A stretch of DNA of 51,439 nt from Lichenifustis flavocetrariae (GTDB lineage: Bacteria; Pseudomonadota; Alphaproteobacteria; Rhizobiales; Beijerinckiaceae): the NCBI RefSeq assembly GCF_026130545.1, contig NZ_JAMOIM010000008.1, positions 217,038 to 268,476 on the forward strand. Direction: 5' to 3'. Numbering within the stretch: position 1 is the first letter of the stretch; each line of letters begins with the position of its first letter. The position numbers and the translations under genes are program-made. This document shows positions 1 to 51,439 of the stretch, piece by piece. The notes beneath the pieces were generated by a model. That model worked only from the letters and a program-made list of their open reading frames with translations, ran no database searches and was not told where the DNA came from.

Positions 1-1028
1 GCGAGGGCGTCGCCGTCGACCAGGGGGCCGACCAGTGAGTCACCCGCGACAGGACTGCCCACCGAGATCGTCCGCGCCACCCGGGCGAGCTTCGGCACAA
101 GGGTTTCATAGACGCTTTCATGCACGATCAGTCGCCGCAAGGTCGTGCATCGCTGGCCGGCCGTGCCCATCGCCGCGAAGGCGACCGCCCGCAAGGTCAG
201 GTCGAGGTCTGCCGACGGGGTGACGATCGAGGCGTTGTTGCCGCCGAGTTCGAGGATGCTGCGCCCGAAACGCCGGGCGACGCGCTCGCCCACGACGCGT
301 CCCATGCGGGTCGATCCGGTGGCCGACACGACGGCGACGCGCCTGTCATCGACTAGCTGCTCGCCGATCTCACGCCCGCCGACCAGTACCGTCGTCAATC
401 CCTCTGGGACTCCCCCGAACTTTCGCGCCGCACGGGCGACCAGCGCCTGGACCGCAAGTGCCGTCAACGGCGTCTTCTCGGACGGTTTCCAGACCACGCT
501 GTTGCCGCAGACGAGCGCCAGGGCGGCGTTCCAGGACCAGACCGCGACGGGAAAGTTAAAGGCGGAGATCACGCCCACCACACCCATCGGGTGCCACTGC
601 TCGGTCATCTTGTGATCGGGCCGCTCCGAGGGGATGACGAGCCCGTAGAGCTGCCGCGACAGGCCAACCGCGAAGTCGCAGATGTCGATCATCTCCTGCA
701 CTTCGCCGAGGCCTTCAGAAACGATCTTGCCGACTTCGAGCGTGACAAGCCGCCCGAGTTCGGACTTGTGCGCCCGTAGCTCCTCGCCGATGAGGCGCAC
801 GAACTCGCCACGCTGCGGGGCCGGTAGCCTTCGCCATGCCAGGAAGGCGTCGTGCGCCTGGCCGATCGCGTGCTCCGCAGCCTTTGAAGACGTCTCTGCG
901 ATCTCGGCAAGGGTCGAGCCATCGATCGGCGATCGCACGAGCCGGCTTCCGCCTTGCAGGGTCGCGGGATCGACCTCGAAGGCCGAGAGAAGGGACCGGA
1001 CGTCGTCGGCGAGACTGGAGCTTGGCAC
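1..1028 (-). CDS. amaB: alpha-aminoadipic semialdehyde dehydrogenase (ALDH7/AmaB-like), 3' end cut by window
   Basis: NAD-dependent oxidation of alpha-aminoadipate semialdehyde (in equilibrium with piperideine-6-carboxylate) to 2-aminoadipate, in cytosolic lysine/pipecolate breakdown. The frame stays open from the GTG at 1028 to the window edge (about 342 residues; the family is about 500). Diagnostic ALDH7 stretches are visible: MTEQWHPMGVVGVISAFNFP, WNAALALVCGNSVVWKPSEK, the glutamate in LELGGNNASIV and the catalytic cysteine in GTAGQRCTTLRRL. The GTG lies 36 bp after the oxidase stop, so the two genes form one operon, oxidase first. No strong Shine-Dalgarno is visible, so the start is uncertain. 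The substrate call leans on both the ALDH7 signature and the neighbour. Confidence 0.85.
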   Translation of the reverse strand, partial: MPSSSLADDVRSLLSAFEVDPATLQGGSRLVRSPIDGSTLAEIAETSSKAAEHAIGQAHDAFLAWRRLPAPQRGEFVRLIGEELRAHKSELGRLVTLEVGKIVSEGLGEVQEMIDICDFAVGLSRQLYGLVIPSERPDHKMTEQWHPMGVVGVISAFNFPVAVWSWNAALALVCGNSVVWKPSEKTPLTALAVQALVARAARKFGGVPEGLTTVLVGGREIGEQLVDDRRVAVVSATGSTRMGRVVGERVARRFGRSILELGGNNASIVTPSADLDLTLRAVAFAAMGTAGQRCTTLRRLIVHESVYETLVPKLARVARTISVGSPVAGDSLVGPLVDGDAL

Positions 1029-1063
1029 AGGGACACCGTGATGTTGAGGATGGAAAGCCGGAT

Positions 1064-2371
1064 CTAGAAGAGGGCCGCCTTGAGATGGGCGGCCTGAGCG
1101 CCGACCTCATACACCGTTTCTTTGATGAAACGGAACGGCTCGGCTCTTGGATCTGTCACCGGCAGGGGGAGATCGGCTTCGGTGATCTGGCCAAGAACCA
1201 AGCGGGCCAACTCCCGTCCGAAGACGGTGCCGGGTGCGATGCCGCGTCCATTGTAGCCGCTGAACCCGACGACGCCGGGCGCGAATCTGTGGAAGCGTGG
1301 CAGGTTGTTTGCCGTCATCCCGATGTGGCCGTACCACTCGGACTCGAACCGGATCTCGCCAAGCTGGGGAAAAAGCCGACGGAGCATGCGCCGCGCCCAA
1401 AACTTGTGAACCGACAACCCCGTCCCGCGCAGTGCTCCCACGCTGCCGAAGACAAGCCGCCCGGCGGCGTCGAACCGGAACGAGCTTAACACCTCCTCCG
1501 TGTCCCAGGCACCCTGCTGCTCCGGCAGAATCGAACGCCGCACATTGTCGGTCAGCGGTTCGGTTGCGAAATTAAAATAGGGCAGATGCACAAGCTCCGC
1601 CCGCACCGCCGGCCAGGGCGTCCGCGTATACGCGTTTGTGGCGACGACGATCCAGGGTGCCGAGACTGCACCCCGTGGGGTTTTTGCCATCCAGCCCTGA
1701 CCGTCCCGAACCACGCTCTCGACCGGCGAACCGCTGTAGAGACGGGCGCCCGCCGCCATCGCGGCCCGCGCGAGACCTCTCACGTAGGCAAGGGGCTGGA
1801 TCGTGCCGGCGCGGCGATCCAGAAGTGCGCCCGCATAAGCGGACGTTCCGATCAACGACGCGGCCGCCCTTGCGTCGAGGAGTTCCACCGGCGCACCGCG
1901 CCGCTGCCACTGGGTGGCGCGCTCCTCGATCTCCTTCAAACCTTTTGTTCCAACGGCGCAATGCAGCGTGCCGACAGGCATGATTTCGCAGTCGATCGCA
2001 TGCCGGGCGACGAGCTCGAACACGAGCTTCGGGGCGTTGCCGAGCAGGTCGAGCAAGCGGTCGCCGTAAATCGGGCCGAGTTCGCCCGGAAGGTCATCCG
2101 GCATGACCCACATGCCGGCATTGACCAGACCGACATTGCGGCCCGATCCTCCGAAACCGATCTCCTCGCCTTCGAGGACGGCGACACGCGACCCCGCCTC
2201 GGCAAGATGAAGCGCCGCCGACAGGCCCGTGAATCCGGCCCCGACGACGAGCACGTCGACCTTGATGTGCTCGGCCAACGCAGGCGTGAGCGGCGCCGGG
2301 GCCGCCGTCCGCTCCCACAATCCATGGCTCCGCGGGTCGTTCTTCATGCAGCCAATCTTTCGGAGGGACAC
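1064..2371 (-). CDS. amaA: FAD-dependent oxidoreductase, probable L-pipecolate oxidase
   Basis: Predicted DAO-family flavoenzyme of about 435 residues that would oxidise L-pipecolate to piperideine-6-carboxylate. The ADP-binding glycine motif VVGAGFTGL is near residues 42-50, followed by FGGSGRNVGLVNAG; a C-terminal FAD contact GFSGYNGRGIAPGT is present, as in glycine/sarcosine-oxidase relatives. The frame opens at a GTG (2371); an in-frame ATG at 2347 is an alternative and neither has a clear Shine-Dalgarno. It is followed by an ALDH7-type dehydrogenase, the order of the amaA-amaB pair of Pseudomonas putida, and that context is the main reason for naming the substrate. Alternatives are a gamma-glutamylputrescine or other amine oxidase of the same family. 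Confidence 0.72.
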   Translation of the reverse strand: MSLRKIGCMKNDPRSHGLWERTAAPAPLTPALAEHIKVDVLVVGAGFTGLSAALHLAEAGSRVAVLEGEEIGFGGSGRNVGLVNAGMWVMPDDLPGELGPIYGDRLLDLLGNAPKLVFELVARHAIDCEIMPVGTLHCAVGTKGLKEIEERATQWQRRGAPVELLDARAAASLIGTSAYAGALLDRRAGTIQPLAYVRGLARAAMAAGARLYSGSPVESVVRDGQGWMAKTPRGAVSAPWIVVATNAYTRTPWPAVRAELVHLPYFNFATEPLTDNVRRSILPEQQGAWDTEEVLSSFRFDAAGRLVFGSVGALRGTGLSVHKFWARRMLRRLFPQLGEIRFESEWYGHIGMTANNLPRFHRFAPGVVGFSGYNGRGIAPGTVFGRELARLVLGQITEADLPLPVTDPRAEPFRFIKETVYEVGAQAAHLKAALF

Positions 2372-2526
2372 ATCTCTTGGGCGCCCAAGCCCCTTCGGAA
2401 CCTAGGGCGGTGTCCGAGATTTTGGGCCATCCGACAGAGAGTATCAAACAAAAGCTGAGCTTCCGACGTGCGCACCAGGAATCCCGAATGCGCTTCCGGC
2501 CGGGACAGGTAAGCGGCTGGGCAGCC

Positions 2527-2922
2527 CTACTCGGCCCAAAGCTTGCGGGCCGCGGTGACGATCGCCGAAGGCCGGTAGGGCTTCATGATCATCATGCCGC
2601 CAGGGACCTCGCGTGATGCCTGTGAGAAGAACCCCGTCACATAGATCACCGGCAAGTCGGGTCGAAGCCGCCGCGCCTCCTCGGCGATACTCCAGCCATC
2701 GATCGACCCGGGCAATCGGATATCGGTCACGAGGAGATCGATATGCTCGGACTGATCGCGCACCAAGCTCAGGGCCTCCTCGCCGTTCAGGGCTCGCAGC
2801 ACGTGATAACCGAGGTCTTCGAGCTCATCGCCGAGAATGTCGAGCAAAAGGGGCTCATCGTCGACCACGAGGATCATTCGATCGCGTGATGAGGACGTGA
2901 CTAGATCATCCGGTGCGATCAT
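2527..2922 (-). CDS. single-domain response regulator (CheY-like receiver)
   Basis: A 131-residue receiver domain with no output domain. The acidic pair is D21-D22 (ILVVDDEP), the phospho-acceptor is D67 (LLVTDIRLPG), the switch threonine T96 is in VIYVTGF and the conserved lysine K114 is in IMKPYRPSA. Its start overlaps the stop of the upstream histidine kinase by 4 bp (ATGA), so the two are translationally coupled and are almost certainly cognate. M16 (MILVVDDEP) would be an alternative start giving a more typical 116-residue receiver. The output partner is unknown; it may act by protein contact or in a phosphorelay. Confidence 0.9.
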   Translation of the reverse strand: MIAPDDLVTSSSRDRMILVVDDEPLLLDILGDELEDLGYHVLRALNGEEALSLVRDQSEHIDLLVTDIRLPGSIDGWSIAEEARRLRPDLPVIYVTGFFSQASREVPGGMMIMKPYRPSAIVTAARKLWAE

Positions 2923-4208
2923 CGTGCGGTCAATGCTCCTTGAGACCGAGGGTGGCCCGGCATGTCCTGAACCTCGTACGACACCGGCTGCGGCCTTTCG
3001 GGTCCCAAACTCGGCAAAAAGAGTTGAACCCGGGTTCCCAACCCGGCCTTGCTGAAAATATCCGCATGGCCCCCGGACTGCTTGACGAAGCCGAACACCT
3101 GACTAAGTCCCAACCCCGTTCCTTGTCCCAACGGCTTGGTCGTGAAGAACGGTTCGAAAGCGCGGCGCGCGACCTCCTCGGGCATTCCTACACCCGTATC
3201 GATCACTTCAATCATAACATAGTCTTGATCGGCTCTGAGGCCTCCGATGTGGATTGCGTCGCTGCGGTCGATGTTGCTGGTTGTGATTTGCAGTCTGCTC
3301 GATTGATTTTCTTCCATCGCGTCCCGGGCGTTCACCGCAAGGTTGAGGACGGCATTTTCCAGCTGATTGGGATCCACGGTGACGGCCCAGAGGTCCAAGG
3401 AGAAGTTCGTCTCGACCACGATGCGGCCTCCGACGGCGCCGCGAAGCAGCTCGGTCAGGGCGCCGAGAAGCGCGTTGACTTCGACCCTCACGGGACGAAG
3501 CGGTTGATTGCGAGCGAAAGCGAGAAGCTTGTGCGTCAAGGCAGCAGCGCGATCTGCTCCCGCCATCGCATCCTTGACCGGCCGGAGGAGGGGGCTTTGA
3601 TCCGGCAAAAGCCGTTCGATCCGCTCAAGATTTGCGACCACCACATTGAGCAGATTATTGAAATCATGAGCGATCCCGCCCGTTAATTGGCCGATGGCCT
3701 CCATTTTCTGGGCTTGGCGCAACATCTCCTCTGTCTTCGCCCGTTCATTCGTGACCTGTTCGAGCGCCTGGAGAGCGCGGTCGCGCTCGGCGATGCGTAG
3801 GGTCAGGCTTTCATTGGCAAGGCGAAGAAGCTGCGGGGAAGGGAGGTTAAGAATACGGGGAACCAGCGGCCAGAGGATGATCGCGGTCGCCACGGAGGCT
3901 ATTGCCGTGATGACCTTCACCATGGCTTCCACGCCATAGATAGGCCACCACAGCGTCACGATGGAAATGAAATGGGTCGCGCCGCATGCGAGGATGAAGG
4001 TGACGAAACACCAAAACACCCAGCCGAACGCGATATCACTTCGTCTCGACACGACAGCGCCGAGCGCGATCGAAATCGAGCAATAGGCGAGACCGATCGC
4101 GGCATCTGCGAGCGCATTGCTCCAAAGGAGTTCAGGCCGCCAAATCAGGCAGATTCCATGCGGAGACAGACTGCCCGAATCCAGAAGCTTGAAGAGAAAA
4201 TCGAGCAT
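2919..4208 (-). CDS. membrane histidine kinase with ethylene-receptor-like N-terminal domain
   Basis: A 429-residue sensor kinase. Residues about 30-120 form three membrane segments resembling the ethylene-binding domain of plant ETR1 and cyanobacterial homologues. D35, Y42, I45, I72, C75 and H79 keep the spacing of ETR1 D25, Y32, I35, I62, C65 and H69, where Cys and His hold the copper cofactor; the Pro36 equivalent is Ser46. A coiled-coil linker (about 130-170) leads to the H-box [14 protein letters not shown] with H181, an N-box [10 protein letters not shown], and ATP-lid motifs DTGVGMPEE and [10 protein letters not shown]. It is coupled to the following receiver gene by a 4-bp overlap. 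Ligand binding is inference; many bacterial relatives are uncharacterised. Confidence 0.87.
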
Positions 4209-4508
4209 CGCAGATTATCCCGCCGGGTCCCGATGGCATGCGAAGCCATAAGGCAATTATGCGACCTCGGCGGCCAGCCACAAGTCACGACCGCTCAATA
4301 TGAAGCGCAAATCTTGGGTATCCCCGCCGAAGTGGCGATCATCCACGTTCTTGTAAGTACCAAAGGGCATAACTTCACGATATGGCTGGCAACGGCGAAG
4401 TTTCGAATGACGTTCCCTCGCGCCGCGCCTGACGGGCATGACGATCCGCCCGGCGATGCGCCACTCTCGACTGGCGGCCGGCCTCGTCGTTCTCCAGGCA
4501 CAGGAACA
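4209..4508. other. non-coding stretch, no gene recognised
   Basis: Between the histidine-kinase start and the IS481 remnant I see no frame with recognisable family features on either strand. It presumably carries the kinase promoter at its left end. Confidence 0.5.
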
Positions 4509-4690
4509 TAACGAAAGATCAGAAAGTTATCGGGCGCGAAAGTCGATCTTTCTGCATTGGCCAGGCACCTCGGCAATGTGAGCGAAGTCTGCAAGACGCT
4601 CGGCTACAGCCGCGATGCTGTTACCGGTTCAAGGAGTTGTATCGGTCGAGCGGATCTTGCGGTGCGGGAAGTCGCCCATTCCCGCACCGA
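4509..4690 (+). mobile_element. IS481-family transposase, N-terminal remnant
   Basis: Read across at least two frameshifts, this stretch gives TKDQKVIG, then AKVDLSALARHLGNVSEV, CKTLGYSRDA and, after another shift, YRFKELYRSS. That is the N-terminal helix-turn-helix start typical of IS481-family transposases (KDQKVIRAKV.., GNVSQACKVMGYSRDSFYRFKELY). No catalytic domain follows, so it is a dead fragment of about 50 codons. Other pieces of the same family occur at 21410-21545 (minus) and 39986-40135 (plus). Confidence 0.75.
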
Positions 4691-4748
4691 GATTGTAAAA
4701 GCGCGACCAACACTGACCGCCCTAAGTGGAAGCCGCGGTCGACGGAAC

Positions 4749-6392
4749 TCAGTTTTGCCGACGGGCGATTGCCTCCAACAGTCGAGCAACGGCTTCCGCA
4801 CCCGGATCAGTGATTCCCTCAAGGGCGTCGGCACGAACGTAGGCGGACCGGCCTGAGCCAGCTTTGAGCATGTGCGCCGTCCTATCGGCACCGACACGTG
4901 CTTCGATTGCGGCTTGCTCGACCGAGCCTGTGCGGGCGAGGGCCTGCAAGGCCGGCTGGAGGGCATCGATCATCGTGCGATCTCCCAGCTGGGCGCCGCC
5001 GTAGACCTTGAGCTTGTCGAGGCCCGCGAGGAAGGCTTTTGGATAGTCGGGGCGATCGGCATAGGCCGTGGAAGCCGCGGCGAAGAAGGTCGCCAGCAGT
5101 ACGCCGCTGGAGCCCCCGGCGTTGCGCAGGAGCACGTCACTGATGACGCGGAGCAAGGCGGCTCCGTCGGCGAAGGGCAGCCTGTCGATCTGGCCAGCGA
5201 TGGCCCGGGCCGCTCCCGCGAAGGTCGAGCCCGTGTCACCGTCGCCCACCTTTGCGTCGAGGGCATCGATCTCTGGGGCAATCGTCTCGAACAGGGTTAC
5301 AGCGCAGGACACGACGGCACGGGCACCGGCATGATTCGAAGGCGCGGCCTGAGCCGAAGCGACGAGCGCGATTGGTTGCCGCAGCGTAGGGCGCGCGAAG
5401 CGCTTCGGCGGCAGCCATGCCGCCGGCTTGACCGGAGCCTGAAGACCGCGAAGCCGGTCTGCGTCGAGGGCGATCACGGACAACGACACGCCCCGCATGT
5501 CCAGCGCCGTCATCATGGGGGCCGGCCCCATGATGTAGTCGACTTTGTTCATCAGGCTCGTTCCGGCCAAGGCTTTGGTGACGAGCGCCATCTCGAGCGG
5601 CGGCACACCGCCGAGCGTGTTGAGCATCAGGGCATAACGCGCCTCGGAGGCTTCAAGCGCAGCCTCCAGCGTATCGGCCAACACGGCGATCAACGTGTCG
5701 GCCGACGCCATCGGCACCACGCGCGCTCCAGGCTCGCCGTGAATGCCGAGGCCGAGTTCGACCTGATCGGCGGCAAGACGTTCCTGCGGCTCGACGCCGG
5801 GCATGCTGCAGGTCGACAGCGACAGGCCGAGCGAATGGATGTGGGCGGCGGCATCCTCGGCCACGGCCTTCACCTCGGCCAGGGAGCGACCGGCCGAAGC
5901 CGCGGCGCCCGCGAGTTTGTGCACGAACAAGGTTCCAGCGATGCCGCGGGGCTGGCGGGCACCGGGCAGCGCGACGTCGTCGCCGACGATCACCAACTCC
6001 ACCTTCAGACCCATGGCCCGCGCCCGCTCGGCCGCGAGCCCGAAGTTGAGCCGATCCCCTGTGTAGTTCTTGACGATCAGCAGACAGCCGGGGTCGCCTG
6101 TCACTGCAAGGATGCCGGCCAGCACCGCATCGACGCTCGGAGACGCGAACACTTCGCCGCATACTGCGGCCGTAAGCATGCCGCCTCCGACAAAACCGGC
6201 ATGGGCCGGTTCGTGGCCGGAGCCGCCACCCGAGACGAGCGCGACCTGCGTCCTGTCCCAATCCGATCGCAGCACGACCTTGATGTCGGGAAAATCGTCG
6301 AGACGGCAGAGGTCGACTGCCCCGGATGACATCAGGAAGCCGTCGATAGCGTCGACCACGACCGTGTCACGGCTGTTCAGGAAGCTCTTCAT
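4749..6392 (-). CDS. fused dihydroxyacetone kinase (DhaK-DhaL, ATP-dependent)
   Basis: A single-chain kinase of about 547 residues. The DhaK half carries GGGSGHEP (55-62) and the substrate-linking histidine H218 in GLGIHGEPG; the DhaL half carries the Mg-ATP aspartates in DALDAKVGDGDTGS (D379, D384, D386) and GGSSGVL. It phosphorylates dihydroxyacetone or a related short ketose such as erythrulose using ATP, unlike the PTS-linked DhaKLM enzymes. It is last in the LacI-controlled minus-strand group, so its substrate is probably the ketose product of the imported sugar or polyol (inference). The frame also opens at an adjacent GTG (6395). Both domains look complete. Confidence 0.93.
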   Translation of the reverse strand: MKSFLNSRDTVVVDAIDGFLMSSGAVDLCRLDDFPDIKVVLRSDWDRTQVALVSGGGSGHEPAHAGFVGGGMLTAAVCGEVFASPSVDAVLAGILAVTGDPGCLLIVKNYTGDRLNFGLAAERARAMGLKVELVIVGDDVALPGARQPRGIAGTLFVHKLAGAAASAGRSLAEVKAVAEDAAAHIHSLGLSLSTCSMPGVEPQERLAADQVELGLGIHGEPGARVVPMASADTLIAVLADTLEAALEASEARYALMLNTLGGVPPLEMALVTKALAGTSLMNKVDYIMGPAPMMTALDMRGVSLSVIALDADRLRGLQAPVKPAAWLPPKRFARPTLRQPIALVASAQAAPSNHAGARAVVSCAVTLFETIAPEIDALDAKVGDGDTGSTFAGAARAIAGQIDRLPFADGAALLRVISDVLLRNAGGSSGVLLATFFAAASTAYADRPDYPKAFLAGLDKLKVYGGAQLGDRTMIDALQPALQALARTGSVEQAAIEARVGADRTAHMLKAGSGRSAYVRADALEGITDPGAEAVARLLEAIARRQN

Positions 6393-6482
6393 CACGTGCC
6401 CCGCTGCGTCCTCGTCACCCGACCGGGATGGTAGACCGAGTGTTGACGCGCCCAGTTTGATCCCAGCGTGTCGACGTTCCTC

Positions 6483-6980
6483 TTACCAGCAAGTGAAACC
6501 CGCGTCCGCTACAACCGTGGTGCCGGTCATCGGGCTGGAGGCGTCGTAGGCGAGGAAATGTACCACTGAAGCGATCTCGTCGGGCTTGCCGCGATGCATC
6601 GGCCTATCGCGCAACCACACGTCCTTCATCCCGTCGTTGTCGTGACGGTGCATGGACATCGCGGTCTCGGTATAGGTCGGCGCGACGGCGTTGGCCTGCA
6701 CGCCCCGATCGGCCATTCGGCGCCAAGCGACGAAGTCATCCGATGCACAGCCGCGTTGGCGGCGCTATAACAGGCCTGTTTTGCGGCCGGTTCGAGATGA
6801 CGCCCGACATCGATCCGACATTGACGATCGAGCCCTTGCCGGCTTTCAGCATGTGGCGTGCGAAGGCTCGGTTGCACCAGAACACGCCATTGTAGTTCAC
6901 GTCGTTGACATTGAGCCAATGCTCGTCCGTCACGTCCTCGGCTGCGGTGCCCGAGCGGGTGATCCCGGCGTTGCCCTGTA
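6483..6980 (-). pseudogene. SDR-family dehydrogenase, 5'-truncated and frameshifted
   Basis: The remains of a sugar/polyol-type short-chain dehydrogenase, pieced from three frames: NAGITRSGTAAEDVTDEHW and VNYNGVFWCNRAFARHML, then QACYSAANAAVHRMTSSLGA, then DRGVQANAVAPTYTETAM and the C-terminal MTGTTVVADAGFTCW. The Rossmann nucleotide-binding start is missing and replaced by an IS630 fragment. The active-site YxxxK reads YSAAN, so the lysine is also lost. It sits between the mutarotase-like gene and dihydroxyacetone kinase, so it was probably the pathway dehydrogenase. It cannot encode an active enzyme. Confidence 0.85.
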
Positions 6981-6988
6981 GCTCCGCT

Positions 6989-7199
6989 TGATCAGGGCGG
7001 CATGGGCCTCCACCCGATGCGAGTGGCGGTCCCGGCCCACGGTCTGGCGGCAATCTCGCCTTCCTCCCGAAAGCGGGCGTACAGCGAATGGCCTCGCCGC
7101 TCCGATGCCCAAACGTTCCGCCGCTTGCCGGCAAGACGCGTCCGCATTGATGGCAGCGATGACCTGCTCGCCCAGATCCAATGATAGGGCTCCGGCCAT
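6989..7199 (-). mobile_element. IS630-family transposase, N-terminal remnant
   Basis: From the ATG at 7199 the reading is MAGALSLDLGEQVIAAINAD then ASCRQAAERLGIGAA, a typical IS630 helix-turn-helix start. After frameshifts LYARFREEGEIAA and DRHSHRVEAHAALI follow, the continuation expected for this family. It then runs straight into the truncated SDR gene, so the element appears to have replaced the dehydrogenase's 5' end. No catalytic DDE part is present. Confidence 0.8.
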
Positions 7200-7283
7200 G
7201 CTGCTCCTCCTTGATCCGCCTTACGGAATCACTGTGAAAGCCTCGGCGCTACGCCGGCCGACTCTGAGCGAGGGACCACGGCT

Positions 7284-8375
7284 CTAAATCGGCACTTCAA
7301 GAAAGTTGTGGTCGAAGGGAACGCGCTTTTGGGCTGTCTCGGTATCGATGAGCAGACGATCGCTCTCCTGGATGACATTGCGGACCCTCGACGGTTTAGC
7401 CGTTGAGCCAAGCGCGCCGATCACGGTGCGGATCTCGATCCCGCCATCGAGCTCGACGCAGGTCTGTACGCCTTGCGCTGAGAGAGCATTGGTTCCGATC
7501 GATGCCCGATGTCCGTCGGCAAAGCTGGAGCATGCCTCTTCGATGCCGAGCACGCCCGTGTGGCGCTCGCTCCAGGGTGGGTAGAAACGTCCTCCGTTGG
7601 AGTACCACAGGAGGGTGATCGGCAAGGTTCGCGGAGATTTCAGGATTAGCGCCATGTCGCGCTGTTCAGGTCGAACTGCGGCCGCCCAACCGAGCGGGTT
7701 GGCAGGGTTCTCGATCAACGCCACGAGGTCGTCGTGCTTCTGCGCGACAGGATAGTTGTGCAGGTCCACGGTGGTTCCGTCGCCGCAAGGAAAGGCGTTC
7801 AGCGGTCCTTGTGCCGGATACCGGAAGACCGAACGCCCCTGAGCCGGATCGCCTTCCAAGGGCGTACGGCTGGTTTCGGCAAACTTCTTTTCAGAAAAGG
7901 AGACGAGTCCGTCGCTTGGAAAATGCACCATTGCATGTTGACCGAGGGACAGCGCGCCGGTGCCGCCGTCGAAACGGTGAGCCTGATAGAGGAACGGGTG
8001 ACCGTCCCGTACCGTCAACGTCTTCGTGAGCGTGGCGCCCAATACGGTTTGGTCGAGCCTGAAGGTCGCGCGGTGGCCATCCGGCAGCCGCTGATCATCG
8101 ATCACCGACCACCGGCTGTTAGCGGGCCAGCCATGATAAGGAGCCGGATCGACATCGTTGGGCCCGAAAGGTGCGCAGAAGAAGTCCATCGACATCCGCC
8201 GGAGATGAGGCGGCATTTCGACTTCCGGCATGGCCGTCTCGGCCCAGGGCACGCGATGGAAGGGTGCGATCTGACGGCCTTCGTCAGTCACGATAAAGGC
8301 AGCGAGCTGGCCAATCTCCAGATCGAGACCGGCCCTCACACCTTCGGCGGCCAGAACATGGATCCTTGCGTTCAT
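7284..8375 (-). CDS. aldose 1-epimerase (galactose mutarotase)-like protein
   Basis: A 363-residue soluble protein with the beta-sandwich, sugar-mutarotase type of sequence: a short N-terminal region with DFFCAPFG and HGWPANSRW, a central HFPSDGLVSFS, and a late LWYSNGGRFYPPW. These aromatic/His-rich loops fit the galactose mutarotase superfamily, but I cannot point to the classical catalytic His/Glu with certainty. It lies in the LacI-kinase-mutarotase-dehydrogenase-DHA-kinase group and would interconvert sugar anomers after import. The ATG at 8375 is the natural start. An uncharacterised carbohydrate-binding member is the main alternative. Confidence 0.7.
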   Translation of the reverse strand: MNARIHVLAAEGVRAGLDLEIGQLAAFIVTDEGRQIAPFHRVPWAETAMPEVEMPPHLRRMSMDFFCAPFGPNDVDPAPYHGWPANSRWSVIDDQRLPDGHRATFRLDQTVLGATLTKTLTVRDGHPFLYQAHRFDGGTGALSLGQHAMVHFPSDGLVSFSEKKFAETSRTPLEGDPAQGRSVFRYPAQGPLNAFPCGDGTTVDLHNYPVAQKHDDLVALIENPANPLGWAAAVRPEQRDMALILKSPRTLPITLLWYSNGGRFYPPWSERHTGVLGIEEACSSFADGHRASIGTNALSAQGVQTCVELDGGIEIRTVIGALGSTAKPSRVRNVIQESDRLLIDTETAQKRVPFDHNFLEVPI

Positions 8376-8430
8376 TTTTAAGACACCGCGCTGAAGGACG
8401 TGAACGTCACGAAGTTGTTATGGCCCGAGG

Positions 8431-9066
8431 TCATTCGCTCACGACGAATTCTGCTGGTAGGCTTCGCTCCATCACAAAGCGTCCGTTCGGAAGGTCGTTC
8501 GTCTCGACTTTCGCTGTCACAACCTCTGGCGGCAGTCCATAGCCGCGCCACCGTTCGGTCAATCGCTGGCGCAGAACGTCTTCGGGGACCACCACTGCGA
8601 CGGTCACGTCGTAGAGGGGGTGAAGGGCCGTCCATGGCGCGCTGCCAAGCAGGAGGTAGTTCCCTTCAACGATCAAATATCGAACCGACTGAGGGATCAG
8701 GCGGGCGCCAGCCCGGGAGATCTCCAAGCCCCGGTCGAAAACCGGAACTGCGATCTCGTCCTCTTCATTGCGCTTCAGCCGGCCAAGCGTGTGCAGCAGG
8801 CCACCGACATCGAATGTCTCAGGCGCACCCTTGCGGGCCCGCAGACCGCGGGCGATGAGGACGCCATCATCGAAGTGATACCCGTCCATAGGCAATACTG
8901 CGGCGCTACCGGAGTTGGCGGTATTGAGAAAAGCCTCCAGCCGTTCGGCAAAAGTCGATTTTCCAGAGCCCGGCGCGCCCGCGATGGCGATGACGGTCCG
9001 GTTCGCTTTCCGCGATGTCACCGCATTTGCGAGAGCTTCAAGATGAGAGCGACTGGCTTCGGTCAT
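8431..9066 (-). CDS. P-loop nucleoside/sugar kinase-like protein (FrcK/PanK-like fold)
   Basis: A 211-residue P-loop kinase of the uridine kinase/phosphoribulokinase/pantothenate kinase superfamily. Walker A is AGAPGSGKST (residues 29-38); PMDGYHFDDGVL follows as the base/substrate-binding region, then GAPETFDVGGL, a Walker-B-like YLIVEGNYLLL, and VVVPEDVLRQRLTERW as the lid. Close relatives sit in rhizobial fructose or sugar transport operons (FrcK) and are annotated as kinases of unproven substrate. The frame is open upstream to 9198, but the ATG at 9066 gives a normal N-terminus and avoids overlapping the regulator. It probably phosphorylates the sugar brought in by the divergent transporter. 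Confidence 0.8.
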   Translation of the reverse strand: MTEASRSHLEALANAVTSRKANRTVIAIAGAPGSGKSTFAERLEAFLNTANSGSAAVLPMDGYHFDDGVLIARGLRARKGAPETFDVGGLLHTLGRLKRNEEDEIAVPVFDRGLEISRAGARLIPQSVRYLIVEGNYLLLGSAPWTALHPLYDVTVAVVVPEDVLRQRLTERWRGYGLPPEVVTAKVETNDLPNGRFVMERSLPAEFVVSE

Positions 9067-9148
9067 GATTGAACCTGGGAGAATCGAGAATGCGCTTCGG
9101 GTCTGATTTGCACCCACCCTCTGCTTATTGAAAAACAGCAAGGTCGTT

Positions 9149-10180
9149 TCAAAGCTCGGCGGCTTTCCTGCCTGCCAGGACTGCGGGCACGAGAACAAGG
9201 GGACGATCCTCTTGGGGCTCGGGCTTCAACGCGTCGAAGGCCCGCTCCATCATCGTTTCCACATCCTGGCGCAACATGGTCACATCAAAGGGAAGGCAGG
9301 CTGCGAAGGGGTCCCAATCGAAGCAGCAGGCCACGAACTCTTCCAACTCGGCCGCCGGCAACCGCGAGGCGAATTCGATCGCACCTTCAAATGCCGCGAT
9401 CGAGTTGATGAAGAGACCCGATGGGAGCCTTCCGTGTCGGTCATAGTACGAGGCCAGCGCATCACGCGCGTTCCCCGGCGGATAGCCACTCAGCGCTAGA
9501 GACTGAGGCCCAGGCTCGATGTCCTTCGTCCGCAAGGCGTCAACGAAACCGGCAACGCGGGTGTCGGTCGCGTATTCGCCTGCGACACCGCCGAGATAGA
9601 GAAAAGCCTCGAGTGACCCGCCGCGCCGCAAGACTTTCTCCATCATGATGTTCGTCAAATGCCGGGCGCCTGCGCGATTGTCAGACACCACGGAAGGTGC
9701 GCCTGGTCCCGGCAAGTCGATATTGACGCACGGAACCGTCGCCGAAGCGCACAAACGGTCCAGCGGCTCGGGATTGGGGACGCCTGTGATGAAGAGAAAC
9801 TCGACGCGTTGGGCGAGAAGCGTGCGCGTGACAGTCGCCTCGACTGCTTCTTCCCGCTGTGTGCTGACGACGATCGGGCACAACCCTCGCTGTCGAGCCT
9901 CGGACTCGAAAGCCTCGGCTAGATCGGCAAAGAAGCGGTTCCGGTAGTGAGGAAGGATCATGCCGGCGAGGCCAGAGCGGGACAATCTGAGCCCGCGCGC
10001 TGTCAGGTTGACATTGTACCCCAGCGTCTTGGCCGCTTCCGTGATGCGGTGGGCGGTATCCTCTTTGATGCGGTAGCGAGCCCAGGTGCCGTTGAGCACA
10101 AGGCTGACCGTGGACGCCGAGGCTTCGGCTGCTGTCGCTATGTCGTAGATCGTCGCTTTTCGTCTGGCGGCTCGCGCCAT
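9149..10180 (-). CDS. LacI-family transcriptional regulator of the sugar locus
   Basis: A 343-residue LacI/GalR repressor. The N-terminal helix-turn-helix and hinge are clear: ATIYDIATAAEASASTVSLV at residues 9-28 and ITEAAKTLGYNVN near 46-58. A periplasmic-binding-protein-like effector domain follows (GMILPHYRNRFFADL, VPCVNIDLPGPGAP). It is divergent from the sugar-binding protein gene and heads the minus-strand catabolic group. A perfect palindrome in the 195-bp divergent promoter region is the likely operator. The effector is presumably the imported sugar or its phosphate. Confidence 0.95.
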   Translation of the reverse strand: MARAARRKATIYDIATAAEASASTVSLVLNGTWARYRIKEDTAHRITEAAKTLGYNVNLTARGLRLSRSGLAGMILPHYRNRFFADLAEAFESEARQRGLCPIVVSTQREEAVEATVTRTLLAQRVEFLFITGVPNPEPLDRLCASATVPCVNIDLPGPGAPSVVSDNRAGARHLTNIMMEKVLRRGGSLEAFLYLGGVAGEYATDTRVAGFVDALRTKDIEPGPQSLALSGYPPGNARDALASYYDRHGRLPSGLFINSIAAFEGAIEFASRLPAAELEEFVACCFDWDPFAACLPFDVTMLRQDVETMMERAFDALKPEPQEDRPLVLVPAVLAGRKAAEL

Positions 10181-10268
10181 TCCAACCCCCAGTGAGCCTT
10201 GCTCGCTTGTCGCTCGATACGCTGGAATGAGCTAGGCCAAAAACTTCATGCGCCTTACATATAGCGAG

Positions 10269-10295
10269 TTGACGCGTTTGCTAAATAGATTTAGC
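10269..10295 (+). promoter_or_regulatory. promoter -35 element and LacI-type operator
   Basis: TTGACG at 10269-10274 is a good -35 box, and a weak TAGCTG lies 17 bp downstream. Between and over them is GCTAAATAGATTTAGC (10280-10295), a perfect 7-bp inverted repeat around two central bases. An even-length symmetric AT-rich site overlapping the promoter, divergent from a lacI gene, fits an operator that blocks the transporter promoter. Confidence 0.75.
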
Positions 10296-10375
10296 TGTAA
10301 AAAAAGACCAGGAAATGGCGAGTTGGCGACACAGGGTCGTCTTCGATCGCGCCACACGGCGCAAGGGAGGTTTCA

Positions 10376-11365
10376 GTGATCAACGTCTATCGCAGGGCGC
10401 TGTGCGCCAGTGTGTTCGCTCTCGCTCTCACCGGTGTTGCCCAAGCCTCGCCTGACAAGCCGGTCATCGGCGTCGTCGTGAAGATCGGTGGAATTCCGTG
10501 GTTCAATGCCATGGAAGCCGGCATCAAAAAGAAGGGTGCTGAACTCGGCGTGAAGGCTTTCATGGTCGGCCCGACAAGCGCCGATCCGGCACTTCAGGTT
10601 CGTGCCATCGAGGATCTCATCGCCCAGAAGGTCGATGTCATCGGTGTCGTCCCCAATGACGCCGAAGTCCTCGAACCCGTGCTCGAGCGTGCTCGCGCGG
10701 CCGGCATCAAGGTCATCACCCACGAGTCGCCCAAGCAGAAGAATGCCGACTACGACTTCGAGCTCGCATCCGCGCAAGGTTTCGGTGAAGCCTATGGCAA
10801 GCGCCTTGTCGACGCGCTGGGCGGCAAAGGCGAATATGCGGTGTTCGTCGGCTCGCTGACCGTTCCTCTGCACAACGCCTGGGCTGATGCCGCTAACGCG
10901 TATATCAAGGCCAATGCGCCCGGCATGACGCTTGTCGGTGACCGCTACGGCGTTGCCGAGAATGTCGACCAGTCCCGAAGCACGGCGCTCGATCTGATGC
11001 GCGCTCATCCCAACCTGAAGGGCTTCCTCGCCTTCGGGAGCCAGGGCCCAATCGGCGCGGCCCGCGCCGTCGCTGAAAAGCACATGGATGGCAAGATCCT
11101 CGTCATGGGGCCGTTCTCGCCCGGTCAGGGCAAGAAGCTTGTCCATGATGGCGTGCTCACCGGCGGGTTCATGTGGAATCCGGAAGTTGCCGGCGAGGTG
11201 TTCGTGACGCTCGGGACCATGGTGGCCAAGGGCGAAGCCATCAAGGACGGAACGGACATTCCCGGCCTCGGCGTGGTGCATCCCGAGGGGCACAACCTGA
11301 TCGTCAACGAACTCGTGAACCTCAACAAAGACACCGTCGACGATCTCGCAAAGATGGGTCTCTAA
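10376..11365 (+). CDS. sugar ABC transporter periplasmic binding protein
   Basis: A 329-residue periplasmic binding protein of the ribose/autoinducer-2 (RbsB/LsrB) group. The signal peptide spans about residues 1-24 (VFALALTGVAQA before SPDK). The fold signature VVVKIGGIPWFNAMEAGI, VDVIGVVPNDAEVLEPV and an LsrB-like HPEGHNLIVNELVNL near the C-terminus are visible. The start is GTG at 10376 behind a strong GGGAGG. It is first gene of a four-gene import operon, under the palindromic operator; a stable hairpin follows it. The ligand cannot be read from sequence; a ketose or polyol fits the neighbours. Confidence 0.92.
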   Translation: MINVYRRALCASVFALALTGVAQASPDKPVIGVVVKIGGIPWFNAMEAGIKKKGAELGVKAFMVGPTSADPALQVRAIEDLIAQKVDVIGVVPNDAEVLEPVLERARAAGIKVITHESPKQKNADYDFELASAQGFGEAYGKRLVDALGGKGEYAVFVGSLTVPLHNAWADAANAYIKANAPGMTLVGDRYGVAENVDQSRSTALDLMRAHPNLKGFLAFGSQGPIGAARAVAEKHMDGKILVMGPFSPGQGKKLVHDGVLTGGFMWNPEVAGEVFVTLGTMVAKGEAIKDGTDIPGLGVVHPEGHNLIVNELVNLNKDTVDDLAKMGL

Positions 11366-11397
11366 ACCCGCTTCTTCTACTTGGAAGCAAAGCGTAG

Positions 11398-11421
11398 GCG
11401 CCCGGCCGTTCGGCTGGGCGC
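11398..11421 (+). other. intercistronic RNA hairpin after the binding-protein gene
   Basis: Arms GCGCCCGGCC (11398-11407) and GGCTGGGCGC (11412-11421) pair over all ten positions with one G-U, around a GTTC loop. There is no following T-run, so it is more likely a 3' stabiliser or partial attenuator that raises binding-protein mRNA over the rest of the operon than a full terminator. Confidence 0.65.
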
Positions 11422-11448
11422 TCCTCTCCTCGCGTTCCGGCGGACAGC

Positions 11449-12981
11449 ATGATCGCGCTTGCTCAGCCTTCAACCGGTCAGGAGTCTCCTGCCGGAACAG
11501 CGCTCCTGCATCTTGAGCACATCACCAAGCAGTTCGGCGGAGTGAAAGCCCTCGATGACGTTCGCTTCGAAATTCGTCGGGGTGAAGTGCTGTGCCTGGC
11601 TGGAGAGAATGGCTGCGGCAAGAGCACCCTCATCAAGATCATCAGCGGCGTGCATCAGCCCGAGAAGGGCGCGACCATGCTCTTCGAAGGGCGCTCGATC
11701 GAAGGCTTGAACCCGTCCACAGCGCGCCAGCTCGGCATTCAGGTAATCTGGCAGGACCTCGCGCTTTTTCCCGAGATGTCCGTCGCCGAGAACATCTCCT
11801 TCGAAAGCAATCTCGGGACTCGGCCGCGCCTCGTCAACTACGCTGCCATGAAGGTGCAAGCCGAACGCATTCTCGAACGGCTGGGCGTTCGGCTCGATCT
11901 TGACGCACTGCTCCGCACGCTGCCCATCGCCCAGCGGCAAGTCGTAGCGATCGCGCGCGCGCTCATCGGGGAGGCGACGCTCGTCTTCATGGATGAGCCG
12001 ACCGCATCCCTCAGCCAGGCCGAGACCGACGCTCTGCTGGTCATCGTGCGTCGCCTGTCGGCCGAAGGCATCGCCGTGGTGTTCGTCAGCCACAGGCTGG
12101 CCGAGGTGCTCGACGTCTGCAGCCGCGTGACGGTGATCCGGGACGGCCGCTACGTCGGCACCTTCCCGACTCAAGGGATGACCCAGACCCGGCTCACAGA
12201 GCTCATGACCGGCAAGACATTCGACTACGCGGTGCAGCAGCGCGATCTGGCGGGCGCACCGGTTATTTTGTCGGTGAAGAACCTGTCTCGCGCACCAAAC
12301 TACGCCGACATCTCCTTCACCATTCGCCGCGGCGAGATCGTCGGTCTGACCGGTCGCCTCGGCTCCGGACGCACGGAACTTGCGCTGAGCCTCTTCGGCA
12401 TGTCGCGTCCAACAGGCGGTGAGATCACGCTCGAAGGTCGGTCTGCCCACTTCAAGAGCAACCGGGAAGCGATCCGGGCCGGCGTCGCCTATGTGTCGGA
12501 AGATCGATTGCAGCTCGGCCTCGTTCAGCCTCAGTCGATCGCCGACAATACGGTCATGGCCGTGCTGGACGATCTGATCGGACCTGACCGGCTGATCTCG
12601 ATGACCCGTCGCAATACGTTGGTCGACGATTGGATCCGTGACCTTGCGGTGAAGATCGGTCATCCGGAAAACGCGGTTTCCACGCTGTCGGGCGGCAATC
12701 AGCAGCGCGTCGTGCTGGCCAAATGGCTGGCGACAAATCCAAAGCTTCTCATCCTCGACTCGCCCACCGTGGGTGTCGATGTGGGCGCGCGCGCCGGCAT
12801 CTTCGCGATCGTGCACCGGCTGGCCGAGGCGGGCATGGCCATCCTCCTCATCTCGGACGAGATCCCGGAGGTGTATTTCAACGCCGACCGCATCCTTCAC
12901 ATGCGTGACGGCCGTATTGTCGGCAGCTACGTCCCAGGCGAAACCGAAATCGACGCGATCGAGGAGGCCGTCCATGCATAG
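11449..12981 (+). CDS. sugar ABC transporter ATPase (RbsA-type, two ATPase domains)
   Basis: A 510-residue duplicated ATPase that powers sugar import. Domain 1 has Walker A AGENGCGKSTL, signature-region LPIAQRQVVAIARAL and Walker B LVFMDEPTASL. Domain 2 has the degenerate Walker A GRLGSGRTEL usual for the RbsA family, a clean signature LSGGNQQRVVLAKWL and LLILDSPTVGVDVG, where Ser replaces the usual catalytic Glu, so only domain 1 should hydrolyse ATP normally. It overlaps the next permease gene (start 12974), giving translational coupling. Confidence 0.95.
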   Translation: MIALAQPSTGQESPAGTALLHLEHITKQFGGVKALDDVRFEIRRGEVLCLAGENGCGKSTLIKIISGVHQPEKGATMLFEGRSIEGLNPSTARQLGIQVIWQDLALFPEMSVAENISFESNLGTRPRLVNYAAMKVQAERILERLGVRLDLDALLRTLPIAQRQVVAIARALIGEATLVFMDEPTASLSQAETDALLVIVRRLSAEGIAVVFVSHRLAEVLDVCSRVTVIRDGRYVGTFPTQGMTQTRLTELMTGKTFDYAVQQRDLAGAPVILSVKNLSRAPNYADISFTIRRGEIVGLTGRLGSGRTELALSLFGMSRPTGGEITLEGRSAHFKSNREAIRAGVAYVSEDRLQLGLVQPQSIADNTVMAVLDDLIGPDRLISMTRRNTLVDDWIRDLAVKIGHPENAVSTLSGGNQQRVVLAKWLATNPKLLILDSPTVGVDVGARAGIFAIVHRLAEAGMAILLISDEIPEVYFNADRILHMRDGRIVGSYVPGETEIDAIEEAVHA

Positions 12982-13975
12982 ACTTGGCATCGGAAACACC
13001 GAACGCTGGCTCATCCTGGTCATCCTCGCCATGAGCGCGGCGCTGGGCGTCCTGACCTCAACGTTCCTGACCCTGCCGAACCTCTTCGACCTGCTGAACG
13101 CCAGCGCCGTCGACATTATTTTCGGCGTCGGTCTTCTGGTCGTTCTGATTGCCGGCGGCATCGACATCTCATTCACCGTCGCGGCCTCCGTGGTGCAGTA
13201 TTTGACCGCCCTCACGCTCGGTTTGTTCGGCGGCGGCGATTGGGCTCTTGGATTGATCCTCGCCGGCATTTTTGGCACCCTGCTCGGTTGCCTGAATGCC
13301 TTCTTCATCTACCAGTTCCGCATCGTCTCCATCGTCGTCACGATCGCGACCTACAATCTCTTCTTCGGACTGCTGATGTTCTTCTCCGGCGGCGTGTCGA
13401 TCTATGATCTTCCCGACTGGTTGACCACACGGGTGGTGATCTTCGGCACCGAAACCGCCGCTGGACATGCCGAACTGACGGTGATCGTGCTGGTGATGGC
13501 GGTCTGTGTCGTGGCGACCTGGCTGCTCCTTCGGCGCACCAGCACCGGCCGTCAGCTCTATGCCATGGGCGACAATCCCGAGGGCGCCCGCCGTGTCGGC
13601 ATCAATATCGGCGCTATGCACTACTTGGCCTTTGGTTGGCTTGGCTTGATGGCGGGCATCGCAGGGCTGATGCAAGCGCATTATGCGCAAGAGATCGTGC
13701 CCAACGCGCTCTATGGCCGCGAACTCAATGTTCTTGCCGCTGTCGTGCTGGGCGGGGCAAGGCTGGGGGGCGGGCGCGGCACGATCCTCGGCGTGTTCCT
13801 CGGGATCATTCTCGTCGCCATGACCCAGAACGGCCTGAACCTCCTGGGCGTCTCGCCTTATGCCTTCAAGATGATCATCGGCGCCATCATTCTGGTCGCC
13901 ATCACGCTGTCGAGCGAGGGCGTGGGCCGCCTTATGGGATCCTGGCGTCGGCCAGCCGAACGGAGGACCGCATGA
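12974..13975 (+). CDS. sugar ABC transporter permease 1
   Basis: A 333-residue inner-membrane permease of the RbsC/BPD_transp_2 family with about nine hydrophobic segments. The family signature GGIDISFTVAASVVQY lies in the first third, and VLGGARLGGGRGTILGVFLG is near the C-terminus. I chose the ATG at 12974, which overlaps the ATPase stop; the frame stays open far upstream inside the ATPase gene but without family similarity there. Its stop overlaps the start of permease 2 (ATGA). Confidence 0.93.
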   Translation: MHRLGIGNTERWLILVILAMSAALGVLTSTFLTLPNLFDLLNASAVDIIFGVGLLVVLIAGGIDISFTVAASVVQYLTALTLGLFGGGDWALGLILAGIFGTLLGCLNAFFIYQFRIVSIVVTIATYNLFFGLLMFFSGGVSIYDLPDWLTTRVVIFGTETAAGHAELTVIVLVMAVCVVATWLLLRRTSTGRQLYAMGDNPEGARRVGINIGAMHYLAFGWLGLMAGIAGLMQAHYAQEIVPNALYGRELNVLAAVVLGGARLGGGRGTILGVFLGIILVAMTQNGLNLLGVSPYAFKMIIGAIILVAITLSSEGVGRLMGSWRRPAERRTA

Positions 13976-14991
13976 TGTCGACCCGGCTCGTGCGCCGCAC
14001 CGATCGCGGCGGCCTCTTATCCCTCGTCGACAAGGACGTGCTCGGTCTCCTGGCGCTGCTTCTCGTGGTGATCGTCGTCTTCGGGGCGACGGCACCCGGC
14101 TTTCTCAGCGCCACCACCTTCACCTCCGTGGCTTTCCAGCTTCCCGAGCTTGGCCTGCTCAGCCTGGCGATGCTGATGCCGATCATTTCTGGAGGCTTCA
14201 ACCTCGCCATTACGTTCACGGCGAACCTGTCTGGCCTCGCCATGGCCTATGTGCTTCAGAGTCACGGCGGCGTCGATGCCGGCGTCGGCTTCTTTGTCCT
14301 CGGCGTGCTGGCCGCTCTCGCGACAGGTGCTTTGGTCGGATGGCTGATGGGAACCATCATTGCCTACACGGGCGCGCATCCGATCCTGGTGTCGCTGTCG
14401 ACCATGATCTTCGTCCGCGGCCTCGGCGAGTTTCTGACCCGCGGCGGCGATATTTCCGGCGTGCCGGGCTACGTTCAAGCGATCGGTCAAGGCACCGTGT
14501 TTGGCATCCCTCTGCCTCTTCTGGTCTTTGCGGCTGCGGTCCTGCTCTGGACAATCGTCCTCTCGCGGACCCGGCTGGGGTTCGCAACCCGAATGATCGG
14601 GTCCAACATCGAGGCGACGCGGTACTCGGGCGTTCCGACACGCCGGTCGCTCACCCTGATCTACACACTTTCAGGTGTCATGTGCGCCATCGCAGGGATC
14701 GTCATGCTGGCGCGCTTCAACTCCGTGCGGGTCGGCCATGGGGAGTCTTACCTGCTCATCACCGTCTTGGCCTGCTTTTTGGGCCGCGTTGATCCGTTTG
14801 GCGGGTTCGGGCGCGTCCTGCCTGTCGCCATAGCACTAGTCATTCTTCAGGTGATCGCGTCGGGTCTCAATCTTCTCGGCGCCAACCAGCATCTCTCGAC
14901 TGCGCTTTGGGGCGGCTTTCTCCTTCTCATCATGGTCACCCGGTCGATCTGGGCGAGCCAGGTCCTGCAAATGACCTTCGGCAAGCGGTAG
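13972..14991 (+). CDS. sugar ABC transporter permease 2
   Basis: A 339-residue RbsC-family permease, partner of the preceding gene; the two probably form a heterodimeric channel. Membrane segments begin near residue 24 (LGLLALLLVVIVV); the family loop MLMPIISGGFNLAITF follows, and a late LACFLGRVDPFGGFG matches the conserved glycine-rich cytoplasmic loop. The ATG at 13972 overlaps the stop of permease 1. The epimerase remnant follows about 110 bp downstream. Confidence 0.93.
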   Translation: MMSTRLVRRTDRGGLLSLVDKDVLGLLALLLVVIVVFGATAPGFLSATTFTSVAFQLPELGLLSLAMLMPIISGGFNLAITFTANLSGLAMAYVLQSHGGVDAGVGFFVLGVLAALATGALVGWLMGTIIAYTGAHPILVSLSTMIFVRGLGEFLTRGGDISGVPGYVQAIGQGTVFGIPLPLLVFAAAVLLWTIVLSRTRLGFATRMIGSNIEATRYSGVPTRRSLTLIYTLSGVMCAIAGIVMLARFNSVRVGHGESYLLITVLACFLGRVDPFGGFGRVLPVAIALVILQVIASGLNLLGANQHLSTALWGGFLLLIMVTRSIWASQVLQMTFGKR

Positions 14992-15098
14992 AACGCTCGC
15001 CGTCCTCGCCAACCCGAAGGGCTCTAACGACTCCTCAGAGTGGTTTCGGCCCCGTGCTCTCAGCGCGAACCGAGAGCAAGTGAAACCAGGAGAAAGAG

Positions 15099-15469
15099 AT
15101 GAACAAGCTGGGCGTCCACACACTAGTGGGAGAAGGCTTGGCGCCCCGAGGAATGCGCGCGCGATCGTCATTACGGCGAAGGTCGGTTTCGACCTGATTG
15201 AGATCCCCGCGCTCGACCCGAGTTCCATCGACCGGGGCCTATACCGCCAATGAGCCGCAGAAACCGGATCGGCGCATCCTCTTCCATGGGCTTTGCGGAT
15301 GATGCAGACATCTCGGCCAACGACCGCGACAAGGAAAAACGCGGTGAAGCCAAGCTGCTGGAGGCCGTGGGCGTCATCCGCGACATCGGCGCGACGCATA
15401 CGTGCGGCCTCCGTGAATTAGCGTTCAGAAATACGCCGTGCCCACAACGTTAAAGCGTCAGCAAGTTTG
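15099..15469 (+). pseudogene. D-tagatose/D-psicose 3-epimerase-like gene, frameshifted and truncated
   Basis: A ketose 3-epimerase (xylose-isomerase-like TIM barrel) start is recognisable in pieces: MNKLGVHTLV after a good AGGAG, then RAIVITAKVGFDLIEIPALD in another frame, then SMGFADDADISANDRD and EAVGVIRDIGATHTCG in a third, and finally QKYAVPTTLK. These match, in order, the first third of such enzymes (GYDLIEIP, DADISS, ARDIGAxxLCG). The rest of the barrel, with its metal and catalytic residues, is absent. It is transcribed after the sugar permeases, so it was probably the entry enzyme for the imported ketose. Confidence 0.82.
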
Positions 15470-15509
15470 ACCGTTCTGCATCTCGAACACCGTTCGTGCC
15501 GTCGAGGCC

Positions 15510-16430
15510 TCAGGTCGGCATCGCGGCCGAAAGTTTCTCGGCCAGGAAGTCGACGAAAACCCGGATGCGCGCTGGCAGGTTGAGGCCGCCGACAAACACG
15601 GCGTGGATCTCTTCGACGTCGCCCGGATTGAACTCTTCGAGCAGGGAAACCAGCCGGCCGGCCGCGAGGTCGTCGGCCACGCTGAAAGCACCGACGCGGG
15701 TGATACCGACGCCCGCCAGCGCGAGCTGGCCGAGCGTTTCGCCGTTGTTGGCTTCGATGCTGCCGCGAACACCGAGCACGAGGCCCCGCCCCTCGAACTG
15801 GAAAGGCCAGATCGGCTCGCTGCGCCGAAAGTTGAAGTTCAGGCAATTGTGCTGCTCGAGGTCGCGCGGAACCATCGGCGTCCCATGCCGTGCCAGGTAG
15901 CCCGGCGCCGCCACGATCATACGGCGGCTGGTGCCGAGCTTACGGGCGACAAGCCCGCTATCGGCCAACTGCCCGAACCGGATACCGACATCGGCCTGCC
16001 CGCCCGCGATGTCGACCACCTCGTCGGTCAGGTTGAAATCGATGAGGATATGCGGGTAGCGGCGCGCGAAGTCGCCGAGCAGCGGCACGACGCAGAGCCT
16101 CCCGTGCGACAGGGACGCGCTGACGCGAAGGCGGCCGCGCGGCGCGCCTTGATCGGCGATCGTCTGCTCCGTATCGTCGAGGTCGTTCAGGATGCGTCGG
16201 GCCGCGGCCAGATAGGCCTGCCCCTCCGCGGTCAGGGTCAGGAGGCGCGTCGTGCGGATGAGGAGCCGGACGCCGAGGCGCGCCTCGATCCGGTCAACCG
16301 TCCGGCTCACCGCCGATGGTGTCAGATCGAGGGCGCGGGCAGCCCCTGAGAAACTGCCGGCCTCGATGACCGCGCGGAAAACCTCCAGGGCGCGTGCCCG
16401 GTCGCTGTCCACTTGCGCTTTTGCCTGCAA
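15510..16430 (-). CDS. LysR-family transcriptional regulator
   Basis: A 306-residue LysR protein. The helix-turn-helix spans about residues 15-75 (FRAVIEAGSFSGAARALDLT, SAVSRTVDRIEARLGVRL), followed by the effector domain with LRVSASLSHGRLCVVPLLGD, of the CrgA/PA0477-type subgroup. It is divergent from the aldo/keto reductase with under 90 bp between starts, so it probably controls that gene and the MFS pump behind it. The ligand is unknown. Confidence 0.93.
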   Translation of the reverse strand: MQAKAQVDSDRARALEVFRAVIEAGSFSGAARALDLTPSAVSRTVDRIEARLGVRLLIRTTRLLTLTAEGQAYLAAARRILNDLDDTEQTIADQGAPRGRLRVSASLSHGRLCVVPLLGDFARRYPHILIDFNLTDEVVDIAGGQADVGIRFGQLADSGLVARKLGTSRRMIVAAPGYLARHGTPMVPRDLEQHNCLNFNFRRSEPIWPFQFEGRGLVLGVRGSIEANNGETLGQLALAGVGITRVGAFSVADDLAAGRLVSLLEEFNPGDVEEIHAVFVGGLNLPARIRVFVDFLAEKLSAAMPT

Positions 16431-16517
16431 CGCAAAGATCCTTCGCCCAGCGCCACCTTAGCTGACGTGTCGGCGCTGTCTATGTTCGCTTGGTCAAGAT
16501 CAGGTCAGGAGGGTGCA

Positions 16518-17552
16518 TTGGACTACCGTCGATTGGGATCATCCGGGCTGCGGGTGTCGGCGCTGAGCTTCGGTGCCGGCACCTTTGGTGGAGCGGGACC
16601 CTTGTTCAGCGCATGGGGCCGCAGCGATGCCGTCGAGGCGCGACGTCTCATCGACATCTGCCTCGAGGCCGGCGTCAACCTGTTCGATACGGCCGACGTT
16701 TATTCCGCCGGCGCCTCCGAGCGAATTCTGGGCGAGGCGCTTCGCGGCCGTCGCGACACCGTACTGATCTCCACAAAGACCGGCTTGCCGACCGGCGATG
16801 GTCCGGCCGACTGGGGTGTGTCCCGTGTGCGGCTGATCGGCTCCGTCGAAGCCGCGCTGCGCCGTCTCGGCACGGACACGATCGACCTGTTGCAGTTACA
16901 CGCCTTCGATGCATCCACGCCGGTCGAGGAGCTCATGAAGACGCTCGACGGGCTCGTGGCGTCCGGCAAGGTCCGCCATGTCGGCGTCTCGAATTACCCC
17001 GGCTGGCAGCTCATGAAGGCGCTCGGCGTGGCCGACCGGCATGGCTGGCCGCGTTTCGTCGCCCATCAGGTTTATTACTCGCTGATCGGCCGCGCCTACG
17101 AGGACGACCTCATGCCGCTCGGCGTCGACCAGGGTGTAGGAGCCTTGGTCTGGAGCCCGCTCGGCTGGGGGCGCCTCACCGGAAGGATCCGCCGGGGCGC
17201 TCCCATCCCGTCCGGAAGCCGGCTCCATGAGACCGCCGCCTTCGCGCCGCCCGTCGATGACGAACACTTGTTCGGCGTGGTGGACGCGCTTGAGCACGTC
17301 GCCGAGGAGGTCGGCCGAACCGTGCCGCAGGTCGCGCTCAACTGGCTTCTTGGGCGCCCGACCGTGTCATCCGTGATCGTCGGCGCCCGAAACGAGGCGC
17401 AGCTCCGCGACAACCTCGGCGCCGTCGGCTGGTCCCTGACGCCGACGCAGGCTGCTGCGCTCGATCGGGCCAGCGCCGTGCTGCCGCCTTACCCGCACAC
17501 GCCCTACCGGCAGCAGGAAGGCTTCGCGCGGCTCAATCCGCCGCTCGTCTGA
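16518..17552 (+). CDS. aldo/keto reductase
   Basis: A 344-residue NADPH-dependent aldo/keto reductase (TIM barrel). The start is probably the TTG at 16518, directly behind CAGGAGGG, giving the canonical MDYRRLGSSGLRVSAL; the ATG at 16413 would run into the LysR start. The catalytic tetrad region is present: Asp/Tyr in FDTADVYSAG, Lys in LISTKTGL, His in LLQLHAFD; the cofactor end is SSVIVGARNEAQL. It lies 15 bp before an MFS transporter, forming a reductase-plus-efflux pair, and is divergent from LysR. Substrate is not deducible. Confidence 0.92.
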   Translation: MDYRRLGSSGLRVSALSFGAGTFGGAGPLFSAWGRSDAVEARRLIDICLEAGVNLFDTADVYSAGASERILGEALRGRRDTVLISTKTGLPTGDGPADWGVSRVRLIGSVEAALRRLGTDTIDLLQLHAFDASTPVEELMKTLDGLVASGKVRHVGVSNYPGWQLMKALGVADRHGWPRFVAHQVYYSLIGRAYEDDLMPLGVDQGVGALVWSPLGWGRLTGRIRRGAPIPSGSRLHETAAFAPPVDDEHLFGVVDALEHVAEEVGRTVPQVALNWLLGRPTVSSVIVGARNEAQLRDNLGAVGWSLTPTQAAALDRASAVLPPYPHTPYRQQEGFARLNPPLV

Positions 17553-17567
17553 CACTGGAAGCGAACG

Positions 17568-18776
17568 ATGATCTTCAATGCCCCCCTTCTTGCCCTCGCG
17601 ATCGGTGCGTTCGGCATCGGCGTGACGGAGTTCGCGCCGATGGGTTTCCTGCCCGTGATCGCGAGTGATCTCGGCGTCTCGATCCCCACGGCCGGACTGC
17701 TGATCAGCGCCTACGCGCTCGGCGTCATGATCGGCGCGCCGCTCATGACGCTGACGACGGGTCGGTTGCGCCGCCGCACCCTGCTGATCGGACTGACGGC
17801 GATCTTTACCCTCGGCAATCTGCTCGCCGCGGTCTCGACGAGTTATACGATGCTGCTCGTGGCCCGTGTGGTGACGTCCCTCAACCACGGCGCCTTCTTC
17901 GGCGTCGGCGCGGTCGTGGCCGCGACCCTCGTTGCGCCCGATCGCCGGGCCGGCGCGGTCGCGGTGATGTTCACGGGCCTGACGGTCGCGAACGTCGTCG
18001 GCGTCCCGCTCGCGGCCTGGGCGAGCGACGCGCTCGGGTGGCGGGCCGCGTTCTGGGGCATAGCCGGGCACGGCCTCGTCACCATGGCGGCCTTGCGGTT
18101 CACCTTGCCGGATGCGCCGCCACCGCCGAAGGGCAACATGATGGCCGAGCTTCGCGTCCTCGGGCGCGGGCCCGTCCTTGCAGCGCTCAGCCTGACGGTG
18201 ATCGGCTCGGGCGCCATGTTTACCGTTTTCACCTATGTGGCTCCCATCCTGCGGGTCGAGACCGGCGCGTCGATCGGTTTCGTCTCGGCCATGCTCGTGA
18301 CCTACGGCCTCGGCTTGACGGTCGGCAACTGGGTTGGCGGACGGTTCGCGGACCGCTCCGTTGACGGGACGCTGGCCATCACGCTCGCGTCCTTGTCGGC
18401 CGTGCTGCTCGGCTTGGCGATGCTGATGCCCTACGCTGGACCGACGGCGATGCTGGTGTTTCTCTGGGGCGTGGCGAGCTTCGCGATCGTGCCGCCGCTC
18501 CAACTGCGCGTGATGACGGCCGCCGCGGATGCTCCGAACCTCGCCTCGGCGGTCAACATCGGCGCCTTCAACCTGGGCAACGCCATGGGCGCGGCACTCG
18601 GTGGCACGGTCATCGCGAGGGGCTACGGCTATCCGGCGGTCGCGATCGCTGGAGCCGCGACCGCGGCCCTCGGGTTCGTGGCGGTCCTCGCCATACGCCG
18701 CCTTGGCCAAGCGCCGCACCGGACGCGCGGCCCGGAAGCGGCGGCGTGGGTTGCACCGAATGCCGAAATGCGTTGA
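17568..18776 (+). CDS. MFS transporter (DHA1, AraJ/sugar-efflux-like)
   Basis: A 402-residue, 12-segment major facilitator. The N-terminal GAFGIGVTEFAPMGFLPVIA and the loop LMTLTTGRLRRR are typical of the AraJ/YdhP arabinose-efflux-like DHA1 group. The first half ends near VVGVPLAAWASDALGWR, the second contains GLTVGNWVGGRFADRS. It is probably co-transcribed with the aldo/keto reductase, and may export a drug, sugar or reactive carbonyl product. Complete with no visible defects. Confidence 0.92.
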   Translation: MIFNAPLLALAIGAFGIGVTEFAPMGFLPVIASDLGVSIPTAGLLISAYALGVMIGAPLMTLTTGRLRRRTLLIGLTAIFTLGNLLAAVSTSYTMLLVARVVTSLNHGAFFGVGAVVAATLVAPDRRAGAVAVMFTGLTVANVVGVPLAAWASDALGWRAAFWGIAGHGLVTMAALRFTLPDAPPPPKGNMMAELRVLGRGPVLAALSLTVIGSGAMFTVFTYVAPILRVETGASIGFVSAMLVTYGLGLTVGNWVGGRFADRSVDGTLAITLASLSAVLLGLAMLMPYAGPTAMLVFLWGVASFAIVPPLQLRVMTAAADAPNLASAVNIGAFNLGNAMGAALGGTVIARGYGYPAVAIAGAATAALGFVAVLAIRRLGQAPHRTRGPEAAAWVAPNAEMR

Positions 18777-19034
18777 ACCGCTGACTGGCGTGAGGAGGAC
18801 AACGATCACTGGGTCATCGTGATCAAAGGCAGCGGCTTATAGGCAATGGACAGCAGCTGCTCCATCGGACCGAAGGAGCCACTGGATTTGCAGTATGTCC
18901 CAGTCGGCGCCAATCGCGCGCCCACCCTGAGCGGAGAATTGCGAGGCCATTTCAGGACGTTATGCTGTATTTTGGTGAAAGTCCCGCTTGGTTGCTGATT
19001 CACACTATCCGGTGGCGAACCCGAGCGGGGCACT

Positions 19035-19820
19035 TCAGCCTTGCCCGAATAACGCGAGAAAGTTCGGTTGGCCGTTGGACGCGGCCAGGCCGCCGTCGAC
19101 CGGGAGGATCACGCCGTTGACGAAGCTGGCGTCATCGCTGGCCAGGAACGCGATCACGGCCGCAACCTCGTCCGGCGTGGCCGGGCGGCCCATCGGCAGG
19201 CGTCCGCGGAAAGTCGACATGGCGGCCTCACTCTTCTCCAACTCAGCCGTCGCGTCCGTGCTGGTCAGGCTGGGGGCGACGGCGTTCACCCGGACGCCAC
19301 GGGCGGCGTATTCCAGGGCAAGCGATCGCGTCAGGTTCGAAACCGCGCCTTTGGCCGCGTTGTACCCGCTTCCACCCCAGTCGCCGCCGAGGCCCGAGGC
19401 GGACGACAGGTTGACGATCGAGCCCCTGGTTTTCAGAAGGTGTGGTAGCGCCTCGCGGGCCCCGAAGTAAACGCCGTCCAGGTCGGTCGCCAGCTGACGC
19501 CGCCAGTCGGCGGTGGTCAGTTCGGCGAACGGGCCGAAGATTGCGAACCCGGCATTGTTGACCAGCACGTCGAGTCGGCCGAAGCGGGAGACAGTGTCGT
19601 CCACGAGCCGCTTGATGTATCCCTCGTCCGACACGTCCCCGGCGTGGATGAGTGATTTGGCCGCGTCGATGCCCGCGATCGTGTCGCGCAGTTTTTGCTC
19701 GCGGCGGCCGTTCAGCACGACCGTTGCACCCTCGCGCAGGAACCGCCTCGCGGTGGCCGCCCCGATCCCCGTCCCCGCCCCGGTAACGATGACGACTTTG
19801 TCTTCAAAACGCTTCATCAT
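19035..19820 (-). CDS. SDR-family oxidoreductase
   Basis: A 261-residue classical short-chain dehydrogenase. Nucleotide binding is VIVTGAGTGIGAATARR (residues about 9-25), the NAG motif is VLVNNAGFAIFG, the catalytic Ser is in NLSSASGLGG and the catalytic pair is YNAAK; the C-terminal NGVILPVDGG is canonical. NGRREQKL after strand 2 suggests NADP(H). A second, frameshifted SDR gene lies upstream on the same strand. Substrate unknown. Confidence 0.93.
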   Translation of the reverse strand: MMKRFEDKVVIVTGAGTGIGAATARRFLREGATVVLNGRREQKLRDTIAGIDAAKSLIHAGDVSDEGYIKRLVDDTVSRFGRLDVLVNNAGFAIFGPFAELTTADWRRQLATDLDGVYFGAREALPHLLKTRGSIVNLSSASGLGGDWGGSGYNAAKGAVSNLTRSLALEYAARGVRVNAVAPSLTSTDATAELEKSEAAMSTFRGRLPMGRPATPDEVAAVIAFLASDDASFVNGVILPVDGGLAASNGQPNFLALFGQG

Positions 19821-19886
19821 TCACTCCATGTGTTGCCTGGAATTGCCGTCGGGGATGACAGAGCACCGCCGTCCGCAAAACCAAAG

Positions 19887-20659
19887 TCAGAAGATCCAGT
19901 CGACCAGCAATTCGCCGCCGGAGACTTCGAGCACCGTCCCTTTGACGTACGGGTTGGTCATGAGGAAGACGGCCGCGTGCCCGACGTCGGCGGCCGTCCC
20001 GAGCTCCCTCGCCGGGAAGTTCGCGCGGACCCTGGCACGGATTTCCTCCACTTTTGCCGCGGGCAGGACGTCCCAGAAGTCGGTATCAATGAATCCGGGC
20101 CGGATCTTGTTGACGCGGACCGGCGCCAGCTCCAGGGCGAGCGACTGCGACAGGGATTCGACGGCCGCGAACGTCGGCGTGACCGCGGCCAAGCCGAGTT
20201 TCGCCCGAGCCCCAGTGCCGCCTGTGAGGAAGGTCATCGAGCCGCCGGCCTTCAGGTGCGGGGCGGCATGGCGGGCACAGGCCCAGGTGCCCAGGAACTT
20301 GCCCTCCAGGTAGCTGCGGACGCCGCTCATGTCGGGGTCCATGAACGATCTCCAGGACCCCAGCTCCGGTCCGGCGGTGACGACGAGGTGGTCAAAGGGG
20401 CCGACGGCCTCGAACGCGGCCTGCACGGCCGCCTCGTCCCGGATGTCCAGAACGACGTGGTCAAACGCGGCAAGGTCCGGCCGCTCCTCGGCCGAGACAT
20501 TGCGGCGGCTGGCGACAGTGACGGCCGCCCCATGGCGTGGGCGGCCTGGGCGACACCGAGTCCGATCGCCTTTTTGCCGCCGCCGCCGACGACACGCTTG
20601 CCGGTGAGGTCGAACGACAATGCCGGTGGACGTGCTTGCTCGGTTGCGGGATTGCTCAT
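19887..20659 (-). pseudogene. SDR-family oxidoreductase, single frameshift
   Basis: The N-terminus (MSNPATEQARPPALSFDLTG, KRVVGGGGKKAIGLGVAQAA) is in one frame from 20659; near 20535 the reading shifts by one base into AAVTVASRRNVSAEERPDL, DHLVVTAGPELGSWRSFMD and on to the C-terminal KGTVLEVSGGELLVDWIF. Apart from that shift, in the GC run after HAMG, the family is complete at about 256 residues. The glycine motif is unusual (GGGGKKAIGLG), and the active-site tyrosine is not where YxxxK is expected (AAVTPTFAAVES), so it may belong to a divergent SDR group. One base of error or a real lesion would explain it. Confidence 0.8.
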
Positions 20660-20749
20660 GACTGTTGTCCTGTCATTTTAACAATCAGAGTCGGCGCGCG
20701 AGCGCTTCGACGGGAATGACGGTGAGGCCTGGGCGCGGTGGTCCTCCTC

Positions 20750-21100
20750 GGCCGCGCGGGCCGGGGCTTCGACCGGCGTGCGTTTTCCGGCGACGGGGCG
20801 GATGATGCCCTGGCTGTTCCGCGCGCCGGGCGGCACGCGCCGCCTCCAATCTGACTTCGCACTGATCGTGGACGGTTTGGATGCCGCGCGCACAGCGACG
20901 ACGCTCGGGATCGGGATCGGGCAGGCCGGCCAGGAGGGCACGGCGGCACTCTTCGCCTCCGGCGGCTCATGACGGTGCTCGACGCCTACGCGCCGCCTCC
21001 ATGGGCCGTGTGGATGCTGCGCGCTCCGGGGCCTGCGGGACCGGCGCTCGCCGCGGTCATGGAGGCATTCGCGGCGGCGGTTCGTCCAAACGGGAAATGA
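20750..21100 (+). pseudogene. LysR-family regulator, C-terminal remnant
   Basis: Two frames joined give VRFPATGRMMPWLFRAPGG, LQSDFALIVDGLDAARTATT, LGIGIGQAGQEGTAALFASG, then after a shift near 20968 LMTVLDAYAPPPWAVWMLRA and PALAAVMEAFAAAVRP before a stop. That order matches the last third of a LysR effector domain. The DNA-binding half is missing, although its place would be next to the divergent SDR gene, suggesting a lost regulator of that SDR. Confidence 0.65.
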
Positions 21101-21302
21101 CGCGACAGAGGCGATAGGTCGATCGTGGGCGAAGTGCCAGATGGCGGCGGCGGCAAGCCGACGCTCGTTGGGGCTGTTGTTCTTTGTCTCACAAGGAACC
21201 CTGATTCTATGTACGGCGAGTGGTTCCGCGCAAAGCGATATGGCCGCTTTCAACGACCCGGCTGTTCGCGGCGTCTCGGGCGCCGCGACCTTGCTTACTG
21301 GT

Positions 21303-21349
21303 CGGTTTGCTCCGAGGGCGGTTTGCTCTGAGGGCGGTGTGCTCGGGTT
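21303..21349 (+). repeat. short tandem repeat, about 16-bp unit
   Basis: CGGTTTGCTCCGAGGG is followed immediately by CGGTTTGCTCTGAGGG and a degraded third copy beginning CGGTGTGCTCGGG. It lies in non-coding DNA upstream of the siderophore operon. The surrounding 21101-21409 shows no gene I can support. Confidence 0.7.
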
Positions 21350-21409
21350 ATAACGACCACGGTTCTCTTGCGCCGACGTCGGAAGCCCGGTTCAAAGGAC
21401 TCCCTTGAG

Positions 21410-21545
21410 TCACATCCGCCCGACCCCTTTCATGTTGCCGACCTCGAACGTGTTCTGCGCGCCGCAGTAGCCGGGGCAGTCGCTCTCGAATTCCCCATGC
21501 GCCTCTTTCTCGGTCTTTGCCCTTCTCGAGCGCGGCAAGCTGCCT
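21410..21545 (-). mobile_element. IS481-family transposase, middle remnant
   Basis: The minus-strand reading gives KTEKEAHGEFESDCPGYCGA then QNTFEVGNMKGVGRM and a stop. This matches the region just before and at the start of the IS481 catalytic core (EAHGEFESECPGYCGAQDTFYVG, then KGVGRIYQQTF), where the first catalytic Asp is expected; here that position reads QN rather than QD. It is flanked by unrelated DNA and is a dead fragment. Confidence 0.72.
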
Positions 21546-21834
21546 TCCGTCACTTGCGGAATAGAATCAACCCATCGCATGGCCAGACAGCGCATTGATT
21601 ATTCTCGAAAATCACTTCTAAATAGAGTAGATCTAAAAGTCACGCTTGGGGGTTAGTTCGAAACGCGTTCTCATTACATTTATTCCAAAACCAATATCTT
21701 GTACAATTTGCAACTCTATTCGGACGTGTAGCGCAAAGACTGTATTCGGCGTTGAATGTCATTCGGCGGGCTGGGATACCGCAATTGAGAGGGGCGCTGA
21801 TCGCGGTCTTCCGGTGGCATGAGTAGGGTCTGGG
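21546..21834 (+). promoter_or_regulatory. AT-rich leader of the siderophore-uptake operon
   Basis: This stretch is conspicuously AT-rich for the window (especially 21595-21720) and precedes the receptor start, so it should hold the promoter and iron-responsive site. TTCTAAAT at 21613-21620 resembles half of a rhizobial Irr (ICE) box, but the other half is not convincing, and no clean Fur box was found. Confidence 0.35.
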
Positions 21835-24045
21835 ATGAGTGGGTGCGGCAGGGCATTACGTTTGTGGTCGAGCACCGTCGGAGCACCGCGGAAACAGTAT
21901 GCATTGGGCGGGGTCTCGGTTCTTGCTCTCGTTGCGATGCTCGGTGCCCATCCCGCATCGGCCCAGACGGCTGGAGCGCCTTCGTCGGGAGGCGCCGTCG
22001 AACTCGACACCATCGACATCAAGGGCAAGGGACAGACCGCGACCGGGCCCATCGACGGCTATATCGCGACTGAAAGCGCGGCCGGCAGCAAGACGTCGAC
22101 GCCGCTGATCAAGACGCCGCAGGCCATCTCGGTGATCGGCGCCAAGGAGATCCGCGACCAGCAGGCGCAGTCAACTGACGAGGCGACGCGTTACTCGCCC
22201 GGCATTCACTCGCAGACGTTCGGGTCGGATTCCCGCAACGACTGGTTCCTGATCCGCGGCTTCTCGGAGCAGGAGACTGGTTATTACCTCGACGGGTTGC
22301 AGATGTTCTCGACGTCCTTCGCGACGTGGAAGCTGGAGCCGTGGAACCTCGAACGCATCGAGGTCGTGCGCGGTCCAGCCTCGGTGCTCTACGGGGGCGG
22401 TAACCCTGGCGGACTCATCAACGCGATCAGCAAGATGCCGACGTTCACGACCTTCGGCCAGGTCGAAGCGGGCGTGAATGAGTTCGGCAATGTCTATGGC
22501 GCGGCCGACGTCGGCGGCGTCGCCGGGGCGAAGAACGAGTGGTCGTACCGTTTCACCAGCCTCGGCCGCATTGGCGGCACCCAGACCGATTTCACCGACA
22601 ATGACAGGATCTTCGTCGCGCCGAGCCTCAGCTACAAGCCGGACGACGCGACACTCCTCACGATCCTCGGCCAATATCAGCACGATTGGACCAACGGCCA
22701 GAACTTCCTGCCCTACGAGGGCACTGTCACGAAGGCCCCGTTCGGGCGGATCCCGACCAGCCTCTTCACCAGCGAACCCAGCCTCGACAAGTTCGAACGC
22801 GACCAGACGATGATCGGCTACCGCTTCGAGACCGCAATCAACCCCGACGTCATCATCCGGCAGAACACGCGGTACGGCCACCTCGACGTCAATTCCCAGA
22901 CCCTCTACGGGGTCGGCTACGCGGCGCCACCGACCGCCACGACGGCGGACCTGTCGCGCTTCAACTTCGTCACGACGCCCAGCGTCGATCAGTTGATGAC
23001 CGACAACCAGGCCGAATTCCACTTCGACACCTGGGCGCTCCACAACGTCGCGTTGTTCGGCCTCGACTACAAGCACTACAACCTGCGGGACTCGCAGGGC
23101 TTTGCCCTTGGCCCGACGCTGAGCCTGCTGAACCCCGTCTATACGAACCAGACACCGACGCGTTCGCGCTACAATTCGAACACCACGGTGCTTGATCAGG
23201 TCGGCACCTATGCGCAGGATCAGATCAGCTTCGACCGGTTCACCATGGTGCTCTCCGGTCGGCATGATTTCGTCGACCTGAATACCCGGGACCGCGTGAC
23301 GGGGACCAGCATCGACACCAGTCCGGGTGCGTGGTCCGGCAAGGTCGGGGGCATCTACAATTTCGATAGCGGCTTCTCGCCCTATGTCAGTTACTCGACA
23401 TCGTTCAACCCGATCATCGGCACCAACTTCTCGACCGGTTTGCCCCTCGTGCCCGAGACCGGCGAGCAGGTCGAGGTTGGACTGAAGTATCAGTCACCGG
23501 TTTTGCCGATCACGGCCGGCCTCGCCCTGTTCGATCTGACCCGGCAGAATGTGTTGACCACCGATCCGACCTTTGTGCTCGGCTCCATCCAAAGCGGCGA
23601 GCAGCGCTCGCGCGGCCTCGAGGCCGAGGTCAGGGCGCAATTGTCGGATGGATTGAGTGCGATCGGCACCTTCACGGCCTATGAACTGGAGATCACCAAG
23701 GATCTCGATCCGACGCTGATCGGCAAGGTGCCGACCAATACTCCGCAGCGGTTCGGCTCGCTATGGCTCGACTACACGATCCCGGTCGGAAATTTCCAGG
23801 GGGTCGGCTTCGGTGCGGGCGTGCGCTACAATGGCCAGTCCTTCGCCGATCCGGCCAACACCCTGCGGGTTCCGGAGTTCGTGGTAGGCGATGCCGCGAT
23901 CCACTACGAGCGCGACCACTGGCGCGCCGCGGTGAACGTCAGTAATTTCACGGACGAAGTCTACGTCGGCTCCTGCTCCTCGGCGACAGCCTGCTTCTAC
24001 GGCGATCGTCGCAAGCTCAGCGCTTCGTTGGCTTACCGCTGGTGA
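21835..24045 (+). CDS. TonB-dependent siderophore (ferrichrome-type) receptor
   Basis: A 736-residue outer-membrane gated porin for a ferric siderophore. An extended signal peptide ends near HPASAQ (about residue 44); the TonB box region is VELDTIDIKG. The plug domain has TPLIKTPQAISVIGAKEI and the classic VVRGPASVLYGGGNPGGLIN. The 22-strand barrel ends in a typical aromatic C-terminus LSASLAYRW. Its stop overlaps the FhuC start, making it first gene of the uptake operon. The FhuA-like plug and the FhuBCD neighbours point to hydroxamates; exact ligand unknown. Confidence 0.95.
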   Translation: MSGCGRALRLWSSTVGAPRKQYALGGVSVLALVAMLGAHPASAQTAGAPSSGGAVELDTIDIKGKGQTATGPIDGYIATESAAGSKTSTPLIKTPQAISVIGAKEIRDQQAQSTDEATRYSPGIHSQTFGSDSRNDWFLIRGFSEQETGYYLDGLQMFSTSFATWKLEPWNLERIEVVRGPASVLYGGGNPGGLINAISKMPTFTTFGQVEAGVNEFGNVYGAADVGGVAGAKNEWSYRFTSLGRIGGTQTDFTDNDRIFVAPSLSYKPDDATLLTILGQYQHDWTNGQNFLPYEGTVTKAPFGRIPTSLFTSEPSLDKFERDQTMIGYRFETAINPDVIIRQNTRYGHLDVNSQTLYGVGYAAPPTATTADLSRFNFVTTPSVDQLMTDNQAEFHFDTWALHNVALFGLDYKHYNLRDSQGFALGPTLSLLNPVYTNQTPTRSRYNSNTTVLDQVGTYAQDQISFDRFTMVLSGRHDFVDLNTRDRVTGTSIDTSPGAWSGKVGGIYNFDSGFSPYVSYSTSFNPIIGTNFSTGLPLVPETGEQVEVGLKYQSPVLPITAGLALFDLTRQNVLTTDPTFVLGSIQSGEQRSRGLEAEVRAQLSDGLSAIGTFTAYELEITKDLDPTLIGKVPTNTPQRFGSLWLDYTIPVGNFQGVGFGAGVRYNGQSFADPANTLRVPEFVVGDAAIHYERDHWRAAVNVSNFTDEVYVGSCSSATACFYGDRRKLSASLAYRW

Positions 24046-24863
24046 GCATGGCCGGACGCGATGAGCCCGGCGGCGTCACGACTGCCAGGCTCGAATTGTT
24101 GCACGCCGAAGGTGTGGCCGTAAGCGTCGACGGGCGCCTGATCCTGGCGCCGACGACGCTCGCCTTCACGCGCGGACAGGTCGTCGGCATCATCGGGCAC
24201 AACGGCTCAGGCAAGACGACACTGCTCCGGTGCCTCGCGCGGCAGTACACGCCGACGGCGGGACGCATCAGTCTCGGCGGTCGACCCCTCGCGGCCTGGG
24301 GTGCGCGGGCCTTTGCCCGCCAGCTCGCCTATCTCCCGCAGCAGACGCCGGCCTCGACGGGTCTCACCGGTCGCGAGCTCGTCGCTCTTGGACGCTATCC
24401 CTGGCACGGCCCGCTCGGCCGGATCGGGCCGCAGGGACGGCTTGCGATCGAGGACGCGATGCGGCTGGCCGATACCGAAGCCTTCGCGGATCGGCTGGTC
24501 GATCATCTCTCCGGAGGAGAGCGGCAGCGGGTGTGGATCGCCATGCTGATCGCGCAGGAGACGGGGTTCATTCTGCTCGACGAGCCGATCGCGGCGCTCG
24601 ACCTCGCTCATCAGATCGCGGTCCTGGGCGTACTCCGCAGCCTGTCGCGCCACCGCAACGCAGGCATCGTGCTCGTGCTCCACGACATCAACATGGCGGC
24701 TCGCTTCTGCGACACGATTTTGGCGTTGCGCGGCGGGGCCGTGATCGCCTGGGGCGATCCTGCCGCCATTATGACAGCCGAGGTGCTCGAGACCGTCTAT
24801 GGCATTCCCATGCGGGTGCTGACCGATGACGCGTCCGGCCATAAGATCGGCGTTCCGGTCTGA
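24042..24863 (+). CDS. fhuC: ferric-hydroxamate ABC transporter ATPase
   Basis: A 273-residue FecE/FhuC-type ATPase. Walker A is GIIGHNGSGKTTLLR, the Q-loop is LAYLPQQ, the signature is LSGGERQRVWIAML, Walker B is FILLDEPIAALD and the switch histidine is in VLVLHDINMAAR. LVALGRYPWHGPLGR is characteristic of FhuC relatives. The frame opens at GTG 24042 overlapping the receptor stop; ATG 24048 is an equally good start. It energises iron-siderophore import through FhuB. Confidence 0.95.
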   Translation: MSMAGRDEPGGVTTARLELLHAEGVAVSVDGRLILAPTTLAFTRGQVVGIIGHNGSGKTTLLRCLARQYTPTAGRISLGGRPLAAWGARAFARQLAYLPQQTPASTGLTGRELVALGRYPWHGPLGRIGPQGRLAIEDAMRLADTEAFADRLVDHLSGGERQRVWIAMLIAQETGFILLDEPIAALDLAHQIAVLGVLRSLSRHRNAGIVLVLHDINMAARFCDTILALRGGAVIAWGDPAAIMTAEVLETVYGIPMRVLTDDASGHKIGVPV

Positions 24864-25750
24864 TGCCGCGCTGGACTCGCCGGGACCTGCTCGCCGCTGC
24901 GGCCGCGTCGGCGCTCTCGCGCCCGGTTCTGGCGAAGGAGGCTCCGCCGGCCCGCGTCGCAGCGCTCGATTGGACGCTCGCCTCGACCCTGATGGCCTTG
25001 GGTGTCACGCCCGTGGGGGTCGCCGAACAGAGGCTCTACGCGGACTGGGTCGGCCCTCCCGCACTTCCGTCCGGCGTCATCGAGCTCGGTCTTCGTACGG
25101 GACCGAGCTTCGAAACGCTCGCGGCCCTCAAACCCGACCTCATCGGCATCAACCCGCTCAACGAAAGCATCCGCTCCCGCCTGGAGATGATCGCCCCGAC
25201 CTTCAGCAATTCGATCTTCTCGCCCGAACGTGCGCCGCTCGACCGCTGCAAGGTCATGACTCGTTCGCTCGCCGATCGCATCGGGGCCCAAAGCAAGGCG
25301 GACGCATTGATCGAACGGACCGACGCGATCCTCGCCGCGGTACGGCAGCGATTGGCCGGTGCCGCGCCTCGGCCGCTGCTGCCCCTGAACATCCTCGATG
25401 CACGACACTTCAACCTTTACGGCCGCGGCAGCCTCTACGCCGACGTGCTGCGCGCCGTGGGGCTCGTCAGCGCGTTCGACGGTCCGACGAGTTCGTGGGG
25501 CAACGCGGCCGTGGGAATCGAGGCTCTCGCCGATCTGCCGCGCTGCGACCTGCTCGTGATCGCGCCCGTGCCGCACGCCGCATTGCGGATGTTTGAGGGC
25601 CCGAGCCTATGGTCCAAGCTGCTGGCCGCCAAAGGCACCCGGCGGATCATGCTGCCTGCGGCCTGGGCCTTTGGCGACCTGGCGGCTGCATCCCGCTTCG
25701 CCGTCGATCTCGCGGACGCTTTCACGGCTGAACAGGCGCGGCCGCTATGA
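24863..25750 (+). CDS. fhuD: ferric-hydroxamate periplasmic binding protein
   Basis: A 295-residue class III binding protein. The N-terminus has a twin-arginine-like signal (TRRDLLAAAAASALSRPVLA), so export may be by Tat. Mature features are ALDWTLASTLMALGVTPVGV and the helical backbone linker region MTRSLADRIGAQSKADALIE. It hands the ferric siderophore from the receptor to FhuB. Its start overlaps the fhuC stop and its stop overlaps fhuB (ATGA). Confidence 0.93.
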   Translation: MPRWTRRDLLAAAAASALSRPVLAKEAPPARVAALDWTLASTLMALGVTPVGVAEQRLYADWVGPPALPSGVIELGLRTGPSFETLAALKPDLIGINPLNESIRSRLEMIAPTFSNSIFSPERAPLDRCKVMTRSLADRIGAQSKADALIERTDAILAAVRQRLAGAAPRPLLPLNILDARHFNLYGRGSLYADVLRAVGLVSAFDGPTSSWGNAAVGIEALADLPRCDLLVIAPVPHAALRMFEGPSLWSKLLAAKGTRRIMLPAAWAFGDLAAASRFAVDLADAFTAEQARPL

Positions 25751-27765
25751 GAGTGTCGAAGTCGTTCGCAAGAGGCGGAGAGAGCCAGGCCTGCGCGCTG
25801 GCCGCCGTTCTGGCTTTGGTCGGCATTGCGATCACGCTCGGCCGCTGGGTCGGCCAGGTTCCAGGCTCGTCATGGATCGAGGCTGCCTTCCACCCCGCGT
25901 CCGGAAATGTCGCGCAACTCGTGTTTCACTTCAGCAGCCTGCCGCGGTCGAGCGTGGCTGCGATGTCGGGGGCAGCCTTGGCAGTCTCCGGAGCGATCTT
26001 CCAGCACGTGCTGCGCAATCCGCTCGCCTCGCCGGTGACGCTCGGTGTGTCGTCCGGCGCGCAGCTCGCCTTGGTGGCAGCCACGGTCCTCGCACCGACG
26101 ACGCTCGGCGCCACTCCTGAAATCACGGCCTTGGCCGGCGGTGTCGCTAGCATGGCGCTCGTCTTTGCCATCGCGTCCGCGCAGGGCCTTTCATCCCCGG
26201 CCCTGATCCTGTCTGGCCTCTCGGTCGGCCTGCTCTGCGGCGCGCTCGGCCATGTGCTGAAGCTTTTCAATCAGGAATCTCTCGCCGCCGTCTTTTTGTG
26301 GGGCGCCGGGTCGTTCGCGCAGGACGACTGGTCGGTGGCGGCCGCGCTGGTACCCCGGCTCGCTATCCTCACACTTGTCGCCGCATTCCTGATGCGCCCC
26401 TTGCGGCTGTTGGGCCTCGCTGACGAAAGCGCGCGCGGCCTCGGCGTTTCGCTCACCCTCTACCGGACGGCAGCGCTTGGCGTGGCGGTCTGCATGGCCG
26501 CGAGCGTGACGGCGGCAGTCGGCATGATCGGTTTCGTCGAGATCGCGGCGCCGCTCGCCGCACGACTCGCTGGAGCACGGCGGCTTGGGCCAAGACTTGC
26601 CATCGCGGCCGTCATAGGCGCCGCCATCCTGCTGATCGTCGATGCTCTCGTCCAAGCCCTCAACGAGTGGTTCGGAGCCTCCCTGCCGACGGGCGCTGCG
26701 ACGACCTTTCTCGGCGCGCCTCTGCTGCTGGGGTTGCTCCCTCGCATGCGGGCCGGTGTCGCCGGTGAGACCTCAGGTTGGGCAGAAGCCGGCCGCCGGC
26801 TTCAAAGGCCGGGTCGTCTCCTGATGCGGCTTACTCTCCTCACGCTTGTGGCCCTCGTGCTCGCAACCATGATCGGTCGCACCGGGCTAGGCTGGTCGAT
26901 CATCGGGCCGTATAGCTGGTCGGCCCTCGCTCCATGGCGCGGGCCCCGGACCCTGGAAGCTTTTGCGGGCGGCGCCATGCTGGGCACCGCCGGCACACTG
27001 CTGCAGCGCGCGACAGGAAATCCGATGGCCGGCCCGGAGATCCTGGGCCTCGGCGCCGCCGTGATGGTGGGTCTTGCGGGCGCGCTCCTCATCGACCCGG
27101 CCGCATCGCAGGTCACGCTCTTCACCGCCGGCGCAACCGGCGCCTTGATCCTGCTCATCGTGCTGATGGGCAGCGGCCTGCGGACGCGCTTTGCCCCCGA
27201 TCAGCTGTTGCTGACAGGCATCGCCCTGAGCGCGGCGCTCGACGCCGTGATCTTTGCCTTCCTGGCCCTCAACGACCCCCGCGCCGGCGTGCTGCTCGGC
27301 TGGATGTCCGGCTCCACGGCCGGCGCCGACGCGAGGTCGACCTCGATCATGGTCGTGCTGGCGGCGATCCTGGTGCCCATCGGACTGCTGTTCGCACGCA
27401 GTCTCGACATTCTGCCGCTGGGCGATCCGCTGGCCCGCGAGCTTGGGGTGTCGCTTACGCCGACCCGGTTTGGCATCATGCTTGTCTCAGCCGCGCTCAC
27501 GGCCGGCGCCGTCTTGAGCGTGGGACCAATGACCTTCGTGGGCCTTATCGGTCCCCACGTGACAGGCCGCCTCGGAGCCCATCGCAGTCTCCTGCAGGTC
27601 CCCGGTGCCGCACTGGTTGGCGGCCTCGTGATGGCGCTGGCCGATTGGCTCGGCCGGATCGTCCTGGCGCCGTTCGAAATCCCGGCGGGTCTCGTCGCGG
27701 CGCTGATCGGCATTCCCTACCTCGTCGTCCAGCTTCTCCGGCGTGTGCCGGCGCGATCGGCCTGA
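25747..27765 (+). CDS. fhuB: ferric-hydroxamate ABC permease, duplicated (FhuB)
   Basis: A 672-residue permease made of two FecCD-type halves, as in E. coli FhuB (about 660). Half 1 holds SGAALAVSGAIFQHVLRNPL and half 2 GGAMLGTAGTLLQRATGNPM, the paired loop motifs that contact the ATPase (GFVEIAAPLAARLAG and GPMTFVGLIGPHVTG). Around 18-20 hydrophobic segments are apparent. Because both halves are fused, one chain forms the whole channel with a FhuC dimer. Intact. Confidence 0.96.
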   Translation: MRVSKSFARGGESQACALAAVLALVGIAITLGRWVGQVPGSSWIEAAFHPASGNVAQLVFHFSSLPRSSVAAMSGAALAVSGAIFQHVLRNPLASPVTLGVSSGAQLALVAATVLAPTTLGATPEITALAGGVASMALVFAIASAQGLSSPALILSGLSVGLLCGALGHVLKLFNQESLAAVFLWGAGSFAQDDWSVAAALVPRLAILTLVAAFLMRPLRLLGLADESARGLGVSLTLYRTAALGVAVCMAASVTAAVGMIGFVEIAAPLAARLAGARRLGPRLAIAAVIGAAILLIVDALVQALNEWFGASLPTGAATTFLGAPLLLGLLPRMRAGVAGETSGWAEAGRRLQRPGRLLMRLTLLTLVALVLATMIGRTGLGWSIIGPYSWSALAPWRGPRTLEAFAGGAMLGTAGTLLQRATGNPMAGPEILGLGAAVMVGLAGALLIDPAASQVTLFTAGATGALILLIVLMGSGLRTRFAPDQLLLTGIALSAALDAVIFAFLALNDPRAGVLLGWMSGSTAGADARSTSIMVVLAAILVPIGLLFARSLDILPLGDPLARELGVSLTPTRFGIMLVSAALTAGAVLSVGPMTFVGLIGPHVTGRLGAHRSLLQVPGAALVGGLVMALADWLGRIVLAPFEIPAGLVAALIGIPYLVVQLLRRVPARSA

Positions 27766-27780
27766 ACTTTGAGTAAGCGT

Positions 27781-28707
27781 ATGAACAAACTCCCCACAGC
27801 CGCGCAGGCTCTCATCCTCTGCGGCCTTCTCCTCGCCATCCCGCTTCAGGGGGTGCCAGCCGTGGCTCAGACCACGCCTGAGCCTGCGGCTTCCGCTGTG
27901 CCGGCCCAGGCCACACCGACACTGCCCAGCTTAAGTCCACCTCCGACGGCCGTCTCGATCGAACCCGAGACGGTCACCAAGGCACCGGATCCCACACCGG
28001 AACACGCTGCGGCAAACCTGATGCTGCCGCATGACCTGTCGCCTTGGGCGATGTTCATCAATGCCGACATCGTGGTGAAAGCCGTCATGGTGGGCTTGGC
28101 CTTCGCGTCGTTGGTCACCTGGACGATCTGGCTCGCCAAGACCCTGCAGCTCATCGGCGCCCGGCACCGCGCAACCCGGGCTGTGCGGGCGCTGCTGCAG
28201 GCGAATAGTCTCGTCGATCTCGATGGAGCGCGAAGTAACGGTCCTTTGCGCGGCGGCCCGGTCGCGGCCCTCGTCCATGCGGCCGAGCACGAGAAGGAGC
28301 GCTCGGCGAGCCTGGCACCGGACGGGATCAAGGAGCGCGTCGCCATCGCGCTTCATCGCATTGAGGCGCGGGCGGCCCGCACCATGACAAAGGGCACGGG
28401 CCTCATCGCTACGATCGGCTCGACCGCTCCGTTCGTCGGATTGTTCGGCACCGTCTGGGGCATCATGAATGCCTTTGTGGGCATCAGTCAGGCTCACACC
28501 ACCAACCTGGCCGTGGTGGCGCCGGGCATCGCCGAAGCGCTGCTCGCCACCGCGATCGGTCTCGTGGCCGCGATCCCGGCGGTCATCATCTACAACGCCT
28601 TCGCGCGCTCGATCGCCGGCTACAAGGCGCTGCTCGCCGACGCCTCGTCCGAGGTTCTGCGCCACCTGTCACGCGACCTCGACCGTCGCCTGCATCCGGC
28701 GGAGTGA
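27781..28707 (+). CDS. exbB: ExbB, proton-channel subunit of a TonB energiser
   Basis: A 308-residue MotA/TolQ/ExbB protein. It has a cleavable-type N-terminal segment (ALILCGLLLAIPLQGVPAVA), a Pro/Ala-rich periplasmic extension, then three membrane helices; the conserved core is TIGSTAPFVGLFGTVWGIMN, and VVAPGIAEALLATAIGLVAA is the last helix region. The long N-terminal extension is characteristic of alphaproteobacterial and Pseudomonas-type ExbB. I prefer ATG 27781 over the in-frame TTG 27769. ExbD follows 6 bp downstream. Confidence 0.95.
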   Translation: MNKLPTAAQALILCGLLLAIPLQGVPAVAQTTPEPAASAVPAQATPTLPSLSPPPTAVSIEPETVTKAPDPTPEHAAANLMLPHDLSPWAMFINADIVVKAVMVGLAFASLVTWTIWLAKTLQLIGARHRATRAVRALLQANSLVDLDGARSNGPLRGGPVAALVHAAEHEKERSASLAPDGIKERVAIALHRIEARAARTMTKGTGLIATIGSTAPFVGLFGTVWGIMNAFVGISQAHTTNLAVVAPGIAEALLATAIGLVAAIPAVIIYNAFARSIAGYKALLADASSEVLRHLSRDLDRRLHPAE

Positions 28708-28713
28708 TGCGCC

Positions 28714-29172
28714 ATGGCGGTCAAACTTAGCGATGAGAGCGACGATATCGGCGAGATCGCCGATATCAACGTCACACCCTTCATCGACGTCACCCTGGTG
28801 CTGCTCATCATCTTCATGGTGGCGGCGCCGCTCTCCACGGTCGATGTCGCGGTCGACCTGCCGACCTCGAATGCCCAGGTGCAGCCGCGCCCGGACAAAC
28901 CGGTCTTTCTGACCGTGCGGCGGGACCGCAGCCTCGCCATCGGCGACGACGCGGTACCGCGCGAGGCGCTGCAGACACGCCTCGATGCGGAAACCGGCCG
29001 CGACCGCGAGCACCGCATTTTCCTGCGCGCCGACCAGGGCATCTCCTATGGCGACCTGATGGGTGTGATGAACATCCTCCGCGGCGCCGGCTATCTGAAG
29101 ATCGCCCTCGTCGGTCTGGAGGATACGGGTGTCCCGCCGTCGGTAGCGCCCCCGACGTCCGCCACGCCATGA
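28714..29172 (+). CDS. exbD: ExbD, TonB energiser subunit
   Basis: A 152-residue ExbD/TolR protein with one membrane helix. The functional aspartate lies in INVTPFIDVTLVLLIIFMVA, inside the helix, and the periplasmic domain ends ILRGAGYLKIALVGLEDTG. It forms the proton-driven motor with ExbB. The last codons overlap the tonB start (ATGA), giving coupled translation. Confidence 0.95.
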   Translation: MAVKLSDESDDIGEIADINVTPFIDVTLVLLIIFMVAAPLSTVDVAVDLPTSNAQVQPRPDKPVFLTVRRDRSLAIGDDAVPREALQTRLDAETGRDREHRIFLRADQGISYGDLMGVMNILRGAGYLKIALVGLEDTGVPPSVAPPTSATP

Positions 29173-30149
29173 CGCTTCATCCGCTCGAGAATGCGGGCGG
29201 GGCCAGATCCGTCTTGCGTTGGACGGCGGCGAGTCTCGTCGTCGTGGCGACGCATGCCGGGTTGGGATGGTGGGTCCTCACCCATCCGATCTCGAGGGCC
29301 GAGCCCCCCGAGGCCGCGCAGGGCATCACGATCGCCCTCGAGCCAATCGCGACGCCGGAGAACGCGCCGGAACCAAACGAAAGCGTGGCGTCCGGCGCGG
29401 CACCGACGCCCCAGAGCGCGGCCGCGCCTGACGCGCAGTCCGATCCCAGCCCGGAGACTGCTCCTCCGCCGCCTGAACTGACGCCGCCGCCGATCCCGTC
29501 TCAACCGGAGCCACCGCCTGCTCCCGCGCCGCCACCGTCCGAGCCAGCGCCCGTGGAAGAACCGAAGTCTGTACCGGTTCCAACGCCCGAACAAACTACG
29601 GTGCCGCCGCCTCCCGTGGACGGCAAAAGCGATGCGGTGCTCGCCCCGCCACCATCGGCCCCGCCAAGGACGAAGCCCATCCGGCCAAAACTTCAGCCGC
29701 AGAGAACCGATCCGAAGCAGCTCGCCCGCGAGGCGGCCGAGCGCAAAGCCGTGGCCGAACGCAAGGCGCAGGAGCGCGCAGCCCGAGCCGAAGCACGGGC
29801 TGAGGCGCGCGCCGCCCAGGCTCGCGAGGCCGGCGGACCGGCCAATCAGGACGCGGCGCCGAGCAGCGCGTCGTCGGGTGCCGCGGTGGCGACATGGCGG
29901 GGCGCCGTGAAGGCGCATCTCGATGGCTACAGGCCGGAATCGCCGAATGGCGCCAGCGGTACGGCCCGCATCGCCTTCAGCGTCGATCGGAGCGGCCGAG
30001 TGCTCTCGGCTACTGTGGCCGGAAGCTCCGGCGACGGCACGCTCGATCAGGCCGCAATGGCCCTGGTCCGGCGAGCGAGCCCCGTTCCCGCTCCGCCTCC
30101 CGAACTCGGGGGCCGGATCAGCCTCGTGGCGCCGGTTCGATTCCACTGA
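29169..30149 (+). CDS. tonB: TonB energy-transducing protein
   Basis: A 326-residue TonB. An N-terminal membrane anchor (AASLVVVATHAGLGWWVL) is followed by a long Pro-rich periplasm-spanning region (about residues 60-180), an Ala/Arg/Glu-rich helical stretch and the C-terminal TonB domain with ATWRGAVKAHLDGYRPESP, ARIAFSVDRSGRVLSATVAG and ISLVAPVRFH at the end. It energises the receptor at the head of this operon. Its stop overlaps the fhuF start. Confidence 0.95.
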   Translation: MTLHPLENAGGARSVLRWTAASLVVVATHAGLGWWVLTHPISRAEPPEAAQGITIALEPIATPENAPEPNESVASGAAPTPQSAAAPDAQSDPSPETAPPPPELTPPPIPSQPEPPPAPAPPPSEPAPVEEPKSVPVPTPEQTTVPPPPVDGKSDAVLAPPPSAPPRTKPIRPKLQPQRTDPKQLAREAAERKAVAERKAQERAARAEARAEARAAQAREAGGPANQDAAPSSASSGAAVATWRGAVKAHLDGYRPESPNGASGTARIAFSVDRSGRVLSATVAGSSGDGTLDQAAMALVRRASPVPAPPPELGGRISLVAPVRFH

Positions 30150-30983
30150 TGGATAGGGAGCATGCGACTGCGCTCTTCGATGACAAGGTGGCTGGCGCAG
30201 ACTGGCTCGACGACTTGTTTGTCGGCCCATTGTCCCACTGGCGTGGCAAGCTGGTCTGGGATGGCCCAGCCGGCGCGACGGCCGCTGCGGAGCTCGGCGA
30301 ACATCATCGATTCTCAGCCGTGATCGACCGCTTTCAAGCCGCTCAGGGCGGGCCGGACCGAATTGCCGCGACATCGTTCTGGAGCCAGATCTATTTCAGC
30401 ACACTCATCGTTCCCGCGGTCGTCGCGAGCCTCGGACTGGCGCGCAACCTGCGCCTCGGCTGGAGTGACATGCATGTCACTCTGTGCCCGCGAAGCGGCG
30501 TCCCACTGCACTTCGGCATGACGCCGGACCGTGCCCCAACCCTCGATACGCCACTGTTGCACCCGCTGTTCGAGGGGCATCTCACGCCGTTCATCGCCAT
30601 GGTACGGCGCGAGAGCGGCCTGTCGTCCAGGCTGTTGTGGGAGAATGCCGGTTGGATTCTGGTCTGGATCCTTGGCGAGATGGCACCCTGCTTGCCTTCC
30701 GGGCGTGCGGGCCATCCTCGCCGATCGCTCATGGCCTGCTCGGCCCTGCGATGTCCTCGAAGGAATGAAGCGCGCCACGCGCGAAGGCTTGCCCGTGACC
30801 CGTCGCGTCTGCTGCCTCCGCTACCGCGTCCCGGGCTTCGCCTACTGTGAAGGCAGTTGTCCGCTGATCGGGCGCCCCGAGGCTGGAGACCGCGGCGGCA
30901 TCTTTTCGCCGCCTCAGTCTTCGTGCATGGCTCGCTTTCCTATCGCGGGTCCGACGCTACGTCGCCCGAAGCCAAGACGATGA
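30149..30983 (+). pseudogene. fhuF: siderophore-iron reductase FhuF, single frameshift
   Basis: A FhuF-like ferric-siderophore reductase. The N-terminal 180 or so residues (MDREHATALFDDKVAGADW, FGMTPDRAPTLDTP, WILVWILGEMAPCLPSG) are in one frame, then near 30700-30715 the family continues one base over: VRAILADRSWPARPCDVL, GMKRATREGLPVTRRVCC and PGFAYCEGSCPL. The iron-sulfur cysteines therefore lie only in the shifted frame. They read CC-x10-C-x3-C, whereas E. coli FhuF is CC-x10-C-x2-C. The shifted frame ends at 30983, overlapping the next start (ATGA), as expected for an intact gene, so a sequencing error is possible. Confidence 0.85.
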
Positions 30984-32683
30984 TGACCAGCACCGCCACC
31001 CTCCTGCACCGCTTTTTCGACTATTATCGACCGCACAAACGTCTCTTCGTTCTCGATTTTTCCTGCGCCATCCTGTCGGGCCTGCTTGAACTCGGCTTTC
31101 CGATTGCGGTGTCGCGCTTCATCGACACGCTCCTGCCGACCCAGAACTGGCCGGTGATCCTGCTCGCCGCCGGGGCCTTGCTGCTAATCTATGCGGTCAA
31201 CACCGGGCTCATGGCGATCGTGACCTACTGGGGTCACATGCTCGGCATCAATATCGAGACCGAGATGCGGCGAAAGAGCTTCGATCATCTGCAAAAACTA
31301 TCGTTCCGTTTCTTCGACAACCAGAAGACCGGCCACCTTGTCGGCCGCGTCACCAAGGACCTTGAGGAGATCGGCGAGATCGCCCATCACGGCCCGGAGG
31401 ATCTTCTGATCGCTGTCATGACCTTCGCGGGTGCTTTCGCGCTGATGATGGCCGTGAATGCGAAACTGGCGCTCATCACTGCGCTCGTGGTCCCCGTCAC
31501 GGCCTGGATCACCACCCGCTACGGCGGCCGCATGACACGCAACTGGCATGCGCTCTTCAGCCGGATTGGAGACTTCAACGCCCGTATCGAGGAGAACGTC
31601 GGCGGCATCAGGGTGGTGCAGGCTTTTGCCAACGAGGATCATGAGCGGCGTCTCTTCGCGCTGAACAATGACGGCTACCGGAGGACGAAGCTCGACGCCT
31701 ATCGCGTGATGGCGGCCTCGACTTCCCTCAGTTACTTCGGCATGCGGGTCACGCAACTGGTCGTGATGGTGGCCGGCACATGGTTCGTGCTGCAGGGACA
31801 ATTGAGCAACGGCGGCTTCGTCGGCTTTCTGCTGCTCGTCGGCGTCTTTTTCCGGCCGGTCGACAAGATCAACGCCGTGATCGAGACCTACCCGAAGGGC
31901 ATCGCGGGCTTCCGACGCTACCAGGCGCTGCTCGATACAGAGCCCGATATCGTCGACCTTCCGGGCGCGCGCGACGCACCGGCCTTGGAAGGCGAGATCT
32001 GCTATGAATCGGTCGGGTTCGGCTACACACCGGACCGGCCGATCCTGCGCAACGTGGACCTGCGGATCCGGTCCGGCGAGACGGTCGCGTTCGTGGGCCC
32101 CTCCGGCGCCGGCAAAACGACGCTCTGCTCGCTGCTGCCGCGCTTCTACGACGTCGAGACGGGACGGATCACGATCGACGGCATCGACATCCGCGCCATG
32201 ACGATGGCGTCGCTACGGAATCAAATCGGCATCGTCCAGCAGGATGTGTTTCTGTTTGCCGGCACCATCCGCGACAACATCGCCTATGGGCGTCTCGGCG
32301 CCGACGAGAGCGCGATTGTCGAGGCGGCACGTCGCGCGCGCCTCGACGCCATGATCGCGGCTCTGCCGGACGGTCTCGACACGATCGTCGGCGAACGCGG
32401 TGTGAAACTCTCGGGCGGGCAGAAGCAGCGCCTTGCGATCGCACGCATCTTCCTCAAAAATCCACCGATCCTCATCCTCGACGAAGCCACCTCGGCGCTG
32501 GATATCGAGACCGAAAAGGCCATCCAGGCCTCCCTGGCCGAACTGGCCCGCGGCCGCACGACACTCATCATCGCCCATCGCCTCGTCACGATCCAACACG
32601 CCGACCGCACCATCGTCGTCAATGGCGGAGAGATCGCCGAGCAAGGCGCACATCCTGCAGGTGAGCGCTTGGTCGAGCACTGA
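30980..32683 (+). CDS. fused ABC transporter (membrane domain plus ATPase), siderophore-linked
   Basis: A 567-residue half-transporter: an ABC type-1 membrane domain (residues about 15-310, six helices) followed by an ATPase domain with Walker A FVGPSGAGKTTLCSLLPRFY, Q-loop GIVQQDVFLFAG, signature VKLSGGQKQRLAIAR and Walker B ILILDEATSALD. It would work as a homodimer. ATG 30980 overlaps the FhuF end; the frame is open upstream but without similarity. The C-terminus is short (GAHPAGERLVEH) and looks clipped relative to relatives. Location after FhuF suggests siderophore recycling/export or a later import step; direction is not deducible. Confidence 0.9.
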   Translation: MMTSTATLLHRFFDYYRPHKRLFVLDFSCAILSGLLELGFPIAVSRFIDTLLPTQNWPVILLAAGALLLIYAVNTGLMAIVTYWGHMLGINIETEMRRKSFDHLQKLSFRFFDNQKTGHLVGRVTKDLEEIGEIAHHGPEDLLIAVMTFAGAFALMMAVNAKLALITALVVPVTAWITTRYGGRMTRNWHALFSRIGDFNARIEENVGGIRVVQAFANEDHERRLFALNNDGYRRTKLDAYRVMAASTSLSYFGMRVTQLVVMVAGTWFVLQGQLSNGGFVGFLLLVGVFFRPVDKINAVIETYPKGIAGFRRYQALLDTEPDIVDLPGARDAPALEGEICYESVGFGYTPDRPILRNVDLRIRSGETVAFVGPSGAGKTTLCSLLPRFYDVETGRITIDGIDIRAMTMASLRNQIGIVQQDVFLFAGTIRDNIAYGRLGADESAIVEAARRARLDAMIAALPDGLDTIVGERGVKLSGGQKQRLAIARIFLKNPPILILDEATSALDIETEKAIQASLAELARGRTTLIIAHRLVTIQHADRTIVVNGGEIAEQGAHPAGERLVEH

Positions 32684-32910
32684 CCTGGCTGCGCGGCAAG
32701 GCGCAATCGGGCGCCAGTGCGCTCGTCTCCGTCGTTTGTCGGCTCGATAGCGGCGCTCCGAAACAGATGTTCAGCGGCCAATCGCTTTGGCAGGTGGTGC
32801 CGATGGTCAAGGCAGGGACCGGATAGAAGGGAAGGCGGCAGTTTTCTTGCGCCAAGTAAACTTCGTCACCCCCGTCAAACCGCAAAAAGCGGTGGACACG
32901 AGTCACTATC

Positions 32911-32928
32911 CGGGTATATGCTCGTATC
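32911..32928 (+). promoter_or_regulatory. operator-like sequence, copy 1 (before marR)
   Basis: CGGGTATATGCTCGTATC precedes the marR start and matches, at 15 of 18 positions, the sequence before the next gene (33343-33360). The shared consensus is CGGGTATATRCWCGTATY. Such a repeat in front of both genes of a marR pair fits autoregulation. Confidence 0.65.
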
Positions 32929-32929
32929 T

Positions 32930-33328
32930 ATGACCACTTGCTTTTGTACCAACCTTCGCCTCGCGACACGGCGGCTCACTGCCGTCTACGACGCGGCTCT
33001 CGCGCCGGTGGGCATCAACATCGGGCAGTATTTCCTGCTGCGGAAGATCCGCGACAGGAGATCGGTGAGCCTGACGGAGTTGGGGCAACTGGCAGAACTT
33101 GAGCGCTCGACCGTCGGGCGCAACGCGCGTGTGCTGGAGCGCATGGGCCTGGTCGTTACGGCACGTGGAGAGTCGGATCAGCGCGAGGCGCTCGTGTCGC
33201 TGACGCCGGCCGGACACACGCTTTTGAAGGACGCTCAGCCCCTCTGGGAGGGTGCCCAAGGAGCCACCGCGTCCCGACTCGGTATGGCGAACCTGTCGAC
33301 GCTGCAGACCGTGCTGGAAGCAATCTGA
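32930..33328 (+). CDS. MarR-family transcriptional regulator
   Basis: A 132-residue winged-helix regulator: CFCTNLRLATRRLTAVYDAA at the dimerisation helix, then SLTELGQLAELERSTVGRNA as the helix-turn-helix and ESDQREALVSLTPAG as the wing. I prefer the ATG at 32930 over 32918, because 32918 lies inside the operator-like repeat. The N-terminal Cys pair (C4, C6) is a potential redox or electrophile sensor, as in several MarR regulators of carbonyl-detoxifying reductases. The aldo/keto reductase follows 43 bp downstream behind a second operator copy. Confidence 0.9.
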   Translation: MTTCFCTNLRLATRRLTAVYDAALAPVGINIGQYFLLRKIRDRRSVSLTELGQLAELERSTVGRNARVLERMGLVVTARGESDQREALVSLTPAGHTLLKDAQPLWEGAQGATASRLGMANLSTLQTVLEAI

Positions 33329-33342
33329 AACCATACCTGAAG

Positions 33343-33360
33343 CGGGTATATACACGTATT
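33343..33360 (+). promoter_or_regulatory. operator-like sequence, copy 2 (before aldo/keto reductase)
   Basis: CGGGTATATACACGTATT lies 11 bp before the reductase ATG and repeats the sequence upstream of marR. The similarity in otherwise unrelated flanks is the evidence for a common regulator. Confidence 0.65.
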
Positions 33361-33371
33361 GGAGCAGAGGC

Positions 33372-34388
33372 ATGAGATACAGGGTACTCGGGAAGACAGG
33401 CGTACGCGTCGCTCAAATCGCCTTAGGGGTGGCGAACTTCGGCAAGCGATGGGGCCATGGCGCCGACGAAGCCGAGAGCGCCGCGATTTTCAACGCCTAC
33501 GCGGAAGCAGGCGGCAACTTTATCGATACGGCCGACGTGTATCAGTTCGGCCAGTCCGAGGAGATCGTGGGCGGCCTGATCGAGGGCCGGCGCGAGGACT
33601 TCTTCCTCGCCACCAAGTTCACCAACGGCGCCAGCCCCGGGCCCAATCGGCTCGTCACAGGCAACAGCCGCAAGGCCATGGTCGCCTCGGCCGAGGCCAG
33701 CCTGAAGCGGCTCAAGACCGATCGGATCGATCTTTACTGGGTGCACCATCCTGACGCCTTGACCCCGTCCGAAGAGATCGTCCGGGGCCTCGACGACCTC
33801 GCCCGCGCCGGGAAGATCCTCTACGCGGGCCTCTCCAATTTTCCCGCCTGGCGGGTGGCCCGCGCGGCGACGCTCGCCGAGCTTTCCCGCGCCGTCCCGA
33901 TCGCCGCGGCGCAATTCGAATACAGCCTCGTCCATCGCGCGCCGGAAGCGGACGTGCTGGAACTGTGCCGGGCGCTCGACATCGCCCCCATCACCTGGTC
34001 GCCGCTCGGCGGCGGCATGCTGACCGGCAAGTACCGCAAGGGCGAGACCGGCCGAGCCGAGGCTCTCGGTGGCAAGGTGTTCCAGCCGGAGAACTCGGAC
34101 GTGCGCAGCGCGGCGCTCGATGCGGTGCTCGCCATCGCCGAGGAGCTCCGCGTCACGCCCGATCGGGTGGCGATTGCCTGGGTGGCCCGGCGCGGCGGGT
34201 GGCCGATCATCGGCCCCCGGACCCTGGCGCAGCTCACCAGCAACCTTGGCGCGGCCGACGTAACGCTGTCGCCCGCGCAGCTCTCCCGGCTCGACGCCGC
34301 AAGCGAAGCGCGGCGCGATGCGGTCACGGCGCCAGCCGTCTCGCTCGACGACGCCGCGACGGATAAACTTCTGATTCCAGTTGCCTGA
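33372..34388 (+). CDS. aldo/keto reductase, MarR-associated
   Basis: A 338-residue aldo/keto reductase. The start ATG 33372 follows GGAGCAGAGG and gives the canonical MRYRVLGKTGVRVAQIALGV. Catalytic Asp/Tyr are in FIDTADVYQFGQSEE, Lys in LATKFTNG and His in DLYWVHHPD; WPIIGPRTLAQL is the cofactor end. Gene order and the shared operator suggest induction by the MarR ligand, perhaps a reactive carbonyl or quinone (inference). It differs clearly from the aldo/keto reductase at 16518. Confidence 0.93.
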   Translation: MRYRVLGKTGVRVAQIALGVANFGKRWGHGADEAESAAIFNAYAEAGGNFIDTADVYQFGQSEEIVGGLIEGRREDFFLATKFTNGASPGPNRLVTGNSRKAMVASAEASLKRLKTDRIDLYWVHHPDALTPSEEIVRGLDDLARAGKILYAGLSNFPAWRVARAATLAELSRAVPIAAAQFEYSLVHRAPEADVLELCRALDIAPITWSPLGGGMLTGKYRKGETGRAEALGGKVFQPENSDVRSAALDAVLAIAEELRVTPDRVAIAWVARRGGWPIIGPRTLAQLTSNLGAADVTLSPAQLSRLDAASEARRDAVTAPAVSLDDAATDKLLIPVA

Positions 34389-34408
34389 CCCACACCCGAG
34401 AGGCTGAC

Positions 34409-34742
34409 ATGAAAACTGAGGGATCCATCGTACTCATCACCGGCGCCAACGGCGGGATTGGGCGCGCGTTCGTGCACGAACTTCTCAAACGCGACGCTGC
34501 CAAGATCTAGCTCGGGGGGGCGGGACCCGGCGGCTCTGGAGCCGCTGAGTCCCGGTTCCGATCGGCTGCTTCCGCTGGCGCTCGACGTCACGAAACCCGA
34601 GCAGATCGCTGTTCGATGCCTTCAACGACGAGGACAACCGCAGGTGTCGCCACCCCCCGATGTCGAGATCGTCGGCATGGCGTTCCAGTGTATGCGCAAG
34701 ACCGCCGACAAGATCCTCAAGGATTTGAAACTGCTTCGCTAA
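34409..34742 (+). pseudogene. SDR-family dehydrogenase, truncated and degraded
   Basis: From ATG 34409 the reading MKTEGSIVLITGANGGIGRA, FVHELLKRDAAKI is a perfect SDR start (TGANGGIG), then a TAG stop at 34508-34510. In the next frame GRDPAALEPL and GSDRLLPLALDVTKPEQIA continue the family for about 30 codons; after that (to 34742) similarity fades and I see only an open frame ending ILKDLKLLR. It is the third damaged SDR in the window. The rest of 34389-34858 shows no other gene. Confidence 0.8.
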
Positions 34743-34858
34743 TCTACACCCCGTCGCATGCGGCGCGCGGCTGCCAACCATCCAGCCTTCGGTCGCAGTC
34801 CGTGTCACCCCAACTAATTCCGCGTGAAAGGACTTGCAGGAGAGACTTGGCAGCAGTA

Positions 34859-34875
34859 ACTATCATTATGATAGT
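34859..34875 (+). promoter_or_regulatory. HxlR operator, perfect palindrome
   Basis: ACTATCATTATGATAGT is an uninterrupted 8-bp inverted repeat around one base, 14 bp before the hxlR GTG. Its position over the ribosome-binding/promoter region and its AT richness in a GC-rich context make it a strong operator candidate for autoregulation. Confidence 0.8.
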
Positions 34876-34889
34876 AACGGAGTGGCGAC

Positions 34890-35399
34890 GTGCAACGCAA
34901 GAGCTTCGGCACAATGGAATGTGCCATCGCGCGCAGCCTCGAACGGGTCGGCGAATGGTGGAGCATCCTGATCCTGCGCGACGCCTTCTACGGCGTCACG
35001 CGGTTTGACGAATTCCAACAGAGCCTGGGCGTCGCGCCCACCATGCTGACCAAGCGCCTCGGCGTGCTGGTGGAGGCCGGCCTGCTGGAGCGGCGGCGTT
35101 ACCAGGAGCGTCCGCCGCGTTACGAATACCTGCTGACCGATCGCGGCCGCGACTTCCGGCCGGTGCTTCTCGCCCTGCTCGAATGGGGCAACCGGCATTT
35201 CGCGCCGGATGGAACGAGCGTCGAGATCCGAGACGCGCGTTCCGGCCATCTCGTCGAGACGGCCTTTGTGGATCCCTCGACGGGCGCGACGGTGCCGCTT
35301 GAAGACATCCGCGTCAGCCCCGGTCCCGCCGCGAGCGAACGCGTCAGAAAACGCATCGAGCGCCATCCCGCACGGTTCACCGAGGAAGAACGCCCATGA
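34890..35399 (+). CDS. HxlR-family transcriptional regulator
   Basis: A 169-residue winged-helix regulator: CAIARSLERVGEWWSILILR near residues 11-30, then FDEFQQSLGVAPTMLTKRL as the recognition region and RYEYLLTDRGRDFRPVLLAL as the wing and dimer helix. The N-terminal Cys11 matches the redox-sensing cysteine used by HypR/QorR-type members. The start is GTG 34890 behind GGAG. Its stop overlaps the EmrA-like gene (ATGA), so it leads a regulator-efflux-reductase operon. Confidence 0.92.
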   Translation: MQRKSFGTMECAIARSLERVGEWWSILILRDAFYGVTRFDEFQQSLGVAPTMLTKRLGVLVEAGLLERRRYQERPPRYEYLLTDRGRDFRPVLLALLEWGNRHFAPDGTSVEIRDARSGHLVETAFVDPSTGATVPLEDIRVSPGPAASERVRKRIERHPARFTEEERP

Positions 35400-36550
35400 G
35401 CGCCGCGACGTTCGAGACCACGTCCACGGCCGGTTCGCTACCCGGCCAGGTGGCCGCCAAGAGCCGCCGCCCTTCCGTCAAGCGCCTGCTGCTCGGGGGC
35501 GGCGCTCTGGCCTTGCTCGTGGCCGGGGGCCTCTATGGCCACCAGTGGTGGACGATAGGCCGCTTCTTTGCGAGCACCGATGACGCCTATGTGGGCGCCG
35601 ACGTGACAGCGCTCGCCTCCCAGGTCGCCGGCTTCGTCGCCGACGTGCCGGTGGTGGACAACCAGGCCGTGCGGGCCGGTGACGTCCTGGTGCGGATCGA
35701 CGACCGGCCGTACCGGGCCGCACTCGCCCGAGCCGACGCGAGCGTGGACGCCCAGGAGGCGGCGCTCGCCAACCTCGATGCCGCTCGGCGGCTGCAGGAG
35801 TCGGTTTCGGACGGTGCGAGGGCCGATCTCGATGCCGCCAAGGCCGAGACTGCGCGGACGCGCTTCGACTTCGACCGCTACAAGTCGCTTTCCACCGACC
35901 AATACGCCTCGGCGCAACGCTTCGAGCAGGCGGATGCGGACCACAAGAAGGCTGTCGCGGCGGTGGCCAAAGCGCAAGCCGCCCTGGAGGCGGCGTCGCG
36001 CCAGCTCGACGTGATCGACACGCAGAAGAAGCAGACCGATGCGGCGCTCGGGGTCGCCCGTGCCGATCGGGAGATCGCCCGGTTGAACCTCGGCTATACC
36101 GAGCTGCGCGCGCCCGTCGACGGCGTTGTCGGCAACCGCAGCGCCCGCGTCGGCGGCTATGCCACCGTCGGCGCCGCGCTCGTCTCGCTGGTGCCGGCGC
36201 GTGGCCTCTGGGTCGACGCCAACTTCAAGGAGAGCCAGCTCGCCGCGATGCATCCGGGCGAGGTGGTCACGATCGAGGCCGACGTGCTGCCCGGCGAGCG
36301 CTTCACCGGCCATGTGGCGAGCCTGGCGCCCGCCACAGGGGCGCAGTTCAGCGTGCTCCCGGCCGAGAACGCTACGGGCAACTTCACCAAGATCGTGCAG
36401 CGGGTGCCGGTGCGCATCCTGCTCGACGGTGATGCCAGCCGGCTCGGCCGTCTGCGACCCGGCCTGTCGGTGACGGCGTCCGTGGACGAGCGCACGGCCC
36501 CGCAGACCCGGACGGTCGCGGCCACGAGTCCGATGGAGGCGGTCGAATGA
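35396..36550 (+). CDS. HlyD/EmrA-type membrane fusion protein
   Basis: A 384-residue periplasmic adaptor for multidrug efflux. One membrane anchor lies at about residues 28-46 (LLLGGGALALLVAGGLYGHQ), followed by the lipoyl-like start ASTDDAYVGADVTALASQVA, a long alpha-helical hairpin and the return VRADREIARLNLGYTELRAP in similar form (ELRAPVDGVVGNRSARVGGY). Its stop overlaps the DHA2 pump gene (ATGA), the normal emrAB arrangement. Confidence 0.94.
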   Translation: MSAATFETTSTAGSLPGQVAAKSRRPSVKRLLLGGGALALLVAGGLYGHQWWTIGRFFASTDDAYVGADVTALASQVAGFVADVPVVDNQAVRAGDVLVRIDDRPYRAALARADASVDAQEAALANLDAARRLQESVSDGARADLDAAKAETARTRFDFDRYKSLSTDQYASAQRFEQADADHKKAVAAVAKAQAALEAASRQLDVIDTQKKQTDAALGVARADREIARLNLGYTELRAPVDGVVGNRSARVGGYATVGAALVSLVPARGLWVDANFKESQLAAMHPGEVVTIEADVLPGERFTGHVASLAPATGAQFSVLPAENATGNFTKIVQRVPVRILLDGDASRLGRLRPGLSVTASVDERTAPQTRTVAATSPMEAVE

Positions 36551-38160
36551 GCTCCTCCGACGTTGCGGCCGGCCGGATCGCGCCGCACCGAACCGTCGTG
36601 CCACCGGCCGAACTGTCGGACGCCCAGAAGATCTTCGCCTTCGCGTCGATGGGCGTCGGCTTCTTCATCGCGCTGCTCGACATTCAGATCGTCTCCGCCT
36701 CGCTGGCCGATATCGGCGGCGGCCTGTCGGCGAGCCCCGACGAGGTTGCCTGGGTGCAGACGAGCTATCTGATCGCCGAGATCATCGTCATCCCGCTGTC
36801 GGGCTTCCTGTCGCGCGTCATGTCCACGCGCTGGCTGTTCTGCGTCTCGGCCGTGGGCTTCACGGCCACCAGTCTGATGTGCGGCTGGGCCTGGGACATC
36901 AAGAGCATGATCGTGTTCCGGGCGCTGCAGGGGTTCCTGGGCGGCTCGATGATCCCGACCGTCTTCACTACGGCCTTCGCGTTCTTCCCCGGCAAGAAGA
37001 TCATCGCCGCCGCGGCGACCCTTGGGGCCCTGTCGTCGCTGGCCCCGACCCTCGGGCCGACCGTCGGCGGCTGGATCACCGACAACTACTCCTGGCACTG
37101 GCTGTTCTTCGTCAACCTCGTGCCGGGCGTCTTCGTGGCCGTCGTTGTGCCCCTGATGGTCCGTATCGACGTGCCGAACCCGTCGCTGCTCAAGGGCGCC
37201 GATTACCTCGGCATGGCGCTGATGGCGGTCTTCCTCGGCTGCCTGGAGTACGCCCTGGAGGAAGGCCCGCGCTGGAACTGGTTCGAGGACGACACGGTCC
37301 GGACCACCGCCTGGATCTCGGCCGTCGCGGGCGTCGGGTTCGTGTGGCGGAGCCTCACCTTCGCGCAGCCGGTCGTGGACCTGACGGCTCTAAAGAGCCG
37401 CAACTTTGCGCTTGGTTGCTTCTTCTCCTTCGTGACCGGCATCGGCATCTTCGCCACCATCTACCTGACGCCGCTGTTCCTGGGCCGCGTGCGCGGCTTC
37501 AGCGCGTTACAAATCGGCGAAGCCGTGTTCTCGACGGGCGTGTTCCAGGTGATGGCGATCCCGGTCTACACCTTCGCGTCGCGCCGGTTCGACCTGCGCT
37601 GGCTGCTGATGTTCGGTCTCGGCATGATGGGTCTCAGTATGCTGAGCTTCACGCCCATTACCCATGACTGGGGCTGGCGCGAACTGCTGCTGCCGCAGGC
37701 CTTTCGAGGCTTCGCCCAGCAATTCGCGGTCGCGCCCACCGTGACGCTGACGCTAGGTGGCCTGGGGCCCGAAAAGCTGAAGCTGGCCTCCGGCCTGTTC
37801 AACCTGATGCGCAACCTTGGCGGCGCCATCGGCATCGCGGCCTGCGGCACGGTGCTGAACGACCGGGCCAACCTCCATTTCCTCCGGCTGGCCGAGCACC
37901 TGACGCCCGGCAATGCCGCCATGCAGAGCCTGGTGGCCGGGGTGGCGACGCATGATGCGGCGGCCTTCGGCGGCGATGCGGCGCACGGCCAAGCGGCAGC
38001 GCTCAGGCAGCTCTGGTCGCTGACCTGGCGCGAGGCCCAGACCATGACCTACGCCGATGCCTTCCTGCTCATCGCCTTCTGCTTTGGCTTCGCGACCGCC
38101 GCCGTGCCGCTGATGCGCAAGGTGGCCCCGCCCAAGGCGCCCTCCAGCGACGCGCATTGA
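36547..38160 (+). CDS. EmrB-type multidrug MFS transporter (DHA2)
   Basis: A 537-residue, 14-segment DHA2 pump. Segment 1 contains GVGFFIALLDIQIVSASLAD; the conserved LSGFLSRVMSTRWLF loop and the motif LGPTVGGWITDNYSWHWLFF are clear. It works with the preceding membrane fusion protein to push drugs or toxic metabolites across the inner membrane, probably into a TolC-like duct encoded elsewhere. Regulation by the upstream HxlR protein is expected. Confidence 0.95.
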   Translation: MSSSDVAAGRIAPHRTVVPPAELSDAQKIFAFASMGVGFFIALLDIQIVSASLADIGGGLSASPDEVAWVQTSYLIAEIIVIPLSGFLSRVMSTRWLFCVSAVGFTATSLMCGWAWDIKSMIVFRALQGFLGGSMIPTVFTTAFAFFPGKKIIAAAATLGALSSLAPTLGPTVGGWITDNYSWHWLFFVNLVPGVFVAVVVPLMVRIDVPNPSLLKGADYLGMALMAVFLGCLEYALEEGPRWNWFEDDTVRTTAWISAVAGVGFVWRSLTFAQPVVDLTALKSRNFALGCFFSFVTGIGIFATIYLTPLFLGRVRGFSALQIGEAVFSTGVFQVMAIPVYTFASRRFDLRWLLMFGLGMMGLSMLSFTPITHDWGWRELLLPQAFRGFAQQFAVAPTVTLTLGGLGPEKLKLASGLFNLMRNLGGAIGIAACGTVLNDRANLHFLRLAEHLTPGNAAMQSLVAGVATHDAAAFGGDAAHGQAAALRQLWSLTWREAQTMTYADAFLLIAFCFGFATAAVPLMRKVAPPKAPSSDAH

Positions 38161-38190
38161 AACCCCATTTCGCCAACAGGAGTGCCCGCG

Positions 38191-39237
38191 ATGACCGACA
38201 CGATGGCCCGCCAGATCGTTCTCGCCTCTCGGCCCGAGGGGGCCGTGCGTCCCGAGAACTTCCGCCTCGAAGAGGTCGCGACGCCTGTCTGTCCGCCGGG
38301 CGGCCTGCTGCTTCGGACCTTGTTCCTGTCGCTCGACCCCTACATGCGCGGCCGCATGGACGACCGGAAGTCCTATGCCACTCCGGTCGCCATCGGGGGC
38401 GTGATGGAGGGGGAGAGCGTCGCGGAGGTGATCGGCTCGGAGCATCCCGACCACGCGGTGGGCGACCTCGTGCTCGCCCGGACGGGGTGGCGTACCCACG
38501 CGCCCTCGGACGGGACGGGCCTGCGAAAACTCGATCCGGCACTGGCGCCGCTCTCGACCCGGCTCGGCGTTCTCGGCATGCCGGGTTTTACCGCTTATGC
38601 CGGGTTGAAAGTGATCGGCCGGCCCAAGCCCGGCGAGACCGTCGTGGTCGCCGCTGCGAGCGGACCGGTCGGCTCGCTGGTCGGGCAGCTTGCCAGGCTG
38701 GCGGGCGTGCGGGCGGTCGGCATTGCCGGCGGCCCCGATAAGTGCCGTTACGTGATCGAAGAACTCGGCTTCGATGCCGCGGTCGACCATCGGGATCCCG
38801 ACATGCGGACGCGTCTGGCCGAGGCTTGCCCGGATGGCATCGACATCTACTTCGAGAATGTCGGTGGCGCGGTTTGGCAGACCGTGCTGCCGTTGTTCAA
38901 CCGCTTCGCTCGGGTGCCGGTCTGTGGGCTCATCGCTCAATATGACGGCGCCTGGCACGGCACCCCGGACGATCTCCAGGCGACCATGCGCGCCGTGCTG
39001 ACCCGGAGCCTCACCCTGCGTGGCTTCATCAACTACGAGTTCGACGCCGAGCATTTCCCCTCGTTCCTCGACACGGTCGCCCCGGGCGTCGCGGACGGCA
39101 GCATCCGCTACCGCGAGGATGTCACCGAGGGTCTGGAGAACGCCCCGTCGGCCTTCGTCGGCATGCTGACGGGCCGGAACTTCGGCAAGGTCCTCGTCCG
39201 TGTGGCCCCCGATGCCGTTGGCGCGGCCAAATCTTGA
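38191..39237 (+). CDS. NADP-dependent alkenal/quinone reductase (zinc-free MDR, CurA-like)
   Basis: A 348-residue medium-chain reductase of the leukotriene-B4-dehydrogenase/CurA group. The start ATG 38191 has AGGAG at a spacing of 8. SLDPYMRGRMDDRKSY is a family hallmark, the nucleotide fold is VVVAAASGPVGSLVGQLARL and VDIYFENVGG-type motif reads IDIYFENVGGAVW; no zinc-ligand cysteines are present. It would reduce enones or quinones, complementing the efflux pair under redox-sensing HxlR. Confidence 0.92.
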   Translation: MTDTMARQIVLASRPEGAVRPENFRLEEVATPVCPPGGLLLRTLFLSLDPYMRGRMDDRKSYATPVAIGGVMEGESVAEVIGSEHPDHAVGDLVLARTGWRTHAPSDGTGLRKLDPALAPLSTRLGVLGMPGFTAYAGLKVIGRPKPGETVVVAAASGPVGSLVGQLARLAGVRAVGIAGGPDKCRYVIEELGFDAAVDHRDPDMRTRLAEACPDGIDIYFENVGGAVWQTVLPLFNRFARVPVCGLIAQYDGAWHGTPDDLQATMRAVLTRSLTLRGFINYEFDAEHFPSFLDTVAPGVADGSIRYREDVTEGLENAPSAFVGMLTGRNFGKVLVRVAPDAVGAAKS

Positions 39238-39248
39238 GGAACACAGTC

Positions 39249-39490
39249 ATAACCAACCGCGAGATCGTCCTCTGCCATCCCGTTCGCATCGCCATCGACG
39301 GGTTCAGCGTGGCCCTCTCGCGAACGCCTGGCACGGATTGGTGCCGCGGCGGTGCGGGAGTCGCTCAAGCGGGCCAGACTCGACCCCACGCGCCTAGACA
39401 GCGTCGTGAAGGTGAATGTCGTGCAGGGCGGCAACCGCATGAACCCGGCACGACAGGCGGCCGTCGGCGGCGGCGACCCTCGCACGCACT
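39249..39490 (+). pseudogene. acetyl-CoA acetyltransferase (thiolase), N-terminal remnant
   Basis: The reading IVLCHPVRIAIDGFSVALSR then TPGTDW, and after a one-base shift AAAVRESLKRARLDPTRLDS, VVQGGNRMNPARQAAVGGG, is the start of a thiolase (family: HPVRTAIGGFGGAL, GNVVQAGNRMNPARQAAV). It stops before the active-site cysteine. The fragment abuts the reductase gene; acetyl-CoA acetyltransferase may once have been in its operon. Confidence 0.8.
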
Positions 39491-39861
39491 CTCGATAGCG
39501 GCGGCTGTTCAAACTAAATGCAAAACGATGAATGCCGCCTGGGCCAATCCGCTTTAACGAGACGCCATTCTTGATGGGGTCGACCGGCTAGCTTGTTGAC
39601 AAACGTTGGTGTGCGAGCCACGCGCTGTCAGCGTGGATCGCCCATCGTCAGCGTGACCGGCGGGTGCGCCTGGGCTTGCGAAGCGTGCTCGTGTCGGCGT
39701 CACCTGTCTCCCGTGATATCTCCGTGGCAGCAATTGCCCTGACTGCCGAAGAACTGCCAAGCTACGTCGCAAACTTGCCCTTGCCGTGTCGCCCGTCTAG
39801 GGTCGTCCTGCACGGCGTGTTCAGGAGTGGTTTGAAGGCTGCGAGCGGCGGCGCGGATGGC

Positions 39862-39975
39862 GAGAAAGACGTAGTCTTGCTCATCCACGATGGCGTGCAA
39901 GCTCTCGACGTGGCAGAGCCTCTTGATGTCTTTGCCGAGGCGAACGGCTTCCTGCCGGACGACCAGGGTATGACC
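39862..39975 (+). pseudogene. GlxA-type AraC regulator, N-terminal remnant
   Basis: EKDVVLLIHDGVQALDVAEP, LDVFAEANGFLPDDQG is the start of the DJ-1/PfpI-like domain of GlxA-family AraC regulators (VVLLIFDGVQALDVAGPLDVFAEAN). Nothing further of the gene follows; the IS481 fragment begins within about 10 bases. The stretch 39491-39861 shows no supportable gene. Confidence 0.7.
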
Positions 39976-39985
39976 TCGGCGGCAG

Positions 39986-40135
39986 CACCTCACCGATTTC
40001 ATCCACGCCTACAACTTTGGGCGGCGATTGAAGACCTAAAAGGCCGCACCCCTACGAAGCCATCTGCAAACATTGGACTTAGGACCGGAACGGTTGAGGC
40101 TCAATCCAATCCACCAAATGCCGGGACTGAGCAGA
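39986..40135 (+). mobile_element. IS481-family transposase, C-terminal remnant
   Basis: HLTDFIHAYNFGRRLKT, then with frameshifts KGRTP, YEAICKHWT and GPERLRLNPIHQMPGLSR. This is the last part of an IS481 transposase (LSDFIDAYNFARRLKTLKGLTPYE.., RFxLNPIHQMPGLNT). The fragment carries two in-frame stops and is dead. Confidence 0.8.
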
Positions 40136-40271
40136 GACGACACCCGCCGGCCGTGATGTCTGGCCAAGTCGCTTCGCGCCGACTTCACCGTCACACTCAC
40201 GCAGTGCGGCATCGGATCGAAAAACAACGGCTTGAACAACCTGTTGCACCGTGCCTTCTATAGCGCACGCG

Positions 40272-40281
40272 GAAGCGCTTC
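40272..40281 (+). promoter_or_regulatory. LacI-type palindrome before the second sugar transporter
   Basis: GAAGCGCTTC is a perfect 10-bp palindrome with the central CG typical of LacI/GalR operators, 58 bp before the binding-protein start. No lacI gene is adjacent, so the regulator would be encoded elsewhere. A 10-bp GC-rich palindrome can also occur by chance. Confidence 0.45.
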
Positions 40282-40339
40282 GGTCGCAGCTGCGCCAGTC
40301 AAAAAACAGGTCCAAACAGACCAAGAGGGGGAGATGAGG

Positions 40340-41362
40340 ATGCGTCGAGTTATCTATGCGCTGCTTGCCACAACGGCTGTTGCCTTGGCCTCCGGGCCGG
40401 CGCGGGCCGACACAAAAGACATGCGGATCGCTTTTTCGAACAACTATGCCGGGAATTCCTGGCGTCAGGCGATGCTCAAGAGCTACGGCGCCGTTGCCGA
40501 CAAGGCTGTGCAGGACAAGATCATCGGCGCGGCGGATGTCTTCACCACATCCGACAAGGAAGTGCCGACACAGGCTGCGCAACTGCAGAACCTGATTCTG
40601 CAGGGCTACAATGCGATCGTTATCAACGCCGCCTCGCCTGAAGCGCTGAATGGCGCGGTCAAGCAGGCCTGCGACGCCGGCATCGTCGTCGTCTCGTTCG
40701 ACGGCATCGTCACCGAGCCCTGCGCGTACCGCATTCGGGTCGACTATCGGGCCTTGGCTGCCAAGGCCATGGACTATCTTGCGACAAAGCTGCCGAAGGG
40801 CGGCAACCTCCTCGAGATCCGCGGCGTCGCCGGCACGTCGATCGACGATGATTTTCACAATGGCACGCTCGATGGCTTGAAGAAGTACCCGCAGTTCAAG
40901 GTCGTGAATTCAGTTGAGGGTGATTGGGACGAGACCACGGCCCAGAAGGCCGTCTCCACCGTGCTCCCCTCGCTGCCGGAGATCGTCGGCGTCGTCGATC
41001 AGGGGGGCGACGGTTATGGCGCGGCACAGGCCTTCCAGAACGGCGGACGCAAGCAGCCGATCATCATCATGGGCAACCGGCAGGACGAACTGGCCTGGTG
41101 GGTGCAACAGAAGAAGGCCAACGGCTACGAAACCTGGTCGGCATCAAGCGCGCCCGGCGTGTCCACCATGGCATTCTGGGTGGCCCAGCAGGTTCTCGAC
41201 GGCCGCAAGGACATCCCGCACGATCTCGTCGACCCCTATCTGGCCTTCACGCAGGACACGGTCGATGCGGCTCTGCCGAAGATCCCCGTCGGTGGCGTTG
41301 CCACCATCGAATACAGCCAGGACGACGCCAAGAAGATCATCGACGACAACATGAAGAAGTGA
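40340..41362 (+). CDS. sugar ABC transporter periplasmic binding protein 2
   Basis: A 340-residue periplasmic binding protein of the ribose/sugar type. The signal peptide is [20 protein letters not shown] then ARA; the fold signature [39 protein letters not shown] and [13 protein letters not shown] are present, with a ligand-side [22 protein letters not shown] 40340 is at proper distance from AGAGGGG; ATG 40334 is too close. First gene of a second four-gene importer, it is unrelated in detail to the first set. Ligand unknown. Confidence 0.92.
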
Positions 41363-41371
41363 GGCGCCGCG

Positions 41372-41414
41372 CCGTCCCTGTCAGGACCGCCATGGGCGGG
41401 CCGGACAGGGACGG
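41372..41414 (+). other. intercistronic RNA hairpin after binding-protein gene 2
   Basis: CCGTCCCTGTC (41372-41382) pairs perfectly with GACAGGGACGG (41404-41414), and the loop can form a smaller CCGCC/GGCGG stem. No T-run follows. Same position and presumably same expression-balancing role as the hairpin at 11398. Confidence 0.7.
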
Positions 41415-41429
41415 GTTTCGAGGCCTTCA

Positions 41430-42926
41430 ATGCGTCCTGAGCGGGTGATGTCGCAGCATTCTGTGGTGATCGAACTGACCGGCACCGAAAAGTCCTTCGG
41501 TGCCGTTCGCGCGTTGGCCGGCGTCGATCTCGCCGTCGCCATGCACGAGTGCGTGGGGCTCATTGGCCATAACGGGGCAGGCAAGTCGACCCTGATGCAT
41601 GTCCTGGCCGGCACACTGACGCCCGACAAGGCGACCGTCGCGGTCAAGGGCGAGACGCTGAAGCGCTACGGGCTCGTGGCGGCGCATCGGCTCGGTATCC
41701 GTTGCGTGTTCCAGGAGCTGTCCCTCTGTCCCAACCTCACGGTGGCCGAGAATGCACGGATCCTGCATCCGGCACTGCGCGGCTTCGGCTGGCGCAGGCG
41801 GGCGGGCGAGCTGATCATCTCCAAGCTCGACGAGATCTTCCCGGATCACCGCATCGCGGCCGACGCCATCGTTGGGGATCTGCCGATCGGGAAGCGGCAA
41901 ATGATTGAGATCGCCCGCGCGTTCACCGTGACCACTGCTCCGGTCAACCTCGTCATTCTCGACGAGCCGACTTCCTCGCTTGATGGACACACCGCCAGCC
42001 AGCTTTTCGCCTTCCTGCGGCGCTCGGTCAAAGCGGGCATGAGCTGCATCCTGATCTCGCACATGCTCCGAGAGATCCTGTCGACCACCGACCGTGTCGT
42101 CGTGATGCGCGACGGCCGCGTCGTCACCGCTGGCCCGACGTCGAGCTTCGATCGCAACAAGCTGGTCGTGGCCATGGGCGGCGCCGAACACCACGGAACG
42201 CAGGCGGACACGCCGGCGCCGCTTGCTGCCGCGGCCGCAGCCTCGGAGGCGCCAATCACCGTGCGCATGAAGCCCAAGGGCCAACACGACGGACGCGAAC
42301 TCCTGGCCCGCGCTGGCGAGATCGTCGGGTTGGCAGGGCTTGCCGGACACGGTCAGACCGATCTGCTGCTCGCCGTGTTCGACGCAGGCAGCGGCCGTGC
42401 GAAGAAGGGTGCGGTCGCCGACCGGATCGCACTTGTGGCCGGCGATCGGCAGACCGATGGGGTGTTTCCGCTCTGGTCGATCGCGGAGAACATCGGCGTG
42501 CGATCATTGGCGCGCTTCCGCAAGGGAGTGTTACTGTCAGTGGAGGCGGAGGACGCGCTGGCGGCGCGCTGGAAGGAGCGGATCAAGATCCGAACGCCGG
42601 ACATGCGCAACCCGATCCTGTCTCTGTCGGGCGGCAACCAGCAGAAGGCGTTGTTCGCTCGCGCACTCGGGTCCGACGCGACCACCGTTCTCATGGACGA
42701 TCCGATGCGCGGCGTCGACATCGGCACCAAGCTCGACGTCTACGATCTCATCCAGGAAGAGGCGCAAGGCGGTCGTACCTTCCTTTGGTACACCACCGAG
42801 ATGGACGAACTGCGTCACTGCGACCGCGTCTACGTGTTCCGCAACGGCAGCATCGTGGCCGAACTGGCGCGCCATGAGGTCAGCGAAGAACGGGTGATCG
42901 CCGCCTCCTTCGCCGAGGCGGCATGA
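41430..42926 (+). CDS. sugar ABC transporter ATPase 2 (RbsA-type)
   Basis: A 498-residue duplicated ATPase. Domain 1 has Walker [19 protein letters not shown], signature-region [15 protein letters not shown] and Walker [13 protein letters not shown]. Domain 2 has no usable Walker A ([11 protein letters not shown]), a clean [15 protein letters not shown], and [13 protein letters not shown] with Asp for the catalytic Glu; the domain is shortened around residues 280-340. Domain 1 should carry catalysis. Overlaps the next permease (ATGA). Confidence 0.94.
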
Positions 42927-43900
42927 GCGTGAGCGTGGTGTCTTCGACCAAACCGGGCGGCGCAGGAGTCCTGCGTGTCCGCCGCACCCTGCGGGCAGTG
43001 CTGCCGGCCCTGTCGCTGATCCTGATCCTGCTCGCCATCTGGCACCTCAACGCCCGCGCGATCAGCTATTTCGGCCTCAATCTGATGCTGAACCTCGCCG
43101 TCCCCGTGGCGCTTGCCACCGTCGGTCAGATGTTCGTCATGGCGAGCAATGACCTCGATCTGTCGATCGGCACCTTTGTGGGTTTCATCGGCTGCATCAC
43201 GGCGACCGTGCTGCACGACAGTCCCGTTCTCGGCATCGCCATTTTCGCGGGTTGCATTGTTGTGTACGCCCTGCTCGGCGCACTGATCTACCTGCGCAAT
43301 TTGCCCTCGATCGTCGTGACGCTCGGCATGTTCTTCGTCTGGCAGGGCCTTGCCATTTTGGTCCTCCCCAAGCCTGGGGGCCATGCGCCCGATTGGCTGA
43401 AGGCACTGATGAGCCTGAAGACGCCCTACGTCCCGTTTCCGGTGATGGCCGCCGTGGTGATCGGGGTTGTGGCTTATGTGGGCCTGATGCGTACGTCCTA
43501 TGGGGCCGTGCTGCGCGGTGCCGGTGGCAATGCGGTGGCGGTGGAGCGGGCCGGCTGGTCGATGCTGAAGGTCAAAATGATCCTGTTTGGCCTGGCGGGC
43601 TTCTGCGGCGTTCTGGCCGGCATGGCGCTGATCGGTCTCACCACCTCGGCCGACGCCAATCTGGGCAATGGCTACACACTCCTCTCGATCGCCGGCGCTA
43701 TTCTGGGCGGTGGCGAATTCACCGGCGGCCGCGTTTCGCCAATCGGTTCCGTGATCGGCGCGCTGACGCTGACGCTCGCTGGCTCGCTTTTGAACTTCAT
43801 GCACATCTCCCCCGACTGGCAGGTGGCCGCGCAAGGCGGCATTCTCATCGTCGTGCTTGCTGCTCGCGTGCTGATCAACCGCGCTGGAAGTGCCGCATGA
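42923..43900 (+). CDS. sugar ABC transporter permease 2a
   Basis: A 325-residue RbsC-family permease with about nine membrane segments. Markers are [20 protein letters not shown] early and [20 protein letters not shown] late, the usual glycine-rich loop. Start and stop both overlap neighbours by ATGA, so the operon is tightly coupled. Confidence 0.93.
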
Positions 43901-44847
43901 TCGCCTCCATGCGACGCGTCATCGCCCAGCCGTGGCTCTATTCCTTTGTGGGCGCCGCCTTAGTCTGGATCGCCGCCGTCACCTACACGGGTGGCTACGG
44001 AGCCGGCGGCATGTTGTCCGCGGGCATCGCGCTCGCCGCCTTTTCGGTGATCGTCGGAACGGCGCAGATGTTCGTCATCACGCTTGGGCCGGGCAATGTC
44101 GACCTGTCGCTGCCCGCCAACATGGGGCTTGCCAGCGCCGTTGCGATGAAGGTCATGGGCGGCTGCGATGCCCTGGTGCTGGTGGGCCTCGTGGCGGCGA
44201 TCGCCTCGGGGACGACCATCGGGATCGCCAACTACCTGCTGATCCGGCTGCTGCGCATCCCGCCGATCATCGCGACGCTCTCGGCGAGCTTTGTCGTTCA
44301 ATCCATCGGCATCAGCTACGGACGTGGCCTGCAGGTCAAGCCGCCGCCAGGCTTTGCCACGGCCACCACCGTGCAAATCGCCGGGGTGTCGGTCATGGCC
44401 GTCGTCGTGGTGGTCTTCTCCGTCGGGATCGGGCTTCTTCTGCATCGCACGACGTTCGGCCGCTCGGTCGCGGCGATCGGCCAGAACGCCCGCGCGGCCC
44501 GCCTTGCCAATATTCCGGTCGAACGCATAAGGGCACTGACCTATGCCCTGGGCGGCGCGTTAGGCGGACTTTGCGGCGCCTTGCTGGCAGGCTACTTCCA
44601 AGGTTCGTCCCTGGACATTGGGAACGAATACCTGCTGACCTCCATCGCGGTTGTCGTCATAGGCGGTACTTCCGTCGCGGGTGGCAGAGCCAATGTCACA
44701 GGCTTGTGGGGCGCTTCGCTTTTCCTCGTCATGTTGTTGACCATGCTGAACACTTACGGGGTGAGCGCCGGTGTCCGATTACTTGTGACCGGCCTTGTAA
44801 TCATCGCCGTGATCGTCACAGCAGGAGGGCCGCGCATCGCGCGGTAA
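43897..44847 (+). CDS. sugar ABC transporter permease 2b
   Basis: A 316-residue RbsC-family permease, partner of 2a. [20 protein letters not shown] replaces the usual GGIDLS motif, and [20 protein letters not shown] is the late loop. I placed the start at ATG 43897, overlapping the stop of 2a; the frame is open for 200 codons further upstream without transporter similarity. The operon ends here, directly at the catalase fragment. Confidence 0.93.
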
Positions 44848-44867
44848 GTGCCGGTTTGGCAGCTGCC

Positions 44868-45096
44868 CCGATCCGATATCACCCACATGATCATGTGCAT
44901 GCTCTCGGGGGTGAGTGAGAGGTAGTCCCAGAACGTGTCGTGAGCACTCTGGGCCTGCGGAAAGCCACGATCGGGCTCCTCCTTCACGGCATGGATGAGG
45001 TCGGGGAACTTAATCGCGTCCTGGATGAAGAACACCGGGAGGTTGTTGCCGCCGAGGTTTCAGCTGCCCTGCTTGGTGTAGAACTTGACCGCAAGG
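44868..45096 (-). pseudogene. catalase, internal fragment with a nonsense codon
   Basis: The minus-strand reading [10 protein letters not shown], stop, [60 protein letters not shown] is unmistakable haem-catalase core sequence. A TGA stands where the family has Trp (QGSWNLxGNN). Neither end of the gene is present, and the haem-proximal tyrosine region is missing. Confidence 0.9.
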
Positions 45097-45099
45097 CCC

Positions 45100-45737
45100 G
45101 CATGTCGCCCGCCATGCCGGTCTGGCGCGTGGTCGATTTCTGCGCCGGGGCCGGCGGCAAGACGCTGGCCCTCGCGGCCGACATGCGCAACCGGGGGCAC
45201 GTGATCGCCTGCGATGTCTCCGAGGGGCGGCTGAAGCGCGCCGCGGAGCGGTTCCGCCGCGCGGGGCTGCACAATATCGAGACGCGGCTCCTCGCCTCCG
45301 AGACGGACCGCTGGGTGAAGCGCCACAGGGGCCTCTACGACCGCGTGCTGGTCGATGCGCCCTGCAGCGGCACCGGCACCTGGCGGCGCAACCCGGACGC
45401 CCGCTGGCGCACCCTCGAGGCCGGGCTTGAAACGCTCCTGCCCCAGCAGGCCCGCATCCTCGCGAGCGCGGCGCGGCTCGTGAAGCCCGGCGGCCGGCTC
45501 GTCACCGCCACCTGCTCGCTGCTCCCCGACGAGAACGAGGCACAGGTCGAGGCTTTCCCGGCGGCCCATCCGGGCTTCCGGGTGGTGCCGGTGCGGGTGG
45601 TGGCGCCGGAGGTCACCGGCTCGGCCCATCCCGACCATCTGGCCCTGACGCCGGCGCGGCATGACACGGATGGGTTCTTCGCGGCGGTGATGGAGCGGGG
45701 GGCGTCTATAAAGATGTCCGAAGCCGGCAATGTCTGA
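45100..45737 (+). pseudogene. RsmB/NOP-family rRNA cytosine methyltransferase, N-terminally truncated
   Basis: About 210 residues of the SAM-dependent methyltransferase domain: [19 protein letters not shown] (SAM loop), [20 protein letters not shown] (motif IV with Cys) and [20 protein letters not shown] (motif VI with the catalytic Cys). The NusB-like/RNA-binding N-terminal half (about 200 residues) is absent; upstream DNA is the antisense of the catalase fragment, and a GTG-initiated frame simply reads through it. The catalytic domain is intact, so a residual protein is conceivable but unlikely to be a functional 16S m5C methyltransferase. Confidence 0.85.
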
Positions 45738-45843
45738 TCGCAAGAATGAATTTTTGCGCCGCAGCTACATTGCCCACCGTCACAAAGAAGAAGGCGTTAT
45801 AGTAGAAAATCTAGAAAGCTCTTGCCCCTTATGTCAGATTTAG
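45730..45843 (+). other. small open frame with CPLC motif, unrecognised
   Basis: A 37-codon frame starting [20 protein letters not shown] and ending SSCPLCQI overlaps the end of the RsmB fragment. The Cys pair resembles half of a zinc knuckle. It lies at the point where base composition turns AT-rich, just before the SIR2 gene. I see no clear ribosome-binding site; it may be a remnant or chance. Confidence 0.3.
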
Positions 45844-45874
45844 GTAATTCGATTGAACGAGGAAGGGCTCACAG

Positions 45875-46480
45875 ATGGACCACTTTGAGCGGCTTAAATC
45901 GCTTCTGCGGAGCCATCGGAAACGTCAGGGGGTCCTATTTGTAGGTGCTGGCTTTTCTGCGGAGGCCAAAGGATTTAACCTGCAAGGTAAAATACAAAAG
46001 CTTCCATCTGCACGTGACCTCGCAAAGCATATGGCCGACGATCTGAATGAAGACTCCTCAGATCTCATGTCTCTTTCAAGCCTGTATGAAGACAAACATG
46101 GAGAGTACGGGCTTTACTCGCTTTTAAAGACATTCTTTGTAGCGAATGAAGTGACCAATGCGCAGCGTAGTGTAGTACGCTTTCCTTGGAAACAGATATA
46201 TACAACAAACTATGACAACGTCGTTGACACGTGCCTTTCTGAAATAGGCACAAAGCACTCGATCCACACGACCTCTCAGAAAGTCTCAGATGTAGACAGC
46301 AGGGTTTTACCAATTATCCATATCAATGGATACATACAATCTGCGAGTTTCTCTAATTATAGGAAAGAGGTCAAGCTAACTGAGGTTCAATACTTCTCGG
46401 ACGACTTCTCTCGATCGGCATGGGGCGAAAGATTTCGAACGGATATAATCACGTCACCCTTTATCGTATTTGTTGGGTAG
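45875..46480 (+). CDS. SIR2-domain defence-like protein, N-terminal part ending at an amber codon
   Basis: Residues 1-201 form most of a SIR2 (NADase/deacylase-fold) domain: GVLFVGAGFSAEAKGF (GAGFS at 24-28), IYTTNYDNVVDTCL (N112 of the TTNYD motif) and IIHINGYI (likely catalytic H149). It ends ..FIVFVG then TAG at 46478-46480; the next codons in the same frame read SLYDLDIA, so the TAG replaces the Tyr expected in the SIR2 motif FVGYSLYD. GAGGAAGG precedes the start. The gene is visibly AT-richer than its neighbours, suggesting transfer. The truncated product lacks the end of the NAD pocket. Confidence 0.88.
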   Translation: MDHFERLKSLLRSHRKRQGVLFVGAGFSAEAKGFNLQGKIQKLPSARDLAKHMADDLNEDSSDLMSLSSLYEDKHGEYGLYSLLKTFFVANEVTNAQRSVVRFPWKQIYTTNYDNVVDTCLSEIGTKHSIHTTSQKVSDVDSRVLPIIHINGYIQSASFSNYRKEVKLTEVQYFSDDFSRSAWGERFRTDIITSPFIVFVG

Positions 46481-48343
46481 TCCTTGTATGACCTGGATAT
46501 AGCAAGGGTAATCAATTCGTTTGAAGGCATTACTGATAGAATTTTCTTTGTAGTTAACGAGTCTCCGTCTCGAACACTGCTTAAAAAGCTCGACGGATTT
46601 GGACGTGTACTATCAATTGGAGTTGATGGTTTTGCTGCGGCGGTTGCGGATATTCTTTTGCAGCCAGAGGTCGAGACAACTAGCGATCCTATCGCTTGGG
46701 AAAGGATAGATACGCCGACTGTCCCATCTGCCCCATTGCGTGATATCGATGTTATCAATTACCTAATGTCAGGAAGTGTAGACGAGAGCCTGTTAGCCAC
46801 AGACATACTTCGCAACCAGCATGATTTGTCTATCAACCGCGAGATCTCGAACTACATAAGTGATGCCATCATCGACAAGCGATTTCGTAATGCGCTTGTA
46901 TCTGCAAACGTCGGCAATGGAAAAACTGAAGCACTACTCGCGATAGGTTATAAGTTAGCCGCTAGGGGCCATACGGTTTATCGTGCCTCATCGCGCCCTT
47001 CCTTGTTGCTCAAAGAGGTCGCATTACTCAGGGATAAGCCTGGGCCAATCGCCCTGATGATTGATGATGTATTTTCATATATTGACGTTGTTAAAGGCAT
47101 TCGGAGTATAAGCCGAGACGACATTTGCATTATTGCTAGTTCTCGGACAGCGCAAGTCGAGCTTCAAGAAGCCTTTATCCGAGCCACGTTCAACAATGAA
47201 ATCGACATCTTTAATCTCGACAAGCTGTCCGCGGCAGAAACTCGTAATGTCATAGAGCTGTTTGATAATTATGCGCTCTGGGGACCTCGCCAACCGCAAA
47301 GCTTTGAGCAAAAGAAGATTTTCATTGATCGAGAATGCTCAGGTGAACTGCGGTTCCTCATACTTGAAGCGCTTAATTCTCCTAATATCCGATCTCGTGT
47401 TGAACAGATCATGAATGTGAACGGCAGCACAGCTGACCAAGAGCGTGTTCGTAAAGTGTTAATCCTCTCTCAACTGCTAAACCTTGCGCAAATCAGGAGC
47501 GATCTATCTCTTATCAGCGAAATTGTAGGATTCGATGCTCGCAAGGCAATTGCGGATCATGCAGGAAGTCTCAAAGATTTCGCGCTAATAAGAAATGGTC
47601 AAATTTCGATTAAATCGCCCATCTTTTCTGAGTATGTCATAAAACGGTTGCTAGACACATCGTTTGTTATAAGTACAATGATTGACGCAATGCGTCAGCT
47701 TGACGATATTCATGATAATTCATCTGAGTATCAGCTCGTGTATAGAAATTTTTCGCGTTATATTTTTGTTGAACAGGCTATCGCTGCAGATAAGAGGCTA
47801 AAATTTATGGTGCATTATTTTGAAAATATCAAAGAGCTTAGCCACTCTCGAACGCATCCACTATTTTGGCTTCAATATGCAATGTGTCGCATGTCGCTTG
47901 AACAATGGGGAGAAGCGAAGCGCTTATTTGACGTCTCGTACTCCTTCTCGAAATCGTTAGGGCACAAAGAGAACCGGCATCAGAATAATCAATGGGCCAG
48001 ATTTCTGCTTGAGAGTCGAACGAAGTCCAACGAATTCACTGATTTTGCCAAGTCATTTAACGAAGCGCATTCAATCTGTGTCAAACAAATGATAGATGAA
48101 CCCTCCAGCTATGCACCTTATCGTGTCGCGAAGGGCTATCTTCCATTCCTTGAGCGAAGGCTTCTTGAATTCAGCACTGGCGAGTTGCTCGGGATTATCA
48201 GATCTGCGTCCGAAATCATTAGGCAGTATAATACTAATGGTAAGAAAATCGGTCATGATGCAGTTGAGAGGTGTGTCGAATGCATGACAAATACTATTAA
48301 GATGGCTAAGAAAAGACTGGCTGAGCGTGGGGTTGCGATCTAA
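46481..48343 (+). CDS. SIR2-linked P-loop NTPase, C-terminal part (same frame after the amber codon)
   Basis: This 620-codon stretch continues the previous frame; together they give about 822 codons. After the SIR2 tail (SLYDLDIARVINSFEG, IFFVVNESPSRT) comes an NTPase: Walker A ANVGNGKT, Walker B IALMIDDV, and a sensor-like DICIIASSRT, then a helical winged/STAND-like segment and a C-terminal TPR-like array (HPLFWLQYAMCRMSLEQWGE, AKRLFDVSYSFSKSLG). The order SIR2-NTPase-helical repeats resembles SIR2-STAND (Avs5-like) and related antiphage proteins, in which target sensing triggers NAD depletion. A TTG at 46484 could restart translation but has no evident Shine-Dalgarno. Confidence 0.82.
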   Translation, partial: SLYDLDIARVINSFEGITDRIFFVVNESPSRTLLKKLDGFGRVLSIGVDGFAAAVADILLQPEVETTSDPIAWERIDTPTVPSAPLRDIDVINYLMSGSVDESLLATDILRNQHDLSINREISNYISDAIIDKRFRNALVSANVGNGKTEALLAIGYKLAARGHTVYRASSRPSLLLKEVALLRDKPGPIALMIDDVFSYIDVVKGIRSISRDDICIIASSRTAQVELQEAFIRATFNNEIDIFNLDKLSAAETRNVIELFDNYALWGPRQPQSFEQKKIFIDRECSGELRFLILEALNSPNIRSRVEQIMNVNGSTADQERVRKVLILSQLLNLAQIRSDLSLISEIVGFDARKAIADHAGSLKDFALIRNGQISIKSPIFSEYVIKRLLDTSFVISTMIDAMRQLDDIHDNSSEYQLVYRNFSRYIFVEQAIAADKRLKFMVHYFENIKELSHSRTHPLFWLQYAMCRMSLEQWGEAKRLFDVSYSFSKSLGHKENRHQNNQWARFLLESRTKSNEFTDFAKSFNEAHSICVKQMIDEPSSYAPYRVAKGYLPFLERRLLEFSTGELLGIIRSASEIIRQYNTNGKKIGHDAVERCVECMTNTIKMAKKRLAERGVAI

Positions 48344-48393
48344 CGGCGCAAGAAGACAGGCTTGCTGCCGCCGCGGCATATAAGATAGCGTAT

Positions 48394-48720
48394 TCACGAT
48401 GCATCCTGTCTGCGGTTTCGCAGACCTGCCGCGAGCGCCTTATTCATCCTGGTCTGCCACCCAGGGCCATCGGCCTTGTAGGCGGCCAGGACATCGGGCG
48501 GCACGCGCAGCGACACCGGCACGGACTTGGCTTCGGACTTCGGACGGCCCCCAAGGCGCTTGAAGGCGTTCGCGAGTTCGACCGGCAAGCCCTCGCCGTT
48601 CGGCCGCAGCTCCGCGATCTCGGCATCGGTCAACTCGGGCGTATCGGACACCTCGTCCCAATCCGCCTGCGAATAGTCGGGGTTCGGCACGTAGCCCGGC
48701 GCGTGCTTAGAGGTTGTCAT
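48394..48720 (-). CDS. brnA: BrnA-type antitoxin
   Basis: A 108-residue antitoxin. The N-terminus is acidic and disordered-looking (YSQADWDEVSDTPELTDAEI); the C-terminal half is the BrnA ribbon-helix-helix, VPVSLRVPPDVLAAYKADGP, GWQTRMNKALAAGL. It follows brnT with a 14-bp overlap, as in known brnTA operons, binds and neutralises the toxin and should repress the operon. It converges on the SIR2-NTPase gene with about 50 bp between stops. Confidence 0.9.
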   Translation of the reverse strand: MTTSKHAPGYVPNPDYSQADWDEVSDTPELTDAEIAELRPNGEGLPVELANAFKRLGGRPKSEAKSVPVSLRVPPDVLAAYKADGPGWQTRMNKALAAGLRNRRQDAS

Positions 48721-48982
48721 AGGCGGCCCTTTCCTTGTCGCTGGCGTCGCGCACGCTCACCACGTCGCACCCCTCGGAGCCGAGCGGCGAGATGATGACC
48801 GTGACGACGGCGTCGTTGAACCACGTTCCCACCAGCAGCCGGCGCTCGCGGCCGGTCTGGCTCGGCTTGGTCCTGCGGCTCAGGTAGCGGTCGAAGCTGA
48901 ACGCGGTCTCGAAGTCGGCCGGGTCATAGCCATGCTTGGCAATGTTGGCCGACCGCTTCGGCTGAGGCGCGAAGGACTTCAC
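48707..48982 (-). CDS. brnT: BrnT-type ribonuclease toxin
   Basis: A 91-residue RelE-fold toxin. SANIAKHGYDPADFETAFSF matches the BrnT start (RKHGVSFEEA..), GRERRLLVGTWFNDAVVTVI the central strands and SVRDASDKERAAYDN the C-terminal signature (SARxAxxxERxxY). It would cleave mRNA when free of BrnA. First gene of the pair; start ATG 48982. Confidence 0.9.
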   Translation of the reverse strand: MKSFAPQPKRSANIAKHGYDPADFETAFSFDRYLSRRTKPSQTGRERRLLVGTWFNDAVVTVIISPLGSEGCDVVSVRDASDKERAAYDNL

Positions 48983-49041
48983 GCCTTCTGTATATACCGA
49001 AACCGGTCAGGCGTAAACCGTTCGCCTTGGCCGGAATCTAA

Positions 49042-49139
49042 CCGTCATCGCGAGCGAAGCGCGGCGATCCAAGCTGCGTTGCGGATGTTCGGACCGCTGC
49101 ATGGATTGCCACAGCGGCTTCGCCGCCTCGCAATGACGG
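49042..49139. repeat. dispersed palindromic repeat (REP-like)
   Basis: The ends are inverted copies: CCGTCATCGCGAGCGAAGCG (from 49042) and CGCCTCGCAATGACGG (to 49139), with further pairing CGATCCAA/TGGATTGC inside. This is the extragenic palindrome common in Hyphomicrobiales genomes. It lies between brnT and ygiQ and may act as a transcript 3' structure for ygiQ. Confidence 0.75.
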
Positions 49140-49191
49140 CGGACGAGCCGCAGCTTGGTCCTGGAGCGGCGAAAGCAGTCTCCCGTCCGGC

Positions 49192-51243
49192 TCAGCCCCC
49201 CAAACGCCGCACCGGCACCCCCTTGGTCGAGAACCGCTGCCCCCCGCCCATGCGCTTTACGGGGCGCGACGTCCCCGGCGCCCCGCCCGTCACTGGCGGC
49301 TGGGTGAAGGGCACAAGCTGGTCGGGCCGTGGACCGATGAGGTCTGCCCGCCCCATCGCCCGCAGGGCCTCGCGCAGCAGCGGCCAGTTCTCGGGGTCGT
49401 GGTAGCGCAGAAAGGCTTTGTGGAGGCGGCGCTGACGGAGGCCCTTGATGGCTTCGACGGGTTCGCTGCCGCCGCGCCGCACGCCGCGCAGGGTGTTGAG
49501 GCCGGTGTGGTACATGGCCGTCGCGGTCGCCATCGGCGACGGCAGGAAGGTCTGCACCTGGTCGGCGCGGTATTTGTTCTTCTTGAGCCAGAGCGCGAGG
49601 TGCATCATGTCCTCGTCGGTCGTGCCCGGATGGGCAGCGATGAAATAGGGGATGAGGAAGTATTTCTTGCCGGCCTCCTTGGCGGCCGCCTCGAACATCT
49701 CCTTGAACTTGTCGTAGGTGCCGATGCCCGGCTTCATCATCTTGTCGAGCGGCCCGCGCTCGGTGTGCTCGGGCGCGATCTTCAGGTAGCCGCCGACATG
49801 GTGGGTGACGAGCTCCTTGACGTATTCGGGGCTCTTCACCGCGAGGTCGTAGCGCACGCCCGAGGCGACCATCACCTTCTTGACGCCCTTCACCTCGCGG
49901 ACCTTGCGGTAGAGGCGGATGAGGTCGTCGTGCGAGGTGTTGAGGTTCGGGCAGATGCCGGGGAAGACGCAGGAGGGCAGCCGGCACGCGGCCTCGATCT
50001 TCGGGTCCTTGCAGGCCATGCGGTACATGTTGGCGGTGGGGCCGCCGACGTCCGAGATCACGCCCGTGAAGCCGGGCGTCTTGTCGCGGATGTGCTCGAT
50101 CTCGCGCAGGATCGAGCCCTCCGAGCGGTTCTGGATGACGCGGCCCTCGTGCTCGGTGATGGAGCAGAAGGTGCAGCCGCCAAAACAGCCGCGCATGATC
50201 GTCACCGAGAACTTGATCATGTCCCAGGCGGGGATCTTGGCGTCGCCGTAAGAGGGGTGCGGCGCGCGGGCGTAGGGCAGGTCGTAGACCGCATCCATCT
50301 CGGCGCTGGTCAGCGGGATCGGCGGCGGGTTCAGCCACAGGTCGCGGTCGCCGTGGCGCTGCACGAGGGGCCGCGCGTTGCCGGGGTTGGCCTCGCGGTG
50401 CAGCACGCGCGAGGCGCGGGCATAGGCCTCCTTGTCGTCCACCACGGTCTCGTAGGCCGGCAGCCGGATCACGGTGTCGCCGGGGCGGCGGGCGGCGGCC
50501 TCGTCGGCGGAATCGAGGTCGTCGGCGGGCAGCTCGGTGTAGTGGTCGGGCACGCGGCGGAACAGGGCGACGCCCCGGATGGCATCGAGATCGCGTGGGC
50601 TCGCGCCGGCGGCCATGCGGTTCGCCACCTCGACGACGGCGCGCTCGGCATTGCCGTAGATGAGGAGATCGGCCTTGGCGTCGGCCAGGATCGAGCGGCG
50701 CACCTTGTCGGACCAGTAGTCGTAATGGGCGATGCGGCGCAGCGAGGCTTCGATGCCGCCGAGCACGACCGGCACGCCCTTGTAGGCCTCCTGGCAGCGC
50801 TGGGTGTACACGATGGTGCAGCGATCGGGCCGCTTGCCGCCCTCGCCGCCGGCCGTGTAGGCGTCGTCGCTGCGGAGGCGCCGGTCGGCCGTGTAGCGGT
50901 TGACCATCGAATCGAGGTTGCCGCCGGTGACGCCGAAGAAAAGGGTCGGCCGGCCCAGAGCCCTGAACGGCTCGGCCGACTGCCAGTCCGGCTGCGCGAT
51001 GATGCCGACCCGGAACCCTTGCGATTCGAGCAGGCGGCCGATGATGGCCATGCCGAAGCTCGGATGGTCCACATAGGCGTCGCCCGTGACCAGCACGATG
51101 TCGCAAGCGTCCCAGCCGAGCGCCGCCATTTCGGCACGGCTCATCGGCAGGAACGGCGCGGCCTCGGCCTGGCTCTGCCGCAGGCAGGACAGGGGCGTCA
51201 AGGCTTGTTGGGCGGAAGCGATGGTTTCCATGGTGTTACGCAT
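49192..51243 (-). CDS. ygiQ: YgiQ-family radical SAM protein
   Basis: A 683-residue protein from ATG 51243 (TTG 51267 and ATG 51231 are alternatives). The N-terminal B12-binding-like domain contains [20 protein letters not shown]; the radical SAM iron-sulfur motif is [16 protein letters not shown] (CxxxCxxC), followed by [19 protein letters not shown] and a UPF0313 C-terminal domain with [20 protein letters not shown]. The reaction is not established for this widespread family. Length and motifs are complete. Confidence 0.95.
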
Positions 51244-51350
51244 AGGCCGCCCTCGGGGCGAACTCAACCGACAGAACTCAGGCCCTGACGTGCGACCTGC
51301 TCAAGACACGCCCATTCGCCCAGATCAGCCGCCAGCAAGATCCTCTGGAC

Positions 51351-51439
51351 TGAACCGCCCCGGGTTTGCCGGAGGCCCCAACTCCTGAAAGGACGGGGCT
51401 ATGACAAGCAAGACAACGAACAAGTTTTCGCCTGAGGTC
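51351..51439 (+). mobile_element. IS3-family element, left end (cut by window)
   Basis: TGAACCGCCCCGGGTTTGCC at 51351 looks like the terminal inverted repeat of IS3-family (IS51-group) elements and is followed at 51401 by a transposase OrfA start. Only 89 bp lie in the window, so completeness cannot be judged. Confidence 0.75.
51401..51439 (+). CDS. IS3-family transposase OrfA, 5' end
   Basis: From ATG 51401, behind AAAGGACGGG, the 13 visible codons read MTSKTTNKFSPEV, the usual start of IS3-family OrfA helix-turn-helix proteins (KFSPEVRERAVRMV). The gene runs off the window. Confidence 0.75.
   Translation, partial: MTSKTTNKFSPEV

Follow-up and report, generated by a model that had tools for sequence, protein, structure and literature searches.

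A single amber codon interrupts an Avs5-like immune sensor gene of Lichenifustis flavocetrariae, probably by recent inactivation

An Avs5-like immune sensor gene of Lichenifustis flavocetrariae contains one in-frame amber codon, and we judge it probable that this acquired gene was recently inactivated by a single nonsense mutation. The gene lies within the window, i.e., the whole stretch of 51,439 nucleotides that was analyzed (contig NZ_JAMOIM010000008.1, positions 217,038 to 268,476), where an 822-codon frame on the plus strand (45875-48343) is interrupted solely by TAG at 46478-46480 (codon 202) and then stays open until TAA at 48341-48343. An earlier note on this DNA had claimed one frame broken only by this TAG, and the stop counts confirmed it: the five alternative frames each hold 28-80 stops across 45875-48343, so that one interruption per 822 codons is not attributable to chance. 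The TAG is known from one draft assembly of 180 contigs. The gene parts and neighboring features are as follows.

44829-45035, minus strand: catalase fragment (PF00199, profile positions 125-187 of 383)
45093-45737, plus strand: RsmB-type methyltransferase domain (PF01189, positions 11-198 of 199; only 46% identical to the genome's longer copy on contig C94, whose frame is open for 462 codons)
45860-45866, plus strand: SD-like AGGAAGG upstream of ATG 45875 (anti-SD duplex energy of -8.5 kcal/mol)
45875-46480, plus strand: 5' ORF of 201 aa with the bulk of a SIR2-like NADase domain (GAGFS, TTNYD, NG; PF13289 at residues 107-201, E = 6e-9)
46478-46480, plus strand: amber TAG within the frame (codon 202), where the family G-[YF]-S motif has its aromatic residue
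46481-48343, plus strand: 3' remainder in the same frame, 620 codons and TAA, with the SIR2 end, an nSTAND NTPase (PF25199, E = 1.3e-9) and a C-terminal region with a conserved W-x-Q
48394-48720, minus strand: BrnA antitoxin (Pfam match; BrnA/BrnT pair, PF14384 and PF04365)
48707-48982, minus strand: BrnT toxin (Pfam match to the same pair)

The duplex energy at the ATG compares with a background median of -1.6 and a 5% level of -6.1 kcal/mol (329 positions). GC contents at the three codon positions were similar on either side of the amber codon (0.51/0.37/0.47 in the 5' part and 0.52/0.37/0.43 in the 3' part). In the read-through protein, the motifs named in the earlier note were found where it had placed them, with GAGFS at 24, TTNYD at 110, the Walker A core GNGKT at 347, and a Walker B-like LMIDD at 394-398; the amber codon is flanked by G201 and S203. 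The sirtuin HG is replaced by NG (N151-G152), and the residue-151 column, which corresponds to the sirtuin catalytic His, is occupied by Asn in 65 of 100 rows and by His in 31; three rows have Tyr and one has a gap.

When translated with X at the stop, the protein matched PF13289 (SIR2_2) at residues 107-222 with E = 1.2e-10, exceeding the Pfam cut-off, and PF25199 (nSTAND_NTPase5) at residues 319-430 with 38.1 bits (cut-off, 34). Pfam also recognized each half separately, PF13289 in the 5' part and PF25199 in the 3' part. The C-terminal part, which the earlier note had called TPR-like, had no match among the Pfam families, repeat families included; W665 and Q667 within it are conserved in 94 and 95, respectively, of 100 relatives' rows. 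PDB chain 9jap_A ("SIR2-like domain-containing protein," 869 aa), part of what we take to be an Avs5 filament structure, aligned with residues 3-719 (E = 8e-64), and the same chain was matched by the profile of alignment A1 (the window protein plus 11 of 15 other relatives' rows, leaving out L011, L022, L026, and L039) with E = 4e-140. The chain is distant in sequence and, unlike the window gene product, intact. The earlier description of a SIR2-STAND defense-like gene with one nonsense lesion at the GYS aromatic position is supported.

Judged by its sequence, the architecture corresponds to that of Avs5 (AVAST type 5), for which the accessible part of the literature describes SIR2 (PF13289), a STAND NTPase, and a C-terminal region in one gene of ∼820 aa (PMC12931631). 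From the same portion of that source, the shared features extend to GAGXS, TTNXD, the NG variant, Walker A, and the C-terminal W-x-Q, with W665/Q667 resembling Trp675/Gln677 of PaAvs5-1. NG in place of HG is described there as common in Avs5, at about one Asn to one His, and protection is reported to be abolished by changes in the SIR2 motifs or Walker A and by C-terminal deletions (PMC12931631). The window gene differs from Avs5 in being interrupted and in its NTPase, which is of the nSTAND5 type whereas the published Avs5, in the sections of PMC12931631 at hand, has nSTAND3. The earlier note had found no exact match to a family that it could name. The architecture can be named, and a full-length solved relative exists, though neither of the curated Avs5 models, NCBIfam NF041814 and PADLOC Avs5, matched the window protein or the aligned part of 9jap_A. 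Across the relatives these models matched patchily: NF041814 recognized 7/12 sequences in A1 and 9/49 in alignment A2 (the window protein plus 48 of 83 uninterrupted named rows), and PADLOC Avs5 recognized 4/12 and 6/49. Because nSTAND_NTPase5 prevails in A2 (36/49, with nSTAND3 in 15/49) and the curated models miss the window protein, we use the label "Avs5-like" rather than plain Avs5. The PADLOC ThsA models matched the SIR2 part (residues 8-214, E = 4e-12), and Dsr2 matched residues 18-118; NCBIfam Dsr2 recognized 3/12 members of A1 and 17/49 of A2; the likeness to ThsA, DSR1, and DSR2 is confined to the SIR2 NADase domain. A Thoeris reading was rejected, as the SIR2 part alone was matched and a Pfam scan of ten neighboring ORFs detected no TIR domain of a ThsB partner; the right end of the window is also the end of the contig.

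The state of the gene in its relatives was surveyed in genome_contigs, where 215 stretches with relatives were obtained and the best 80 kept. A single ORF of at least 740 aa was present in 76 of these best 80; the exceptions were L108 (near a contig end), L139 (a stop at query residue 705), L152 (a match that is discontinuous between residues 154 and 165), and L164 (residues 447-720 unmatched). IMG/VR yielded 13 distant loci, 8 long and 5 partial, and all 8 long ones were single ORFs by the same length criterion. Since the survey rows are ORFs and hence stop-free by construction, the direct test was the search for in-frame stops within the tblastn alignments, which turned up just two affected loci (query residues 243 and 705). 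Thus, neither the alignment rows nor the tblastn loci included a relative with a stop at codon 202. Homologs with two conserved separate genes at this boundary, which the earlier note had set against its reading, were not seen among the genome_contigs and IMG/VR loci examined. The column of the amber codon contained Y in 73 rows, F in 21, T in 2, and L, A, S, and H in 1 each (100 rows, i.e., 106 less four duplicates and the two fragments of an interrupted gene), and this 94/100 share of Y or F agrees with the earlier placement of the stop at the aromatic position of the SIR2 GYS motif. The closest relative found, L108 (Bradyrhizobiaceae MAG contig CANKBJ010000195.1), was recovered by scanning genome_contigs with A1; a scan with the 3' half gave no close relative there. 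L108 is 55% identical over the SIR2 part and, in contrast to the window gene, has a sense codon at the amber column. Beyond residue ∼226, close to where its contig stops, it no longer resembles the family, owing to truncation or misassembly. A 101-row tree paired the window protein with L108 alone (support 100), the L108 row filling 28% of the columns.

Comparison with L108 also informed the age of the lesion. Over 226 codons, the identities at codon positions 1, 2, and 3 were 0.66, 0.74, and 0.37, which indicates protein-level constraint in the past, for most of the history of the gene. The 821 sense codons contain no further stop. As 3.9% of all substitutions that the gene could undergo would yield a stop, this intactness limits neutral divergence since the lesion to less than ∼0.03 per site (95%, by a simple Poisson argument). 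The amber lesion is therefore young, or not real.

The surroundings are consistent with acquisition. Windows inside the gene had a GC content of 0.40-0.46 versus 0.59-0.73 on both flanks, and the DNA match with four of the five congeneric genomes stops at 44813-44848, the end of a transporter gene. The RsmB-type domain seems to lack its N-terminal half, a probable truncation. On the 3' side, the gene is followed by BrnA/BrnT and then a radical-SAM gene. With its low-GC islet beside gene fragments, the locus seems to be a patch of acquired DNA strewn with remnants. DNA at 44867-45122, in the region of the catalase fragment, recurs elsewhere in the genome and the genus. A short sequence at 49042-49140 recurs roughly a dozen times in the same genome among the matches listed (query 6043-6149) and is perhaps a repeat family, and the contig end (51347-51439) is repeated on other contigs of the assembly, at 99% on C135 and 93% on C107.

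The window gene is the sole PF13289 match and the sole copy in its genome, and none of the five congeneric genomes gave a match. At E ≤ 0.001 and with its own genome counted, matches occurred in 43/397 genomes sampled from the family, 23/397 from the order, 4/385 from the class, and 18/398 from the phylum, in samples that overlap and with many matches spanning the SIR2 part only. Among plasmid records, 24 of 72,556 matched, 14 of them with ≥80% of the query covered. A phage origin was considered and rejected, with 0 matches in 50,697 phage records and no close relative from the IMG/VR scan with the window protein; the 13 distant IMG/VR loci indicate that such genes do travel on viral contigs.

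Broken copies of the family were encountered elsewhere. In a genome of the same class, an insertion element splits an Avs5-like gene (L208:4186-6720); the element is bordered by 9-base repeats and has inverted ends of 24 bases, and the break falls two to five codons before the motif position of the window amber codon. A SIR2-family gene on a Providencia plasmid (L210:1187-6650) is interrupted by ISEcp1 with blaOXA-181. On plasmids of Escherichia coli and Zymomonas, the annotation divides the family copy into two and three ORFs, respectively, and genome G622 carries a copy as two ORFs of 563 and 235 aa. Loss of this gene type is not exceptional. A breakage hot spot at the GYS motif was rejected; only L208 is interrupted nearby and the other copies break at other places, so we treat the nearness of the L208 break as coincidence.

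The earlier note had left three explanations side by side: a recent inactivating mutation, a sequencing error, and suppression or readthrough. Inactivation fits best, given the single-ORF relatives, the Y/F column, the ordinary use of TAG as a stop, the past constraint, the low-GC islet, and the other broken copies. An error of sequencing or assembly, by which the gene would be intact in the strain and one consensus base wrong, comes second and is rather unlikely. It accords with one lesion in a gene whose 821 sense codons show no further decay, and with a single draft assembly in 180 contigs at a contamination of 3.04; the lack of any other lesion is, indeed, also expected from a consensus error or from a gene still in use. 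Against it, a clean nonsense codon by error is improbable when 3.9% of substitutions create a stop, and broken family copies exist elsewhere. We also considered that the two ORFs are made separately and act as two proteins, with a restart at TTG 46484. This codon, one past the amber codon, could open a 619-aa ORF. However, the break is inside the SIR2 domain (PF13289 at 107-222) and not between domains, the TTG has a poor SD match (-3.7 versus -8.5 kcal/mol at ATG 45875), and the sole split nearby among the examined relatives, none of which has two conserved genes at this boundary, is the insertion element in L208. A split system is accordingly highly improbable.

Suppression or regulated readthrough, in which the amber codon would be decoded often enough to give full-length protein, depends on how the host reads TAG. 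Rare readthrough occurs in any cell, and the frame beyond the stop is intact. The host assembly (7.52 Mb, 180 contigs, completeness of 99.72, contamination of 3.04) argues otherwise. In a sample of 382 ORFs, drawn from ∼728 kb of the 7.5-Mb assembly, 63 terminate with TAG, and the open run past TAG, with a median of 28 codons, is no longer than that past TAA (34.5); the median past TGA is 33, and the 90% points are 263, 263, and 142 codons for TAG, TAA, and TGA. RF1 is present. The suppressor tRNA that the earlier note had suggested looking for did not materialize, as ARAGORN found 0 CUA anticodons among 45 tRNAs in the window and 40 stretches spanning all 44 tRNA-model places, a list from which Ile-GAU and Ala-UGC are missing and for which the assembly is thus incomplete. 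TAG is a working, ordinary stop in this host, and natural amber recoding of the suppressor or pyrrolysine type was rejected on the same three grounds: TAG is not rare as a stop, no CUA tRNA was among the 45, and RF1 is present. As no relative examined has a stop at codon 202 either, we regard readthrough at a useful level as very unlikely. A more speculative variant, to which we attach hardly any credence, makes the amber codon a throttle: the Avs5-like NADase would be silent except for rare full-length readthrough molecules, and readthrough could rise when infection disturbs RF1 or translation, making the stop part of the trigger. The intact frame after the stop fits this idea, and nothing else speaks for it.

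Under recent inactivation, the preferred explanation, the consequences can be outlined from what is described for relatives in the accessible parts of the reports on Avs5 (PMC12931631) and Avs5 filaments (PMC12700824). In an intact protein, the C-terminal part would sense a phage protein, the NTPase would switch, and the protein would assemble, whereupon SIR2 would hydrolyze NAD+ and infection would be stopped. Here, translation is predicted to end after residue 201, within SIR2 and before the G-[YF]-S...D segment, so that presumably no complete NADase would be made, and the 3' half with the NTPase and sensor would be translated poorly or not at all. The Avs5-like system is, on the evidence of the DNA, most probably off in this strain, and phage-triggered NAD+ hydrolysis and protection would be expected to be absent because of the stop. 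The mutation may have been favored because it removed the cost of misfiring; neutral loss would explain it equally well.

The gene holds a warning for automatic counts of defense systems: curated Avs5 models miss it, and PADLOC reports a ThsA-like SIR2 with no Thoeris partner found alongside. What we describe is ordinary biology in a little-sampled Avs5-like lineage. This lineage is deep and has nSTAND5 instead of nSTAND3, and the one close relative found (L108) seems itself truncated. With its one lesion, the gene also illustrates clearly how a defense gene that may be costly turns over.
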